Positions 1-64,000 of a stretch of 64,000 nt of DNA are shown in pieces. This DNA comes from Endomicrobium proavitum. GTDB lineage: Bacteria > Elusimicrobiota > Endomicrobiia > Endomicrobiales > Endomicrobiaceae. How positions within the stretch are numbered: position 1 is the first letter of the stretch; each line of letters opens with the position of its first letter. The notes under the pieces are model-generated. The model worked only from the letters and a program-made list of their open reading frames with translations, was not told the DNA's origin and did no database searches. The position numbers were made by a program, and so were the translations under genes. The stretch lies in the NCBI RefSeq assembly GCF_001027545.1, contig NZ_CP009498.1, forward strand, positions 558,001 to 622,000. Direction: 5' to 3'.

Positions 1-1
1 A

Positions 2-442
2 AGCCCTAACATAAAATCGTTGAATTATTTAAACAATATTCTTGCAAAAATGGAAGCTGTTCGCAGCGGCGTTATGGAAGCCATTATACTTAACTCCGAA
101 GGTTACGTTGCAGAATGCACGGGCGATAACATATTTATCATTAAAGACGGAATTCTCTACACTCCTCCGGCTTCCGAGGGCGCCCTTATAGGCATAACCA
201 GAGACGCGGTAATAGAGCTTGCAAAAAATAAACTTAAAATTCAGGTAAGAGAAGAAAAACTCACAATTTACAGCGTTTATAATTCCGATGAATGTTTCTT
301 AACGGGCACTGCTGCGGAAATTATCCCTGTAGTAATTGCAGATTCAAGGGAAATAGGCTCGGGAAAACCCGGCAAGATAACCGTGAAATTAATTAAAGAG
401 TTCAAAAATCTCGCAAGATCTACCGGTATTCCTATAAAATAA
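2..442 (+). CDS. ilvE: Branched-chain amino acid aminotransferase, C-terminal part (gene runs off the left edge)
   Basis: PLP-dependent class IV aminotransferase that makes or degrades Leu, Ile and Val. The frame is open to the left edge, and the first codons (SPNIKSLNYLNNILAK) already match the family, so the ATG at 20 is internal, not the start. Family features seen are the 'EAIILNSEGYVAECTGDNIF' stretch and the 'LTGTAAEIIPV' motif near the phosphate-binding loop. Only about the last 147 residues are present. It fits with the leucine genes at the other end of the window, but nothing shows co-regulation. Confidence 0.93.
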   Translation, partial: SPNIKSLNYLNNILAKMEAVRSGVMEAIILNSEGYVAECTGDNIFIIKDGILYTPPASEGALIGITRDAVIELAKNKLKIQVREEKLTIYSVYNSDECFLTGTAAEIIPVVIADSREIGSGKPGKITVKLIKEFKNLARSTGIPIK

Positions 443-450
443 CGTTACTG

Positions 451-496
451 TTTGCTTGCGGCGCAGGCAATAGGTAAACACTGCGCCGCCGGCAAA
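451..496. repeat. G+C-rich hairpin in the ilvE-tamB spacer
   Basis: The arms 451-466 and 481-496 pair as 5 bp (TTTGC/GCAAA) plus 9 bp (GCGGCGCAG/CTGCGCCGC), with a 2x2 internal mismatch and a 14-nt loop. No T-run follows, so it is not a classical intrinsic terminator. It may be a dispersed palindromic repeat or an mRNA 3' end stabiliser. The rest of the spacer (497-565) holds a weak TATATT box at 539-544 ahead of tamB and no convincing -35 element or Shine-Dalgarno sequence. Confidence 0.6.
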
Positions 497-565
497 TATC
501 CGCCGATCATCCAATAAAATTCTTTCTAAAAACGTTTATATATTAAGCGGTTTTACGGCATAAAA

Positions 566-3500
566 ATGCGGAAACATCTAAAAAACATCATTCTAATATC
601 CGCTGCTGCGGTTTTGTTGATAACGGCATATAACTTACGCAATATGCTGATAGTGCCTCATTTGATAAATTTTTTAAGCCGCTCCGCCGGACATGAAATA
701 ACTTTAGAAAAAATTTATATTAATCCGCTTACGGCAAGCGTAGCATTTTCGGATATCAGCATAGATAATTCAATACACGCCGATTACGCGTCTTTTAGAA
801 TAAACTTTTTCAGATTATTCGGGAATTTTAAAACCCCCGAAAAATATTTAAGCAAAATCCACGTTGATAGGCTTTCGCTGCCTTCAAATCTTTCTTTAAA
901 AAATAAAACTGATTCTGCAGGCGCTGAAAACTCTCCAATTAAATTTTCCTTGCCGGAAAATACAATTAACCTATCCGTAGATAATTTAGTTTTGCAATCA
1001 AGCTCCGGATCTGTTTGTTTATCCGGCATAAATTTTTCGATAAACAATAAAAAAATAGAGGGGGAAGCCTCCTATTTTCTTTTAAACTCAACCGTAACTT
1101 TAAAATCTTTATTGCTTTTCTCTTCAACTGCCCAATATAATTTAAACTCGACGCTTTCTTCAAACGGGGAACTTACGGTATCGGCTAATTTTTTGGGAAC
1201 CGCTAACTCCGGACTCTCTGAAGTTTTTCAAAATATAAATATTCAAAAAATAGCTTACAAAGGTTTTGAAATATCAAATGCCGCTGGTTCGCTTTCGATA
1301 AAAAATAAAAAACTTAAAGCAAACATATCAGGCGAGTTCGGAAAAATTAATTTAACTTCTGAAAATTTATCGGAATTTTTGGTAAACGGCGAAACCGAAC
1401 TTGAAAAAATAAATAAAAATTTTTCCGCCAAAATCAACTACAACGGCTCTTATAAAAATTCAAAAAGCAGTATAAACGTTAAAATACAAAATCTGTCGGC
1501 ATATGGTTTTTTACTTGGAAACTATAATTTAACGGCTTCAACCGGCAAAGAAGGCAAATATGAGATTTATTGCGTTTACGGTCTGCGCGAGGCGGCGGCA
1601 TTTACTTATTTTAACGGCGGCTCTTACTCTTTAAAACTAATTCTTGACGGAGTTGTGTCGGGCGCGGCATCCGGAAATATTAAAGATGAAACTATTAAAG
1701 TAGATTTAAAAAATATTTCCGCAGCAAGACTTCCTGCCCTTCCTTTTATATGCAAAGACCCTTCGGGAGCCGTGTCTGTTTTAGGTTCTTTGGGTAAAAC
1801 CGATGGGAATATAGATGTTGATATAAGAAACTTTCAGGCAAAAAACATTAACAGAACAGACATTAAAGGGAAACTTTCAAAAAATAACGGTTTATATAAT
1901 GTCAACATCGTAAAAAGCGATAAGTCCGTGTTGTTTAACGGAACTTTTGAAAAAACAAAAGTTTTAAGTTTTGACTTTAATTTTTTAAACCTCAGCGTAT
2001 ATAATATTTTTAAAGCTTTAGGATATTCGCAAAATATAGTAAGCGGCACGGCAAACGGATACATTAAATATAACAGAGGCGCGGATGTAGAGTTTGATCT
2101 TTCTGCAGTCAACGGAGTATTATACGCAAATAAATTTAAATTTCTTGAAGCAAAGGGAAATGTTAATTATAAAAGCGTCCGAATATCTCGCTTTATTTTA
2201 AAATCCGACAACGCCGGAGCAGATTTGGATATAAGCGGGCTGCTTGGTTTTTCAAAAGATACTCCAGAATCTAAATTTGATATAAAAGCTAAAAATATAA
2301 TTCTGTCCGGCGCCAATATCAATGCAGATCTTACTTTTAAAGGCAAACTTTCCGGCAAAAACGAAGTTAAAGGCGAGTTATCCGGAAAAAATATAAAAGC
2401 CGCGGGAATGGCAATTCAAAAACTATCCGCAGATGTAACCGTTTCCTCCCAAAGAGCAGTTGTGTCGTCGCTGCGTACGGATAACGGCATCTCCGGAAAT
2501 TTTACGGCAAGCTTTGAGGAAAAAGATTTAAACGGAATGCTGTCATTTAAAAATACCGATATAAAAAATGTATATCCTCAGCTTTACGGAATTTTCAACG
2601 GCTACGTTAAGCTGTGGGGAACGTTTGCAAGCCCTTCTGTAAAAATAGAGTCCAACATAAAAAAAGGAGAATATCTTAAAGTGCCGTTTGCATTTTCCGC
2701 CGACATGCTTTATGAAAATAAAATATTAAAAGTAGAAAAAGCTTTGTTAGCGTCAAAAGAAACTAAAGCGCTTCTAAAAGGCTCTTACGGGGAAAATGAA
2801 AACATATCAGTAGAATTTGAAAACGCCTCGGAAGAAATTATAAACAAGTTTATAGGCTTTGTAAGCCCGGTAAAAGGTTTGTTTTCCGGCAGCGGATCTT
2901 TTTATAAAGTAAACGGCAAACCTTATTTAAAAATGTTTTTAGGATCAAAAAACTTTCTTATAAAAAATGCAAAAATAACAGATTTTAAATCTAACGTTAT
3001 AATACACGATAAACTTATTTCTTTAAGCAGCGCGTCGGCAAAAATTTCAGACAGTGAAATTAAGGCGGAAAGCGCCGGATTTAACATTGCAAGCGGCAAG
3101 TATTTCATAGATTTGTCGCTGGTAAACGCTCATGCCGGTTTTGCCGATGTTTTCGGTCAAATTTCACTTTCGGGAGTTATGAAAAAACAAAAAGGCGGTT
3201 CAATATATTCCGGCGACATTACTTTTAATAATTTTTGGATTAACAGATATAAACTTACAAACGCTAATTTTAACTATGAAATAAAAGATAAGTCTCTGAA
3301 AATATTTAAAGACAATGCGCCCGAAGGCGTTTTAAATGCAAGCGGAACGGTAAAATTCGGCGATGCAATTACAATTGAAAACTTTACCGTTGCAAAAGAC
3401 GGCGGCTTGTTTACCGTCAACGCTTCGATAAAGCAAGACAACATAAACGCTTTCGCTTTAGGAAAAAGAATCAGCTGGGAATTTCTTTCCGATGCCTTTG

Positions 3501-5203
3501 AGCTGCCCGTTGAAATGATTGGGGAAACCGATATAAATTTAAGTTTTACCGGACACTTGAAAAACCCGAAAGCTTCGCTTGAAATAAATTCGTCAAACGG
3601 CAGCATAATGGAAATTCCTTTTGACGCTTTTGACGTTTCAATGCTTCTGGAAAATAATATAGCTGAAATAAAAAAAGCGAGAATTTATAAAAAAAATGAA
3701 GTAAACGTTTCCGTAAGCGGGCGTTTTCCTTTGTGGCTTGACCCTTCCGTTGAAAAAGAAATGAAAAAAATGCCGTTGGAAATTTACTATTCCGTTGAAG
3801 ACGCGAAAATGAGCGTTTTACAATACATTACAAACGGATATTTAATGCCGTCGTCGGGTAAATTAAATTTTAACGGTTCTCTTAAAGGCGTTTACGGCAA
3901 AATAATAAGCAACGGGCAGCTTAACATATCTAACGGCATTATCGCCGTAAAAAATTATATTGAAAAAGCTAAAGACGTTACCGCGGATATTACGCTTTCG
4001 GACAACCGCATTCAAATCAATAAATTTTCATTTAAATCCGGAGCGGGGAAAGTAAACGCCGAAGGTTCGGTTTTGCTTGAAAGTTTAAAAATAGCGGATT
4101 TTAACCTGAGAATTTTTACCGCCGACAAAAAAGGAATGAGCCTGCGCGTTTTAGAGCTGCCTATTCCAAGTTTTATAGGTTCTAAAGCAATAATGCAGGA
4201 CTACTCAAAAGGCGAACCCACTTTTGATTTAACAATTACAGGCGCAGGCGAAAAACCTAAAATTGCCGGCGTGGTAGTTTTGGAAAATACAAGAATTTGC
4301 TACCCGCCTGCGTCAAGAAATCCGGGATCGTCTTCAATAATTCCAAAAGAAGCAGAGCTTGACTTAGAGCTTAGAAGCGGAAAAAACACAAAATATGAAA
4401 ATTCGTTTGCCGACGCGTGGGTTAACGGAAGTTTGTTTTTAACGGGAACTTACGGCGCAGTGAAACCTTTGGGCATTTTAGATTCGCAAAAAGGCACGAT
4501 AAGTTACTTCGGAATTACTTTTGATATTTTAAACGCAAAAGTTGAAATAGCAGATTCAAAAAATATTTTTATATCGGGAGAAGCGGAAACGCAGGTATAT
4601 TCTCCGGCAAAAGCCGAATACGGAACTTTCGGAATGTCGGTAACAAAATCCGAAATAAAATCTTTAAACATTCGCTATTATTCTAAAGACGACCCGACTA
4701 TGGACTCGCAAACAGCATTGGCAAAAATTACAGGAACGGAACAAATCGTTCGCAATGAAACCGAAGAAAACTCTTCAACAATGTCGGATTACTCCATACG
4801 CCAGCAGGCTTTGCGCCTTATAGATTCAAGCTTTGCCACGCCTTTTGCCCGCACTATTTTGAGAAGAACCGGGCTTATAGACAACGTGCGCGTTGCATAT
4901 ATGGCGCAAGATCAGGTTGTGGCGCCTTCAGAAGAAAATCAGGACTTTTTAAGCCTGTTATACGGTTCTAAATATTCGTTTGAAAAAAATATTACCGATA
5001 AATTATTGCTTGGATACTCTATGGTTATAGACCAAATTGAGCAGAAACTTGACCTTCGCCATGAAATAGAAATGCGATACAGGCTTACAAATAATCTATT
5101 TTTAAGCGGAAGTTATGAGCTTGAAAAAGAAGTTCAATTTCACCAACCTGACAGAAAGTTTATGCTGCAGCACCAAATAAGGTTCGGACTTCCGAAGAAA
5201 TAA
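566..5203 (+). CDS. tamB: TamB-like translocation and assembly module / inter-membrane bridge protein
   Basis: A very long (1545 aa) periplasmic protein held by one N-terminal membrane anchor (about residues 7-25). It is followed by more than 1,000 residues of repetitive beta-rich sequence and a C-terminal TamB (DUF490) domain in roughly the last 350 residues. TamB/AsmA-like proteins form hydrophobic grooves between the inner and outer membranes and work with Omp85 proteins or in lipid traffic. The gene lies directly before bamA, as in many diderms with a single Omp85. It is longer than E. coli TamB (about 1259 aa). No clear Shine-Dalgarno precedes the ATG. Confidence 0.88.
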   Translation: MRKHLKNIILISAAAVLLITAYNLRNMLIVPHLINFLSRSAGHEITLEKIYINPLTASVAFSDISIDNSIHADYASFRINFFRLFGNFKTPEKYLSKIHVDRLSLPSNLSLKNKTDSAGAENSPIKFSLPENTINLSVDNLVLQSSSGSVCLSGINFSINNKKIEGEASYFLLNSTVTLKSLLLFSSTAQYNLNSTLSSNGELTVSANFLGTANSGLSEVFQNINIQKIAYKGFEISNAAGSLSIKNKKLKANISGEFGKINLTSENLSEFLVNGETELEKINKNFSAKINYNGSYKNSKSSINVKIQNLSAYGFLLGNYNLTASTGKEGKYEIYCVYGLREAAAFTYFNGGSYSLKLILDGVVSGAASGNIKDETIKVDLKNISAARLPALPFICKDPSGAVSVLGSLGKTDGNIDVDIRNFQAKNINRTDIKGKLSKNNGLYNVNIVKSDKSVLFNGTFEKTKVLSFDFNFLNLSVYNIFKALGYSQNIVSGTANGYIKYNRGADVEFDLSAVNGVLYANKFKFLEAKGNVNYKSVRISRFILKSDNAGADLDISGLLGFSKDTPESKFDIKAKNIILSGANINADLTFKGKLSGKNEVKGELSGKNIKAAGMAIQKLSADVTVSSQRAVVSSLRTDNGISGNFTASFEEKDLNGMLSFKNTDIKNVYPQLYGIFNGYVKLWGTFASPSVKIESNIKKGEYLKVPFAFSADMLYENKILKVEKALLASKETKALLKGSYGENENISVEFENASEEIINKFIGFVSPVKGLFSGSGSFYKVNGKPYLKMFLGSKNFLIKNAKITDFKSNVIIHDKLISLSSASAKISDSEIKAESAGFNIASGKYFIDLSLVNAHAGFADVFGQISLSGVMKKQKGGSIYSGDITFNNFWINRYKLTNANFNYEIKDKSLKIFKDNAPEGVLNASGTVKFGDAITIENFTVAKDGGLFTVNASIKQDNINAFALGKRISWEFLSDAFELPVEMIGETDINLSFTGHLKNPKASLEINSSNGSIMEIPFDAFDVSMLLENNIAEIKKARIYKKNEVNVSVSGRFPLWLDPSVEKEMKKMPLEIYYSVEDAKMSVLQYITNGYLMPSSGKLNFNGSLKGVYGKIISNGQLNISNGIIAVKNYIEKAKDVTADITLSDNRIQINKFSFKSGAGKVNAEGSVLLESLKIADFNLRIFTADKKGMSLRVLELPIPSFIGSKAIMQDYSKGEPTFDLTITGAGEKPKIAGVVVLENTRICYPPASRNPGSSSIIPKEAELDLELRSGKNTKYENSFADAWVNGSLFLTGTYGAVKPLGILDSQKGTISYFGITFDILNAKVEIADSKNIFISGEAETQVYSPAKAEYGTFGMSVTKSEIKSLNIRYYSKDDPTMDSQTALAKITGTEQIVRNETEENSSTMSDYSIRQQALRLIDSSFATPFARTILRRTGLIDNVRVAYMAQDQVVAPSEENQDFLSLLYGSKYSFEKNITDKLLLGYSMVIDQIEQKLDLRHEIEMRYRLTNNLFLSGSYELEKEVQFHQPDRKFMLQHQIRFGLPKK

Positions 5204-5271
5204 ATAAAAATCATTGAAATTTTTATGCTTTTTTAATAAAATGTTCAACGTGCATTTTATATTAATACTAT
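5204..5271 (+). promoter_or_regulatory. tamB-bamA spacer: AT-only hairpins and a possible bamA promoter
   Basis: Two AT-rich hairpins are visible: 5204-5211 with 5219-5226 (8 bp), followed by a T-rich tract, and 5236-5243 with 5253-5260 (8 bp). The first could be a weak terminator for tamB. A possible promoter is TTCAAC (5244-5249), 16 nt, then TACTAT (5266-5271), about 20 nt before the bamA ATG, which has an AAGGA Shine-Dalgarno. Both readings are weak because AT-rich sequence gives such matches easily. Confidence 0.35.
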
Positions 5272-5290
5272 TATTTTTTAAGGAATACAA

Positions 5291-7549
5291 ATGAAAAAAT
5301 TTATCTTTGCGATTTTTGCTGCGACCATCTTAAGCGTAAACGCGTTTGCCGATACCGATAAAGTTATGCGCGTGCAAATTGAAGGGCTGCAAAATGTTAA
5401 AATCAAAACCGTCACTTCCGTTATTGAACTCAAGAAAAAAGGCATGGAGTATTCCGACGATATTGCAAGAAGCGACGTTCGCGCTATTTTAGATTTAGGT
5501 TCTTTTGAAGACGTTGAATTTAACTTCAATAAAGAAAACGGAACTCTATCTTATATAGTTACGGAAAAACCATACATAAAAAAGATAAATTTTAAAGGCA
5601 ACAAACAGTTTTCTTCGGGAAAGTTAAAGAGCGAAAGCACATTAAAAGAAAAACAATATTACGACAGCGCCAAGCTTGACGAAACAAAAGCCAAAATAGC
5701 TCTTTTATACAAAGACGCCGGCTATGCCGACTGCGAAATTGAAGCGTATCCTACAACAGACGCCGAAACAAATATAATGACCGTCAATTTTCTTATTACG
5801 GAAAATAATAAAATTGTCGTAGGCGGCATAAAAATAGACGGCACTGTGGCGTTTAAAGAAAAAAAGATAGTTAAACTTATGAAAACTAAAGTTAAAAAAG
5901 TTTTCAAAGAAGATACGTTCAGAACCGACATCGGCTTAATAGAAACTTTCTATAAAAATAACGGGTATATGGAATATAAACTTTTAGATTCCACAATAAC
6001 CTACAACGACGACCGCACGCAAATGCTTATAACTTTAAGCATCAGCGAAGGCGCAAACTATAAAATAGGAAACATTACTTACGGAGGAAACGAAGCGCTT
6101 ACGGACAAAGAAATAACAAAATCTCTTAAAATTACAAAAGGCGCCCAGTTTCAACAGTCAAAAATTGCCGAAACGCTTCAGGGCGTTTACGACTTGTATT
6201 CAGACAGAGGTTATTTGCACGCGCAAGTTGTTCCGTCGTTTAACGGAGATGAGCAAACCGGAATAGTGGACATAGATTTTGCCATACAGGAAAACGCGGT
6301 AGTATATGTAGGCAACGTTTACATTGAAGGGCTTGTTTCAACAAAAGATAAAGTTATCAGAAGAGAAATTCTTGTAAAACACGGAGACGTTTTATCGGCC
6401 GGCAAAGTCCGCAGAAGCATTGAAAGAATTTACAACCTTGGGTTTATAGAAGGCGCAGAACCTCAAATACTGCCCACGCAGGCGCCTGACGCAATGGATT
6501 TGCTTTTTAACATAACCGAAGGCAAACCCGGTATGATTACCGCCGGCGCCGGATACTCTTCGGTAGATCAATTCGTAGGCTCCATACAGTTTCAACATAT
6601 GAATCTTTTCGGCTACGGACAGAGACTTAATTTGTTATGGGAATTCGGCGCAAGAAGACAAAACTACGAAATAGATTGGACGGAACCGTGGATTTTCAAT
6701 AAAAACGCAAGCTTAACCTTAAGCGCATACAACATTGAAAGAGCAAGAGATTACGCAAGCGTTACCGACGCTTACAAAGAAAGCAGAATAGGAGCCGGCG
6801 TAAAAGTAGGTCCGCGAATTAGCGAAACCGTCGGGCTTTTATTCGGATACAGTTATGAATTCGTAAAACTTTACGATATAGATTCACGAGTTTTAAGCGA
6901 CATACAAAGCGCAACGGACTTATCTAAAGACAACACTTCAGCCGTGCTTGCGCAGATAGTTTTTGACAACAGAGATTACGTTTTTGACCCGTCAAGAGGC
7001 TCAAGACATCTTTTTGCGTTACAATTTGCCGGCGGACCTCTCGGCGGAAATGTAAATTATGTTAAAGGGACTGCAAAATCTACGTGGTATTTCCCGACGT
7101 TTTGGAAGTTTGTATTATCTTTCAATGTTAACGCCGCAATGATAGGCTCTTACGGCGGGCAAAAAACCGTTCCTTTGTATGAAAAGTTTTACGTAGGCGG
7201 AGCCGATACCATAAGAGGATACAAGTACAGAACTGAAATAGGCCCTGAAAACGGCGGAACCGTTATGGGGCTTGCAAATGTAGAATATAAATTCCCTATA
7301 GTTTCGGATAAAGGAAAAGCAATACTTCAAGGCGCGTTCTTCTACGACATCGGCGGAACGTGGGATAAAGTAAGCGATATAGATTTCTCTCTCGGCACGG
7401 GGACAAACAACCTGCGTTCGGGAGTAGGTTTCGGCATACGCTTTGCCACGCCGGTATTCCCGTTGCGTTTAGACTGGGGATACGGCTTAAATCATAAATC
7501 GGGAGAACCGCTGCAGCAGTTCTATTTTACAATTGGAAATGTTTTCTAA
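5291..7549 (+). CDS. bamA: Outer membrane protein assembly factor BamA (Omp85)
   Basis: Core of the machine that inserts beta-barrel proteins into the outer membrane. A signal peptide is visible (cleavage expected after AFA, near residue 20). POTRA domains follow in tandem to about residue 410, and then the Omp85 barrel ends in the usual C-terminal Phe (TIGNVF). The barrel holds the conserved 'VGGADTIRGY' segment (the (V/I)RG(F/Y) lid motif), and 'RLNLLWEFGARRQNYEIDWTE' resembles the first strands. At 752 aa it is near the family length. It lies in order tamB-bamA-skp-lpxD, a common envelope-biogenesis arrangement. AAGGA lies 7 nt before the ATG. Confidence 0.96.
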   Translation: MKKFIFAIFAATILSVNAFADTDKVMRVQIEGLQNVKIKTVTSVIELKKKGMEYSDDIARSDVRAILDLGSFEDVEFNFNKENGTLSYIVTEKPYIKKINFKGNKQFSSGKLKSESTLKEKQYYDSAKLDETKAKIALLYKDAGYADCEIEAYPTTDAETNIMTVNFLITENNKIVVGGIKIDGTVAFKEKKIVKLMKTKVKKVFKEDTFRTDIGLIETFYKNNGYMEYKLLDSTITYNDDRTQMLITLSISEGANYKIGNITYGGNEALTDKEITKSLKITKGAQFQQSKIAETLQGVYDLYSDRGYLHAQVVPSFNGDEQTGIVDIDFAIQENAVVYVGNVYIEGLVSTKDKVIRREILVKHGDVLSAGKVRRSIERIYNLGFIEGAEPQILPTQAPDAMDLLFNITEGKPGMITAGAGYSSVDQFVGSIQFQHMNLFGYGQRLNLLWEFGARRQNYEIDWTEPWIFNKNASLTLSAYNIERARDYASVTDAYKESRIGAGVKVGPRISETVGLLFGYSYEFVKLYDIDSRVLSDIQSATDLSKDNTSAVLAQIVFDNRDYVFDPSRGSRHLFALQFAGGPLGGNVNYVKGTAKSTWYFPTFWKFVLSFNVNAAMIGSYGGQKTVPLYEKFYVGGADTIRGYKYRTEIGPENGGTVMGLANVEYKFPIVSDKGKAILQGAFFYDIGGTWDKVSDIDFSLGTGTNNLRSGVGFGIRFATPVFPLRLDWGYGLNHKSGEPLQQFYFTIGNVF

Positions 7550-8132
7550 AAAATTTTTATTACCCGCTATATTTTTGTTTCTCGCTGCGTCTTCTTACGC
7601 TTTGGAGCTGCACGTTACGGGCACGCCTGAAAAAAACGTGCAAAGCAGCATAAGCGGAATAGTTTTTATAGATATGGAAAAAGCTTTTGAAAACCACCCA
7701 ATGACGGCAAGATACAGAGAAGTTCTGCAAAATTTTGCAAAAGGAAGAAAAGAGCTTTTAGACAAGCTTTCTTCCGATATTAAAACCAATGAAAACAAAT
7801 TAAGCGAAATAGCCGTTAAAATAAACGAAGCCCAAAACAGAAACGATCAGGCAACTATTGAAGAATACGCCAAACAATTTGACGGAGTGAAAAAAACTAT
7901 TGAAAACTTGCGCAGCACCGTTTCCGAAACTTCCAAACGCACGAAAACCGAGCTGGCTATTATGGAAGAAAAGCAGTCTCTAACGGTATTAAAAGACATA
8001 GAACTTGTTTTAAAAGAAGTTGCAAAGCGCCACCGCGCCGATATTGTTTTAGACAAGCAAAGCATTCTTGTAGGCAGCCAAAATAACGAAGATGTAACCG
8101 ATGAGGTTATAACAAGATTAAAAGGAAGATAA
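7533..8132 (+). CDS. skp: Skp/OmpH-family periplasmic chaperone
   Basis: A small exported chaperone that holds unfolded outer-membrane proteins for BamA. A signal peptide lies at about residues 3-24 (KKFLLPAIFLFLAASSYA). A strongly charged coiled coil then runs from roughly residue 60 to 150, as in the Skp tentacles. At 199 aa it is near family size. The start overlaps the 3' end of bamA by 17 nt; the second ATG two codons later (7539) is equally possible. The stop codon is followed immediately by lpxD, so translation is probably coupled. Confidence 0.88.
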   Translation: MEMFSKKFLLPAIFLFLAASSYALELHVTGTPEKNVQSSISGIVFIDMEKAFENHPMTARYREVLQNFAKGRKELLDKLSSDIKTNENKLSEIAVKINEAQNRNDQATIEEYAKQFDGVKKTIENLRSTVSETSKRTKTELAIMEEKQSLTVLKDIELVLKEVAKRHRADIVLDKQSILVGSQNNEDVTDEVITRLKGR

Positions 8133-9173
8133 ATGAAACTTACCGCATCCGAACTTGCAAAAATAGTTTCCGGAGATCTTGAAGGGAATGCAGCGGAAAT
8201 AATTACCGGAGCTAACGGATTGTCTGAAGCGCGCGCCGGAGAAGTGTCGTTTTTAGGAAATTTAAAATATACAGCCGACGCTTTAAACACAAAAGCAAGC
8301 GTTCTTTTTATTGCAAAAGATACGGATTCTTCGCAATTTAAAAATAAAACCGTTATAAAAGTTAAAAATCCGCAATACGCATTTTCCGTAGTTTTAACCA
8401 TTATAGATAAAGAAAGACTTGCCGTTATAGAACATAAAGTTTCTCCGTCGGCGCATATTTCGCAAAAAGCGGTTGTGGAAGAAAACGTTTACATAGGGCA
8501 CAACGTCGTTATTGAAGATGGGGCGTCTGTCGGAAGCGGAACAAAAATATTTCCTAACGTTTACATAGGAAGAAATGTCAAAATAGGAAAAGACTGCATA
8601 ATATATCCTAACGCGGTAATAAGAGAAAACTGTTCTCTGGGCGACAGAGTAATTTTGCAGCCGTCGGTAGTAATAGGCGGCGACGGTTTCGGTTTTGCCA
8701 CAATAGACGGCGTAAACAATAAAATTCCTCAGATAGGGCGCGTAGAAATAGGTTCGGACGTGGAAATAGGCGCTCACACCACAATAGACAGAGCTACCGT
8801 TGACGCAACAAGAATAGGCGACGGCACAAAAATAGACAATCTTGTTATGATAGCGCATAATGTTCAAATAGGTAAAAATTGTATTATAGTTGCAGAATCC
8901 GGAATAGCAGGCTCCACTCAATTGGGCAACAACGTAACTATCGGCGCGCAGGTTGGCATAGTAGGTCATATAAAAATAGGAAACAATGTAACCGTAACGG
9001 CTCAATCGGGAGTTACGGCAAATTTAGAAGACGGCGCTATCGTAGGCGGAAACCCGATAACAGATCTTCAAAACAGTATAAAAATAAGAGCCACGTTAAG
9101 GCATCTTCCTCAAATGTATCACGACATAAGAAAAATAAAAAAAGATTTGGAGACTACTAAACAAAATGGCTAA
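8133..9173 (+). CDS. lpxD: UDP-3-O-(3-hydroxyacyl)glucosamine N-acyltransferase LpxD
   Basis: Third step of lipid A synthesis: adds a 3-hydroxyacyl chain to the 2-amino group. It has the N-terminal uridine-binding domain (about 1-100), a left-handed beta-helix of hexapeptide repeats (about 105-310), and a C-terminal helix. The catalytic-His region 'MIAHNVQIG' is present. At 346 aa it matches the family. It starts right after the skp stop and overlaps lpxC-fabZ by 8 nt. Confidence 0.96.
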
Positions 9174-10503
9174 ACAAACTACCATAGCCGCAGAGGCTTA
9201 TGTAGAGGGAGTAGGCTTACATACCGGCAAAAAAAGTAAAGTTGTTTTTAAGTCGGCTCCGGCAAATTCCGGAATTAAATTTATACGCACGGATTTGTCC
9301 GGGAAACCTGAAATTCCGGCATTGTATTCAAACGCCCTGCTTAACATGGCTGTGCGCGGAAGCGTTATAGCAAAAGGCGAAGCAAGAGTAAGCACAATAG
9401 AACATATAATGTCGTCGTGCAACGCTTTGGGCATAGATAACCTTACCATAGAAATTGATAACGAAGAACCACCTATTCTTGACGGAAGCGCAAAAGTTTT
9501 TGCCGAAACTCTGGCAAAAGCCGGCGTAAAAGAACTTGACGCGCCCAAAGAGTATTACGTAATAACGGAACCCGTTATTTTTGAATCCGGAAAAACAAAA
9601 ATATCCGCATACCCGTCGGACAAACTTGAAATAGAATGCACTATAGGCTTTGACCATCCGTATTTAAAGCATCAGGAAATGAAAGTGTCCTGCGTAAATA
9701 AAGATTTTTATTTGAGCGATTTAGCTTCGGCAAAAACGTTTTGCTTTGATTATGAAATAGAAGCTCTCCAGAAAAACGGTCTTGCTTTGGGCGGCAACAT
9801 GGATAACGCCATAGTTATTTCCATAGACGGCATTCACAATCCGGAGCCTTTAAGATACGCCGACGAATTTGTTCGCCATAAAATTTTAGATTTAATCGGC
9901 GATTTATATCTTGCCGGAAAACCCATAAAAGCAAAAATTACGGCGGAAAAACCCGGACATTTAAACAACATAAATTTTGTAAAAGAGTTTGTTAAAAAAG
10001 CAACAATAAAAAAAGATAATACGGAGGACGTAATGGAAAGCCCTGCGCTTAAAGAAGGGGAAAAAATATTGACGCATGAAGAAGTTTTAAAAATTATACC
10101 TCACAGATATCCGTTTGTAATGATAGATAAAATAAAAATAAATAGCGCCGAGCCGAATAAAGCCGTGGGCTACAAATGCGTAAGCGGCAACGAAGGTTTT
10201 TTTCAGGGACATTTTCCGGGAGCTCCTATAATGCCCGGCGTTTTAATAGTTGAAGCAATGGCGCAGACTTCCTGCGTAATGTTTCTTTCAAAACCGACAA
10301 TGAAAAATTGTCTTGCATATTTTATGTCCATAGATAACGCAAAATTCAGAAAACCCGTAAAGCCCGGCGATTTACTTGAGCTTAGAGTAGAAACAATAAA
10401 AGACAGCGGAAGACGTGGCAAAGTAAAAGGTCAGGCTTTTGTTGACGGAAAACTTACCACCGAGGCTGAGTTTATGTTCATAATAGTTGATAAAGAGGCC
10501 TAA
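9166..10503 (+). CDS. lpxC-fabZ: Fused LpxC deacetylase and FabZ 3-hydroxyacyl-ACP dehydratase
   Basis: A bifunctional protein of 445 aa. Residues about 1-280 are LpxC, the zinc deacetylase and committed step of lipid A: 'GVGLHTG', '[16 protein letters not shown]' (zinc His and catalytic Glu), '[11 protein letters not shown]' (zinc His and Asp) and 'KPGHLNN' (catalytic His) are all present. Residues about 300-445 are FabZ: '[13 protein letters not shown]' and '[20 protein letters not shown]' carry its catalytic His and Glu. The fusion is known in Bacteroidota and some other diderms. It ties use of 3-hydroxyacyl-ACP in lipid A to its use in fatty acid elongation. Confidence 0.96.
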
Positions 10504-10507
10504 AAAC

Positions 10508-11278
10508 ATGATACACCAAACGGCAGTGATAGACAAAAGCGCTGTCATAGATAAGGATGTTGAAGTAGGTCCTTATACCGTGATAGGCCCCGAAACAATT
10601 ATTAAAACCGGAACAAAAATTCACGGGCAATGCGTAATAGAATATGCAGAAATCGGCGCAAACTGCGAAATATTTAATTTTTCTTCAATAGGCAAAAGAC
10701 CTCAGGATTTAAAATATAAAGGCGAAAAAACAAAAGTTGTAATAGGCGACGGCACAACTGTGCGCGAAGGCGTAACCGTAAACAGAGGCACCTCCGCCGC
10801 CGGACAAACAATCATCGGAAAAAACTGCCTTTTAATGGCAAGCGCGCACGTAGCGCACGATTGTATTTTGGGCAATAACGTAATTATAGGATATACCTCG
10901 GGAGTCGCCGGACATGTTGAAATAGGCGACGATGCAATTTTAAGCGGAAGCGTAGGCGTGCATCAGTTTTCTAAAATAGGAAAATCTGCAATGATAAGCG
11001 GCGGCGCAATGGTTGCAATGGACATAATTCCTTACTGCGTAGCGCAGGGCGACAGAGCCGTTTTAGCCGGTCTTAACGTAATAGGGCTTAAACGCAAACA
11101 GATGAAACTTTCGGAAATAGAAGATATAAAAAACGCTTACAGAGTTTTATTTATGTCTAAACTTCCGTTAAACGACGCGCTTGAAAAACTTGAAAGCATT
11201 GCGTCGCAATATGTTAAAGAAATAACTGATTTTATTAAATCCTCCCAGAGAGGAATTGCTCGTCCAAAGGAAAAGTAA
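10508..11278 (+). CDS. lpxA: UDP-N-acetylglucosamine acyltransferase LpxA, copy 1
   Basis: First step of lipid A synthesis, acylating the sugar 3-position. A left-handed beta-helix of hexapeptides (about 1-190) is followed by a helical C-terminal domain. The catalytic-His motif is in 'SAHVAHDC'. The start at 10508 (MIHQTAVIDKSAV) is preferred because it matches the family and lies just after the lpxC-fabZ stop. Copy 1 has YTSGVAGHV where E. coli LpxA and copy 2 have an Asn-Asn start to this strand, so the two copies may differ in substrate. Confidence 0.94.
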   Translation: MIHQTAVIDKSAVIDKDVEVGPYTVIGPETIIKTGTKIHGQCVIEYAEIGANCEIFNFSSIGKRPQDLKYKGEKTKVVIGDGTTVREGVTVNRGTSAAGQTIIGKNCLLMASAHVAHDCILGNNVIIGYTSGVAGHVEIGDDAILSGSVGVHQFSKIGKSAMISGGAMVAMDIIPYCVAQGDRAVLAGLNVIGLKRKQMKLSEIEDIKNAYRVLFMSKLPLNDALEKLESIASQYVKEITDFIKSSQRGIARPKEK

Positions 11279-11279
11279 A

Positions 11280-12044
11280 ATGATTCACGCTTCGGCAATA
11301 ATAGATAAAAGCGCCACAATAGAAGATAATGTTGAAATAGGCGCTTATTCGTGCATAGGCCCTAACGTAATTATAAAATCCGGAACCGTTATAGGAACAA
11401 ATGTTTACATAGAACATTGCGAAATCGGCTCCAATTGTAAAATTTTTCACGGCGCGTCCGTTGGAACGCCTCCGCAGGATTTGGGATATAAAAACGAGCC
11501 TTCAAAAGCTTATATCGGCGACGGCACAACGTTAAGAGAGTTTGTAACAATTAACAGAGGCAGCGCTAAAACAGGCAAAACCATTATCGGCAAAAACTGT
11601 TATTTTATGACTGCTTCCCACGCGGCGCACGACACAAGAATAGGCGACAACGTAATTATGGCAAATAATACTTCCGCCGCCGGGCACGTTGAAATAGGCG
11701 ACAATGCTTTTGTAAGCGGCAACGTGGGCATTCACCAGTTTTGCAGAATAGGCAAAGGTTCTATGACAGGCGTAGGCACTTCTGTAACCATGGACATAAT
11801 TCCTTACGCTTTATGCGCAGGCTACAGAGCGCAGCTAAACGGATTAAATCTTGTAGGAATGAAAAGACGCAAAATGACTGCAGATGAAATTAACGACGTA
11901 AAAGACGCTTATAAAACTCTTTTTGCGTCAAAACTTTTGCTAAACGACGCGCTTGCAAAACTTTCGCAAAGCGGTTCCGTTTACGTAAAAGAAATCGTTG
12001 AATTTATAAAAACCTCTAAAAGAGGAATAGCAAGACCGGAATAA
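11280..12044 (+). CDS. lpxA: LpxA paralogue, copy 2 (tandem)
   Basis: A second full-length LpxA-type acyltransferase (254 aa), 1 nt after the first. The hexapeptide helix, the 'ASHAAHDT' catalytic-His segment and the C-terminal helices are complete, so it is not a pseudogene. It keeps the 'NNTSAAGHV' and 'GIHQFCRIG' stretches typical of classical LpxA. Two LpxA genes next to a gnnA/gnnB-like pair suggest one enzyme may take the amino-sugar substrate UDP-GlcNAc3N or a different acyl chain. Which copy does what cannot be told from sequence alone. Confidence 0.93.
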   Translation: MIHASAIIDKSATIEDNVEIGAYSCIGPNVIIKSGTVIGTNVYIEHCEIGSNCKIFHGASVGTPPQDLGYKNEPSKAYIGDGTTLREFVTINRGSAKTGKTIIGKNCYFMTASHAAHDTRIGDNVIMANNTSAAGHVEIGDNAFVSGNVGIHQFCRIGKGSMTGVGTSVTMDIIPYALCAGYRAQLNGLNLVGMKRRKMTADEINDVKDAYKTLFASKLLLNDALAKLSQSGSVYVKEIVEFIKTSKRGIARPE

Positions 12045-12049
12045 TAACA

Positions 12050-12850
12050 ATGAAAAATATAGGGCTTATCGCAGGCAACGGAAGGTTTCCTTTTTTGGCC
12101 GCTCAAGAAATAAAAAAAAGCGGCGATAAAGTTATCTGCATTGCGTTAAAAGAAGAAGCCGACCCTGCGCTTGAAAAAATTTGCGATAAAACCTATTGGT
12201 TTCATATGGGAAAATCGCAAAAAATTATAGATGCGTTAAAACGCGAAAACGTTAAAACGGTAATAATGGCAGGGCAGGTAAAGCACGTTAGAATTTATTC
12301 GCTTTTTAATTTAGATTTCCGCGCGGCAAAACTTATTGCAAGTTTGGTCAACAAAAAAACAGACACCATTTTGGGCGCAATAGCTAACGAATTTAAAAAA
12401 GATGGAATAAAACTTTTGCCGTCTCATTATTATTTAAAAAATTTTATGGCAAAAAAAGGGCTTATATCGGGTAAAAAATTAAGTTCGTCCGAGAGTAAAG
12501 ACGTTGCGTTCGGTTTTAAAATAGCAAAAGGTATAGCCGGTCTTGACATAGGGCAAACCGCGGTGGTTAAAGATCGCTCTGTTTTAGCCATAGAATCTAT
12601 AGAAGGAACCGACGAATGCATAAAAAGAGCGTATAAATTCGGCGGGAAAAACGCCATTGTAATAAAGGTGGCAAAACCGAAACAAGATTTTAGATTTGAC
12701 GTTCCCGTAATAGGCGTGCGTACAATAGACGTGTTAAAAGAAAATAAAATTCGCGCTATGGCCGTTGAATCCGGCTCAACATTAATACTTGATAAAGACG
12801 AGTTAGTAAAAAAAGCAAATAAAGCCGGCGTAACAATTATTGCAATATAA
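12050..12850 (+). CDS. lpxI: UDP-2,3-diacylglucosamine pyrophosphatase LpxI
   Basis: Hydrolyses UDP-2,3-diacylglucosamine to lipid X; the alternative to LpxH in many non-gammaproteobacteria. It starts with the typical 'GLIAGNGRFPFLAAQ' (LpxI/DUF1009). The central 'IMAGQVKH' and the C-terminal 'DVPVIGVRTID' segments are also family features. At 266 aa it has the usual length. It sits 5 nt after the second lpxA, the position expected for the fourth step. Confidence 0.95.
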   Translation: MKNIGLIAGNGRFPFLAAQEIKKSGDKVICIALKEEADPALEKICDKTYWFHMGKSQKIIDALKRENVKTVIMAGQVKHVRIYSLFNLDFRAAKLIASLVNKKTDTILGAIANEFKKDGIKLLPSHYYLKNFMAKKGLISGKKLSSSESKDVAFGFKIAKGIAGLDIGQTAVVKDRSVLAIESIEGTDECIKRAYKFGGKNAIVIKVAKPKQDFRFDVPVIGVRTIDVLKENKIRAMAVESGSTLILDKDELVKKANKAGVTIIAI

Positions 12851-12852
12851 AT

Positions 12853-13404
12853 ATGAAAGATATCGGAACGCAAACCATTGAAACAGAAAGATTTATTTTA
12901 AGACGCGTAACTTTAGACGATGCGCAGACCATGTTTGATTTTTGCAGCAACGAAGACGTGGCAAAATATATGAACTGGCCGGCGCATAAAGACATAAGCG
13001 TTACAAAAAAAGTTATTTCAGATTGGCTCAACAATTATTCAAAAGAAGATTTTTATCAGTGGGCTATAGAAGATAAATCTTCAAAACAAATGATAGGGCT
13101 TATAAGCTATCACGATATAAACAAAAGAATAGAAAGCGCTTCCATAGGCTATTGTCTGTCAAAAAAGTTTTGGAATAAAGGCGTAATGACGGAAGTTGCT
13201 CTTGCGGGAAACAATTTTATGCTAACCAAAGCCGGCTATAACAGAATTGAAGGATATCACGACGTAGAAAATCCGCCTTCCGGAAAAGTTATGCAAAAGT
13301 GCAATATGCGTTTTGAAGGGCTTCGCAGAAACGGCGGAAAATATGACGACGGAAGATTTTGTAACGTTAATGTTTATTCTATAATAAAATCCGATTTAAA
13401 ATAG
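12853..13404 (+). CDS. GNAT-family N-acetyltransferase (RimJ/RimL-like)
   Basis: A single acetyltransferase domain of 183 aa starting 'TIETERFILRRVTLDDA', the usual RimJ/RimL-type beginning. The acetyl-CoA region is around residues 90-130 ('SIGYCLSKKFWNKGVMTEV'). It is 2 nt after lpxI and 8 nt before the aminotransferase gene. In this setting it may act on an amino sugar or a lipid A precursor, but members of this family also acetylate proteins and small molecules, so the substrate is unknown. Confidence 0.85.
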   Translation: MKDIGTQTIETERFILRRVTLDDAQTMFDFCSNEDVAKYMNWPAHKDISVTKKVISDWLNNYSKEDFYQWAIEDKSSKQMIGLISYHDINKRIESASIGYCLSKKFWNKGVMTEVALAGNNFMLTKAGYNRIEGYHDVENPPSGKVMQKCNMRFEGLRRNGGKYDDGRFCNVNVYSIIKSDLK

Positions 13405-13412
13405 AGGGAAAA

Positions 13413-14507
13413 ATGATTAACATTGCCGCTCCGGTTATAGGACAAAAAGAAAGAAAACTAATAAATGAAGTTTTAGATTCAAGAATTTTAGCCGCGGGAA
13501 AATATGTAACGCAGTTTGAACAGTCTTTTGCAAAATATTCCGGCGCAAAATTCGGCATTGCAAACGCAAACGGCACAACATCTCTTCACACGGCGCTTTT
13601 AATGTGCGGTGTTAAAGCCGGCGATAAAGTAGTTACAACGCCATTTTCTTTTATTGCCACCTCAAACTCTATTCTTTTTTGCGGCGCAAAACCTGTTTTT
13701 GCGGATATTGAACCCGAAACTTTTAACATAAGCGCCGATTCGCTTGAAAAAATTCTTAAAAAAGAAAAGAACGTTAAAGCTGTGGTAATTGTTCACCTTT
13801 ACGGACTTCCTTGCGATATGGACGCAATACTTAAACTTAAGAAAAAATATAAATTTAAACTTATAGAAGACGCGTGTCAGGCTCACGGAGCTCAATATAA
13901 AAATAAGAAAGTTGGCTCTTTCGGCGACGCTGCGGCATTTTCTTTTTACGCCACTAAAAACATGATGACGGGCGAAGGCGGCATAACTCTTACCAACGAT
14001 GCAAAAGCAGACAAATACGGCAGACAAATTATAAACCACGGAAGAGACGGGCATTCCACATTTACGGTTTTAGGATACAATTACAGACTTACAAATTTAG
14101 CGGCGGCAATCGGCATTGCGCAGCTTGAGCAGCTTGAAAGCTGGATAGCAAAAAGAATTTCAAACGCAAATAAATACAACGAAGCGTTTAAAGATTTAGC
14201 TTTTTTACAAACGCCGATAGTGCCTTTAAAAACAAGGCATGTGTTTCATCAATATACAATAAGAATAAATCCGGCTGAACGCGAAAAATTCATGCAATAT
14301 TTAAAAGATAACGGCGTGGGCTGCGGAATTTATTACGACTGCGTTTTATATAAACAGCCTTATTATAAACAGCTCGGATATAAATCCGGGCTTTGCCCTA
14401 ATGCCGAACAAGCCGCAAAAGAAGCCGTATCTTTGCCGGTTCACCCGTCATTGTCGGCAGCCGACGTTCAAAGAGTTATAGATGTTGTAAGAGGATATAA
14501 AAAATGA
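13413..14507 (+). CDS. DegT/DnrJ/EryC1-family sugar aminotransferase (GnnB-like by context)
   Basis: A PLP-dependent nucleotide-sugar aminotransferase of 364 aa. The PLP Lys is in 'SFYATKNMMTGEGG', and 'EDACQAHGA' holds the conserved Asp. In Acidithiobacillus and Leptospira the pair GnnA (oxidoreductase) and GnnB (DegT aminotransferase) turns UDP-GlcNAc into UDP-GlcNAc3N for lipid A, and in A. ferrooxidans the genes lie between lpxA and lpxB, as they do here. That role is inferred from context. A Wbp/Wlb-type role in surface sugars is the alternative. It overlaps the next gene by 4 nt. Confidence 0.9.
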   Translation: MINIAAPVIGQKERKLINEVLDSRILAAGKYVTQFEQSFAKYSGAKFGIANANGTTSLHTALLMCGVKAGDKVVTTPFSFIATSNSILFCGAKPVFADIEPETFNISADSLEKILKKEKNVKAVVIVHLYGLPCDMDAILKLKKKYKFKLIEDACQAHGAQYKNKKVGSFGDAAAFSFYATKNMMTGEGGITLTNDAKADKYGRQIINHGRDGHSTFTVLGYNYRLTNLAAAIGIAQLEQLESWIAKRISNANKYNEAFKDLAFLQTPIVPLKTRHVFHQYTIRINPAEREKFMQYLKDNGVGCGIYYDCVLYKQPYYKQLGYKSGLCPNAEQAAKEAVSLPVHPSLSAADVQRVIDVVRGYKK

Positions 14508-15442
14508 ACATCGTTAAAACCGCAGTTATCGGCGCGGGCTCTTTAGGTCAGCACCACGCCAGAATTCTCGGTCAGCACCCCGGCTCTAAACTTGAATACG
14601 TTGTAGATACCGACGTTAAACGCGGCGAAAAAATAGCCAAAGCCAACAACGCGCAGCACATAACGGATTTTAATTTTCTTATAGGAAAAGTTGACGCTGC
14701 GGTTATTTCAGCGCCCACGCAGTTTCATTATGCAATTGCAAAACCTCTTTTGGAAAGCGGAGTTCACTGCCTTGTTGAAAAACCGTTTACATTAGATGTC
14801 GCGCAGGCGGAAGAACTTATAGAAATAGCTCAAAAGAAAAATTTAGTTTTGCAGGTGGGACATGTTGAAAGATTTAACCCTGCAATAATAGCGGCGGCGC
14901 CGTTTGTCAACAATCCTAAATTTATTGAAATAAACAGACTGGGGCCTTATGACCCCAGAACCGCGCATATCGGCGTTGTTTTAGATTTAATGGTTCACGA
15001 TTTAGATATGCTGTTTTATCTTGTTAAAGATAAAGTTGTTTCTCTTGAAGCGCACGGCGCAAAAGTTTTGTCAGACACCGAAGACATTGCAAAGGTGCGT
15101 TTAAAATTTGCAAACGGCTGCGTTGCGGACGTTTCCGCAAGCAGAATTACAATAGACAGATACAGAAAAATAAGAATTTTCCAGCCGGACGCTTACATAT
15201 CGGTAGATTATGCCGGAAAGAGCGTAAAAATATACAAGCAAAAAGAAGGCGTCCAAAAAATGACTTCTCTTTTAGACATAGAAATCAAAAAACCTAAAAT
15301 TCCTTCCAATGAACCGTTATTTTACGAGCTTGACAACTTCCTTACAAGTATTATAGACGGTAAAAAACCAGCCGTTGCCGGCGAACAGGGCAGAGACGCC
15401 GTAGAGCTTGCGTTAAATATTTTAAAGCACATGGTATTTTAA
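14504..15442 (+). CDS. Gfo/Idh/MocA-family oxidoreductase (GnnA-like by context)
   Basis: An NAD(P)-dependent sugar oxidoreductase of 312 aa. A Rossmann fold begins 'AVIGAGSLGQHHARIL', and 'CLVEKPFTL' carries the family EKP motif. Its 'HVERFNPA' stretch is typical of the members found beside lpxB. By analogy with GnnA it would oxidise the 3-OH of UDP-GlcNAc to give the keto substrate of the aminotransferase encoded just upstream (4-nt overlap). The stop overlaps the lpxB ATG by 1 nt. The role is inferred; the family assignment is solid. Confidence 0.9.
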   Translation: MNIVKTAVIGAGSLGQHHARILGQHPGSKLEYVVDTDVKRGEKIAKANNAQHITDFNFLIGKVDAAVISAPTQFHYAIAKPLLESGVHCLVEKPFTLDVAQAEELIEIAQKKNLVLQVGHVERFNPAIIAAAPFVNNPKFIEINRLGPYDPRTAHIGVVLDLMVHDLDMLFYLVKDKVVSLEAHGAKVLSDTEDIAKVRLKFANGCVADVSASRITIDRYRKIRIFQPDAYISVDYAGKSVKIYKQKEGVQKMTSLLDIEIKKPKIPSNEPLFYELDNFLTSIIDGKKPAVAGEQGRDAVELALNILKHMVF

Positions 15443-16530
15443 TGCCAAACAACAGAATATTTATATCAGCGGGAGATTTGTCCGGCGAAATACATGCCGC
15501 AAATTTAATTCGCGAAATAAAAAAAATTGCTCCTTCCTGTTTTATTGAGTCTGCCGGAGGGGATAATTTAAAATCCGTTTCCGACAGCTTCATTGAAGAC
15601 ATAGTAAACATAAACGCTTTCGGATTTTTTGTTGTAAACCAAATTTTTTTCTTAAAAAAAGTTTTAAAAAAAATTGAAAACAGCTTTAAAGAAAATAAAC
15701 CCGACAAAGTAATTCTTGTGGATTATTACGGTTTCAATATATTTGTAGGCCGTCTTGCAAAGAAATTTAATATTCCGGTATATTATTACGTTAGTCCGCA
15801 GGTGTGGGCGTCGCGCGCGGGAAGAATAAAAAAACTCAAAGAAGTTGTTCGTAAAATGTTTGTAATTTTTCCGTTTGAAGAGAAATTATACAAAGATAAC
15901 GGCGTGGATGCGGTTTTTGTGGGAAATCCTTTAATAGATAAAATATCCGCCAAAGATAATTTTGAAATTTCAAACCCGCCGGTTGTAGGTTTGTTTCCGG
16001 GAAGCAGAAAAAGCGTTGTAAAAAAGCACATTCCTATTCTTTTGGAAACGGCAAAAATTTTAAGAGAAAAACTTAATGCAAACTTTATAATATTTAGCGC
16101 CGGCAAAAATTTTGAATTTTCAAACAAAGTTTTGCCGGATTACATACAGCTTGTTTCGGACAACAATCAAGAGAAAAGAAAATCTGTAAATATTGCAGTT
16201 TGCCCGTCCGGAACGGTAAGCCTTGAAAACGCGCTTTTTGGCATTCCCATGGTTGTAATGTATAAGCTGGCTTACTTTAATTATTTTATTATGCGGCTTA
16301 TCGCAAAAGTAAAATATATAACTATAGTAAACATTTTAGCGAACAAAGAAATAGTTCCGGAGTTTATTCAACATGCGGCGCGTGCGGAAAATATAGCAAA
16401 TGCGGTTATAGAGCAGTTAAATCCAAATAACTATCGTCAAAAAGTGAGCGAACTTCTTTCGTTTAGACAAGCGCTTGGAGCGCCCGGCGTTTCAAAAAGA
16501 ACAGCCGAACTTATTGCGACCGACAAATAA
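15442..16530 (+). CDS. lpxB: Lipid-A-disaccharide synthase LpxB
   Basis: A GT19 glycosyltransferase joining UDP-diacylglucosamine and lipid X. It begins 'IFISAGDLSGEIHAANLI', the LpxB signature. 'YYVSPQVWASRAGRIKKL' and 'GLFPGSRKSVVKKHIP' are also conserved family blocks, as is 'SGTVSLENALFGIPMVVMYK' near the end. At 362 aa it is slightly short but complete. It follows the oxidoreductase with a 1-nt overlap and precedes msbA by 4 nt. Confidence 0.95.
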   Translation: MPNNRIFISAGDLSGEIHAANLIREIKKIAPSCFIESAGGDNLKSVSDSFIEDIVNINAFGFFVVNQIFFLKKVLKKIENSFKENKPDKVILVDYYGFNIFVGRLAKKFNIPVYYYVSPQVWASRAGRIKKLKEVVRKMFVIFPFEEKLYKDNGVDAVFVGNPLIDKISAKDNFEISNPPVVGLFPGSRKSVVKKHIPILLETAKILREKLNANFIIFSAGKNFEFSNKVLPDYIQLVSDNNQEKRKSVNIAVCPSGTVSLENALFGIPMVVMYKLAYFNYFIMRLIAKVKYITIVNILANKEIVPEFIQHAARAENIANAVIEQLNPNNYRQKVSELLSFRQALGAPGVSKRTAELIATDK

Positions 16531-16534
16531 ATTT

Positions 16535-18268
16535 ATGAAAAAGAAAACAAAAATAAAAAAACTGTATGAATATCTAAAACCGTATAAAGGCAGATTTATT
16601 GCCGCCTTAATTTTTATGATATTATACGCGTTTTTTGACTGGTTCGTTTTAACAAAGTTGAAAGATTTCATAAACGTTATATTTGAAAGAAGCGATTCCG
16701 TTCAAATGCTTTTGAAAATAGCACTTCTTATTCCGCTTATATTTGCTTTTACAAGCATTTGTGATTACGGACGTTCTTATCTGTTAAGTTACGTCGGCGA
16801 AAACGTAATAAAAGATTTAAGGCTTAAACTTCACAATAAACTTATGTCTTTATCCCACGATTTTTATGTGCGCAACTCTTCGGCAAAAATGATGTCAAGA
16901 GTTACAAACGATTTAAGCATTGTTTCAGGCGCAATCGTAGGCGTTCCGTCGTCGCTTGTAAAAGAGCTTCTTACATTTATATTTATGGCTGTTTATGTTT
17001 TTTATCTTAACTGGCAATTTTCTCTTCTTGTGCTTGTGGGGCTGCCGCTTGTGGCTGTGCCGCTTTACGTTTTTGGAAAAAGATTGAGAAAAGCTTCAAA
17101 AGCCGGACAGCAGCAAACGGCGGAAATATACTCTTCAATACACCAAATGCTAAACGGTTTTTCGGTTATTAAAGCGTTTAATACTGAAAAGCATGAAGTT
17201 GCGCGTTTCCAAAATGAAAACGATAAAGCTTACGGCATATCAATGGGCATAGTTAGGGTAGATGCGCGGCAGTCTCCTTTTGTAGAGTTTATAGGCGGGC
17301 TTGCCGGCGCGCTTCTTTTGCTTCTTGGCGGCAAAGACGTAATCTCGGGCGTGTGGTCTCCCGGCGCTTTTATGGTTTTTTTCTATGCGGTAACTAAAAT
17401 GTATAAACCTATCAAAAATCTTGCCGGAGTAAATTCGCAAATACAAAACGCAATATCGGCATCCGAAAGAGTATTTGAAGTTTTAGACGAAGTTCCGTCA
17501 ATTAAAGACGCGCCCGGCGCGGCAGAATTAAAACCTTTCCGCAACTCAATAATATATAAAGACGTAACTTTCGGCTACACTCTTGAAAAAGATACAATTA
17601 AAAACCTTAATGTTGAAATTAAATACGGACACACCGTTGCCTTTGTAGGTCATTCCGGCTCGGGCAAAACCACTCTTGCAAATCTTTTGCTCAGGTTTTA
17701 CGACCCTAAAAACGGAGAGATAATAATTGACGGTATAAATATTAAAAACGTAACGCTTGATTCCTTAAGAAAGCAGATAGGCATAGTAACGCAGGATGTT
17801 ACTCTTTTTGACAATACCGTTAAATACAATATATCTTACGGAAGTTTTAACGCGTCCATGGACGAAATTATCGCCGCCGCAAAAAATGCGAATGCGCACA
17901 GTTTTATATCAAAACTTCCAAACGGTTACGATACTTTAGTAGGCGAGCGCGGAGCAAAATTATCGGGCGGGGAAAAACAAAGAATTTCAATAGCCAGAGC
18001 AATGCTGAAAAACCCTCCTATTTTAGTTTTGGACGAAGCTACCAGCGCTCTTGATTCAACGTCCGAAAAATTGGTGCAGACAGCCATTGACGATTTAATG
18101 AAAAACAGAACCGTAGTTTTAATAGCCCACAGGCTTGCAACTGTCCGAAACGCAAATAAGATTGTTGTTATGGACGCGGGTAAAATAGTGGAATCCGGAA
18201 CTCACGAAGAGTTAATTAAGCTTGAAAACGGCGTATATAGAAAACTAAATCAGATGCAAAGTTTATAG
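16535..18268 (+). CDS. msbA: Lipid A export ABC transporter MsbA, copy 1
   Basis: A half-transporter of 577 aa that flips lipid A across the inner membrane. Six transmembrane helices (about residues 20-310) are followed by one ATPase domain with Walker A 'GHSGSGKTT', signature 'LSGGEKQR', Walker B 'ILVLDEATSALDS' and H-loop 'IAHRL'. The start at 16535 is chosen because the upstream in-frame start lies inside lpxB. It is complete, so it could work as a homodimer or pair with copy 2. Confidence 0.94.
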   Translation: MKKKTKIKKLYEYLKPYKGRFIAALIFMILYAFFDWFVLTKLKDFINVIFERSDSVQMLLKIALLIPLIFAFTSICDYGRSYLLSYVGENVIKDLRLKLHNKLMSLSHDFYVRNSSAKMMSRVTNDLSIVSGAIVGVPSSLVKELLTFIFMAVYVFYLNWQFSLLVLVGLPLVAVPLYVFGKRLRKASKAGQQQTAEIYSSIHQMLNGFSVIKAFNTEKHEVARFQNENDKAYGISMGIVRVDARQSPFVEFIGGLAGALLLLLGGKDVISGVWSPGAFMVFFYAVTKMYKPIKNLAGVNSQIQNAISASERVFEVLDEVPSIKDAPGAAELKPFRNSIIYKDVTFGYTLEKDTIKNLNVEIKYGHTVAFVGHSGSGKTTLANLLLRFYDPKNGEIIIDGINIKNVTLDSLRKQIGIVTQDVTLFDNTVKYNISYGSFNASMDEIIAAAKNANAHSFISKLPNGYDTLVGERGAKLSGGEKQRISIARAMLKNPPILVLDEATSALDSTSEKLVQTAIDDLMKNRTVVLIAHRLATVRNANKIVVMDAGKIVESGTHEELIKLENGVYRKLNQMQSL

Positions 18269-18276
18269 GAAATATT

Positions 18277-20013
18277 ATGGCTGAAAAGAAAAAAATAAAC
18301 TTTAAAAAATTATATTCATATCTTAAGCCTTATCTTCTAAGGCTTATAATAGCCGTTGTATTTATGAGCGCCTTCGCCGGCGTTACAATGTCTTTGCTTG
18401 CCGTTTTGGTAAAAGCTATAGACGGAATTTTTGTAAATAAAAATTCCACAATGCTTGTTTTTGCCGCAATTGCAGTGCCCGCAATTTTTGCGCTTAAGGG
18501 GTTATTTGATTACGGAAGAAGTTATCTTTTAAGTTATGTGGGGCAAAATGTAATCAGAAATTTAAGAATGGATATGTATAAAAAATTTATTTATCTTTCT
18601 CACGATTTTTACGTTCAAAACTCGTCTCCTAAAATGATGTCAAGAATTACAAACGACTTGGGCGCGCTTCAAAACGCAATAGTTACCATTCCCGTGGCTC
18701 TTATAAGAGACTCTCTTACCTTTATAGGTCTTCTGGCGGCTGCATTTTATTTGAATTGGAAATTTTCGCTTATAGCCTTTGTGGGCTTTCCTTTGGCGGC
18801 TTTTCCTTTGGTGTCTTTTGCAAGAAAAATGCGCAGACAATCAAAAGCCGGACAACAGCAAATAGCGGAAATTTATGCATCTCTTCACCAAATGCTTAAC
18901 GGGTTTTCTGTTATAAAAGCTTTCAACAGCGAACGGCACGAAGATGACAAATTTCAAAGCGACAATTTAAAATATTACGGAATAGCTTTGGGCTCGGCAA
19001 GAGTTTCTGCCCGCTCAAGCCCTACGATGAACTTCATAGGCGCCGTAGCGGTTTCCGTAATCTTATTTTTGGGCGGTAAAGACGTTATCAGCGGAGTTTG
19101 GACTGCCGGCGCGTTTATTGCCTTTGTGGCGGCTGTGGGGCAAATGTACGAGCCGGTAAAACGCTTTTCATCCGTAAATTCACAAATTCAGAGCGCAATA
19201 ACGGCTTATGAAAGGGTGTTTGAAATTATGGACGCGCAGCCTTCCATACAAGATGCGCCTAACGCCGTTGCTTTGCCTATATTCAGCAGTTTTATAGAAT
19301 ATAAAAATGTAGATTTCGGATATTTGCCTGATAAAAACGTAATTGAGAATTTTAACGTTAAAATAAATTTCGGCGAAACGGTGGCATTTGTAGGGCATTC
19401 CGGTTCCGGAAAAACCACTATCGCAAATTTGCTTTTAAGATTTTACGATCCTAATTCCGGCGAAGTATTTATAGACGGAAACAATATAAAAAAAGTTACA
19501 TTGGAATCGCTGCGTTCGCAAGTAGGAATAGTTTCGCAGGATGTTTTGCTTTTTGACGATACCGTTAAATACAATATATCTTACGGAAGTTTTGACGCGT
19601 CTATGGAAGATATAATACGCGCCGCAAAAAACGCAAATATTCACGATTTAATAACAAAACTCCCTCAAGGCTACGATACGCCCGTAGGCGAAAGGGGAAT
19701 GAAACTTTCCGGCGGAGAAAAGCAAAGAATTTCAATAGCGCGGGCAATGTTGAAAAACCCTCCTATTTTAGTTTTAGACGAAGCCACCAGCGCGCTTGAT
19801 TCCGAATCTGAAAAATTAGTTCAAACCGCCGTAGAAAACTTAATGAAAAACAGAACCGTAATTTTAATAGCTCACAGACTTTCAACAATAAAAAACGCGG
19901 ACAAAATTATAGTTATGGATTTGGGCAAAATAGCAGAGTTCGGAACGCACGAAGAGTTAATTAAAATTGAAAACGGCGCTTATAAAAAATTAACGCAAAC
20001 ACAAGTTTTGTAA
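18277..20013 (+). CDS. msbA: Lipid A export ABC transporter MsbA, copy 2 (tandem)
   Basis: A second full MsbA-type half-transporter (578 aa) 8 nt after the first, clearly a tandem duplicate (shared 'SRITNDL', 'LHQMLNGFSVIKAFN' and 'GGKDVISGVW' segments). All ATPase motifs are intact: Walker A 'GHSGSGKTT', 'LSGGEKQR', 'LDEATSALDS'. Stretches around Walker B are almost identical at the DNA level, while the membrane part has diverged more. Neither copy has a degenerate ATP site, which argues against the usual asymmetric heterodimer. Confidence 0.93.
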   Translation: MAEKKKINFKKLYSYLKPYLLRLIIAVVFMSAFAGVTMSLLAVLVKAIDGIFVNKNSTMLVFAAIAVPAIFALKGLFDYGRSYLLSYVGQNVIRNLRMDMYKKFIYLSHDFYVQNSSPKMMSRITNDLGALQNAIVTIPVALIRDSLTFIGLLAAAFYLNWKFSLIAFVGFPLAAFPLVSFARKMRRQSKAGQQQIAEIYASLHQMLNGFSVIKAFNSERHEDDKFQSDNLKYYGIALGSARVSARSSPTMNFIGAVAVSVILFLGGKDVISGVWTAGAFIAFVAAVGQMYEPVKRFSSVNSQIQSAITAYERVFEIMDAQPSIQDAPNAVALPIFSSFIEYKNVDFGYLPDKNVIENFNVKINFGETVAFVGHSGSGKTTIANLLLRFYDPNSGEVFIDGNNIKKVTLESLRSQVGIVSQDVLLFDDTVKYNISYGSFDASMEDIIRAAKNANIHDLITKLPQGYDTPVGERGMKLSGGEKQRISIARAMLKNPPILVLDEATSALDSESEKLVQTAVENLMKNRTVILIAHRLSTIKNADKIIVMDLGKIAEFGTHEELIKIENGAYKKLTQTQVL

Positions 20014-20014
20014 T

Positions 20015-20998
20015 ATGAATATTGCACATATATTAGTTGTATTTTTTTTACTGTCCGCATTTACCGTATGCAATGTTTTTGCAAAATCAGCGCCTGTTAG
20101 CGCAAACTCTTACGACGGTTTTGCGCCAAGCGCAAGAACTATGGCTATGGGCTCAGCCGGCGCCGGACTTTTATCTGCCGATAAAGATTCTTTTTATTAT
20201 AACCCCGCAAATCTTGCAAATTTCCAAGGCTCGTTTTTAAACGCAAATGCAGTTTTCTCAATAAAATCAAACGCAAACTCAAATGACGTTGCAATTAACA
20301 ATCCTTCGGGGCAAGGTCTTACAAGCGCATTTTTAGTTAAAGACTCCGGTTCTTTTTTCTGGGAATCGTTATCGGATAATTCCGTTATATTTGACGCTAA
20401 CTCGCATGCTGAAATTTCAATAAGCCGCATAGGCGTATCTTTTGCAAAACAAGGCAGCGCGGGGGCTTCGCAGGCAATAAGTTTGTCTTATTTATACGGA
20501 AAAATCGGATATGCGTATTTAGACCCTCTAACCGGTCAAAATGCGGATATAATTTCCGGCAACGGATTTTCTATAGATTATTCTTTGTTGTTTAATCTCT
20601 CTAAAAATATAAATTTAGGGATAAACCTAAAAAATATCGTAGCCTTTATGTTTTGGAACGATTACGGTTATCAGCAGCAGCCTTTCACAATTAGAGCGGG
20701 TTTGGGATACAATTTAAAAGGTTTAAGCATGGCTTTAGACTGGGACAAAAAATATTACAGATCCGGAAATTTAGAAAAAAATGCGCTTCATTTCGGAATA
20801 GAACAATATTTGACAAATTTCTTATGCGTGCGCGCCGGCATTGAAAATAATTTTGATTTTCTTGCCGAAAACGCCAAATACTCTTTAGGACTTGGTTTTA
20901 AAATAAAAAATATTGAAATATCTTGTGCGGCTTTGCAACAAAAAATTTCAAAACAAGATTTTTATAAAGCGGCGGTTTCTGTCCGCGCGGTAATATAA
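20015..20998 (+). CDS. Outer-membrane beta-barrel protein, PorV/UPF0164-like
   Basis: 327 aa with a signal peptide (cleavage near VFA-KS, about residue 24). It then has the family-type start 'APSARTMAMGSAGAGLLSADKDSFYYNPANLA', in which a Gly/Ala-rich turn precedes the 'YNPA' motif. The rest alternates polar and hydrophobic residues as in a barrel. PorV/UPF0164 proteins sit in the outer membrane and take part in secretion or lipid handling. It follows msbA by 1 nt and precedes rel by 1 nt. Specific function unknown. Confidence 0.75.
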   Translation: MNIAHILVVFFLLSAFTVCNVFAKSAPVSANSYDGFAPSARTMAMGSAGAGLLSADKDSFYYNPANLANFQGSFLNANAVFSIKSNANSNDVAINNPSGQGLTSAFLVKDSGSFFWESLSDNSVIFDANSHAEISISRIGVSFAKQGSAGASQAISLSYLYGKIGYAYLDPLTGQNADIISGNGFSIDYSLLFNLSKNINLGINLKNIVAFMFWNDYGYQQQPFTIRAGLGYNLKGLSMALDWDKKYYRSGNLEKNALHFGIEQYLTNFLCVRAGIENNFDFLAENAKYSLGLGFKIKNIEISCAALQQKISKQDFYKAAVSVRAVI

Positions 20999-20999
20999 A

Positions 21000-22460
21000 A
21001 TGGAAGAATTAAAAACAGCGTTATCTTATTTAAACGAATCGGATTTTAAGCTTATTGAAAAAGCTTACGACTACGCTTCGTGCGCGCACTCTTACCAAAC
21101 AAGAGCTTCCGGCGAGCCTTATTTGCGCCACCTTGTAGCGGCAGCGTTAAACCTTGCCGAAATTAAAATGGACGCGCCTACAATAGCCGCGGCGCTTTTG
21201 CACGATATTTTGGAAGATACTCTCGTTACCGAACCGGAACTTCAAAAAGAGTTTGGAAATGAAATAACTTCTCTTGTAAACGGCGTAACAAAACTTAACA
21301 AATACCAGTTTGACGATAACATAACAAAACAAGCCGAAAATTGGCGCAAAATGCTTTTAGCTGTTGTAAAAGATATCCGTATTATTATAATTAAACTTTC
21401 CGACAGACTTCACAATATGCGCACCCTGAAGTATCTTACGCCTCAACAGCAAAAAAATATTGCAAGCGAATCGCTCACGCTTTACGCTCCTTTTGCGCAT
21501 AGACTCGGCATTTATAAATGGAAAAACGAGCTTGAAGATTTGGCATTTGAAATTTTACAGCCCGAAGAATATCATTTAATAAAAAACCAGCTTGAACAAA
21601 GAGCCGAAAACGACATACGAAACCTTACCGAAGTTGAAACCCAGCTTAAAAATAAACTTGCGCCGTCGCACATTGCTTTCAGAACCGCGGCAAGACCTAA
21701 AAATCTTTACGGTATTTACAAAAAAATGCAAAGGCAGAATAAACCGTTCTCGGAAATTCAAGACTTATTCGGACTTAGGGTTATTACCGACACGGTTGAA
21801 AACTGCTACGCTATTTTAAGCACAATAAATTCCAACTTTAAACTTTTGGAAAATTCATTTACCGATTATATAAACTTGCCCAAACCAAACATGTATCAGT
21901 CGCTGCACTTAACAATAATTTCCGACAAAGGCGCAATTGTTGAAACGCAAATACGCACGGAAGAAATGCACCAGCGGGCAGAATACGGAGTGGCTGCTCA
22001 CTGGCGTTATAAAAAAAATGTTGAAACCGGCGCAACAGGGGCAAAAGAAGACGCAAAAAATATGACGGCGGAAGACAGATTGGACTGGCTAAAAAAGTTT
22101 TTGGAATTTAAAGGGGAAACAACGGATTCAAACGAGTTTTTAGACTCGCTGAAAACCGAATGCAACTTTGAACAAATATTTGTTTTTACTCCCGCAAAAC
22201 AACTTATAAAATTACCTTTAGGAGCAACATGTCTTGATTTTGCTTACGCGGTTCATTCGGATATCGGCGATAAATTCATGGGCGCAAAAATTAACGGAAA
22301 AATAGCGCCTATTAACGCCAAGCTAAACAACGGCGACATCTGCGAAATTTTAGTAAGAAACAACATAAGACCAAGCGCAAACTGGTTAGAATTCGCCACA
22401 ACCGCTCACGCCCGAGCCAGAATAAGAAAATACTTAAGAGAACACGAAACAACAAAGTGA
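21000..22460 (+). CDS. rel: Bifunctional (p)ppGpp synthetase/hydrolase, short Rel without the ACT domain
   Basis: 486 aa. HD hydrolase domain: 'LLHDILEDT' and 'RLHNMRTLKYL'. Synthetase domain: 'RPKNLYGIYKKMQRQ', 'YQSLHLTI' and 'ETQIRTEEMHQRAEYGVAAHW'. TGS domain: 'VFTPAKQLIKLPLGATCLDFAYAVHSDIG' region, from about residue 395. Both catalytic domains look active. The protein stops after TGS, while RelA/SpoT enzymes (about 700-750 aa) continue with helical, zinc-finger and ACT domains that sense the ribosome or amino acids. It is the last + gene before a strong terminator. Confidence 0.93.
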   Translation: MEELKTALSYLNESDFKLIEKAYDYASCAHSYQTRASGEPYLRHLVAAALNLAEIKMDAPTIAAALLHDILEDTLVTEPELQKEFGNEITSLVNGVTKLNKYQFDDNITKQAENWRKMLLAVVKDIRIIIIKLSDRLHNMRTLKYLTPQQQKNIASESLTLYAPFAHRLGIYKWKNELEDLAFEILQPEEYHLIKNQLEQRAENDIRNLTEVETQLKNKLAPSHIAFRTAARPKNLYGIYKKMQRQNKPFSEIQDLFGLRVITDTVENCYAILSTINSNFKLLENSFTDYINLPKPNMYQSLHLTIISDKGAIVETQIRTEEMHQRAEYGVAAHWRYKKNVETGATGAKEDAKNMTAEDRLDWLKKFLEFKGETTDSNEFLDSLKTECNFEQIFVFTPAKQLIKLPLGATCLDFAYAVHSDIGDKFMGAKINGKIAPINAKLNNGDICEILVRNNIRPSANWLEFATTAHARARIRKYLREHETTK

Positions 22461-22506
22461 AAAGTGACACACTTGTGTGTCATTGCCGAAATCCGTAATC
22501 GGCAAT
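22453..22506. repeat. Heptad repeat plus two palindromes after rel
   Basis: Two tandem AAAGTGA-type heptamers overlap the rel stop (22453-22466). A perfect 7-bp hairpin GACACAC/GTGTGTC (22466-22481, 2-nt loop) and a perfect 8-bp hairpin ATTGCCGA/TCGGCAAT (22482-22489 with 22499-22506) follow. The TGTGTCATTGCC core reappears at about 52514-52525 in the rlu-DUF362 spacer, so at least part of this is dispersed. Confidence 0.6.
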
Positions 22507-22546
22507 CCACGTTTGCTAAATATTAGATGTGCTCATTACATCTTTT

Positions 22547-22660
22547 AAAGTGAAAAGTGGAAATAAACAAAAAAAACAAACACTGAATTTTCAGTGTTTG
22601 TTTTTTTTGTTATGTTGTTGTCGTTATTTTAACTTTTCACTTTCAACTTTTCACTTTGCC
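22547..22660. repeat. Inverted pair of AAAGTGN heptad repeats enclosing the terminator
   Basis: Heptamers with consensus AAAGTGN run at 22547-22560 on the + strand, and four more run at about 22628-22659 on the - strand. The two arrays face each other around the terminator and could form an outer stem. The - strand array matches, at about 30 of 32 positions, the array inside ligA at 49341-49372. Confidence 0.75.
22567..22610. terminator. Bidirectional intrinsic terminator between rel and rpmB
   Basis: A perfect 20-bp stem (22567-22586 with 22591-22610) and a 4-nt loop. The core is CAAACACTGA/TCAGTGTTTG, flanked by A8 on one side and T8 on the other, so it gives a U-run whichever way it is transcribed. 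It lies between two convergent genes, as expected for a shared terminator. Confidence 0.92.
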
Positions 22661-22663
22661 GTT

Positions 22664-22855
22664 CTAAATTGCCTTTTTAACTTTGTTTGACTTTATGCAT
22701 GAGGTGCAAACATACTCGCGGGTTTTTTTGCCGTCAAGCAAAATATTTAAGCTTTGAAGATTAGGTCTGAAAAGTCTTTTTGAAGCCTTATGTGAATGGC
22801 TGATTGTATTTCCAGATGATGAACCTTTTCCGCAAACTACGCATTTATAAGACAT
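22664..22855 (-). CDS. rpmB: 50S ribosomal protein L28
   Basis: A 63-aa basic ribosomal protein of the large subunit. It begins '[21 protein letters not shown]', the L28 start with one CxxC, and has a second Cys pair in '[13 protein letters not shown]', so it is a zinc-binding form. It is a lone gene on the - strand, with a GGAGG Shine-Dalgarno at 22864-22869 (CCTCC on the + strand) and its own promoter. Confidence 0.95.
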
Positions 22856-22896
22856 TTTTTACTACCTCCGATTATTGTTGCAAATAACTTTTTGAG

Positions 22897-22925
22897 AGTA
22901 TATAAAATTTTGCCTGATTTTGCAA
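22897..22925 (-). promoter_or_regulatory. Promoter of rpmB
   Basis: On the - strand, TTGCAA (22925-22920), a 17-nt spacer, then TATACT (22902-22897). This is near-consensus sigma-70 form, about 40 nt before the rpmB start. It lies inside the divergent recG promoter, so the two polymerases would compete. Confidence 0.75.
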
Positions 22926-22938
22926 CTTATTGTATAAT
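22910..22938 (+). promoter_or_regulatory. Promoter of recG, placing transcription start at or near the ATG
   Basis: TTGCCT (22910-22915), a 17-nt spacer, then a perfect TATAAT (22933-22938). The ATG at 22946 begins 8 nt after the end of the -10 box, where transcription would start, and no Shine-Dalgarno is present. Confidence 0.75.
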
Positions 22939-22945
22939 GAAAGCA

Positions 22946-25042
22946 ATGAATTTAAACAGCGATGTAAAGTATATCAAAGGAATAGGTCCTAAAAGGGCTT
23001 TGGCGTTTCTAAAACTCGGCGTTAAAAGCGCGGGAGATCTTCTTACTTTATTTCCGGCTCAATATCAGGACAGAACGCAAACAGCGCCCATTTCAGAAGC
23101 CTACTTTACGCCTCACGCATGCATATCGGGCAAAATCGGCAAATCCTACGAAAGAAAACTTTCCATGGGACTTTCTATTTTAGACGTGGAAATTTTTGAT
23201 TCTTCAGGCATGACTTACGTGCGTTTTTTCAGAAAGAAAAGCTCGTATTCCAAAGTAGATGTTTTTGCTTCAATAAAAAATTCATTTGCGCAAAATAAAT
23301 TTGCTTATATTTTCGGAGACGCCAAAGCGGAGATAGGCGCGCGCTACATAAACGTTCAAGATTATGAAATAACGGATTCGCCTGACGCAAAACCTGAATT
23401 TTTCAACAAAATAATTCCCGTTTACCCTGCAACGGAAGGTTTAAGCCAAAAAGTAATAAGAGCCGCCGTAAAATCTGCAGTAACTTCTCTTGCGGATATT
23501 TATTACGACATATCGGATATAATACCGCAGTTTGAGCAATGCAAAATATCCGCGCGCGAAGCTCTAAAAAAAATACATTATCCGCAAAGTATGCAAGACG
23601 CCGAAAACGCAAGACGAGCATTTGCCCTGCAGGAGTTTTTTGTTTTAGAGTCCGCGCTTGCGCTTTCAAGAGCGCACATAAAAAAAGATCCGAAAAAACA
23701 AAAATATGAAATTAAAAAAACTCTTTTAACGCCCTTTAAAAATAACCTTACATTTGAGTTTACAAAAGCGCAAAAAAAAGCCATCAATGAAATTTTTACC
23801 GACATGCAAAACGAACTGCCAGCAAACCGAATGATTATGGGAGACGTCGGTTCCGGCAAAACCGTAGTAGCTTTAAGCGCAATACTTCTTGCGGCGGAAA
23901 ACGGCTACCAGTCTATGATTGCCGCGCCCACGGAAATTCTTGCCCAGCAGCATTATCTTACAATATCAAATATGTTTGAAGGTCTCGGCGTGCAAACGGT
24001 TTTAGCCACTTCTTCAACGCTTAAGAAAAAAAGCGACAGAGATAAAATTCTTTCTTCAATAATAAGCGGAGAAACAACGGTAGTCGTGGGAACGCACTCT
24101 TTAATAGAAGACAGAATAGAGTTTAAAAATCTTGCGCTCGTAGTTGTTGACGAACAGCACAGATTCGGCGTTATGCAAAAATCGCGCGCGCTTGCGAAAG
24201 CAAAAACTCCGGATACCCTAATGATGACGGCAACGCCAATACCGCGAGCTCTTGCAATGACGCTTTACGGCGAAATGGATATGACGACAATAAACGAACT
24301 TCCTCCCGGAAGAATACCGATAAAAACTTATATTGTTTCCGAATCCGCGGCTTATGCAAACGCCGTTAAAGAACTTAAAAGCGGCGGGCAGGCGTATATC
24401 GTATTTCCGTTAATAGACGAGTCCGACAAAATAGAACTTAAAGCCGCAACCGTTGAAGCCGAAAAACTATCCGAAAGCTATTTTAAAAATTTCAAAGTAG
24501 GTCTGCTGCACGGAAAAATGAAACCGGCTGAAAAAAATGCGGTTATGAAAAGTTTCAAAAACAAAGAGTTTGACGTTTTAATTGCCACAACGGTTATTGA
24601 GGTTGGCATAGACGTTCCTAACGCCACAGTTATGATAATTCAGCATGCCGACAGATTCGGGCTTTCCGCGCTTCATCAGCTTCGCGGACGCATAGGAAGA
24701 GGGAAAAAACAATCTTACTGTTATCTTGTAGGTTCGGTAAAAAGCGAAAATGCGCGCAAAAGGCTTAGCATAATGGCTCAAACAAATAATGGTTTTAAAA
24801 TTGCCCAAGAAGATTTACAAATGAGAGGTCCCGGAGAGTTCATGGGCACAACTCAACACGGTTTTCCGGAATTTAAAGCCGGAGACCTTATAAAAGACGC
24901 CGATATTATAGAGTTTACAAAAGACTGCGCAAGAAAACTTATTGAAGATGATCCCAAGCTTGAAAAGAGCGAAAACCTAACCCTAAAAAAGCTGATAGCG
25001 CAAAAATTTGCCGATAAGCTGAAATTTATAAATGTCGGTTGA
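22946..25042 (+). CDS. recG: ATP-dependent DNA helicase RecG
   Basis: Branch-migration helicase for stalled forks and recombination intermediates. It has an N-terminal wedge (OB) region to about residue 270, then helicase motifs 'MGDVGSGKT' (Walker A), 'VVDEQHRFG' (DEXH), 'MTATPIPRALAMTLYG', 'IATTVIEVGIDVPNA' and 'HQLRGRIGRG'. I chose the ATG at 22946 (MNLNSDVKYIKGIGPKRA). In-frame starts at 22892 and 22937 lie upstream of or inside the TATAAT box and would not be in the mRNA. About 698 aa, normal for RecG. Confidence 0.93.
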   Translation: MNLNSDVKYIKGIGPKRALAFLKLGVKSAGDLLTLFPAQYQDRTQTAPISEAYFTPHACISGKIGKSYERKLSMGLSILDVEIFDSSGMTYVRFFRKKSSYSKVDVFASIKNSFAQNKFAYIFGDAKAEIGARYINVQDYEITDSPDAKPEFFNKIIPVYPATEGLSQKVIRAAVKSAVTSLADIYYDISDIIPQFEQCKISAREALKKIHYPQSMQDAENARRAFALQEFFVLESALALSRAHIKKDPKKQKYEIKKTLLTPFKNNLTFEFTKAQKKAINEIFTDMQNELPANRMIMGDVGSGKTVVALSAILLAAENGYQSMIAAPTEILAQQHYLTISNMFEGLGVQTVLATSSTLKKKSDRDKILSSIISGETTVVVGTHSLIEDRIEFKNLALVVVDEQHRFGVMQKSRALAKAKTPDTLMMTATPIPRALAMTLYGEMDMTTINELPPGRIPIKTYIVSESAAYANAVKELKSGGQAYIVFPLIDESDKIELKAATVEAEKLSESYFKNFKVGLLHGKMKPAEKNAVMKSFKNKEFDVLIATTVIEVGIDVPNATVMIIQHADRFGLSALHQLRGRIGRGKKQSYCYLVGSVKSENARKRLSIMAQTNNGFKIAQEDLQMRGPGEFMGTTQHGFPEFKAGDLIKDADIIEFTKDCARKLIEDDPKLEKSENLTLKKLIAQKFADKLKFINVG

Positions 25043-25068
25043 CCGCGCGCTTAAGAATTTAATATAAT
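25039..25068 (+). promoter_or_regulatory. Promoter of coaD, predicted leaderless start
   Basis: TTGACC (25039-25044) overlaps the recG stop codon. An 18-nt spacer and a perfect TATAAT (25063-25068) follow. The coaD ATG at 25076 is 7 nt beyond the box, and there is no Shine-Dalgarno. The geometry is the same as for recG. Confidence 0.75.
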
Positions 25069-25075
25069 TTTCAAT

Positions 25076-25582
25076 ATGAAAAACAAAAAAATTACCGCCG
25101 TATATCCCGGAAGTTTTGACCCTATTACAAACGGTCATTTAGACATTATAACAAGAGCCGCGGACATGTTTCCTAACCTTGTTGTTGCAGTTACCGAAAA
25201 TGCCAGCAAAAATCACATGTTTTCTGTTGCCGAACGCGTGGAACTGCTTAAAAAATCAACTAAAAATCTAAAAAATGTAAAAGTCATTTCATTTGCCGGA
25301 CTTCTTGCCGACTATTTGAAAAAAACCGACACTTTTGTTGTTATCAGAGGGCTGCGAGCCGTTTCGGATTTTGAATATGAATTTCAAATGGCTTTAATGA
25401 ACAGAAAACTGTATAAGAAAATAGAAACAGTTTTTCTTATGCCAGATCAGGCATATACGTTTTTATCTTCAAGCATGGTCAAAGAAATTGCAACGCTTGG
25501 CGGAAAAACAGAAGGGCTTGTTCCTGCGCACGTATCAAAAAAATTGCAACAACACATACAACAGAGGAGTAAAAATGGATAA
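25076..25582 (+). CDS. coaD: Phosphopantetheine adenylyltransferase
   Basis: Fourth step of coenzyme A synthesis, adenylating 4'-phosphopantetheine. It has the family start 'AVYPGSFDPITNGHLDII' (nucleotidyltransferase T/HxGH motif as TNGH), 'VVIRGLRAVSDFEYEFQMA', and 'SSSMVKEIATLGG' near the end. At 168 aa it is the usual length. The 3' end overlaps the following prepilin gene by 8 nt, and the GAGGAG inside its last codons serves as that gene's Shine-Dalgarno. Confidence 0.96.
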   Translation: MKNKKITAVYPGSFDPITNGHLDIITRAADMFPNLVVAVTENASKNHMFSVAERVELLKKSTKNLKNVKVISFAGLLADYLKKTDTFVVIRGLRAVSDFEYEFQMALMNRKLYKKIETVFLMPDQAYTFLSSSMVKEIATLGGKTEGLVPAHVSKKLQQHIQQRSKNG

Positions 25583-26015
25583 GAAAAACGGTTTCGGCAA
25601 AATAGAAATATGCATAGCTGTAATGATAGCGATAATTTTTGCAATTATAGTAATTCCAAAACTGTCGAGCATAATAGAAAAATCTAAAGAAGGCGCAACT
25701 AAAGGCTCGTTAGGTTCGTTAAGAAGCGCCATAGCAATGTATTACGGCGATAACAACGGCGTTTATCCGTCAACGGATATTATAAAAGAGCTTACCGACG
25801 ACAGTAAATATATTGACAAAATCCCTACCGCATATACCGGACATCACCGCAAAACTAACGACATAACTACGTCGGATTTTGACAAAAATCCTGATACCGG
25901 AGGCTGGGCGTATAAATCCGACGACGCGCCGGATTCTACCGGCAAAATAAAAGGGCAAATCTGGATTAACTGCACGCACACGGATTCTCACGGAAACGTT
26001 TGGAACCAATTATAA
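25575..26015 (+). CDS. Type IV pilin/pseudopilin-like protein
   Basis: 146 aa with a short basic leader, then G/F at the expected prepilin cleavage site and Glu at position +5 ('GFGKIEICIAVMIAIIFAI'). A 20-residue hydrophobic helix and a soluble domain follow. The sequence after Phe is unusual (FGKIE rather than FTLIE). Residues about 55-75 ('LGSLRSAIAMYYGDNNGVYP') are typical of type II secretion or type IV pseudopilins. It starts inside coaD (GAGGAG Shine-Dalgarno), so an upstream in-frame start was dropped. A prepilin peptidase gene overlaps its stop. Confidence 0.85.
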   Translation: MDKKNGFGKIEICIAVMIAIIFAIIVIPKLSSIIEKSKEGATKGSLGSLRSAIAMYYGDNNGVYPSTDIIKELTDDSKYIDKIPTAYTGHHRKTNDITTSDFDKNPDTGGWAYKSDDAPDSTGKIKGQIWINCTHTDSHGNVWNQL

Positions 26016-26716
26016 TGACATTTGCCGCCGCCATATTAACGGTTTTGGTTTTCGGACTTATCATCGGCAATTTTGCCGCAAAAGCGGCAACAGTCATATC
26101 TAAAAAAAAGAAAACTCTATATATTTTTATAGAATTAATATCAGCCGCGGCAAGCGTCGCTCTTTTTATAAAATACGGATTTTCTTTTCAGTTTCTTTTT
26201 TTTATATTTTTTGCATTTATTTTAATAGTAATATCGGCAGTAGATTACTATGTTAGAATTATACCGGACATATTTTGCATAGTGCTTATTGTTCTCGCCG
26301 GAGTGTTTTGTTTTTTTAATATTGAACTCGGCGCAAATTTACAACAGCGATTTTTGAATTCCGGCATCGGGTTGATAACCGGCGGCGCGGTTATGATAAT
26401 TATGGGCGCTTTAGGCAAGCTTATTTACAAAAAAGAAACCCTCGGCGGCGGAGACGTAAAACTTATGGCAGCCGTCGGAGCGTGGATTGGGTGGGAAAAA
26501 GTTTTATTTGCCGTTTTTATAGCGGCGTGTCTTGGAAGCATTGCGGGCATAATTTTAATATTACTTAAAAAAATAAGCAGAAAAAGTTATCTGCCCTTTG
26601 CGCCGTTTCTTTCAGCGGCAACTTTTCTAACTATTTTTCTTCCGCCTGCAAATGCGCTGGCAAATGCCGTATTTTCGGCAGAAACCAATTTTTTAAACTC
26701 TGTTTTAGGAATATAA
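26015..26716 (+). CDS. Prepilin leader peptidase, minimal A24 form without the methylase domain
   Basis: A membrane aspartic protease of 233 aa. The two catalytic Asp are in 'AVDYYVRIIPD' and 'LGGGDVKLMAAVGAWIG' (GxGD). Six or more transmembrane helices are present, and the N-terminal cysteine-containing methyltransferase domain of full-length PilD is absent. The start at 26015 overlaps the prepilin stop (TAATG); a TTG at 26000 is possible but less likely. The obvious substrate is the adjacent prepilin. No pilus motor or secretin gene is in the window. Confidence 0.88.
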   Translation: MTFAAAILTVLVFGLIIGNFAAKAATVISKKKKTLYIFIELISAAASVALFIKYGFSFQFLFFIFFAFILIVISAVDYYVRIIPDIFCIVLIVLAGVFCFFNIELGANLQQRFLNSGIGLITGGAVMIIMGALGKLIYKKETLGGGDVKLMAAVGAWIGWEKVLFAVFIAACLGSIAGIILILLKKISRKSYLPFAPFLSAATFLTIFLPPANALANAVFSAETNFLNSVLGI

Positions 26717-26717
26717 A

Positions 26718-27734
26718 ATGCTCAAGAAACATTTTTTTAAAATACTTGCAGGCGTTATAATAAGCTCAGCGCTGATATATTTGACGTTTAGAAATATTGA
26801 TTTTACGGCAACGTTTGACACTATAAAAAAAGCAAACTGCGTTTTGCTGCTGCTTGCCGCCGCGTTATACGCTTTCACATATATTTTAAGAAGCATTCGT
26901 TACTACTTCATGATTTTACCCATTAAACAAACCCGCGTTTTTGAAAATCTTCCTTATACGATTTTAGGATTTTTTATGAATAATATTATCCCTCTGCGCA
27001 TAGGCGAACTTGTTCGCGCAAAAATTACCGGCGAGAGACTGAAAATTTCAAGAAGCTCAATTCTTGCCACAATTGTGGTAGAAAGACTTTTTGACATAAT
27101 TATATTTGTAGCGTCTTTCTTTGTAATAATGCTTGTTATGCCGTTTCCCGAAATAATAAAAAAATCTTTTTATGTTTGCGCCGTTGTTTTCGGAATAGGG
27201 CTTGTAATTCTTTTTTTAATAACAAAGCATGAAAAAAAAGCGTTACAGCTTGTTTCAAAACTTCCGTTGCCGCACAGAATAAAAAACCTTGTCAGCGAAC
27301 TTTTTGACAAGTTTACCGGCGGGCTTGCAACGCTTAAGAAACCGTCGGCTTTTTTAATTTCGTTTTTAATGTCCGCGCTGATTTGGCTTACCGAAAGCGC
27401 GGTTCTTGTCATAGCCGCGTATGCGTTCGGCATTAATTTGCCGCATGTTATTTTAGGCGGACTTTTTACCGTAATAATAATAGGAATAGGCGCCATAGTG
27501 CCTACCGCTCCCGGATATATCGGCGCATTTGAATATTTCGGAAGCAATCTTGCTCTTATACAAGGACTTTCCATAGAGGCGTCAAAAGCGGTGGCGTGTA
27601 TTTTAACGTATCATTTTATACAGATCGGCGTTATATTTATTTTGGGTTCGGCAAGCATAGTGAAAACTAAAATTTCTTTTAACGATTTGTTCAAGTTTGC
27701 AAAAATTGAGGATAATAAAAATGAAAAAGAATAA
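26718..27734 (+). CDS. YbhN/AglD-type flippase-like membrane protein (UPF0104)
   Basis: 338 aa with about eight transmembrane helices, the fold of the lysylphosphatidylglycerol synthase membrane domain. Conserved 'LRIGELVRAKI' and 'PTAPGYIGAFEYFG' segments are present. Relatives move or anchor lipid-linked glycans or phospholipids. It starts 1 nt after the peptidase gene and overlaps the GT2 gene, so it probably belongs to the glycan cluster. Confidence 0.85.
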   Translation: MLKKHFFKILAGVIISSALIYLTFRNIDFTATFDTIKKANCVLLLLAAALYAFTYILRSIRYYFMILPIKQTRVFENLPYTILGFFMNNIIPLRIGELVRAKITGERLKISRSSILATIVVERLFDIIIFVASFFVIMLVMPFPEIIKKSFYVCAVVFGIGLVILFLITKHEKKALQLVSKLPLPHRIKNLVSELFDKFTGGLATLKKPSAFLISFLMSALIWLTESAVLVIAAYAFGINLPHVILGGLFTVIIIGIGAIVPTAPGYIGAFEYFGSNLALIQGLSIEASKAVACILTYHFIQIGVIFILGSASIVKTKISFNDLFKFAKIEDNKNEKE

Positions 27735-28482
27735 AGTGATAATAGTTATGCCGGCATACAACGCGGCAAAAACTCTCAAAAAAACTTTAGACGATATTCC
27801 GAAAGGAAGTTACGACGAAATAATTCTTGTTGACGATTTATCAAAAGACGACACGGCGGAAGTTGCCAAAAATCTCGGACTTAAAGTTATATCGCACGAT
27901 GTCAACAAAGGCTACGGCGGAAACCAGAAAACTTGTTATAAAGCCGCATTGGAAGACGGAGCCGATATTGTAGTTATGCTTCACCCGGACTATCAATACG
28001 ACCCGCGCCTTGTTCCGTTTCTGGCAGGTCTTATAGCCGACGACGTTTGCGACATTATGATGGCAAACAGAATACGCACGCGCAAAGAAGCGCTAAAAGG
28101 CGGAATGCCGTTTTATAAATATTTTTTCAACAGATGTCTTACAATAACCGAAAATTTAGTTTTAGGATTAAACTTGGGAGAGTATCACACGGGTTACAGA
28201 GCATTTTCAAAAAAAGCGCTTGAAACTGTCCGTTTTGAACTTGATTCCGACGACTTTGTTTTTGACCAGCACATAATTGTTCAGGCGGCGGCATGCGGGC
28301 TTAGAATAGGCGATATTCCGGTTACCGCAAAGTATTTTAAAGAAGCGTCTTCAATAAATTTTATAAGAAGTTCTAAATACGGGCTTGAAACGCTTTTAAT
28401 TTTATTTAGATTTGCGCTTCATAAACTGCATATACTTCCTCAAAAAATATTTAAACCGAAAGCATCGGGAGATAAAATATGA
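27721..28482 (+). CDS. Family 2 glycosyltransferase (dolichyl/polyprenyl-phosphate sugar synthase-like)
   Basis: 253 aa. A GT-A nucleotide-sugar fold begins 'IIVMPAYNAAKTLKKTLDDIP', with 'ILVDDLSKDDT' and the 'MLHPDYQYDP' metal-binding region. No transmembrane segments follow, as in DPM1-type enzymes that load a sugar onto polyprenyl phosphate. The start at 27721 is preferred to 27697 because it matches the domain start. It overlaps both neighbours (14 and 4 nt). Confidence 0.88.
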   Translation: MKKNKVIIVMPAYNAAKTLKKTLDDIPKGSYDEIILVDDLSKDDTAEVAKNLGLKVISHDVNKGYGGNQKTCYKAALEDGADIVVMLHPDYQYDPRLVPFLAGLIADDVCDIMMANRIRTRKEALKGGMPFYKYFFNRCLTITENLVLGLNLGEYHTGYRAFSKKALETVRFELDSDDFVFDQHIIVQAAACGLRIGDIPVTAKYFKEASSINFIRSSKYGLETLLILFRFALHKLHILPQKIFKPKASGDKI

Positions 28483-29510
28483 GTTCTGAAATTCTTTATT
28501 TGACGGCATTTGTTACGGCATTAATTATTTCAATACTTGCAACGCCTTTATGCAGACTGCTTGCAAAAAAACTGAATGTGTTAGATAATCCGGTAACGGC
28601 AGTTAAAACGCACAAAATAAGCACGCCTTACCTTGGCGGCGTAGCTATAGCTTTAGGCTGGCTTGTTTCTTTGTTTGCGGTCAGATATTCAACAAGTTTT
28701 CCCGACGGAACTTTAAGAAGTTTGAGAGGAATTATCATCGGAGCGCTCGTCGTTTTATTTTTAGGGCTTATAGACGACGCGAAGTTTAAAGGTCTTGGGT
28801 TTAAATCAAAATTATTTATACAATTTGCGGCGGCATGCATTGTAGTTTTTGGTTTTGACATAAGAATAAATTTTATTTCAATTTATTGGCTTTCGTGTCT
28901 TGTAAGCATTTTTTGGATAGTGGGAATAACTAACGCTTTCAACATAATAGATATTATGGACGGGCTCTCAAGCGGAATTGCAACTATCGCCGCCCTCGCA
29001 TTTTTATTTATATCTCTTCCAACGGAACAAATATACGTAAATTTTTGCGCCATAGCTTTGGCGGGCGCATTGATTGGCTTTATGCCGTTTAATCTTTCAA
29101 AATCAAAAAAGATTTTCATGGGCGATACCGGAAGTCTTTTTATAGGTTTTATTCTTGCAAGTCTTGCCATGGGCACGGAATACACAAGCATCCACGAAAT
29201 AGGATTATTTGCGCCGTTATTTATTCTTGCGGTGCCTATTTATGAAACGTTTCTTGTCAGCTGGTTTAGAATCCGCAAAGGAAAACTGCCTTTTATGGGC
29301 AGCAAAGATCATTACGCTCTGCGTCTTGAAATGATGGGATTAAAAAGAAAAAATATTCTTCTTATAACTTACGCGGTTTGCATAGCGCTTGCCGTATGCG
29401 CATATTTTTTTACAAAACTCAGCGGCGTTTACGCGCTTATGCTTTTTCTGTTTATTTTTATATGTTTATGGGCGGCAAGCATTAAACTTGCGTCGGTTAA
29501 GGTGGAATAA
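28479..29510 (+). CDS. WecA/TagO-like polyprenyl-phosphate sugar-1-phosphate transferase
   Basis: An integral membrane GT4-type phosphotransferase (343 aa, about ten helices) that starts a lipid-linked glycan on undecaprenyl phosphate. Motifs: 'GLIDDAKFKGLGFKSK' (Asp-Asp), 'NAFNIIDIMDGLSSG', 'FMGDTGSLFIGF' and a C-terminal 'KDHYALRLEMMGL' (the HxxxR-type loop). It does not look like MraY, since it lacks that enzyme's muramoyl-pentapeptide signature. Likely the first committed enzyme of this surface-glycan cluster. Confidence 0.9.
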   Translation: MSSEILYLTAFVTALIISILATPLCRLLAKKLNVLDNPVTAVKTHKISTPYLGGVAIALGWLVSLFAVRYSTSFPDGTLRSLRGIIIGALVVLFLGLIDDAKFKGLGFKSKLFIQFAAACIVVFGFDIRINFISIYWLSCLVSIFWIVGITNAFNIIDIMDGLSSGIATIAALAFLFISLPTEQIYVNFCAIALAGALIGFMPFNLSKSKKIFMGDTGSLFIGFILASLAMGTEYTSIHEIGLFAPLFILAVPIYETFLVSWFRIRKGKLPFMGSKDHYALRLEMMGLKRKNILLITYAVCIALAVCAYFFTKLSGVYALMLFLFIFICLWAASIKLASVKVE

Positions 29511-30793
29511 TGCCAAAAACCGTTATTATAGGCGCCGGAATATCCGGTCTTACAGCGGCATATTTTTTAAAAAAGCCCTACGCGGTTTTGGAAGCAAAAC
29601 CTTACGCCGGCGGACTTTGCGCATCGTTTTACGAAGACGGATTTACTTTTGACTGCTCGGGGCATTTCATTCATATTAAAGACAAAAAAATAAAAAAACT
29701 CGTAGAAAAACTTACCGGCGGCACAGATGAAATAAAAAGAAACGCCGCGATATATTTAGACAAAACGTTTGTGCCGTATCCTTTTCAGGCAAACCTGTAT
29801 TATTTAAACAATAAAATAAAAAAAGAATGCGTTGACGGAATTTTAAAGAGAAAAGAAATCGCAATATCTACTTCAATGCCGTTTATAGATTGGAGCAAAG
29901 CAATGTTTGGCAGCGGCATAACAAAATACTTTATGCAACCATACAACCAAAAACTTTGGAGCTACGACTTAAAAAAAATGACTGCGGCATGGTCGGGACC
30001 TTTTGTGCCAAAACCTGACGCCAAAACAATAGTGGAATCGGCATATTCAAAAAACAAAGAGCATTACGGCTACAACAGCGTATTTTACTATCCGAAAAAC
30101 AAAGGCTGTCAGGCGCTAATTAACGGAATGCTAAAAAAAGTTAAGCCCGAATATAATTCTAAAACAACAAAGATTGATATAAAAAATAAAGTTGTCCATG
30201 CAGGCTGCAAACAATACAAATATAATAAAATTATCTCAACGCAGCCTCTTACGGAACTTATAAAACAAATTTCCAACGTGCCTGCAAACGTAAAAAAAGC
30301 GGCTGCAAAACTTGTATGCAACTCTGTAAGATGCGTAAATATCGGCGTGAAAGCCGCAACGGGAATCGCGAAAAATTTAAAAGGCGTTCACTGGCTGTAT
30401 CTTCCGGAATCAAAATTTCCTTTTTACAGAATCGGCGTATATTCAAACGTAAACGCAAAAACGGCTCCAAAAAACTCTTACGGTTTTTACGTGGAATTTT
30501 CAAGTTTAAACGGGAAATACAAAAGCAGCCGGAATGTGATAAAAGATTTAAAAAAAGCCGGTTTTATAGGAAACTCCGACGGGATAAGCGCAATAAATAT
30601 AGTAGATATGCCCTATGGTTATGTTATTTTTGACAAAAACCGCGAACGCGCCCTGCAGGTTATAAACAGCTTTTTAGTTAAACACAATATATTTTCCATA
30701 GGCCGCTACGGCGCGTGGGAATACTCTTTTATAGAAAAAAATATAAAAGACGCAAAAGAATTGGCAGAGAAGATAAACGCGGAGAGTTTGTAA
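29510..30793 (+). CDS. FAD-dependent amine-oxidase/UDP-galactopyranose-mutase-like oxidoreductase
   Basis: 427 aa. FAD-binding Rossmann motif 'VIIGAGISGLTAAYFLKKPY', then 'YAGGLCASFYEDGFTFDCSGHFIH', as in the protoporphyrinogen-oxidase-like proteins common in polysaccharide clusters. The C-terminal 'IFSIGRYGAWEYSFIEKNI' resembles the terminal flavin-binding block. Its place among glycosyltransferases suggests work on a nucleotide sugar or lipid-linked sugar. The reaction cannot be named from sequence. It overlaps the previous stop by 1 nt. Confidence 0.82.
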   Translation: MPKTVIIGAGISGLTAAYFLKKPYAVLEAKPYAGGLCASFYEDGFTFDCSGHFIHIKDKKIKKLVEKLTGGTDEIKRNAAIYLDKTFVPYPFQANLYYLNNKIKKECVDGILKRKEIAISTSMPFIDWSKAMFGSGITKYFMQPYNQKLWSYDLKKMTAAWSGPFVPKPDAKTIVESAYSKNKEHYGYNSVFYYPKNKGCQALINGMLKKVKPEYNSKTTKIDIKNKVVHAGCKQYKYNKIISTQPLTELIKQISNVPANVKKAAAKLVCNSVRCVNIGVKAATGIAKNLKGVHWLYLPESKFPFYRIGVYSNVNAKTAPKNSYGFYVEFSSLNGKYKSSRNVIKDLKKAGFIGNSDGISAINIVDMPYGYVIFDKNRERALQVINSFLVKHNIFSIGRYGAWEYSFIEKNIKDAKELAEKINAESL

Positions 30794-30796
30794 ACA

Positions 30797-32965
30797 ATGA
30801 TAAAAGTCTGCTACATAATAACCAAACTTGAGCTTGGCGGCGCGCAAAAAGTTGCGCTTTACACCGCTGAAAATTTAGAAAAAGACACCTTTGAAGATTT
30901 TCTTATAACAGGCTCAGGCGGTATTTTAGACGACGAGGCGGCAAAAAAGTTAAAAGTTTTTAAAGTGCCGAGTTTAGTAAGAGAAATATCTCCTATTAAA
31001 GATTTGCGCGCATTGCTTAAAATAAGAAAAATATTAAAAAAAGAAAAACCTGAATTAGTTCACACGCATTCTTCAAAAGCGGGAATTTTAGGAAGAATAG
31101 CAGCTAAACTTGCCGGCGTTAAAACAATCGTCCACACAATTCACGGGTATGGTTTTAACGAAACTCAAAAGTGGTATGTGAAATATCTATACATATATAT
31201 AGAAAAGTTTTGCACTTTATTTACCGACAAACTGATAGTTGTAGCTAAAGAAGATATGGATAAAGGGTTGCGCTACAAAATTGCAAAAGAAAATAAATTT
31301 ACCTTAATACGCGCCGGCATAGACACGCATTATTATAAAACTTTTAATCCAAACCCCGATTTTAGAAAAACTCTCGCCGATGAAAATACAAAAATAATAA
31401 CCACTATCGGACCGTTTAAACCTCAAAAAAATTTACAAGACTTTATTAAAGCCGCAGGCTTGGTATGCAAATCCGTCGACAATGTTAAATTTTTTATAGT
31501 CGGCGACGGAGATTTAAGACCGGAACTTGAAAAATTAATAGCAGATTTAAATTTAACAGATAAAATAATACTTCTCGGCTGGCGCACGGATATTGCCGAA
31601 ATTCTTTACGCAAGCGATGTGTTTGCCATGACGTCTCTCTGGGAAGGGCTGCCACGCACAATTTTAGAGGCTATGTGCTGCTCTAAACCGGTAGTTGCAA
31701 ATGCCGTTGACGGCGTGAAAGAAGTTATTCGCGAAGGCAAAAACGGTTTTAAAGTTAATCCTCACAATTATCAATATACCGCTGAAAAAATAATTTACCT
31801 TCTGCAAAACCCGACTGTTGTAAACGCTATGGGAAAATCAGCAAAACATTCTATTACAAAAGAATACGATATTAATCATATGGTTAAACAGCATGAAGAT
31901 TTATACCGCAAACTTCTTCAGCACTATCTTATGGTGTGCGAACTTATTGACGAGAAGGCGCAAAAAAAACATAAAAGAAAGAAAAGAATTGTTATTACTG
32001 TTTGCGCAGCCGCTTTAATAGCCGCTTTTTACACATATACGCCATACCCCGTTGCGTATTTTTTAAGAGGGGCGTTTCACATTACAGATTATAAACTTCC
32101 CGCAGATTACGCCAACCTTAAAAAGAATGTAATTTTTTACAGAGATATAGATTATAAATCAAACTTCCCAAACGGAAATCTTGATATAATTGCTCCGAAA
32201 AGCGACCCCAACGGAAAAACAATTTTTTGGGTTCACGGCGGAGGATACGTAGGCGACGATAATAAAAAAATTGAACATTACATGGTGCAACTTGCAAACA
32301 GCAGTTTTACGGTTATAAGCATCAACTACGCTTTTGCTCCGGAACACGCCTTTCCGGTTCAGTTAAAACAAATTGAGCAAGCTTACTGTTTTATAAAAGA
32401 AAATGCGGCTAAATACGGAATTAACACGGATAAAATGTATTTCGGCGGGGATTCCGCCGGCGCGCAGCTTGTGGCGCAGTTTATCAATATACAAACTAAT
32501 CCGATATACGCAGATATGTTAAATGAATATTTGGAAAATATTAAATTAAATGCCGTCGTTGACGTAAACACTCTGCACGGAGCAATTCTTTTTTGCGGCC
32601 CTTACGATCTTAAAGATTTAATAGATCCTCCCAAGGGAACGCTTGCTCTTCCGTTTAAGCAAATCGGCAAAGCGTATTTCGGCACCACCGACGAAAATAA
32701 TGTTTACGTTATTTTAAGCAACGTTACAACAAGACTTTCTAAACATTTTCCGCCGGTGTTTATTACCGACGGAAACACAAGCTCTTTTGAATATCAAGCA
32801 AAAAAACTTGAAGATGCGTTAAAACAGAAAGGCGTTTACGTGCAAGGTGTTTTCTATCCAAAAACCGATGAAGAACTAAAACACGAATATCAATTTGAAA
32901 TAACTACAAAATACGCCCAAAATACTTATAACTATCTTATTGAATTTTTAAACAGAAAAAAATAA
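30797..32965 (+). CDS. Fusion of a GT4 glycosyltransferase with a membrane-anchored alpha/beta-hydrolase (esterase)
   Basis: A 722-aa two-part protein. Residues about 1-375 are a GT-B family 4 glycosyltransferase ('ITKLELGGAQKVALY', 'EGLPRTILEAMCCSKPVVA' with the ExxxxxxxE motif). A basic stretch (KKHKRKKR) and one membrane helix (about 396-412) follow. Residues about 425-722 are an HSL/Aes-like esterase: oxyanion 'HGGGYVGDD', nucleophile 'GGDSAGAQL', Asp in 'FITDGNTSS', His in 'KHEYQF'. By the positive-inside rule the transferase is cytoplasmic and the esterase periplasmic. The esterase half is a duplicate of the next gene. Confidence 0.88.
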   Translation: MIKVCYIITKLELGGAQKVALYTAENLEKDTFEDFLITGSGGILDDEAAKKLKVFKVPSLVREISPIKDLRALLKIRKILKKEKPELVHTHSSKAGILGRIAAKLAGVKTIVHTIHGYGFNETQKWYVKYLYIYIEKFCTLFTDKLIVVAKEDMDKGLRYKIAKENKFTLIRAGIDTHYYKTFNPNPDFRKTLADENTKIITTIGPFKPQKNLQDFIKAAGLVCKSVDNVKFFIVGDGDLRPELEKLIADLNLTDKIILLGWRTDIAEILYASDVFAMTSLWEGLPRTILEAMCCSKPVVANAVDGVKEVIREGKNGFKVNPHNYQYTAEKIIYLLQNPTVVNAMGKSAKHSITKEYDINHMVKQHEDLYRKLLQHYLMVCELIDEKAQKKHKRKKRIVITVCAAALIAAFYTYTPYPVAYFLRGAFHITDYKLPADYANLKKNVIFYRDIDYKSNFPNGNLDIIAPKSDPNGKTIFWVHGGGYVGDDNKKIEHYMVQLANSSFTVISINYAFAPEHAFPVQLKQIEQAYCFIKENAAKYGINTDKMYFGGDSAGAQLVAQFINIQTNPIYADMLNEYLENIKLNAVVDVNTLHGAILFCGPYDLKDLIDPPKGTLALPFKQIGKAYFGTTDENNVYVILSNVTTRLSKHFPPVFITDGNTSSFEYQAKKLEDALKQKGVYVQGVFYPKTDEELKHEYQFEITTKYAQNTYNYLIEFLNRKK

Positions 32966-32966
32966 T

Positions 32967-33956
32967 ATGAAAAAAATACTTGTAATTATCTCAGCCCTTA
33001 TAGTTTTTGCCGCCGGATTTTATTTTTTCACGCCGTATCCAGCGGTATGGCTTGTTAAGCATGCTTTCAGTTTAACAAAATACACTCCGCCCGAAAATTA
33101 TTCAGAAATTAAAAGCAACGTTATATTCCACAGAAATATAAATTACAACTCGGCGTATCCTAACGGAAAGCTTGATATTATACAGCCTAAAAACGGCAAG
33201 AATGATAAAGTTATCTTGTGGGTGCACGGCGGGGGATACGTAGGCGATGATAAAAAGAAAATAGAACATTATATGGCAATGCTTGCAAACAGCGGTTTTA
33301 CCGTCGTAAGCATAAATTACGCGCTTGCTCCGAAAGATCACTACCCTGTTCAGCTCAAACAAATTGAAGAAGCTTATAATTTTATAAAAGAAAACGCCGC
33401 AACATACGATTTTAACGTAAATAAAATATACTTCGGCGGAGATTCCGCCGGCGCGCAGCTTGTGGCGCAGTTTATTAATATAGAAACAAATCCGGATTAC
33501 GGCGCAAAAATAAACAGTAATATAAAAAATATGCAAATCAACGCCGTAGTAAATAGAAAAACTATTATGGGCGTAATACTTTTTTGCGGTCCTTACAATT
33601 TAAGAGAATTTTTAAACCCGCCGCCTGACGCCATGAAGCTTCCATACAAACAAATCGGCTGGGCGTATTTCGGCACAAAAAATGTTAACGATATAAACGT
33701 AAAGCTCAGCAACATTACAAATAAGCTTTCTTCAAATTATCCGCCGGTATTTATTACCGACGGAAACACAAATTCTTTTGAAGCGCAGGCAAAAAAACTT
33801 GAAGCGGCGTTAAAAGAAAACGGAATCTATGTAAGAGGCATATATTATCCCAAAAGCGACGCAATATTAGAGCACGAATATCAGTTTTATATGAACACCG
33901 AATACGCTAAAAACACATATAAACAATTACTGCAGTTTTTAAATCGTAAAAAATAA
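32967..33956 (+). CDS. Membrane-anchored alpha/beta-hydrolase (esterase), paralogue of the fused domain upstream
   Basis: 329 aa: an N-terminal anchor (about 4-20), then the esterase with 'HGGGYVGDD', 'GGDSAGAQL', 'FITDGNTNS' and 'EHEYQF', so the triad is complete. It aligns end to end with the C-terminal half of the preceding gene, including the 'FTPYPA' start and 'LQFLNRKK' end. DNA around the nucleophile (near 33430-33480 and 32440-32490) is nearly identical, which suggests recent duplication or gene conversion. It may remove acyl groups from a cell-surface glycan; the substrate is unknown. Confidence 0.87.
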   Translation: MKKILVIISALIVFAAGFYFFTPYPAVWLVKHAFSLTKYTPPENYSEIKSNVIFHRNINYNSAYPNGKLDIIQPKNGKNDKVILWVHGGGYVGDDKKKIEHYMAMLANSGFTVVSINYALAPKDHYPVQLKQIEEAYNFIKENAATYDFNVNKIYFGGDSAGAQLVAQFINIETNPDYGAKINSNIKNMQINAVVNRKTIMGVILFCGPYNLREFLNPPPDAMKLPYKQIGWAYFGTKNVNDINVKLSNITNKLSSNYPPVFITDGNTNSFEAQAKKLEAALKENGIYVRGIYYPKSDAILEHEYQFYMNTEYAKNTYKQLLQFLNRKK

Positions 33957-33965
33957 TTCTTTTAC
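33946..33965. terminator. Possible weak shared terminator between convergent genes
   Basis: GTAAAA (33946-33951) and TTTTAC (33960-33965) form a 6-bp AT-rich stem with an 8-nt loop, spanning the two stop codons, which are only 5 nt apart. A T7 run follows at about 33973-33979. Weak; no better terminator is visible here. Confidence 0.3.
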
Positions 33966-34822
33966 CTTTGCGTTTTTTTCATAATTTTATAATGCAGCCA
34001 AATTGAAAACAGAAGAACCGCGCAGCCTATTGTAAGCGTGTAGTAATTTTCAATTTTATTCCAAAATAAAATATTTACCAAAAGCCCTGCGGGAATCAAA
34101 GCGTTATTCATAATTCCCAAAACTCCGGCGTCAACAAGCGTTGCGCCTTTGTTCCACAAAAAATAACCAACTCCCGACGCCGCAACGCCAAGCCATATTA
34201 AAACGCCCCACTGAACCGGCGTTGCCGATATCTTTGAAAAATCTCCGAAAAGCAAAAATGCCGCTATGGTTGCTATTAAAGCGCCAAAATGAAAATAACC
34301 GAAAATATCCATTTGATTTTTCTTAAAGTCCGGATATTTTTCAATAATATACTTATATCCGCTCTGCCCAAGCGCAAATAAAATATTTGCAATCTGTATC
34401 AATAAAAACCCGAATAAAAATCCGCCGCTTACATTTTCATAACGGATAATATATGCGCCCAACACGGCGACAGCCGCGCTGATAAGATAGAGGGGGTTAA
34501 AGCGCTTGCGTAAAATATCATAAATAAGAGTTACATACAACGGAGTAAATATTGTAAAAAGCAAAATTTCCGGCACGCTCAAAAAATGATAGGCATGATA
34601 TAAAAATAAATACATTATGCCTATTTGTATTGCGCCTATTGCAAGCAAAGCAAGCTTTAATTTTGAAGGGACGCCTAAAAATTTAGTAAAAGGCGCAAAC
34701 ACGGCAGCCGCAAAAAGTATGCGGATAAACACAGCAAAATAACTGTCCAACCCGCCCAAATACTCGCCGATAAGACTAAAAGAAAACGCCCAAAGCAATG
34801 TAACGCCTATAAGATATCCCAC
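33962..34822 (-). CDS. EamA/DMT-family transporter
   Basis: 286 aa, ten predicted transmembrane helices in two EamA repeats, a drug/metabolite transporter of unknown substrate. The start is GTG with a clear GGAGG Shine-Dalgarno upstream on the - strand. It ends 5 nt from the stop of the convergent esterase gene. It has its own promoter at 34848-34876 and is transcribed away from miaB. Confidence 0.87.
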   Translation of the reverse strand: MGYLIGVTLLWAFSFSLIGEYLGGLDSYFAVFIRILFAAAVFAPFTKFLGVPSKLKLALLAIGAIQIGIMYLFLYHAYHFLSVPEILLFTIFTPLYVTLIYDILRKRFNPLYLISAAVAVLGAYIIRYENVSGGFLFGFLLIQIANILFALGQSGYKYIIEKYPDFKKNQMDIFGYFHFGALIATIAAFLLFGDFSKISATPVQWGVLIWLGVAASGVGYFLWNKGATLVDAGVLGIMNNALIPAGLLVNILFWNKIENYYTLTIGCAVLLFSIWLHYKIMKKTQR

Positions 34823-34847
34823 AAAACCTCCAAATGTTTTTTATTGT

Positions 34848-34876
34848 ATTTTATAATATATAGAAAAATTGGTCAA
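34848..34876 (-). promoter_or_regulatory. Promoter of the EamA transporter gene
   Basis: On the - strand, TTGACC (34876-34871), a 17-nt spacer, then TAAAAT (34853-34848), about 25 nt before the GTG start. The -35 box is one arm of the inverted repeat GTCAACC (34872-34878) / GGTTGAC (34896-34902). Confidence 0.65.
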
Positions 34877-34902
34877 CCTTATATATTTTACATATGGTTG
34901 AC
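34872..34902. promoter_or_regulatory. Inverted repeat, possible operator, between the divergent EamA gene and miaB
   Basis: GTCAACC and GGTTGAC are a perfect 7-bp inverted repeat with a 17-nt spacer. One arm covers the -35 box of the transporter promoter. Size and position suit a dimeric repressor, but a chance repeat or an alternative divergent -35 pair is possible. Confidence 0.4.
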
Positions 34903-34946
34903 TAAAGTCTTTATATGCAATTTTTATTACAATGCGAGTTTATTGC

Positions 34947-34975
34947 TTCAAAAAATCATTCAAAATTGATATAAT
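34947..34975 (+). promoter_or_regulatory. Promoter of miaB (near-leaderless)
   Basis: A perfect TATAAT at 34970-34975, with a weak -35 candidate TTCAAA at 34947-34952 (17-nt spacer). The miaB ATG at 34985 is 9 nt beyond the box and has no Shine-Dalgarno, so the mRNA leader would be 0-3 nt. Confidence 0.65.
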
Positions 34976-34984
34976 TTTCCATAT

Positions 34985-36073
34985 ATGAAATTTTTTATAG
35001 AAACCATAGGCTGTCAGATGAATATTTGCGATTCGGATGCTCTTTCGGAAACTCTTAAATCTGCCGGCGCTATCAAAGTTTCCGCTTTAACAGACGCCGA
35101 CATAGCTATAATAAATACGTGTTCCGTTCGCGCGCAGGCAGAACAGAAAGCGTATTCGTGGCTTGGGCGCGCCGAAGAATTCAAAAAAGAAAATCCTCAT
35201 GTAAAAATAGCCGTTATCGGTTGCATGGCAGAACGCATAGCGCCGAAAATAAAAAGACGTTTCAAGAGCGTAAATTTAATAATAGGCTCAAAAAAAATAG
35301 ATAATGCCGCCGCGAAAATATTACAATTAGAAACTGCTAAAAGCCAATTGCCGGTTAACCCCGGTATAGAAGCTGTTAATTTTACGACGCCAGATACCGT
35401 AAGCTATTTGACAATTATGCGCGGCTGCGATAATTATTGCTCTTATTGCGTAGTCCCTTTTGTGCGCGGACGCGAAGTAAGTTTTGACAGCGAAAAAATT
35501 ATAAACGATTGCAAAAAGTTAGCTGCAAACGGCGCTCAAGAAATAATGCTTTTAGGGCAAAACGTAAATTCATATAAATATAACGATGTTACGTTCGCAA
35601 AACTTTTGCGCGAAATAGTAAAAATTAAAGAGCTAAAACGGCTCACGTTTATGACAAGCCACCCTAAAGATTTAAGCGATGAATTAATAGACGCAATGGC
35701 AAACGAGCCTAAAATAAGAAAATACATTCACTTGCCTATGCAGTCGGGTTCCGACAAAATTCTAAACTTAATGAACAGAAAATATTCTTACGCGCATTAT
35801 AAAAATCTTATAAAAAAATTAAGGGATAAAGTTGCGAATATAAACATTACATCAGACATTATAGTCGGCTTTCCGGGCGAAACAGAAGAAGATTTTTTGG
35901 AAACTTTACAAGCCGTGGAAGATATAAAATTCAACGCTCTGTATATTTTTAAATATTCTCCAAGACCAAACACAAAAGCCGCTCAAATGAAAGACGATGT
36001 TTCGCTGCAGGAGAAAAAAAGACGACATAATGTAATATTAGAACTGGCAAAGCGGCAAAATAATAACGCATAA
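34985..36073 (+). CDS. miaB: tRNA-2-methylthio-N6-dimethylallyladenosine synthase MiaB, lacking TRAM
   Basis: A radical-SAM methylthiotransferase modifying A37 of tRNAs that read UNN codons; it acts after MiaA, encoded further down. The N-terminal auxiliary-cluster Cys are in 'TIGCQMNICDSD', 'NTCSVR' and 'IGCMAER'. The radical-SAM motif is 'MRGCDNYCSYCVVPFVRGRE'. At 362 aa it ends at the 'LELAKRQ' segment, exactly where the RNA-binding TRAM domain normally begins (family about 440-475 aa). mutS follows after 7 nt, so no TRAM remnant exists. Confidence 0.93.
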   Translation: MKFFIETIGCQMNICDSDALSETLKSAGAIKVSALTDADIAIINTCSVRAQAEQKAYSWLGRAEEFKKENPHVKIAVIGCMAERIAPKIKRRFKSVNLIIGSKKIDNAAAKILQLETAKSQLPVNPGIEAVNFTTPDTVSYLTIMRGCDNYCSYCVVPFVRGREVSFDSEKIINDCKKLAANGAQEIMLLGQNVNSYKYNDVTFAKLLREIVKIKELKRLTFMTSHPKDLSDELIDAMANEPKIRKYIHLPMQSGSDKILNLMNRKYSYAHYKNLIKKLRDKVANINITSDIIVGFPGETEEDFLETLQAVEDIKFNALYIFKYSPRPNTKAAQMKDDVSLQEKKRRHNVILELAKRQNNNA

Positions 36074-36080
36074 CAAAAAC

Positions 36081-38648
36081 ATGAAAAAAACTTCCGACGC
36101 TCTTACGCCGTTAATGCAGCAATTCTGGGATATTAAAGCTAAATACCCCGGAATGATACTTTTTTTCCGTCTGGGAGATTTCTATGAAATGTTCGGCGAC
36201 GACGCAATTAAAGCATCGGCTGCTTTAGAAGTGGTTCTCACCCAAAGAGCCGGAACTCCCATGTGCGGCGTGCCGTACCACGCCGTAAACTCTTACATAA
36301 GAAAACTCATAAACAAAGGTTTTAAAGCGGCAATCTGCGAACAGCTTGAAGAAGCCGGCGCGTCAAAAGGCATAGTAAAACGCGGCGTTACAAGAGTTAT
36401 CACTCCGGGAACCGTTTTGGAAGACACTCTTCTTGAATCAAAAGAAAATAATTTTTTAATGTCCGTTATATTTGACGAAACAAATCTTACGGCGGCTTTT
36501 GCGGCGGCAGATATTTCTACGGGCGATTTTTTTACAGCTCAAACAAACATCGGTCAAATTGAAGCTGAAATTGCAAAATACAACCCGGGAGAAATTATTT
36601 TCTCGTTGGCAAATATTCAAAATAAAAAAATATCCGCATTTATCTCAAAACTAAAAAAACCTATATCCGAAGTAAACGACAATTATTTTAATTTGGACAA
36701 CTCAAAAAGTATTATTGAAGAAGTTTTTAAAACGCAAGCGTTAAAAAGTTTTGGACTTAACCAAAAAGAAACAATAGCAGCTTGCGGGGCAGTGCTGGAA
36801 TACATCAAAGAAACGCAGCCTCAAAGCCTTTCAATTTTCTCTCAAATAAAAGTTTTAAGAAATTCAGATTTTATGTATTTAGACGGCGTTGCAATAAAAA
36901 ATCTTGAGTTGTTGGATTCAATGTCCACCGGAAAATCGGAAAACTCGCTGCTTGACGTTTTAGATTCCACAAAAACCCCAATGGGCGCAAGAACCATAAG
37001 GCAATGGCTTATAAAGCCTCTTTTAGATATAACAAAAATTAAAAACAGACAAACAATAGTCAGCTTTTTTATAGACAACGCGCAGGTAAGAAAAGATTTA
37101 ATTGAAAAATTTAAAAGTATTTCCGACATAGAAAGAATAACGGCAAGAATATCATCAGGCTCCGCAAGCCCAAGAGACATAACGGCGTTGAAAGATTCTT
37201 TAATTGTCGCCAACGAAATAGCCGCTATTATAAAATCTGCAAACGCGCTAAATATTGATATACCTGAAAACGCGAATATTATAAAAAAGATTTCCGATTT
37301 TATAGTTAACGAACCGCCTGCTGCGCTTAAAGACGGCAACGTTATTAAAAACGGCGTTCACGCAGAACTTGACGAATTAAGAAAACTTTCTACCGACACA
37401 AAAACTTATATATCCGATTTAGAAGCCAAAGAAAGAGAATCTTCCGGCATAAACAATTTAAAAATAGGATACACGTCGGTATTCGGCTACTACATAGAAA
37501 TAACAAAAGCAAATATTTCGCTTGCGCCGAAGCATTACATAAGAAAACAAACTTTAACAAACTGCGAAAGATACATAACCGAAGAATTAAAAACGCTTGA
37601 AGAAAAAATCTTGTCTGCGCAAGAAAAAACTCTTCGTCTTGAAAGCGATATTTTCAACACTTTAAGACAAGATCTTTCTTTATTTACGCCGGACATATTA
37701 AAAACATCGCAAATAATTGCCGAGCTTGATATTTTCTGCGGCTTTGCCTCAAACGCTTTGGAATATAACTACTGCAAACCGGAAATTACAGACGATAAAG
37801 ATCTTGCCATAGAAGAAGGCAGACACCCTGTTGTTGAGCGAATTTTAAAGCAAGGCGAGTTTGTCGCAAACGACATTTCATTTAACCAAACGTCAAGAGT
37901 TTTAATACTTACAGGGCCAAACATGTCCGGTAAATCAACATATTTAAGACAAACCGCGCTTATAGCCGTAATGGCTCAAACAGGTTCTTTTGTGCCGGCA
38001 AAAAGCGCAAAAATAGGTTTAATAGACAGAATTTTTACAAGAATCGGCGCGGGGGATAATCTCGCCGGCGGCGAATCTACTTTTATGGTTGAAATGACCG
38101 AAACCGCAAATATTTTAAATCAATACACCGACAGAAGTTTAATAATTCTTGACGAAGTCGGAAGGGGAACGTCCACTTACGACGGAATGTCTATAGCGTG
38201 GGCAATAATAGAATACATTGCCGATGCAAGTAAAAACGCAAACAAAGGCTCTAAAATTTTATTTGCCACGCATTATTTTGAACTTACCGAACTTGCGGAC
38301 AAACTTGAAGGCATTAAAAATTTCAGCGTAGATGTTAAAGAATGGAATGACGACGTAGTATTTCTGCACAAAATAAAAGAAGGCAGCGCGGACAAATCTT
38401 ACGGTATCCACGTCGCAAAAATAGCCGGACTTCCTCATGAAGTAATACAAAAAGCCTATAAAATTCTTACAAAGCTTGAAGCAAATCCGGTTGAACCCGG
38501 AAAGCACTCCGGCAAAGACGGGCAAATTGACCTTTTCTCTTCTGTCAAACCTCAAATTTTAGTAGAATTAGAAAAATTAGAACCCGACAACTTAAGCCCA
38601 ATTGAAGCTTTTAATATTCTCAGGCAATGGAAAGAAAAATACAAATAA
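36081..38648 (+). CDS. mutS: DNA mismatch repair protein MutS
   Basis: 855 aa, full length. The mismatch-reading Phe-x-Glu motif is in 'FRLGDFYEMFGDDA'. The ATPase has Walker A 'LTGPNMSGKST' and the 'LDEVGRGTSTYDGMSIAWAI' signature, and a C-terminal tail ends near 'LSPIEAFNILRQWK'. It binds mismatches and recruits MutL (39094). It is downstream of miaB and followed by the PilZ gene after 21 nt. Confidence 0.97.
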   Translation: MKKTSDALTPLMQQFWDIKAKYPGMILFFRLGDFYEMFGDDAIKASAALEVVLTQRAGTPMCGVPYHAVNSYIRKLINKGFKAAICEQLEEAGASKGIVKRGVTRVITPGTVLEDTLLESKENNFLMSVIFDETNLTAAFAAADISTGDFFTAQTNIGQIEAEIAKYNPGEIIFSLANIQNKKISAFISKLKKPISEVNDNYFNLDNSKSIIEEVFKTQALKSFGLNQKETIAACGAVLEYIKETQPQSLSIFSQIKVLRNSDFMYLDGVAIKNLELLDSMSTGKSENSLLDVLDSTKTPMGARTIRQWLIKPLLDITKIKNRQTIVSFFIDNAQVRKDLIEKFKSISDIERITARISSGSASPRDITALKDSLIVANEIAAIIKSANALNIDIPENANIIKKISDFIVNEPPAALKDGNVIKNGVHAELDELRKLSTDTKTYISDLEAKERESSGINNLKIGYTSVFGYYIEITKANISLAPKHYIRKQTLTNCERYITEELKTLEEKILSAQEKTLRLESDIFNTLRQDLSLFTPDILKTSQIIAELDIFCGFASNALEYNYCKPEITDDKDLAIEEGRHPVVERILKQGEFVANDISFNQTSRVLILTGPNMSGKSTYLRQTALIAVMAQTGSFVPAKSAKIGLIDRIFTRIGAGDNLAGGESTFMVEMTETANILNQYTDRSLIILDEVGRGTSTYDGMSIAWAIIEYIADASKNANKGSKILFATHYFELTELADKLEGIKNFSVDVKEWNDDVVFLHKIKEGSADKSYGIHVAKIAGLPHEVIQKAYKILTKLEANPVEPGKHSGKDGQIDLFSSVKPQILVELEKLEPDNLSPIEAFNILRQWKEKYK

Positions 38649-38669
38649 TTTTTAAGAGGCTCAAAAAAA

Positions 38670-39083
38670 ATGATTGAAAAAAGAAAAAGCCGCAGAATGC
38701 CCGTAATAAAATTTGAAGAACCTGTAAATTTAAACATCGGCGGGAAAAAAGTTCCCGGAGTTATTCTTGATATTTCCGCAGACGGAATACAGCTTATGAC
38801 ATACGCCAATATTCCGGTAGGTTCGGAAATATTTTTAGAGTTAGACACAAAATTTCTTAAACTTAAACAGCTTTCGGGAAAAGTTGTTTGGTCGCACTTA
38901 AAAGGCGACATGTATCGCACCGGCATTAATATAACTTACATAGACACATTAGACGCAAAACTTTTAAACAGAATAGCCACCGACTATAACGACTGTGAAA
39001 AGAAAATTGCCCTTGGCGCGCCCGATGTGTGCAGTAAAAAATGTTCGTATTGCAATCTGTGCGCAAAGACGCAAAAAATTTAA
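38670..39083 (+). CDS. PilZ-domain protein with a cysteine-rich tail
   Basis: 137 aa. The PilZ domain (about 3-105) has both c-di-GMP contact motifs: RxxxR in 'KRKSRRMP' and DxSxxG in 'DISADGIQL'. The last 30 residues hold five Cys (C-x12-C-x3-C-x2-C-x2-C, 'DVCSKKCSYCNLCAK'), which looks like a metal or Fe-S site and is not part of a normal PilZ domain. It sits between mutS and mutL and is the only c-di-GMP receptor candidate in the window. Target unknown. Confidence 0.85.
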   Translation: MIEKRKSRRMPVIKFEEPVNLNIGGKKVPGVILDISADGIQLMTYANIPVGSEIFLELDTKFLKLKQLSGKVVWSHLKGDMYRTGINITYIDTLDAKLLNRIATDYNDCEKKIALGAPDVCSKKCSYCNLCAKTQKI

Positions 39084-39093
39084 AGTTATTTAT

Positions 39094-40881
39094 ATGATAA
39101 ACGTATTGTCTCAGGAAACCATTAATAAAATAGCCGCCGGCGAAGTTGTTGAGCGCCCGCTTAACGCCGTTAAAGAGCTTGTAGAAAACTCTTTAGACGC
39201 CTGCGCTTCTTCAATTACGGTTGAAATTTCTCAAGCCGGTAAAAAACTTATACGAGTTTCCGACAATGGTTTCGGCATGAACAAAAAAGATTTGGAACTT
39301 TCAATTTTAAGACACGCTACAAGCAAAATTGAAGATTTTAACGACCTGTCGCACATACAGTCTTTAGGTTTCAGAGGCGAGGCGTTATCATCAATAGCGG
39401 CAGTGTCAAATTTTGAAGCGATGACAAGAAAAAAAGGCGAAAGTTCCGGCTGGAAACTTTCCGCAGCGGGCGGAAAAAAAATAAAAGTTTCTCCGTGGGC
39501 AGGCGCGCAAGGGACAATTACCGAAGTAAAAGATTTATTTTTCAACACTCCCGCAAGACAAAAATTTTTAAAAAGCGACGCTACGGAACGTTCAAGAATA
39601 ATTAACTCTCTCGAAGAAACCGCGCTTGCAAACTATGAAATATCTTTTAAGCTTTTATCGGAAAATAAAACTGTTTTTTCAACGCAGCAGACAAATAAAA
39701 AAACAGAAAGAATTTCAGATATTTTAGGAAAAGATTTTGCTCAAACTTTAAAAAATGTAAAAGCGGAACACCCTAAAATATTTTTAGACATTTACTTTAC
39801 GGGCAGGGACAACTCTCTTTCAAACCGTAAGTATCAATATTTTTTTGTAAATTCAAGACCTGTGAATATTCCAAAATGGTTAAGCCACTGCGTATTTAAC
39901 GCGTATAAAGAATCAATTCCGCACGATAAATATCCCGGATTTTTAATTTACGCCGTAATTGACCCGTCTGATATAGATGTAAACATTCATCCTACAAAAA
40001 GAGAAATAAAATTTGCCGATGAAAGCGGCATTTACGATTTAATATATAAAACATTAAAAAGCGCTCTAACAACACACTCTCACCCAAATATAAATGTCAT
40101 TTCAAATCAAGCCGTTTCCTCGCCCATTGAGGGAGAGGAAATTGCAAAGCAAAACGGTGAGGGGTATGCCGTTAATTCCACCCGTCTTCATAGCTTTGCC
40201 CCTGCAGCGCGGCAAACTTTCCAATCTCTAAACGAACCCCAAAAACATTACGGCATTGATAAATACGCCACAATTTTTGCAAAGCAGGAAAATTTCAGCG
40301 ATAATTTTGACAGCAACATAAAAGTATTAGGTCAGGTTTTTGACACCTATATAATAGCGGAAAACGCCGGCGAGCTTTACATTTTTGACCAACACGCAGC
40401 CGCAGAACGCGTTCGTTACGAAGCCTATCTTGCCCAAATGGATAATAAAACCTTAAAACTACAGCAAATGCTTTTACCGGAAAATTTTGAGCTTGCGGTA
40501 AGCATTGCGGAACTTCTAAAAGCAAATTTAAAATTGTTTAACGAGCTTGGCATAAGCGTTGAAGAGTTCGGCGATAATTCTTTCAGAGTTACGGCATATC
40601 CGGCTCTTCTTGGCAACATTTCAATAGAACATATAATAAAAAAAATAATTGAAGATTTAGAGTTTGAAAAAAATATAGAAATAGAAAAAAAGAGAGATAA
40701 AATAATTCGCAGCGCCTGCCGCGTCAGCATAAAAGCCGGAGATAACGTAGCGCCTCTTGAAGCAAAGAAACTAATAAACGATTTATTTAAATGCAGCCAT
40801 CCGTTTACCTGCCCGCACGGAAGACCAACGGCATACAAACTATCTCAAAACGATTTAGAGAAGTTTTTTAAGCGAAAATAA
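39094..40881 (+). CDS. mutL: DNA mismatch repair protein MutL with nuclease motif and an in-frame insertion
   Basis: 595 aa. GHKL ATPase motifs: 'ELVENSLDAC', 'DNGFGMN' and 'LGFRGEALSSI'. The C-terminal domain has the endonuclease motif DQHA-x2-E-x4-E ('DQHAAAERVRYE'), 'ACR' and 'CPHGRP', so this is a nicking MutL of the kind used where MutH is absent. Start 39094 (MINVLSQETINKIAAGEVV) is the family start; the longer frame begins inside the PilZ gene. About residues 340-375, in the linker, come from a palindromic repeat insertion (40113-40216). Confidence 0.95.
   Translation: MINVLSQETINKIAAGEVVERPLNAVKELVENSLDACASSITVEISQAGKKLIRVSDNGFGMNKKDLELSILRHATSKIEDFNDLSHIQSLGFRGEALSSIAAVSNFEAMTRKKGESSGWKLSAAGGKKIKVSPWAGAQGTITEVKDLFFNTPARQKFLKSDATERSRIINSLEETALANYEISFKLLSENKTVFSTQQTNKKTERISDILGKDFAQTLKNVKAEHPKIFLDIYFTGRDNSLSNRKYQYFFVNSRPVNIPKWLSHCVFNAYKESIPHDKYPGFLIYAVIDPSDIDVNIHPTKREIKFADESGIYDLIYKTLKSALTTHSHPNINVISNQAVSSPIEGEEIAKQNGEGYAVNSTRLHSFAPAARQTFQSLNEPQKHYGIDKYATIFAKQENFSDNFDSNIKVLGQVFDTYIIAENAGELYIFDQHAAAERVRYEAYLAQMDNKTLKLQQMLLPENFELAVSIAELLKANLKLFNELGISVEEFGDNSFRVTAYPALLGNISIEHIIKKIIEDLEFEKNIEIEKKRDKIIRSACRVSIKAGDNVAPLEAKKLINDLFKCSHPFTCPHGRPTAYKLSQNDLEKFFKRK
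40113..40216. repeat. Palindromic element inserted in frame in mutL
   Basis: 40115-40125 and 40131-40141 form an 11-bp stem with one mismatch and a 5-nt loop (TTTCCTCGCCC / GGGAGAGGAAA). GGTGAGGGG follows at 40156-40164 and can pair with the same left arm. TTTGC/GCAAA arms lie at 40195-40199 and 40212-40216. The stretch codes for 'SSPIEGEEIAKQNGEGYA' and further residues in the flexible linker between the ATPase and dimerisation domains. Its exact ends are uncertain. Confidence 0.65.
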
Positions 40882-41760
40882 ATGAAAAAAATAATTGTAA
40901 TATCCGGACCAACCGCTTCGGGAAAAACAAAGTATGCCGTTGAGTTTTGTAAAAAAAATAACGGTGAAATTATTTCCGCGGACTCGCGGCAAATTTACAA
41001 ATATTTAGACGTCGGCACAAATAAAGAAGGGCAAGCAGGAAGCGGTAAGCAGCAAGGAGTAAGCAGAAATATCAATAATATTGCTCAGTACCTAACAGAT
41101 ATTATAAACCCCGACAAAACTTACAGCGCCGCAGATTTTGCAAAAGACGCAGATTTAAAAATAAAACAAATTTCAGACAGCGGAAAACTTCCCGTAATCG
41201 TTGGGGGGACAGGGCTTTACATAAAAGCTTTGCTTTACGGGCTTGACAACATGCCAAAAGCGGACGAAAAGCTTCGTGAAAAATTAAAAAATTATTCTGC
41301 CGACGAACTTTACAGGGAATTATTAAAATTAGACCCTGCGGCTGCCGAAAAAAACAAAAAAAACCCGCAAAGGCTTTTAAGAGCGTTGGAAATAAATATT
41401 TTATCCGGAAAAAAAGTCGAAGAGCATATTAAGCCGAAAAGCGCGCGCTACAATTTCAAGCATTATACAATTTTAATTCCGAATAAAACTTTATATGAAC
41501 GCATAAACTCAAGGTGCGCGCAAATGCTTAAAAACGGAATGATTGAAGAGACGCAAAAAGTTTTAGACATGGGTTTTGCCGCAAATGCTCCGGCTTTAAG
41601 CGGCATAGGTTACAGAAATGTAATCAAATATCTAAATAAAGAATTTTCAAAAACAGAATTATTGGAAGAGTTTTCAAAAGATACCAGACATTACGCCAAA
41701 CGTCAAAACACATGGTTTAAAGCGCAGCCTGACACTGAAATTTTAGAATTACCAAAATAA
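40882..41760 (+). CDS. miaA: tRNA dimethylallyltransferase MiaA with a repeat-derived insertion
   Basis: Adds the dimethylallyl group to A37 of tRNA; the product is the substrate of MiaB. P-loop 'GPTASGKT', 'ADSRQIYKYLDVGTNK', 'VGGTGLYIKALLYG' and 'SGIGYRNV' are all present. At 292 aa it is near family length. After 'DVGTNKEG' comes a stretch of about 12-15 residues ('QAGSGKQQGVSR') with no family counterpart, encoded by five tandem heptamers. The ATG follows the mutL stop directly. Confidence 0.95.
   Translation: MKKIIVISGPTASGKTKYAVEFCKKNNGEIISADSRQIYKYLDVGTNKEGQAGSGKQQGVSRNINNIAQYLTDIINPDKTYSAADFAKDADLKIKQISDSGKLPVIVGGTGLYIKALLYGLDNMPKADEKLREKLKNYSADELYRELLKLDPAAAEKNKKNPQRLLRALEINILSGKKVEEHIKPKSARYNFKHYTILIPNKTLYERINSRCAQMLKNGMIEETQKVLDMGFAANAPALSGIGYRNVIKYLNKEFSKTELLEEFSKDTRHYAKRQNTWFKAQPDTEILELPK
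41033..41067 (+). repeat. Heptad tandem repeat inside miaA
   Basis: Five adjacent 7-nt units starting at 41033, 41040, 41047, 41054 and 41061, consensus AAGCRGN (e.g. AAGCAGG, AAGCGGT, AAGCAGC). It codes for the extra peptide between the conserved 'DVGTNK' and 'YLTDIINPD' blocks of MiaA. The period of seven rather than three shows that it is a DNA repeat and not a peptide repeat. Confidence 0.75.
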
Positions 41761-41762
41761 CT

Positions 41763-43316
41763 ATGGAACAAGAACATAAAACATTAACAAAAAACGCCGG
41801 CAAAACAGCATTCGGCACAACGCTGTCGCGTATTTTAGGATATGCAAGAGATATGCTTGTAGCCAACGTATTTGGCGCGGGCATGTTTGCCGACGCCTTT
41901 TACGCGGCGTTTAGAATACCTAATCTTTTCAGACGTTTATTTGGGGAAGGTTCATTCTCGGCGGCGTTTATTCCGGTGTTTAGCCAATATCTGCACGCAA
42001 AAGATAAAAGCGAAACGCAAAAAATGTTAAATGCCGTCTTTACGGCTTTGGTATTAGTGTTGGCTGCAATAACTGTTTTGGGAGTGTTTTTCTCGCCGAT
42101 TCTTGTGAAAATTATCGCATGGGGGTTTACCAACGACCCCGAGAAAATGCAGCTTACAATAGAACTGACAAGAATGATGTTTCCTTTCATTCTGTTTATA
42201 TGTTTAGCCGCATTTTTGCTTGCAATACTAAACACGCTCCACTCATTTTTTATTCCGGCGTTTACGCCTTCAATGCTTAGTTTTTCTGAAATATTTTACA
42301 TGCTTGCAATAGCGCCGGCGCTGTATCCGCAAAATCAAATTAAGGGTCTTGCGGTAAGCGTTATAATAGGCGGCGCGCTTCATTTTGGAACGCAATATCC
42401 AAAACTAAAAAATCTTGGCTGGCATTTAAAGTTTCAACTAAATTTAAAGCATCCCGCAATAAAACAAATTGCGTTTTTAATGATTCCGTCAATGATAGGG
42501 CTTTCCGTAGATCAAATAAACGCTTTTGTAGATAACATCTGCGCGTCTTTCTTGGCAAGCGGTTCAATTACGGCGCTTTATTATTCTAACAGATTAATGC
42601 AGCTGCCGCTGGCAATTTTCGGGCTTGCGTTTGCAAGCGTTTCGCTGCCGGCAATGTCAAAAGCTTACGCGCAAAAAGATATGACAACGCTTAAAAGTTC
42701 TTTAAACTATTCCATACGTTTTAGCGTTTTCACGCTGCTTCCCGCTGCGGTGGGGTTAACTGTTATAGGGTTGCCAATAACAAAACTTCTTTTTGAACAC
42801 GGAAAGTTTGACGACATTGCGTCAATAGTAACAAATAACGCTTTATTTTTTTATTCTTTAGGACTGCCGGCTTACGCAATGGCAAAAATATTTGCTAACG
42901 CTTTTTACGCTTTTCAAGACACAAAAACCCCTGTAATAACTGCGGCGATAGCTATGGTTTTACATGCTGGATTGTGTTACATCTTAATGTACCCTATGGG
43001 GGTTGGCGGGCTTGCGCTTGCAACTGCGGCGGCTTCTTATTTCAATATGATTTTATTGATAATTTATTTAAGAAGAAAAATCGGCAGGCTCGGCATTAAA
43101 AAAATTCTATTGTCCGGACTAAAATCTTTATTGGCTTCTGCAGCAACGGGCGTTGCGGCATTTTTTGCATGTAAAGTTTCAGGCAGCTTATTTATTTCGG
43201 TTCCTGCGGCAATAGCCGCGGGAGCGGTTGCGTTTTTTATAATAGCAAAACTTTTAAAATCCGAAGAGTTAAGCGTGTTTACGCGCTTATTTAATAAAAA
43301 TGAACAAACATCTTGA
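41763..43316 (+). CDS. murJ: Lipid II flippase MurJ
   Basis: An MOP-family exporter of 517 aa with about 14 transmembrane helices that moves the peptidoglycan precursor lipid II to the periplasm. It opens with the family block 'SRILGYARDMLVANVFGAG' and 'FRIPNLFRRLFGEGSFSAAF', and has the conserved 'ALYYSNRLMQLPLAIFGLA'. It starts 2 nt after miaA and overlaps uvrC by 17 nt. Confidence 0.95.
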   Translation: MEQEHKTLTKNAGKTAFGTTLSRILGYARDMLVANVFGAGMFADAFYAAFRIPNLFRRLFGEGSFSAAFIPVFSQYLHAKDKSETQKMLNAVFTALVLVLAAITVLGVFFSPILVKIIAWGFTNDPEKMQLTIELTRMMFPFILFICLAAFLLAILNTLHSFFIPAFTPSMLSFSEIFYMLAIAPALYPQNQIKGLAVSVIIGGALHFGTQYPKLKNLGWHLKFQLNLKHPAIKQIAFLMIPSMIGLSVDQINAFVDNICASFLASGSITALYYSNRLMQLPLAIFGLAFASVSLPAMSKAYAQKDMTTLKSSLNYSIRFSVFTLLPAAVGLTVIGLPITKLLFEHGKFDDIASIVTNNALFFYSLGLPAYAMAKIFANAFYAFQDTKTPVITAAIAMVLHAGLCYILMYPMGVGGLALATAAASYFNMILLIIYLRRKIGRLGIKKILLSGLKSLLASAATGVAAFFACKVSGSLFISVPAAIAAGAVAFFIIAKLLKSEELSVFTRLFNKNEQTS

Positions 43317-44592
43317 AAACATACCTAAACTTCCGGGCGTATATATTATGCGCGACGGAATCGGTAATATTATTTATATCGGCAAGGCAAAAAGCCTTAA
43401 AGACAGAATATCTTCGTATTTTAACGCCGACAGCGAGTCTAAATCAACCGCAATAATTACTTCTATGCGCAAAATAGATTATATTTTGTGCGCGTCGGAA
43501 AGAGAAGCTCTGATCATTGAAAGACAGCTTATAAATAAAGTTCAGCCGTATTTTAACGCTATGTGGAAAGACGATAAGTCTTATCCTTACATAAAATTTT
43601 CGCTTCAGGAAGATTTTCCAAGACTTACTTTAACAAGAAAAAAACTTAAAGACGGCGCAGAGTATTTTGGTCCTTATCCGCAGATTTTTTATATCAAAAA
43701 ACTTGTGCGCTGGCTTGTAAAACTTTTTAAAATACGTCCGTGCAAACTTGATTTTTCCGAAGACAAGCTTCCTGAAGAAAAAAAAGTTAAGTCGTGCATA
43801 TATGTTCACACGGATATGTGTTACGGTCCGTGTCTTGGCAAAATAAGCTCGGCGGATTATAAAAATAAAATTAAAGACATAGAACTTTTTCTAAATGGAA
43901 AATTTAAAAAACTTGCCGACGAATGGGAAACTCAAATGAGCGAGTTAAGTTCTCAACTGAAATACGAGCAGGCGCAGGAAATACGCGACAGGCTTTACGC
44001 GCTGCAAAACATGTCTGAAAGAGTAATGATTAGCGAAATAACGCAGAATGATATAAATAAATCCGTAGAGCGCGCAGACAGCATCAACGAGCTTAAACAG
44101 GTTTTACATTTAAAACATATGCCCGCCGTTATAGAAGGCTTTGATAATTCAAACATTCAGGGAACTAACGCCGTGGCTTCTATGGTTCGCTTTACAAACG
44201 GTATTGCGGACAAAAAAAATTACCGCAGATTTAAAATAAAAACAGTCACAGGCGCCGATGATTTTGCAAGCATGCATGAAGTTGTTTTTCGCAGATATTC
44301 CGGCATAATAAGAAAGAATGAAAAACTGCCCGACTTAATTTTAATTGACGGCGGCAAGGGACAATTAAGCGCAGCTGCAGGCGCCTTGGAAGAATTGCAG
44401 GTGCTAACGCCGGTAATTTCGCTTGCTAAAAAAAACGAAGAAATATTTTTTCCGCAAAAAGATAAACCGCTTGTATTAAGCAAACATTCCGCAGCGCTAA
44501 AACTTTTGCAATCCGTGCGGGACGAATCTCACAGATTTGCGGTAAGTTATCACAGAAAGCTAAGAGAAAAAGAGTTTTTAAACGACAAGTAG
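43300..44592 (+). CDS. uvrC: UvrC-type excision nuclease, shortened
   Basis: The nuclease of nucleotide excision repair. It has the N-terminal GIY-YIG domain ('PGVYIMRDGIGNIIYIGKAK'), a Cys-containing segment, the UvrB-binding UVR helix pair (about 200-240) and the RNase-H-like nuclease, whose triad residues are visible: Asp in 'EGFDNSNIQG', Asp in 'LILIDGGKGQL', His in 'ESHRFAVSYH'. At 430 aa it is well below the usual ~600. About 90-100 residues between UVR and nuclease, and the C-terminal HhH DNA-binding pair, are absent. mscL follows, with no remnant. Confidence 0.9.
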   Translation: MNKHLENIPKLPGVYIMRDGIGNIIYIGKAKSLKDRISSYFNADSESKSTAIITSMRKIDYILCASEREALIIERQLINKVQPYFNAMWKDDKSYPYIKFSLQEDFPRLTLTRKKLKDGAEYFGPYPQIFYIKKLVRWLVKLFKIRPCKLDFSEDKLPEEKKVKSCIYVHTDMCYGPCLGKISSADYKNKIKDIELFLNGKFKKLADEWETQMSELSSQLKYEQAQEIRDRLYALQNMSERVMISEITQNDINKSVERADSINELKQVLHLKHMPAVIEGFDNSNIQGTNAVASMVRFTNGIADKKNYRRFKIKTVTGADDFASMHEVVFRRYSGIIRKNEKLPDLILIDGGKGQLSAAAGALEELQVLTPVISLAKKNEEIFFPQKDKPLVLSKHSAALKLLQSVRDESHRFAVSYHRKLREKEFLNDK

Positions 44593-44603
44593 GAGGATAA
44601 ACA

Positions 44604-45062
44604 ATGTTTCTTAAATCGTTTTTTAAAGAATTCAAAGATTTTGCCGTAAAAGGCAATGTTATTGACATGGCAGTCGGCATAATTATCGGCGCCGCGTTCA
44701 ATAATATAGTAAACTCTCTTGTTAAAGATATTATAATGCCGCCGATAGGAATTCTTTTAGGCAATATAGATTTTACAAACTTATTTGTAGTTCTAAAAGA
44801 CGGGAAAATTTTACCGCCATACAATACTCTTGCGTCAGCGCAATCCGCCGGAGCGGTAACATTAAACATCGGCTCGTTTATCAACTACACTATTTCGTTT
44901 ATAATAGTTGCCTTTGCAGTTTTTCTAATGATTAAAGCGTTAAACAAATTTAAAGAAAAACCTGCGCCTGCTCCTATAAATACAAAAGAATGCCCGTATT
45001 GCGCAACTACAATTCCGCTAAAAGCAATAAAATGTCCAAACTGCACGGAGAATTTAAAATGA
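44604..45062 (+). CDS. mscL: Large-conductance mechanosensitive channel MscL with a zinc-ribbon tail
   Basis: A pressure-relief channel of 152 aa. The first helix block 'FKDFAVKGNVIDMAVGIIIGAAFNNIV' and the second helix near residues 90-112 are typical. The cytoplasmic end carries a CxxC-x11-CxxC zinc ribbon ('CPYCATTIPLKAIKCPNC'), an extension seen in some MscL proteins. A good Shine-Dalgarno (AGGAGG) lies upstream. Its TGA overlaps the next ATG. Confidence 0.95.
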   Translation: MFLKSFFKEFKDFAVKGNVIDMAVGIIIGAAFNNIVNSLVKDIIMPPIGILLGNIDFTNLFVVLKDGKILPPYNTLASAQSAGAVTLNIGSFINYTISFIIVAFAVFLMIKALNKFKEKPAPAPINTKECPYCATTIPLKAIKCPNCTENLK

Positions 45063-45382
45063 AAAAACTTTCAAAAGAAATTTTAGAAAAAATGAAAAAC
45101 TACCCGCCTTTTTATGTAAAAGTTTGGAAAGAATGTTTCAATATTCCGGCGGGAAAAACATTAACCTATTTGCAGCTTGCAAAAAAGATAGGCGCCCCGA
45201 AAGCCGCAAGAGCCGTAGGCACAGCTTTAAGCAAAAATCCGTTTGCGCCTGTTGTTCCGTGCCACAGAGTTATAAGAACCGACGGAAAAATGGGCGGGTT
45301 TTCCGCAAAAGGCGGAATAAAACTTAAACTTAAAATGTTGGATTATGAAAAAAGGACGGGTAAAAATGCAAAACTTTCTTAA
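45059..45382 (+). CDS. Methylated-DNA-protein cysteine methyltransferase, single-domain form
   Basis: 107 aa, only the C-terminal DNA-binding/alkyl-acceptor domain of the Ada/MGMT family. The acceptor Cys is in 'VVPCHRVI', and 'GKTLTYLQLAKKIG' gives the helix-turn-helix. The Cys is present, so it is not an inactive alkyltransferase-like (Trp) protein. The N-terminal domain of full-length Ogt/MGMT is missing. It overlaps mscL (ATGA) and the following Sel1 gene. Confidence 0.88.
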   Translation: MKKLSKEILEKMKNYPPFYVKVWKECFNIPAGKTLTYLQLAKKIGAPKAARAVGTALSKNPFAPVVPCHRVIRTDGKMGGFSAKGGIKLKLKMLDYEKRTGKNAKLS

Positions 45383-46409
45383 AGTCTTTTTAGCGTTGTT
45401 TATTACATTTTCACTTTTAAGCGCTGCAAACGCGGAAAAAACAGTTAAAGAACTTGAAGAACTCTCCGCCATGGGCGATATAGTTTCGCAATATAATCTT
45501 GGATACTATTATTATAAAGGAGAATACGGATTGCCCCAAGATTACAAAAAAGCTTTTGAATATTTTTTGCTTGCAGCTTCTCAGGATGACGCAGAAGCCC
45601 AGCTTCAAGTTGCCGTTATGTATAAAAACGGTTTAGGGACACAGCAAGACATACATAAAGCCGTTGAATTCTACGCCAAAGCTTCTTCTCATGGAATTAC
45701 GTCGGCACAATATAATCTGGCAGTTATATATGAACAAGACAAAAATTATAATCAAGCTTTTAAATATTACACGCTTGCCTCAAACGCCGGCGATGCGCAG
45801 GCTCAAAATAATTTAGCTTTAATGTATGAGCAAGCAAGAGGAACTGCCCAAGATTTTGGTAAAGCTGAAAATTTATATTTAAAATCTGCGGCAAGCGGGA
45901 ATGTAGCGGCACAAAATAATTTAGCGGGTCTTTACGCAATAAAACTTAAAGAACCGCAAAAAGCCATAGAGTGGTATATAAAAGCCGCAAACGCGGGAGT
46001 AGTTAGCGCGCAATATAATCTTGGAGTAATTTACGACCAGCTGCAAGATTATAAAAAAGCTTTTGAATATTATTCTTTAGCGGCAGAAAAAAATAATACA
46101 GCCGCGCAATATAATCTTGCAATTTTGTATGAAGACGGGAAAGGGGTAGAAAAAAATTACAAAAAAGCCATAGAGCTTTATGCTAAAGCCGCGCAAAGCA
46201 ACGATTCTGCAGCGCAAAACAATTTGGGCGTTTTAAGCTTTCACGGCGCCGACGGGGTTGAAAAAGATTACAGCAAAGCAGCCGCATATTTTACTCTTGC
46301 GGCAAAAAACGGAAACCGGACGGCTGCAAAAAATTTAGAAGAGCTCAATAAACCGTCGCGCGTTAATGCAAATATTGTAAAAGAAAGTTCAAAAGACATA
46401 ACCAGATAA
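45366..46409 (+). CDS. Exported Sel1-like repeat (TPR-type) protein
   Basis: 347 aa. A signal peptide (about 1-21, ending 'SAANA-EK') precedes eight Sel1 repeats of about 36 residues, each with an 'AQYNLAVIYE'/'AQNNLALMYE' helix and a 'DYKKAFEYY' helix. Sel1 proteins are scaffolds for protein contacts, here in the periplasm. The start at 45366 gives the best signal peptide; the gene begins inside the alkyltransferase gene. Confidence 0.9.
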   Translation: MQNFLKVFLALFITFSLLSAANAEKTVKELEELSAMGDIVSQYNLGYYYYKGEYGLPQDYKKAFEYFLLAASQDDAEAQLQVAVMYKNGLGTQQDIHKAVEFYAKASSHGITSAQYNLAVIYEQDKNYNQAFKYYTLASNAGDAQAQNNLALMYEQARGTAQDFGKAENLYLKSAASGNVAAQNNLAGLYAIKLKEPQKAIEWYIKAANAGVVSAQYNLGVIYDQLQDYKKAFEYYSLAAEKNNTAAQYNLAILYEDGKGVEKNYKKAIELYAKAAQSNDSAAQNNLGVLSFHGADGVEKDYSKAAAYFTLAAKNGNRTAAKNLEELNKPSRVNANIVKESSKDITR

Positions 46410-47053
46410 TGCTTTTATTTATTAAAGACAAGCCGCGCAATGCGGCAATGAATATGGCAATAGACGAGGTTATTTTTGACAATCTGCAAGACGATGCAGT
46501 CTTAAGAATTTATCTTTGGGATAAAGCTTACACAACAATCGGCTACTTTCAAAAAAATGAGGCTGAAGCCACAAGAAGGCTTACCGGCGGACTTTTGGTT
46601 AATCACAAAAATGACGTCTCTTACGGTTTCTGCGCAAACGCTCAAAGCTGGCAGCACATTTACAATCAGGAAGATACTTATAAATATATTCACACGGCAA
46701 TAAAAAAAGCTCTTAAAGCCTTAGGATACAATTCAAATTTTGCACAGGTAACTTCGCAAAAACAAACGCTGTGCGTTCAAACGCTTTACACGGACGATTT
46801 AATGTATAACGGAAAAAAGATTCTCGGCTCTTGCATGCGCAGGAGAGGCAAAAAGATTTTAGTTCAAGGTTCCGTTCACTTGCAGCTGGAAGACGCTGCA
46901 ATAGAAAAATTTGCAGCGGAATTTGCAAAAAATCTTGCAGAAATACTTGATACAAATTTTAAAGAAATAAAATTAACAGATGCGCATTTGCAAAAAGCAA
47001 AAGCGATTGCCGAAGAAAAATATTTAAACGATAGTTGGAATAAAAAGTTTTAA
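46409..47053 (+). CDS. Lipoate-protein ligase/octanoyltransferase family protein (LplA/LipM-like)
   Basis: 214 aa of the BPL/LplA/LipB fold, attaching lipoate or octanoate to carrier proteins. 'RRLTGGLLVNH' is the family RRxTGG motif, and 'YNGKKILGSCMRRRG' holds the conserved Lys. The small LplA C-terminal domain is absent, so it may act as a LipM-type octanoyltransferase feeding LipA (encoded at 58295). Starts 1 nt into the Sel1 stop. Confidence 0.85.
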   Translation: MLLFIKDKPRNAAMNMAIDEVIFDNLQDDAVLRIYLWDKAYTTIGYFQKNEAEATRRLTGGLLVNHKNDVSYGFCANAQSWQHIYNQEDTYKYIHTAIKKALKALGYNSNFAQVTSQKQTLCVQTLYTDDLMYNGKKILGSCMRRRGKKILVQGSVHLQLEDAAIEKFAAEFAKNLAEILDTNFKEIKLTDAHLQKAKAIAEEKYLNDSWNKKF

Positions 47054-47064
47054 CAAGGAATAAA

Positions 47065-48096
47065 ATGAAAAAGTATCTTCTTGATTTCACCGGCGCGCAG
47101 TTTAGAGCTGCGGCAAATTCAATAATAAAGCAAGACTACAGATTAAAACAAATTATTGAGTGGGTTTACGTAAAAAAAGCCGCGTCTTTTGAAGAGTTTA
47201 CAAACCTTCCGAAAGATCTGCGCGAAAAATTAAACGAAACTTTTTTTCTGCGCTCTTTAAAAATAGTAAAAAAAGAAAAATCCATAATAGACGGCACCGT
47301 GCGATATACGTTTCAAACATTAGACAAAAAATATTTTTTTGCCGTATTTTTGCCGGCAAAAGGTAAAAACTCAGTGTGTATTTCATCTCAAATAGGCTGT
47401 CCTGTTGCGTGCGCTTTTTGCTCTTCGGGTAAAGTTAAACTTGCAAGAAATTTATCGCGCGGGGAAATTATTGAGCAAATTTTGCAAATTGAAAACGACG
47501 CAAAAGAAAAAGTTTCCGGCGTCTTATTTATGGGCATGGGCGAGCCGATGTTAAACTTTAACAATCTTGATTTGGTTTTAAAATCGCTTCTCTCAAATAA
47601 AGAATTCGGTATCGGCAAAAGACACATAACAGTTTCAACCGTCGGTATTGTTCCAGCTATAGAAAAACTTGCCGACGAAAATTTCGGCGTACGTCTTGCA
47701 ATTTCGCTTCATGCCGTTGACGAAAAACAGAGAAAAAAACTTATTCCAAATAATTTAGGTTTTAAAATAGAAGAAATTTTAAGCGCCGGAAAATACTATC
47801 TTAAAAAAACAAATTCGCGGCTTACAATTGAATACATTCTTGTAAAAGACATCAATGACAACGTTGCCGACGCGCACAAACTTACAAGGCTAATGCGTAA
47901 AAACGATCTTATAAATCCGGACGTTCAGGTAAACTTAATACCTTTTAATCCGGTTGCAGACGTAAACTTTAAAACTCCGGCGCAGGAATCTATTCAAAAG
48001 TTTAAAAATATTTTAAAAGTTAACGGGATTACAACGAATGTCCGGCAAGCAAAAGGCGCCGATATAAGCGCCGCCTGCGGTCAGCTTGGGTACTAA
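47065..48096 (+). CDS. rlmN: Dual-specificity rRNA/tRNA adenine-C2 methyltransferase RlmN
   Basis: A radical-SAM enzyme methylating A2503 of 23S rRNA and A37 of some tRNAs. The cluster motif CxxxCxxC is in 'CPVACAFCSSGKVKL', 'GVLFMGMGEPMLN' is the GEP-type motif, and the C-terminal Cys needed for release is in 'ADISAACGQL'. 343 aa, normal. AAGGA lies 8 nt before the ATG. The stop is followed by the nusB promoter. Confidence 0.96.
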   Translation: MKKYLLDFTGAQFRAAANSIIKQDYRLKQIIEWVYVKKAASFEEFTNLPKDLREKLNETFFLRSLKIVKKEKSIIDGTVRYTFQTLDKKYFFAVFLPAKGKNSVCISSQIGCPVACAFCSSGKVKLARNLSRGEIIEQILQIENDAKEKVSGVLFMGMGEPMLNFNNLDLVLKSLLSNKEFGIGKRHITVSTVGIVPAIEKLADENFGVRLAISLHAVDEKQRKKLIPNNLGFKIEEILSAGKYYLKKTNSRLTIEYILVKDINDNVADAHKLTRLMRKNDLINPDVQVNLIPFNPVADVNFKTPAQESIQKFKNILKVNGITTNVRQAKGADISAACGQLGY

Positions 48097-48104
48097 AATA
48101 AAAT

Positions 48105-48133
48105 TTGCCGTTAACGTCTTTTTTTGGTAAAAT
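48105..48133 (+). promoter_or_regulatory. Promoter of nusB
   Basis: TTGCCG (48105-48110), 17 nt, then TAAAAT (48128-48133), giving a leader of about 33 nt to the nusB ATG. No strong Shine-Dalgarno is present (weak GGGG at 48158-48161). Confidence 0.7.
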
Positions 48134-48172
48134 TACACATCTCAAATATATATTTACGGGGTCTGTGAAATT

Positions 48173-48580
48173 ATGAGCAGCAGAAGAGAAGCAAGAGAAT
48201 GTTCTTTGCAGATGCTATACGCTACCGACAACTGCGCAATGGATTGCAATGCAGTGTATTCGTGTTTTGACGAATATTACCCCAAAGGCGAGCCTTACAA
48301 AGAATTTGCTCTTAAACTTTTTAAAGGCGTCTGCGATAAACGCGAAGAAATAGACGCTCTCATAAACAGCTACGCAAAAAATTGGGATCTTAAACGAATG
48401 GCGGCGGTAGATCGCAATATTATAAGACTTGCCGCCTACGAAGTTATAGATATGCCGCAAACACCCATCAATGTTATCATAGACGAAGCCGTAGAAATTT
48501 CAAAGAAATATTCCACAAAAGATTCAAGCAAGTTTGTCAACGGTATTTTAGATAAACTAAAAGCCGTCCGAAATAAATAA
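48173..48580 (+). CDS. nusB: Transcription antitermination factor NusB
   Basis: A 135-aa all-helical RNA-binding protein that, with S10, supports rRNA antitermination. It has the family start 'SSRREARECSLQMLYA', then 'DRNIIRLAAYEV' and 'PINVIIDEAVEISKKYSTKDSSKFVNGILD'. It begins a transcription unit with its own promoter and ends at an intrinsic terminator. Confidence 0.95.
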   Translation: MSSRREARECSLQMLYATDNCAMDCNAVYSCFDEYYPKGEPYKEFALKLFKGVCDKREEIDALINSYAKNWDLKRMAAVDRNIIRLAAYEVIDMPQTPINVIIDEAVEISKKYSTKDSSKFVNGILDKLKAVRNK

Positions 48581-48591
48581 TAAATTACCCT

Positions 48592-50834
<2,243 letters not shown>

Positions 50835-50881
50835 TCTCCATATTTTGTCACAGTTACAGGGGACATTAATATATAATAAAA

Positions 50882-50948
50882 TTGTTATAAACAAACAGGC
50901 GCATAGAAATTTCAATATGCAGTTTGAAAAATAGCAGGTGAAGAAAAA
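50882..50948 (+). pseudogene. Decayed fragment of the rlu pseudouridine synthase gene
   Basis: 50882-50896 is identical to 51834-51848 of the intact rlu gene. After a clean loss of 150 nt, 50899-50948 matches 52001-52050 at 45 of 50 positions. In frame it reads 'VINKQAHRNFNMQFEK' and then TAG where the intact gene has TCG (Ser). It is flanked by AGGGGACA (50858-50865) and GTGTTCCCGGGAC (50951-50963), imperfectly inverted. The rest of 50835-50996 shows no gene. Confidence 0.75.
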
Positions 50949-50996
50949 GAGTGTTCCCGGGACGTGGCAAACGGCAGAAAATATTCATCCTCGCAG

Positions 50997-51025
50997 TTGA
51001 CATACCCTCATTATTAGTATATACT
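50997..51025 (+). promoter_or_regulatory. Strong promoter of the toxin-antitoxin operon
   Basis: Consensus TTGACA (50997-51002), 17 nt, then TATACT (51020-51025). The -10 box is covered by the 51017-51037 palindrome. The leader to the antitoxin ATG is about 29 nt and ends in a GGAGG Shine-Dalgarno. Confidence 0.8.
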
Positions 51026-51037
51026 TTTCATATATAC
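51017..51037. promoter_or_regulatory. Likely antitoxin operator palindrome
   Basis: GTATATA (51017-51023) and TATATAC (51031-51037) form a perfect 7-bp inverted repeat with a 7-nt spacer, over the -10 box and transcription start. AbrB-type antitoxins usually repress their own operon from such sites. Confidence 0.6.
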
Positions 51038-51060
51038 ATATAAATACATTGGAGGACATT

Positions 51061-51306
51061 ATGAGCGCAACAATTGCAAAGGTTTTTACAAGCGGAAACT
51101 CGCAGGCTATAAGACTGCCTAAAAAGTTTCGTTTTAGCGTTGATGAAGTTTATATATCAAAAGAAAATAATAAATTAATAATTGTGCCTAAAAATAAGAA
51201 GTGGGAATCAAAAGAAGAAATTATAAACTTCTTTTCTGCAGTGCATTGCCCTGATTTTAAACTTTCAAGAAAAGATTCAAAACCACAGAAAAGGAATCTA
51301 TTCTAA
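51061..51306 (+). CDS. AbrB/SpoVT-type antitoxin (VapB-like)
   Basis: 81 aa. The swapped-hairpin DNA-binding fold is seen in 'TIAKVFTSGNSQAIRLPKKFRF', followed by 'EVYISKENNKLIIVPK'. The C-terminal part would bind and block the toxin. The start at 51061 has a GGAGG 5-9 nt upstream. The stop overlaps the toxin ATG by 1 nt, the usual coupling in such pairs. Confidence 0.9.
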   Translation: MSATIAKVFTSGNSQAIRLPKKFRFSVDEVYISKENNKLIIVPKNKKWESKEEIINFFSAVHCPDFKLSRKDSKPQKRNLF

Positions 51307-51707
51307 TGTCAAAAACGTATATCCTTGATACCGATATTTGTAGTTACATTATAAGAGAAAATCCAAAAACAGTGATAGATAAGTTTTGGGAACATAAAAA
51401 CGATGATTTTTATATAACATCTATAACTCTTGCGGAACTTATGTATGGCGTTGCGCATAAAGGTTCTGCCAAAATTGCAAAACAAGTGGAAGTATTCCTT
51501 TCCCGTATGATGATAATAGATTTTAATGATACGGCAGCAGAAGAATACGCAAAAATTCGCTACACACTTGAAAAAACAGGCAATACTATAGGTAATATGG
51601 ACATGCTAATTGCAGCTTGCGCACTTGCTTGCGACGGAACTCTTATTACAAACAACAAAAAACATTTCTTAAAAATTCCCAATTTAAAAATAGAGCATTG
51701 GTTATAA
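51306..51707 (+). CDS. PIN-domain ribonuclease toxin (VapC-like)
   Basis: 133 aa. Acidic active-site residues: Asp in 'ILDTDICSYI', Glu in 'ITLAELMYGV', Asp in 'GNMDMLIAACAL'; 'LITNNKKHFLKI' is the fourth conserved block, with Asn in place of acid as in many VapC proteins. These toxins cut tRNA or other RNA to stop growth. All key residues are intact. VapC and FitB cannot be told apart from sequence alone. Confidence 0.9.
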   Translation: MSKTYILDTDICSYIIRENPKTVIDKFWEHKNDDFYITSITLAELMYGVAHKGSAKIAKQVEVFLSRMMIIDFNDTAAEEYAKIRYTLEKTGNTIGNMDMLIAACALACDGTLITNNKKHFLKIPNLKIEHWL

Positions 51708-51790
51708 AATGTCAAGCTATCACAAAGGCACATCAAACAACAGAATTTAAGTCTATTCAGATCTATAGTCAAGGAAATGAGCAAAAAACC

Positions 51791-52507
51791 ATGAAACCGC
51801 CAATAGAAATTATTTATCAAGACGATAACATACTTGTTATAAACAAACCTCCAAAAGTGTTGGTTATTCCGGATCAGCATACGCATGAGAATAGGACGTT
51901 GGTGGGGTTGCTTAAAAAGAAGCTTAATCAAAAAATTTGGGTTGTGCATCGCATTGACCGTGATACCACCGGAGTTTTAGTGTTTGCTAAAAATGCGGAG
52001 GCTCATAGAAATTTAAGCATGCAGTTTGAAAAATCGCAGGTGAAGAAAAAATATATTGCATTGCTTTCCGGCGTGTTGGAAGAAGATGAAGGCGCTATAA
52101 ATAAACCTATTTTAGTTTCCGACAGAGATGTTTCTATAGACGACGAAGGGAAAGATTCTATAACGGATTTTACAGTTTTGGAGCGTTTTAAAAGCTACAC
52201 ATTAGTTGAAGCGCGTCCGCAAACAGGGCGCAGACATCAGATAAGAATACATTTTTGGTCTCTCGGACATCCGCTTGCTATAGACAGCGATTACGGCGTT
52301 TACGACCCGATTCTTTTATCTGCATTTAAACGAAACTACAAAGAAAAAGACGGTCAAAAAGAAAAACCGCTTATAGACAGGCTTACGCTTCATGCGGCAG
52401 AGTTAACGCTAACGCTGCCCGCCACTAAAGAGCAAAAAACTTTCACAGCGCCGCTGCCGAAAGATTTTGAAATTACGCTCAAACAGCTTCGGAAATATTA
52501 TAAATAA
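51791..52507 (+). CDS. RluA-family RNA pseudouridine synthase
   Basis: 238 aa. Catalytic Asp in the 'HRIDRDTTGVLVFAKN' motif, 'ARPQTGRRHQIRIH' and the C-terminal 'LTLHAAELTLTLP' are all RluA-family blocks. No N-terminal S4 domain. The start at 51791 (MKPPIEIIYQDDNILVINKP) matches the domain start; the longer frame runs back into vapC. The Shine-Dalgarno is weak (AAGGA, about 15 nt upstream). A broken copy lies on the other side of the toxin-antitoxin pair. Which uridine it modifies is not clear. Confidence 0.9.
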   Translation: MKPPIEIIYQDDNILVINKPPKVLVIPDQHTHENRTLVGLLKKKLNQKIWVVHRIDRDTTGVLVFAKNAEAHRNLSMQFEKSQVKKKYIALLSGVLEEDEGAINKPILVSDRDVSIDDEGKDSITDFTVLERFKSYTLVEARPQTGRRHQIRIHFWSLGHPLAIDSDYGVYDPILLSAFKRNYKEKDGQKEKPLIDRLTLHAAELTLTLPATKEQKTFTAPLPKDFEITLKQLRKYYK

Positions 52508-52568
52508 TTATCTGTGTCATTGCCACAACACAAAACGGCATAACAATAATTTAATAGGAGCAAATACA

Positions 52569-53612
52569 ATGTCTTCAAAAGTTTACTTTTTACCTTGGAA
52601 GAAGCGTAATGAGTTATATAAGTTTTTAAAAAAAGCAAAAGCGTTTGAACATGTAAAAGCGAGAAATTTTATTGCTATAAAAATTCATTTTGGGGAAGAC
52701 GGTAATGAGGGGTATATAAAACCTCAATACGTTGCGCCGGTTGTTAAAATTGCTCGGGAAAAAACGGCGTTTCCGTTTCTTACCGACTGCAGCACAATTT
52801 ATGTAGGCAAACGTTCCGACGCGTATCATCACGCGTTGCTTGCAAACAAGCATGGGTTTACAATAGAAAGCTGCGGTTGTCCTGTTATAATTGCCGACGG
52901 TATAAGAGGAAACACAAAAGAATACGTTAAAGTAAATTTAAAACATTTTAAAACAGTTTCTATAGGCAGCGATATTGCGCAGTCGGACGGTTTTATTTTT
53001 ATGAACCATTTTAAAGGTCATGAAATATCCGGCTTTGGCGGAGCGTTAAAAAATATTGGCATGGGCTGCGGCAGCAAAGAAGGAAAATACGCCATGCATC
53101 ATTCATCAAAGCCTGCGGTAAAAGTTTCAAAATGCACGGCATGCGGAAACTGTGTTAAACATTGCTATCAGGGCGCGCTAAAACTTGTCAACAAAAAAAT
53201 AGTTATGGACAAAAAAAAATGCGTAGGCTGCGGTCAGTGTATTGTGTCGTGCGTGTTCGGCGTGTTTGAACTTAATTGGAACGAAAGCCCAAAAGCTGTT
53301 CAGGAAAAAATTGTGGAATACGCTGCAGGCGTGTTAAAAAATAAAAAAGCTTCTTACATAAATTTTTTAAATCATATAAGCAAAAACTGCGATTGTTTCT
53401 CGGTGAAAAATCCGCCGTTAATGGAAGACGTGGGCATTGTAGCCGGCGCAGACCCCGTAGCCGTAGATCAGGCAAGCTACGATTTAGTAAATAAAGCTTA
53501 CGGAAAAAATTTCTTTAAGAAAATTTTCCCTGAAATAGATCCAACCGCCCAATTAGAATACGCCGAAAAAATAGGCCTTGGAACAAGGGATTACGAGTTG
53601 ATTAATTACTAA
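52569..53612 (+). CDS. DUF362 protein with two 4Fe-4S clusters
   Basis: 347 aa. A DUF362 domain is split around a bacterial ferredoxin insert (about 185-245) with 'CTACGNCVKHC' and 'CVGCGQCIVSC', enough for two 4Fe-4S clusters. 'IHFGEDGNEGYIKPQYV' and 'MNHFKGHEISGFGGALKNIGMG' are typical DUF362 blocks. The family is widespread in anaerobes and its reaction is not established. It has a TAGGAG Shine-Dalgarno. The spacer before it (52508-52568) holds a TGTGTCATTGCC stretch shared with the rel-rpmB spacer. Confidence 0.88.
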   Translation: MSSKVYFLPWKKRNELYKFLKKAKAFEHVKARNFIAIKIHFGEDGNEGYIKPQYVAPVVKIAREKTAFPFLTDCSTIYVGKRSDAYHHALLANKHGFTIESCGCPVIIADGIRGNTKEYVKVNLKHFKTVSIGSDIAQSDGFIFMNHFKGHEISGFGGALKNIGMGCGSKEGKYAMHHSSKPAVKVSKCTACGNCVKHCYQGALKLVNKKIVMDKKKCVGCGQCIVSCVFGVFELNWNESPKAVQEKIVEYAAGVLKNKKASYINFLNHISKNCDCFSVKNPPLMEDVGIVAGADPVAVDQASYDLVNKAYGKNFFKKIFPEIDPTAQLEYAEKIGLGTRDYELINY

Positions 53613-53683
53613 TTAAATATTAAAAATTTAAATGACAAGGATATTGACAAACTGATAGTTATTTCCCCAAGAAAGGTAATAAA

Positions 53684-54265
53684 GTGAAGAAAATAGCCAT
53701 TATATCATCTCTTATTTCTTTGTGTCTTTCCTTGCCGTTATTGTTAAGTTTTTTTATAAATATTTATATTAATAATAGTATATATATTATTTTTTATACA
53801 TTTATTTTAATTGCCTTGTTGATATTATTATTAATTGTAACGGTATTGCTGCTAATTAAAAAAAATAAACTTTTAAAAAATCTTATCGTTGTTATTTTTA
53901 TGTCGTTTTTAGTATTTTGCATAGTATTTGCAACTGTCATTGCGTTGCCTGACAGCGTGCTTAATGGTTTACCTAAAGGCTCTAACTATCAAAAATTTGA
54001 TTCATCTATTTGGATAGCGTCTGATTATTTGAGAGGGGATAGAAACAGACAATATATGTTGAAAGATTTGATTGAAAATAATTTGCAAGGAAAAACAAGA
54101 GATGAAATAAAGCAGCTTCTTGGTAAACCTGATAAAGAAGAAAAAACTTATATAAGTTACGCAACAGGACCGGAAAGAAGTTTTTTTAGCGTTGATTACG
54201 AATTATTAATAATACTTTTTAATGTAAACAACACTTTTGAACGTTATGAAATACGGCAAGGATAA
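53684..54265 (+). CDS. Membrane protein with a soluble C-terminal domain (SmpA/OmlA-like fold suspected)
   Basis: 193 aa, GTG start. Three hydrophobic segments (about 5-27, 33-57, 66-88), then a soluble domain with 'LIENNLQGKTRDEIKQLLGKPD', the pattern of SmpA/BLIP-like small domains. I do not recognise a family with certainty. Its codons are more A/T-ending than in the core genes. It stands directly before two SUKH immunity-like genes, so it may be an immunity or accessory protein of a lost toxin system. That is inference from context. Confidence 0.75.
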   Translation: MKKIAIISSLISLCLSLPLLLSFFINIYINNSIYIIFYTFILIALLILLLIVTVLLLIKKNKLLKNLIVVIFMSFLVFCIVFATVIALPDSVLNGLPKGSNYQKFDSSIWIASDYLRGDRNRQYMLKDLIENNLQGKTRDEIKQLLGKPDKEEKTYISYATGPERSFFSVDYELLIILFNVNNTFERYEIRQG

Positions 54266-54273
54266 CAAATTTT

Positions 54274-54699
54274 ATGTATTCTTTTCAAAAACTTGAAGAT
54301 TTGATTTCAAAATATTCTAAAGTTAAAAGTTTTACGGGTGGAGTAAATGGCAAAAAAATAGCTTATATAGAAAAAGAATTAAACGTTATTTTACCTGAAC
54401 AATATAAATGGTTTTTAGCAAAATATGGTTACGGAGGCGTATTAGGTATAGAAATATTAGGAGCAGCCTTAAATAATACTTATCCCGTTATTGAATATAC
54501 ACAAAATTGCAGAGAATATAATCTAAATAAACAATGGATAGTTATAGAAAATTGTGATGAATATTACTATTGCTTATCTTGTGAAGATGGAAAAGTTAGA
54601 GATTGGGATTTAAGAAAAAAAACTTATTATGAGTATCCAAATTTTGTAGATTTCTTATACGAAACAATAATGGATAGTGCAGAAAATTGGCAGGAATAA
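54274..54699 (+). CDS. SMI1/KNR4-family (SUKH) protein, copy 1
   Basis: 141 aa. SUKH signature near residues 40-60: 'LPEQYKWFLAKYGYGGVLG'. SUKH proteins are mostly immunity proteins against secreted polymorphic or contact-dependent toxins. The C-terminal 'YYYCLSCEDGKVRDWDL' is shared with copy 2. No toxin gene is present here, so it is an orphan immunity gene by context. Confidence 0.85.
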   Translation: MYSFQKLEDLISKYSKVKSFTGGVNGKKIAYIEKELNVILPEQYKWFLAKYGYGGVLGIEILGAALNNTYPVIEYTQNCREYNLNKQWIVIENCDEYYYCLSCEDGKVRDWDLRKKTYYEYPNFVDFLYETIMDSAENWQE

Positions 54700-54762
54700 C
54701 CAATTCTAAAACGCTTTGCAATAATAAATAGGTCGTGAAATAGGGAAAGGATTAAGCTAATA

Positions 54763-55233
54763 ATGCATACTTATGAAGAAATAGAGCATTTAGTAGAAAA
54801 GTATAAAAGTGCAGCATTCTTTACCGGCGGAGTATGTGAAAGTAAAATAAAAGATGCTCAACAACAGTTAGGAGTATCTTTCCCTGAACAGTATAAATGG
54901 TTTCTATCAAAATACGGACATGGAGGAGTGAATGGAAGTTGGATAGAAGGTATAGGGAAAAGTTCAGAATATCCTGTAGTTGAGCAAACCAAAAGCATTA
55001 GAAAATATTCCAGAAAAAATCTCAATAATCAATGGGTTATCATATACGATGTGGATGAATATTACTATTGTTTATCTTGTGAAGATGGAAAAGTTAGAGA
55101 TTGGGATTTAAGCGGCAAAACATATTATGAAATTGACAGTTTTTTAGATTTTTTATATACGATAATTATGGAATCAGTAGATAATGACGGAAACATATAT
55201 AGAGATGAATGGAAAAAAATAGCGCTAAAATAA
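54763..55233 (+). CDS. SMI1/KNR4-family (SUKH) protein, copy 2
   Basis: 156 aa, SUKH signature 'FPEQYKWFLSKYGHGGVNG'. A tandem paralogue of the previous gene: the N-terminal halves differ at many positions, but 54556-54614 and 55054-55112 (59 nt) differ at only one base. The C-terminus is longer by about 12 residues. Shine-Dalgarno AAAGGA. Probably an immunity protein; the matching toxin is not in the window. Confidence 0.85.
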   Translation: MHTYEEIEHLVEKYKSAAFFTGGVCESKIKDAQQQLGVSFPEQYKWFLSKYGHGGVNGSWIEGIGKSSEYPVVEQTKSIRKYSRKNLNNQWVIIYDVDEYYYCLSCEDGKVRDWDLSGKTYYEIDSFLDFLYTIIMESVDNDGNIYRDEWKKIALK

Positions 55234-55265
55234 TACTCTACAATATCATGTAAACAGACTATCTT

Positions 55266-55895
55266 ATGAAAATAGAAAAACTTGAAAAAGTTCCTACAAG
55301 AAAAGAAATATTCAAACTATCCTTTGACAGCGGGGAAAACGTTATTTTATCTGCTGATATTATAGTTAAGTTTAGCCTTAATAACGGAGTTGTAATATCT
55401 AAAGAAACTTATAAAGAAGTTTTAGCGGCAGATAAAGCTTACCGCGTAACTTACGACGCGCTTAACTTAATTTCGCGCAGCTCTTACAGCTCTAAAACGC
55501 TTTGCGACAAACTCTTACAAAAAGGTTACGAACTTGAAAACGCAAAAGCTGCAGTTGCAAGACTTAAAGAATTAGGCTACATCAACGACGACAAATACGC
55601 TTTAGAATATACAAAATATCTTCTGTCAAAAGGAAAAGGGGAATTCGCAATAAAAGCCGCTCTTGCGGAAAAAGGCGCTTCAAAAGAACAAATAAGCAAT
55701 GCCTTAGAACTTACAAAAACAGAAGAAGAACCTTTTGAACGCATTATAAAAATAATGAAAACCAGATTTAAAAATTTTGACGCGAAAGATCAAAATGAAA
55801 TCAGGCGCGCCGCGTCATTTTTTTTAAGAAGAGGTTTCACTTCGCAAGACATAGCCAAAGCGTTAAGAGAATACAAAAATATAATAATAGAATAG
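55266..55895 (+). CDS. recX: Regulatory protein RecX
   Basis: A 209-aa modulator of RecA filaments, made of three-helix RecX repeats from about residue 60 ('LISRSSYSSKTLCDKLLQKGY', 'LKELGYINDDKYALEYTKYLL', 'FFLRRGFTSQDIAKALRE'). The N-terminal ~55 residues resemble the extension found in Firmicutes-type RecX. recA is not in the window. It is followed by purH after 9 nt. Confidence 0.88.
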   Translation: MKIEKLEKVPTRKEIFKLSFDSGENVILSADIIVKFSLNNGVVISKETYKEVLAADKAYRVTYDALNLISRSSYSSKTLCDKLLQKGYELENAKAAVARLKELGYINDDKYALEYTKYLLSKGKGEFAIKAALAEKGASKEQISNALELTKTEEEPFERIIKIMKTRFKNFDAKDQNEIRRAASFFLRRGFTSQDIAKALREYKNIIIE

Positions 55896-55904
55896 GAGAA
55901 CAAA

Positions 55905-57461
55905 ATGCCTACGGCACTGCTTAGCGTTTCAGACAAAACGGGAATTGTAAAATTTGCGCAGGAATTAAAAACTTTGGGGTGGCAAATAATTTCAAGCGGC
56001 GGAACCGCAAAAACGTTAAAAGAAAATAATATTGAATGCCGGGAAATATCCGAAGTTACCGGGTTTCCTGAAATTCTTGACGGAAGGGTGAAAACTCTAA
56101 ATCCTAAAATTCACGGCGGCATTCTTGCAATAAGAGAAAAATCTGAACATGCCGCGCAGCTTAAAAAACACGATATAAACGCAATAGATATTGTTGCGGT
56201 AAATCTTTATCCGTTTGAAGAAACCATCAACAAAATACCAAAACCGGAAAATAAAAAAATAAATCAGGAAGTAATTGAAAATATAGACATCGGCGGCGTT
56301 GCGCTTTTAAGAGCGGCTGCAAAAAATTATAAAGACGTTTTAGTTATTTGCGACGCAGCCGATTATGACAATGTAATTGAAAAATTAAATTCCAAATCCG
56401 CAGACGGCGAGTTTAAACTTGCCCTTGCGGCAAAAGCTTTCCGCCATACCGCTTATTATGATTCTTTAATATCTAATTATTTAACTTATGAAAAATTTCC
56501 GTCGCAGGCTTCTATACCGCTTAAAAAACTTTCCGGTTTAAGATACGGAGAAAACCCGCATCAAGGGGCGGCTCTTTACGGTAACGGAACTCAAGCAAAT
56601 AAGTCTGTTGTAATATCGGCAAAACAGCTTCACGGGAAAGAGCTTTCTTATAACAACTATTTAGATTTGGAAGCGGCATGGAGACTTGTGCACGAGTTTG
56701 GCGCGCCCGCTTGCGCAATTATAAAACACAACAATCCTTGCGGCTGCGCCGAGGGAGAAAACGTTAAAGAAGCTTATTTAAAAGCCCTTGAGTGCGACCC
56801 TGTAAGCGCGTTCGGCGGCATTATAGCGTTTAACAAACCCGTTGACGCGGACACAGCGCAAGAAATTTCAAAACTTTTTGCGGAGTGCGTTATAACTTCC
56901 GAATATTCCAAAGAAGCGTTTGAAATTTTAACAAAGAAAAAAAATATCAGACTGTTGCAACAGCCAATACCTTATGCGGTTGAAAAATCCGAAACCGAAT
57001 ACAGAATGTTAACTTCAGGAATGCTTGTTCAAGACAGAGACAATGAGCTTTTTGCAAAAACCGAAAGCATGACAAAACGCAGCCCGACGCAAATTGAAAC
57101 GCAGGCTTTAGATTTTGCGTGGAAAATTTGCAAACACGTAAAATCAAACGCAATTATTTTGGTAAGAGGAAGACAAACCGTAGGCATTGGCGCCGGACAA
57201 ATGAGCAGAATAGATTCTCTTCAAATAGCCCTTAAAAAGATGAGAGAAATTGCAGCTGAAACGGCGGGAAAAGATACTCCGTTAGTTCTTGCTTCAGACG
57301 CATTCTTTCCGTTTCCCGACGTTGTTGAAGAAGCCGCAAAGGCAGGCGTTACGGCAATAATTCAGCCCGGCGGCTCTATTAAAGATCAAGATTCTATAAA
57401 CGCCGCAGACAACAACGGCATAGCAATGGTAGCAACCGGCATGAGACACTTTAAACATTGA
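55905..57461 (+). CDS. purH: Bifunctional AICAR transformylase/IMP cyclohydrolase
   Basis: Last two steps of IMP synthesis. The IMP cyclohydrolase domain (about 1-195) has 'SVSDKTGIVKFAQEL' and 'ILDGRVKTLNPKIHGGILA'. The transformylase domain (about 200-518) has 'LRYGENPHQGAALYG' and the catalytic 'IIKHNNPCGCA'. 518 aa, full length. It has an AGGAG Shine-Dalgarno. No other purine gene is adjacent. Confidence 0.96.
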   Translation: MPTALLSVSDKTGIVKFAQELKTLGWQIISSGGTAKTLKENNIECREISEVTGFPEILDGRVKTLNPKIHGGILAIREKSEHAAQLKKHDINAIDIVAVNLYPFEETINKIPKPENKKINQEVIENIDIGGVALLRAAAKNYKDVLVICDAADYDNVIEKLNSKSADGEFKLALAAKAFRHTAYYDSLISNYLTYEKFPSQASIPLKKLSGLRYGENPHQGAALYGNGTQANKSVVISAKQLHGKELSYNNYLDLEAAWRLVHEFGAPACAIIKHNNPCGCAEGENVKEAYLKALECDPVSAFGGIIAFNKPVDADTAQEISKLFAECVITSEYSKEAFEILTKKKNIRLLQQPIPYAVEKSETEYRMLTSGMLVQDRDNELFAKTESMTKRSPTQIETQALDFAWKICKHVKSNAIILVRGRQTVGIGAGQMSRIDSLQIALKKMREIAAETAGKDTPLVLASDAFFPFPDVVEEAAKAGVTAIIQPGGSIKDQDSINAADNNGIAMVATGMRHFKH

Positions 57462-57599
57462 TAACGGCTTGTCTTTTGCGTTTCCGCTTCGTCGCGGCAA
57501 TGCCCCCGCAGAAATGCAAAATACTGCACTTAACCGCATTCTAAAATGCAATATTTGTTAAAGTTCCGTAGTTATATAGGTATAACATGGGAGGGAAAA
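57462..57599. other. purH downstream spacer: small hairpin and weak promoter, no gene
   Basis: Holds a small hairpin GCATT/AATGC (57536-57540 with 57545-57549) and a possible promoter for the next gene (TTAAAG 57558-57563, 17 nt, TATAAC 57581-57586). The last would put transcription almost on the GGGAGGG Shine-Dalgarno. No open frame of interest. Confidence 0.35.
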
Positions 57600-58298
57600 A
57601 TGAAAAAAATTAATACTATTCTCATATTGTTTGCAATTATGACGCTCTGCTCATCGCAAGTTTTAAGCGCGCGCCATAACAATAATCACCGTCATCGCGG
57701 CAATGTAAAAGTTGGCGTGTATTATGATTTTGGCTTTAGACCTTATCACGGATATTGGAATTACGATCCATATTATAATTACTACAAAAACTATTACTAC
57801 GACACGCAATATCAAAAGAAAAAAGCTATCGCCGCGTTAGATGAAATAAAACTTTTAGAACAAATCAAGGCAGACAGCGCCGCGGCGGAAATTGAACTTT
57901 TCAAAATAAGAGTTGTAAAAACAAGATTTTATAAGCAGTATTTTACAGACAGAATCCCTGAATCCACCGCTGAAATTACAGTACAAAACAATAGCGACAA
58001 AGAAATAGCGAAACTTTTTTTTCACGGAAAAATTGTTACGCACATATCCGGCAACGTTCTTATAGACGACTATTTTGCTTATGATTTACAAGAACCTCTT
58101 GACCAGGGAGAAACGCAAACTTACAACATACCGTTAAACTCTTTTGGCGGATGGGCAAAAGTACAAGCTCCGGATCTTGCCGTATTTAGCGTTGACGTCA
58201 ACGGATTTATGTCCACAGATGCGGAAGTATTTGCTCCGGCTTGGACTGTAGAAGATCAAAAAAAATTAGACCAGTTGAAAAGCAAATACGTGAAATGA
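57600..58298 (+). CDS. Exported protein of unknown function, Tyr/His/Asn-rich N-terminal part
   Basis: 232 aa. A signal peptide (about 1-23, ending 'QVLSA-RH') is followed by a His/Asn-rich then very Tyr-rich stretch (about 24-75), a short helical segment, and a beta-rich domain ('AEITVQNNSDKEIAKLFFHG'). That domain reads like a small immunoglobulin-like or fibronectin-like fold seen in exported proteins that modulate hydrophilic partners. I do not recognise the family. It has a strong GGGAGGG Shine-Dalgarno, and its TGA overlaps the lipA ATG. Confidence 0.8.
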   Translation: MKKINTILILFAIMTLCSSQVLSARHNNNHRHRGNVKVGVYYDFGFRPYHGYWNYDPYYNYYKNYYYDTQYQKKKAIAALDEIKLLEQIKADSAAAEIELFKIRVVKTRFYKQYFTDRIPESTAEITVQNNSDKEIAKLFFHGKIVTHISGNVLIDDYFAYDLQEPLDQGETQTYNIPLNSFGGWAKVQAPDLAVFSVDVNGFMSTDAEVFAPAWTVEDQKKLDQLKSKYVK

Positions 58299-59122
58299 AA
58301 ACAGCAAAGAAAAAAATAATTATCGCCGACATAGCCGCGCTTAAAAAGAATTTTGCCTATAACGGATTAAACACCGTTTGCCAAAGCGCAAAATGTCCTA
58401 ATATAGGCGAATGCTATAAAAATAAAACCGCAACATTTTTAATTCTTGGGAAAAACTGCACGCGCGCATGCGCTTTTTGCGGCGTGGATAAATTTACTCC
58501 AGAACCGTTAGACGCAGACGAACCTAAACGCGTTGCGCGGGCAATAAAAGATTTAGGACTTTCTTACAGCGTCATAACTTCCGTAACGCGCGATGATTTG
58601 CCCGACGGCGGCGCAGAGCATTTTGCGCGCACAATTACGGAAATAAAAAATTCAATTCCAAACGTAAAAATTGAAGTTTTAGTTCCGGATTTCAAAGGCG
58701 AGCAAAGTTCGTTAAATATAGTTTTAGCGGCAAAACCTGATGTGTTTTCTCACAATTTGGAAACTGTCGCACCGCTTTATAATATGGCGCGCAAAGGCGC
58801 CGACTACAAACGCTCGCTTGACGTGTTAAAATACGCAAAGAGAAAAGGTTTTAAAGTAAAAACGGGCATAATGACAGGGCTTGGCGAAACTTTAAGCCAA
58901 ATTTTTAATTTAATTGACGACGTGAAAAACGCCGGAATAGATATTTTAACCGTAGGGCAATATCTTGCGCCTACAAAAAAACATCTTCCCGTTGTAAAAG
59001 AATACTCGCCCAAAGAGTTTGAAGAAATCGAAAAATACGCGTTAAAAATAAACATTCCTAAAATTGTCTGCGGACGTTATGTGCGCAGCTCTTATCTTGC
59101 CGAAAAACACTACAACAGCTAA
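58295..59122 (+). CDS. lipA: Lipoyl synthase LipA
   Basis: A radical-SAM enzyme inserting two sulfurs into octanoyl groups on carrier proteins. Auxiliary cluster motif CxxxxCxxxxxC in 'CQSAKCPNIGEC', radical-SAM motif CxxxCxxC in 'CTRACAFCGV', and the C-terminal 'RSSY' motif whose Ser ligates the auxiliary cluster. 275 aa, slightly short at the N-terminus but complete. The start at 58295 overlaps the previous stop (ATGA). Confidence 0.96.
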   Translation: MKTAKKKIIIADIAALKKNFAYNGLNTVCQSAKCPNIGECYKNKTATFLILGKNCTRACAFCGVDKFTPEPLDADEPKRVARAIKDLGLSYSVITSVTRDDLPDGGAEHFARTITEIKNSIPNVKIEVLVPDFKGEQSSLNIVLAAKPDVFSHNLETVAPLYNMARKGADYKRSLDVLKYAKRKGFKVKTGIMTGLGETLSQIFNLIDDVKNAGIDILTVGQYLAPTKKHLPVVKEYSPKEFEEIEKYALKINIPKIVCGRYVRSSYLAEKHYNS

Positions 59123-59127
59123 CCTGT

Positions 59128-59148
59128 TAATTGTTTCAATTTTCAATT
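59128..59148 (-). repeat. Heptad repeat in the lipA-psd spacer
   Basis: On the - strand two exact AATTGAA units (59148-59142 and 59141-59135), followed by a degenerate third. The same unit opens the array in the pssA-leuA spacer at 60815. Confidence 0.5.
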
Positions 59149-59152
59149 ATTT

Positions 59153-59182
59153 TTGACAAAAAAACCATTTTTTTTGTAAAAT
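59153..59182 (+). promoter_or_regulatory. Promoter of psd-pssA
   Basis: Consensus TTGACA (59153-59158), 18 nt, then TAAAAT (59177-59182). The leader to the psd ATG is about 93 nt, long for this genome. It can form a small stem TTGAG (59204-59208) / CTCAA (59227-59231) that encloses ACC/GGT. No known riboswitch is recognised. Confidence 0.75.
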
Positions 59183-59281
59183 TACAGAGATTTATCTATA
59201 GCGTTGAGTCCGCGTTACCGGCTGGTCTCAAAATTTTCAGAAAACTACAGATAACAAATTACGTTTAAAAGAGGGGATATA

Positions 59282-59905
59282 ATGTCCATTGTAAAAGAAG
59301 GTTATCCGTTTATTTTAATTCCGTTTATTGCGGGAGCGGCGTCAGTTTATGCCGGAACGCAAATAAGTTTTGTGTTCTATGTTATCGGCGCAATTTTACT
59401 TTTAGCGGCGTTGTTTTGCCTGTATTTTTTCAGAGACCCTAAAATTAAAATAACGGAAGGGGAAAATTTAATTCTCTCGCCGTGCAACGGCACGGTTTTA
59501 GAAGTAAGCGAAAATGAAAATGAAAAAGTTATAAGAGTTTTTTTATCTGTTTTTGACGTGCATTTGCAGCGTTCCCCTATAGCCGGAAAAGTTACAAAAG
59601 TAGAATATAAACCGGGGAAATTTTTAAAAGCCATGGAGCCCGAAGCGCATATAGTAAACGAACAAAACGTAATAACCATAGAAAATAAAAACGGAACATA
59701 TCTTGTAAAACAGATAGCCGGAATTTTGGCAAGAAGATGCGTATCTTGGGTAAAAGCCGGCGACGTTTTAAAAACAGGCGACAAAATAGGCGTTATAAAA
59801 TTCAGCTCGCAGGTAGATTTGCATATGCCCAAAAACATAACGATAAAAGTAAAAAAAGGCGACAAAGTAGTTTCCGCCATAACAGTTTTGGGCTCTATAA
59901 ATTAA
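59282..59905 (+). CDS. psd: Phosphatidylserine decarboxylase (small, PSD-B type), atypical cleavage site
   Basis: Makes phosphatidylethanolamine. 207 aa, two N-terminal hydrophobic helices, and the short-type pattern 'FRDPKIKITEGENLILSPCNGTV', with the conserved His in 'FDVHLQRSPIAGKV'. The self-cleaving site usually reads F-G-S; here it is F-S-S ('VIKFSSQVDLHMP'). The pyruvoyl-forming Ser is kept, but the preceding Gly is Ser. It is followed by pssA, the enzyme that makes its substrate. Confidence 0.9.
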   Translation: MSIVKEGYPFILIPFIAGAASVYAGTQISFVFYVIGAILLLAALFCLYFFRDPKIKITEGENLILSPCNGTVLEVSENENEKVIRVFLSVFDVHLQRSPIAGKVTKVEYKPGKFLKAMEPEAHIVNEQNVITIENKNGTYLVKQIAGILARRCVSWVKAGDVLKTGDKIGVIKFSSQVDLHMPKNITIKVKKGDKVVSAITVLGSIN

Positions 59906-59931
59906 ATTGTAAACGTTACGCAGAGGATAAA

Positions 59932-60744
59932 ATGAAAACAACCAGTTTGAAAAAAGGCATTTACATTCTGCCGAGTTTATTTACATGCGGAAATATGACT
60001 TTTGGATTTTTGTCAATGTTATCGTCGGTATCGGGACATTTCACGCAGGCGGCATGGCTTTTAATTTGTTCCATAGCTTGCGATATGCTTGACGGCCGCG
60101 TTGCAAGAATGACAAAAACCACAAGCGAATTCGGCGTGCAGCTTGACTCTTTAAGCGACTTGATTTCTTTCGGATTAGCGCCGGCAATTATGATTTACAT
60201 GTTAGGGCTTAAAGATATGGGTAAAATCGGCATTGCCATAGCCGTTTTATTTGTTTTGTGCAGCGCGTTGAGGCTTGCAAAATTTAACGTTAAAGCGCAA
60301 GACGGCGTAGTGCACTCGTCTTTTTCCGGACTTCCTACTCCGGCATCAGCGGGGCTTTTAATATCTTTTGTTTTAAGTTTTGAACTTTTAAATACCGGCG
60401 GGCAGTCGCTTACTTTTAAATCTATACCGCTGCTTATGAACACAATGCCCACATTTTTTAACGCAATGCCGGTGGTAATGGTTGTGCTCTCGCTTCTTAT
60501 GGTTTCAAACATACCGTTTGCGTCGTTTAAGAAAATGAAACTTTCAAAACCGCAGGCGCTGCAGGTTCTTGTAATTATAATAGTGCTTTTGGTAATTGTT
60601 ATAGTTTATCCGCAAAATACATTTTTTATTTTGTTCTCGCTGTATGTTTTGTCCGGCGTTGTAATTTACGCTTTGAAATATCTTAACCGCGTTAAAAATT
60701 ACGCTAAAAGAAAAACCGGAAAAAGGAAACGCAAACATGAGTAA
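59932..60744 (+). CDS. pssA: CDP-diacylglycerol-serine O-phosphatidyltransferase
   Basis: Makes phosphatidylserine from CDP-diacylglycerol and serine. A CDP-alcohol phosphatidyltransferase motif DG-x2-AR-x8-G-x3-D-x3-D is intact in '[19 protein letters not shown]' plus the following LDSLSD. 270 aa, about eight membrane helices. GAGG Shine-Dalgarno. The pair psd-pssA gives the complete route to phosphatidylethanolamine. Confidence 0.95.
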
Positions 60745-60814
60745 ATTTTTCTTACCTTCAATATATAAAACGCTGCAAGCAGGCATGCCCGGAAATTGGC
60801 GACTTAGAAACGAC

Positions 60815-60840
60815 AATTGAAAATTTAGATTTGAAAATTG
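60815..60840 (+). repeat. Heptad repeat in the pssA-leuA spacer
   Basis: Units AATTGAA (60815), AATTTAG (60822), ATTTGAA (60829) and a partial AATTG (60836). The spacing is exactly seven. It lies just before the leuA Shine-Dalgarno. The rest of the spacer (60745-60814) has no gene. Confidence 0.6.
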
Positions 60841-60863
60841 CCGTATTTAAGGAGACAAACACT

Positions 60864-62393
60864 ATGAAACAAGACAAGATAATATTTTTTGATACAACTT
60901 TAAGAGACGGGGAACAATCGCCCGGCGCAAGTATGAATTTTCAAGAAAAGCTGCTTGTTGCAAAACAGCTGGAAACGCTCGGCGTTGACGTTATTGAAGC
61001 CGGTTTTCCTATTTCAAGCCCCGGAGATTTTGAATCCGTAAAAGCCATAGCGAAAGCTGTAAAAAAATCGTCGGTTGCCGGGCTTGCAAGAGCTTCCGAG
61101 AAAGATATAAAAGCAGCTTGGGACGCCGTTAAATATGCAAAAAAACCGAGAATCCACATATTTTTGGCAACTTCAGATTTGCACATTGAGAAGAAACTTC
61201 AAAAAACAAGAGCTCAAATTTTGGAAATGGCCGTAAAAGCCGTTAAATACGGAAAAAGTTTGTGCAAAGACATAGAATTTTCCGCCGAAGACGCAGGACG
61301 TTCCGACATGGATTTTTTGTGCAAAGTCGTTGAAGCCGTTATTAACGCAGGGGCGTCAACGGTAAATATTCCCGATACGGTAGGTTACACAATGCCTGCG
61401 GAGTTCGGCGCAAAAATTGCGGAAATAAAAAAACGCGTTCCTAACATTAACAAGGCGATAATAAGCGTTCACTGTCATAACGATTTAGGTTTGGCTGTGG
61501 CAAACTCTCTTTCTGCAATAGAAAACGGCGCAAGACAAGTTGAATGCACAATTAACGGAATAGGCGAAAGAGCGGGAAACGCAAGCCTTGAAGAAATTGC
61601 AATGGCTATTAAAGTGCGTCCGCATTATTATAATGTGGGGCACAATATTAACACAAAAGAAATTTATAAAACCAGCAAACTTGTGTCTTCTTTAACGGGC
61701 GTTGCCGTGCAGGTAAATAAAGCCGTAGTGGGCGCAAACGCTTTTGCGCACGAATCCGGCATTCATCAGGACGGCGTTTTAAAATCAAGAGAAACTTATG
61801 AAATAATGAACCCCGCGGACGTTGGCGTTCCGGAAAGCTCGCTTGTTTTAGGCAAACATTCCGGCAGACACGCGCTATTTAACAGAATCAAATCGCTGGG
61901 ATACAAACTTGAAAGCAAAGCTTTGGAGCAAATTTTTGAAAAGTTCAAAGTTTTGGCGGACAAGAAAAAAGTTATTTTTGACGACGACATAGTAGCTTTA
62001 ATAGAAGAAGACGCCGCTTCCGAAAAAGAAATATTTTCTTTGGTATATCAAAGCGCCACAAGCGGAACCGCAACAATTCCTACTGCAACCGTGCGCATAA
62101 CAGATAACAATAAAAAGGACAAAGTCCTTCAGGAAGCCGCCTGCGGAGTTGGCCCTGTGGACGCAACTTACAGAGCAATAGATAAAATAACAAAAATGGA
62201 TATAAAGCTTACGGATTTTTCTTTGAAAGCCGTATCTTCAGGCGTGGACGCGCTGGGCGAAGTTTTCTTAAAAGCCAAACACAAAGGAATGATTTTTTCC
62301 GGCAAAGGCACTTCAACAGATATTGTTGAAGCCAGCGCAAAAGCGTATATGCAGGCAATAAATAAAGCAAAAGCGTTTGATAAAAAGAAATAA
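60864..62393 (+). CDS. leuA: 2-isopropylmalate synthase
   Basis: First step of leucine synthesis. A DRE-TIM barrel with '[16 protein letters not shown]', metal-binding '[14 protein letters not shown]' and '[14 protein letters not shown]', and the C-terminal LeuA regulatory domain (about 385-509) that senses leucine. 509 aa, full length. The ATG at 60864 has AAGGAGA upstream; the in-frame TTG at 60831 lies inside the repeat and was not used. Confidence 0.96.
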
Positions 62394-62408
62394 TAAAAAG
62401 CTTAGAGA

Positions 62409-62464
62409 AGCTTGGAAGTTTGGAAGCGCAGCATATGTTTTTGTTGTTTCCAAACTTCTAAGCT
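62409..62464. repeat. Inverted octad repeats in the leuA-leuC spacer
   Basis: 19-nt arms 62409-62427 and 62446-62464 match at 17 of 19 positions when one is inverted, with an 18-nt loop. Each arm is made of 8-nt units of the AAGYTTGG type, and further units extend to 62475 on the right. There is no T-run, so it is not a plain terminator. Confidence 0.7.
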
Positions 62465-62498
62465 GCCAAACTTCTTAACTTTTATAAGGAGCACATTC

Positions 62499-63758
62499 AT
62501 GGGAAGCACGATTACGGAAAAAATTCTTGCGGCTCACGCAGGAAAAAAAGTTGTTGAGGCCGGGGAATTTATTGAGCCTAAAGTTGACATAGCTCTTTCT
62601 AACGACGTTACCGCGCCGCTTGCGATAAAAGAGTTTAGAAAATCCGGAGTAAAAAAAGTTTTTGACAAAAATAAAATCGCTTTGGTAATGGATCACTTCA
62701 CTCCCAATAAAGATATTTTAAGCGCCGAACACGTAAAATTTGTGCGCGAATTTGCAAAAGAACAAAAAATAAAACATTACTACGAAGGCGGAAACGTAGG
62801 CGTTGAACACGCTCTGCTTCCTGAAAAAGGTATAGTAGTTCCCGGCGACGTTGTTATAGGCGCAGACAGCCACACTTGCACATACGGCGCGCTTGGCGCG
62901 TTCTCTACGGGCGTCGGTTCCACAGACGTTGCGGCGGCAATGGCTACGGGGAAAGTTTGGTTTAAAGTTCCTCAATCAATAAAATTTGTTTTAACCGGCA
63001 AGCTTAACAAATGGGTTAGCGGGAAAGATATTATTCTTTACATTATCGGTTTGATTGGCGTTGACGGCGCGCTTTACAACGCTATGGAATTTGACGGTCC
63101 GCTTGTAAAAAAACTTACAATGGCGGACAGATTTACAATTTCCAACATGGCAATAGAAGCCGGCGGAAAAAGCGGAATTTTTACGCCCGACGAAATAACG
63201 GAAAAATACGTTGCAAAAAGAGCGCTTCGCAAATATAAATTTTACAAAAGCGACAAAGACGCTCACTATCACAAAACTTTAGAAATAGACTGCGGAAAAC
63301 TTTATCCGCAAATTTCTTTGCCGTTTTTGCCGTCTAACACAAAGGCGGCAAAAGACGTTAAAAGAACTTACATAGACCAGGTTGTTATAGGTTCCTGCAC
63401 AAACGGGCGCATTGAAGATTTGCGCGTTGCCGCAGGAATTATAAAAGGCAAAAAAGTAAATTCTAACGTTCGCACATTAATAATTCCGGCAACGCCTGAA
63501 GTTTGGGCGCAGGCGGATAAAGAAGGTTTATTTAAAATTTTCATGGACGCAGGGTGCGTAGTTTCTGCGCCTACGTGCGGACCGTGCCTTGGCGGACATA
63601 TGGGAATTCTTGCCGCAGGCGAACGCTGCGTTTCAACTACAAACAGAAATTTTGTAGGCAGAATGGGACATGTCCAATCCGAAGTAATTTTATCAAACCC
63701 CGCGGTAGCGGCGGCAAGCGCAATTAAAGGATATATTGCAACGCCGGACGAAATTTAA
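62499..63758 (+). CDS. leuC: 3-isopropylmalate dehydratase, large subunit
   Basis: An aconitase-family 4Fe-4S enzyme, second step of leucine synthesis. Cluster Cys are in '[13 protein letters not shown]' and '[10 protein letters not shown]'; '[21 protein letters not shown]' is the conserved substrate region. At 419 aa it is the shorter archaeal/LeuC2-type class. Start 62499 ([15 protein letters not shown]) has AAGGAG upstream; the longer frame runs through the repeat. Confidence 0.95.
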
Positions 63759-63763
63759 ATTAC

Positions 63764-63836
63764 AGAAGACAAGAAGACAAGAAGGCAGGATGTTAAGCAA
63801 CAACACACCTGACCTCTTGAAACATCTTGTCCTCTT
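63764..63836. repeat. Inverted octad repeats in the leuC-leuD spacer
   Basis: The left array (63764-63790) has 8-nt units of the AAGAAGAC type. The right array (63808-63836) is an imperfect inverse, with units AAGAGGTC and AAGAGGAC on the - strand. The loop is about 17 nt. Same layout as the leuA-leuC spacer but with a different unit. Confidence 0.65.
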
Positions 63837-63863
63837 ATCATCATAAACTAGGAGCATAAAAAA

Positions 63864-64000
63864 ATGTCAGACATAATTTTAAAAGGTAAGGTTCACAAAT
63901 ACGGGTCTAACGTTAATACGGATGAAATAATTCCGGCAAGATATTTAAATTCTTCCGATGCTGCGGTTTTGGCTAAATATTGTATGGAAGACATAGATAA
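63864..64000 (+). CDS. leuD: 3-isopropylmalate dehydratase, small subunit, N-terminal part (cut by the window end)
   Basis: The first 45 codons: '[20 protein letters not shown]' is the LeuD start that pairs with LeuC to isomerise isopropylmalate. AGGAG lies 9 nt before the ATG. The reading frame is open to the right edge. Confidence 0.93.

Follow-up and report, generated by a model that had tools for sequence, protein, structure and literature searches.

A GT4 glycosyltransferase and an esterase share one uninterrupted reading frame in the genome of Endomicrobium proavitum Rsa215, and an unfused twin of the esterase follows directly. We examined these genes in a window of 64,000 nucleotides (positions 558001-622000 of a single contig of 1,588,979 bases) from this organism, a free-living member of the Elusimicrobia from the termite gut (PMC4505116). 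The fused frame (30797-32965) translates into 722 amino acids with zero internal stops, and the start codon of the twin, a frame of 329 amino acids, is located one base past the stop of the fusion. Both frames are as an earlier note on this DNA had described them, and the Pfam domains of both halves are recognizable in the fusion. Taken as a whole, the observations are best explained, with a probability that we place at roughly 0.6, by a duplication of the esterase, the merger of one copy with the transferase into a bitopic protein, and the manner of working proposed below. We view the result as a modest fusion beside a tandem duplicate, composed of ordinary enzyme families, and not as a new kind of system.

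The locus and its enzymes

Table 1. Features of the fusion locus, in window positions.
Feature	Positions	Strand	Basis
Flippase-like membrane protein of the cluster	26718..27734	+	PF03706/TIGR00374
GT2 glycosyltransferase of the cluster	27721..28482	+	Pfam
WecA-like polyprenyl-phosphate sugar-1-phosphate transferase	28479..29510	+	Pfam PF00953; TIGR02380 score below cut-off
Glycan-cluster oxidoreductase, FAD/NAD-binding; conserved in relatives, where it also precedes the transferase	29510..30793	+	
GT4 glycosyltransferase half of the fusion, PglA-like, aa 1-375	30797..31921	+	Pfam; PDB sequence search; stand-alone relatives
Junction linker, aa 376-397, with basic KKHKRKKR and an A8 run at 31962-31969	31922..31987	+	
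Single predicted membrane helix, aa 398-416	31988..32044	+	Hydropathy; structure model
HSL/BD-FAE alpha/beta-hydrolase, the fused esterase half	32045..32962	+	Pfam; alignment; model; Foldseek
Separate twin esterase, anchored in the membrane at its N-terminus	32967..33956	+	Pfam; alignment; hydropathy

The N-terminal half of the fusion matches Glyco_transf_4 (aa 14-178, E 3.6e-19) and Glycos_transf_1 (aa 188-351, E 5.6e-40) in Pfam, and the E-x7-E motif of the GT4 C-terminal domain can be read from the translation as EGLPRTILE. A PDB sequence search returned PglA as the nearest solved relative (PDB 8dvw, E 9.5e-29, over aa 33-374). Stand-alone enzymes from within the genus share about 71% identity with this half, and their ends fall within approximately 10 residues of aa 375. 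The transferase reaches no specific NCBIfam cut-off; the best model, TIGR03088, scored 181 bits vs. 409, and the Pgl models were far below as well. No homologues of the glycosyltransferase were found on viral contigs. Given PglA as the nearest solved relative and the WecA-like, GT2, flippase-like, and FAD-oxidoreductase genes upstream (Table 1), the locus is likely a surface-glycan gene cluster whose product is a polyprenol-linked glycan, with the WecA-like enzyme probably catalyzing the first step.

The C-terminal half matches BD-FAE (PF20434, aa 462-661) and Abhydrolase_3 (aa 476-689), and the twin matches the same two families. Alignment places the HGGGYVGD oxyanion loop, the GDSAG elbow, and the HEYQF motif in both copies. 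In the fused copy, the corresponding residues are Ser553 (32453-32455) and His696 (32882-32884), with Asp658 (32768-32770) as the candidate acid; in the twin, they are Ser160 and His303, with Asp265 (33759-33761) as the candidate. The canonical catalytic aspartate of the DPL motif is absent, its position being occupied by NSF or SSF, and the aspartate of an ITDGN motif is conserved across the anchored subfamily, which suggests a shifted catalytic acid in these proteins. An AlphaFold model of the whole fusion was confident for the esterase half (pLDDT mostly 85–97) but too poor for the transferase half to confirm a GT-B fold there. Foldseek matched the esterase model to esterases in the PDB, including esterase B, Aes, and a gut carbohydrate esterase.

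Paralogy and selection

The proposal in the earlier note that the esterase half and the next gene are paralogues is borne out: they are 60% identical in amino acids and 68.5% identical in nucleotides over the aligned codons. That note had also called their nucleophile regions almost identical at the DNA level. An exact match of 35 nt, the longest between the two, does indeed lie at the nucleophile elbow, but there is nothing special about it: identical synonymous codons run for at most 11 in a row, a length that 22.5% of shuffles also reached. Conservation and codon usage suffice to account for the identity of this region, and by the same comparison we reject recent gene conversion at the nucleophile. 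Synonymous sites elsewhere in the alignment also fall short of full saturation: 118 of 196 are identical, compared with 87 expected from codon usage alone.

Are both copies still functional? The pairwise dN (0.285) is well below the dS (1.40), and the catalytic residues are kept; on these grounds, both esterases look selected. The fused copy is the faster-evolving of the two, having accumulated 27 amino-acid changes to the twin’s 12 (with the proteins of relatives G017 and G015 as the reference) on a branch of length 0.50 vs. 0.21, and it retains Ser553, His696, and the oxyanion residues. Because 331 codons that have diverged to this degree are free of stops, we argue that the fused esterase half is translated.

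Other envelope genes in the window are duplicated or fused. A tandem lpxA pair (10514-11275 and 11280-12041) has both members above the LpxA cut-off and is 57% identical, a divergence like that of the tandem esterases, and two MsbA-like ABC transporters (16532-18265 and 18277-20010) are 64% identical. Counting the esterases, these 64 kb thus hold three tandem pairs of envelope genes at 57–64% identity. The frame at 9166-10500 encodes a bifunctional LpxC-FabZ fusion, which scores 475.7 bits with the known NCBIfam equivalog NF009667 (cut-off 465).

Gene order in relatives

The esterase is present in 6 of 77 genomes of the family, and of 60 relatives, 56 match the transferase, most of them without any esterase. 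In G001, a member of the same genus, the oxidoreductase is followed by the transferase, the esterase, and miaB; G017, from another genus of the family, has the first three genes in this order, and its contig ends there. In both genomes, the pair occupies the syntenic position of the fusion. The stop of the transferase and the start of the esterase overlap by four bases (ATGA), which puts the esterase in a different frame, and the two genes are probably translationally coupled. Two further genomes of the genus (G002 and G003) have the transferase and no esterase, and the esterase copies of G004, G015, and G023 adjoin other genes. The G023 copy (L006:1-588) begins with a lipoprotein-like stretch, MRKLSLMCMFVFLAGCMNN, which replaces the membrane anchor, and it adjoins a glycoside-hydrolase-like gene. 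Two complete copies of the esterase were found in no relative searched.

A search of relatives for the same fusion, which the earlier note had proposed, returned none: the fused form was absent from the 77 family genomes, from the esterase-family matches listed from 295 genomes of the phylum, and from 75 further loci of a genome-collection scan. Among the results of the searches with the esterase and with the transferase, seven long frames were sampled, and Pfam identified them as carboxylesterase, S9-peptidase, glucuronyl-esterase, methyltransferase-GT4, and GT4-GT9 proteins; none was the fusion. A literature search for transferase-esterase fusions yielded nothing relevant. With separate genes in the relatives and no fused form in the genomes searched, the fusion is derived and apparently private to E. 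proavitum. The note had reasoned that separate proteins in closely related strains would point to a recent accident. The proteins are separate in the relatives, but those are different species (transferases about 71% identical), which indicates a derived fusion and not an accident at the level of the strain.

The junction and membrane topology

The top hydrophobic stretch of the fusion, IVITVCAAALIAAFYTYTP (aa 398-416), comes directly after KKHKRKKR. Its peak hydropathy of 1.77 is lower than that of the twin’s anchor (2.49), and the predicted structure has a helix at aa 393-414. One hydrophobic helix with positive charges on its N-terminal side is the pattern of a bitopic N-in/C-out protein, a topology that is plausible for the fusion. 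The basic residues before the helix, together with the lipoprotein-like N-terminus of the G023 relative, would place the esterase outside the cytoplasm. The arrangement proposed in the earlier note, with the transferase in the cytoplasm and the esterase in the periplasm, is thus likely.

Just upstream of the helix, His392 (CAT, 31970-31972) aligns with the start methionine of the unfused copies, in all four of those that have an N-terminus. In the segment 31961-31978, CAAAAAAAACATAA, a stop is reached immediately if the frame shifts by -1 or one A is added, and an unfused transferase could possibly arise there by slippage. This signal may mean nothing, as A8 runs are common in genes of E. proavitum.

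Validity of the fused frame and origin of the fusion

Because the fusion is seen in one genome only, and because transferase and esterase are separate in the relatives, it could be asked whether an error in calling one or several bases of the junction has joined what are truly a transferase and two esterases in separate, overlapping genes. PacBio is an indel-prone technology. The genome was sequenced with PacBio RS alone, at >20x, in a report that leaves short-read polishing unmentioned (PMC4505116), and the A8 run lies within the junction. The earlier note had itself named a sequencing error at about 31920-31980 as a possible refutation. We considered single-base changes in this region. Not one of 704 such changes both terminated the transferase and gave the esterase an ATG where its ancestral start lay, so one missed or wrong base does not restore the arrangement of the relatives. 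Other two-gene layouts are within reach: if the assembly lacks one base, any of 128 single insertions would bring the transferase to a stop near an ATG at 31931. That ATG, however, is without a Shine-Dalgarno sequence. Moreover, long frames of the window remain unbroken across 21 other A/T runs of 8–9 bases, a count that is partly circular, as a broken frame would not be counted as long. On balance, we deem an artefact, although it is the main rival reading, unlikely. Slightly less likely still is a real frame from which the esterase is also, or mainly, made from an internal start, or the transferase alone by slippage at the A8 run, such that fused and unfused forms coexist. ATG 31931 and GTG 31934 are in frame with the esterase half, and the shift described above would give a transferase of 392 aa; against this stand the same missing Shine-Dalgarno sequence and the abundance of A8 runs in the window’s genes, which means that the run alone says little.

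If the fused frame is real, where did its esterase half come from? Tandem duplication of the esterase, with one copy, the upstream one, becoming joined to the transferase, as the earlier note had suggested, is favoured but not proven. In the best trees, the fused half and the twin are sisters with moderate support (88/84 with 17 rows, 84/86 with 11 rows), and, as noted above, no relative searched has two complete copies. The AU test does not reject (p=0.10) a tree in which the twin joins the G017 and G004 proteins apart from the fused half. Under that tree, the esterases would not be species-specific duplicates: the twin would be the orthologue of the G017 and G004 genes, and the fused half, consistent with its longer branch, would be older or separately acquired. 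We consider this history somewhat unlikely. Because the G001 copy falls outside in the trees, some loss, transfer, or rate effect in the history of the esterase is likely.

With duplication and fusion preferred, the most likely course of events is as follows. The ancestral state would have been a GT4 transferase and a membrane-anchored esterase in separate genes with an ATGA overlap, as the relatives have them. The esterase would then have been duplicated in tandem in E. proavitum, and the upstream copy, its start lost (now His392), would have moved into the frame of the transferase to give one bitopic inner-membrane protein. A merger from an ATGA overlap requires the loss of a stop, the loss of a start, and a net change of frame; the extra linker residues 376-391 are its visible trace.

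Proposed function

We propose that the GT4 half, at the cytoplasmic face, would add a sugar to an undecaprenyl-diphosphate-linked glycan begun by the WecA-like enzyme. The helix would carry the esterase to the periplasm, where it would hydrolyze O-acyl esters, possibly those of the glycan after export; the twin would be an ordinary anchored copy of similar activity. The only gene for an acyltransferase-3 protein (PF01757), approximately 500 kb away, and one Wzy_C gene are found elsewhere in the genome, making O-acylated glycans possible but not tying them to this locus; no MBOAT gene was found in the genome.

The earlier note had gone further, surmising that the fusion couples sugar addition inside with deacylation outside. 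Such coupling is hypothetical and unsupported by conservation, since the transferase occurs mostly without the esterase, the esterase occurs elsewhere without an adjoining transferase, and the fusion occurs nowhere else searched. A single chain that links cytoplasmic sugar addition to periplasmic de-esterification of the same glycan, with the fused esterase serving the flipped product and the twin acting generally, is in our estimation a long shot, and we see no grounds for supposing that a substrate is channelled across the membrane. In the conservative reading, the fusion would mainly co-express and tether the two enzymes. If confirmed, it would be a clear gene fusion arising at a four-base ATGA overlap, with earlier states persisting in relatives (coupled but separate genes, or the transferase alone), and it would unite activities for building and trimming a surface glycan on opposite membrane faces in one chain.

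Comparison with known systems

The transferase half resembles PglA-type GT4 enzymes, which act on undecaprenyl-diphosphate-linked sugars (PDB 8dvw, 8dqd), in its sequence and in its clustering with a WecA-like enzyme. PglA, however, is a stand-alone transferase, and the present half, besides being fused to an esterase, attains no NCBIfam equivalog cut-off. The two esterases share the HGGG loop, the GDSAG elbow, the catalytic histidine, and the fold with HSL-family/BD-FAE carboxylesterases (Aes, Lactobacillus rhamnosus esterase B, and 6tkx, the carbohydrate esterase from the gut); they differ in the N-terminal membrane anchor, in having ITDGN for the DPL acid, and in the fusion of one copy to a transferase. 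Paenibacillus, Thermoactinomycetaceae, and Enterococcus have membrane-anchored esterases that stand alone (L043-L046, L050, L062) and show the same layout of anchor, SPxP juxtamembrane stretch, and hydrolase domain at 32–43% identity. None of these is fused, and the genes around them are unrelated; no shared function was found among the neighbours of these Firmicutes homologues.

Fusions of GT4 enzymes recur in the Elusimicrobiota (L138:3-2033, L139:1517-3499, L140:824-3088). These GT4-methyltransferase and GT4-GT9 proteins likewise join a glycan-cluster GT4 to a second enzyme in one chain. Both partners in those proteins are expected to be cytoplasmic, whereas the partner in the E. proavitum fusion is predicted to lie across the membrane.
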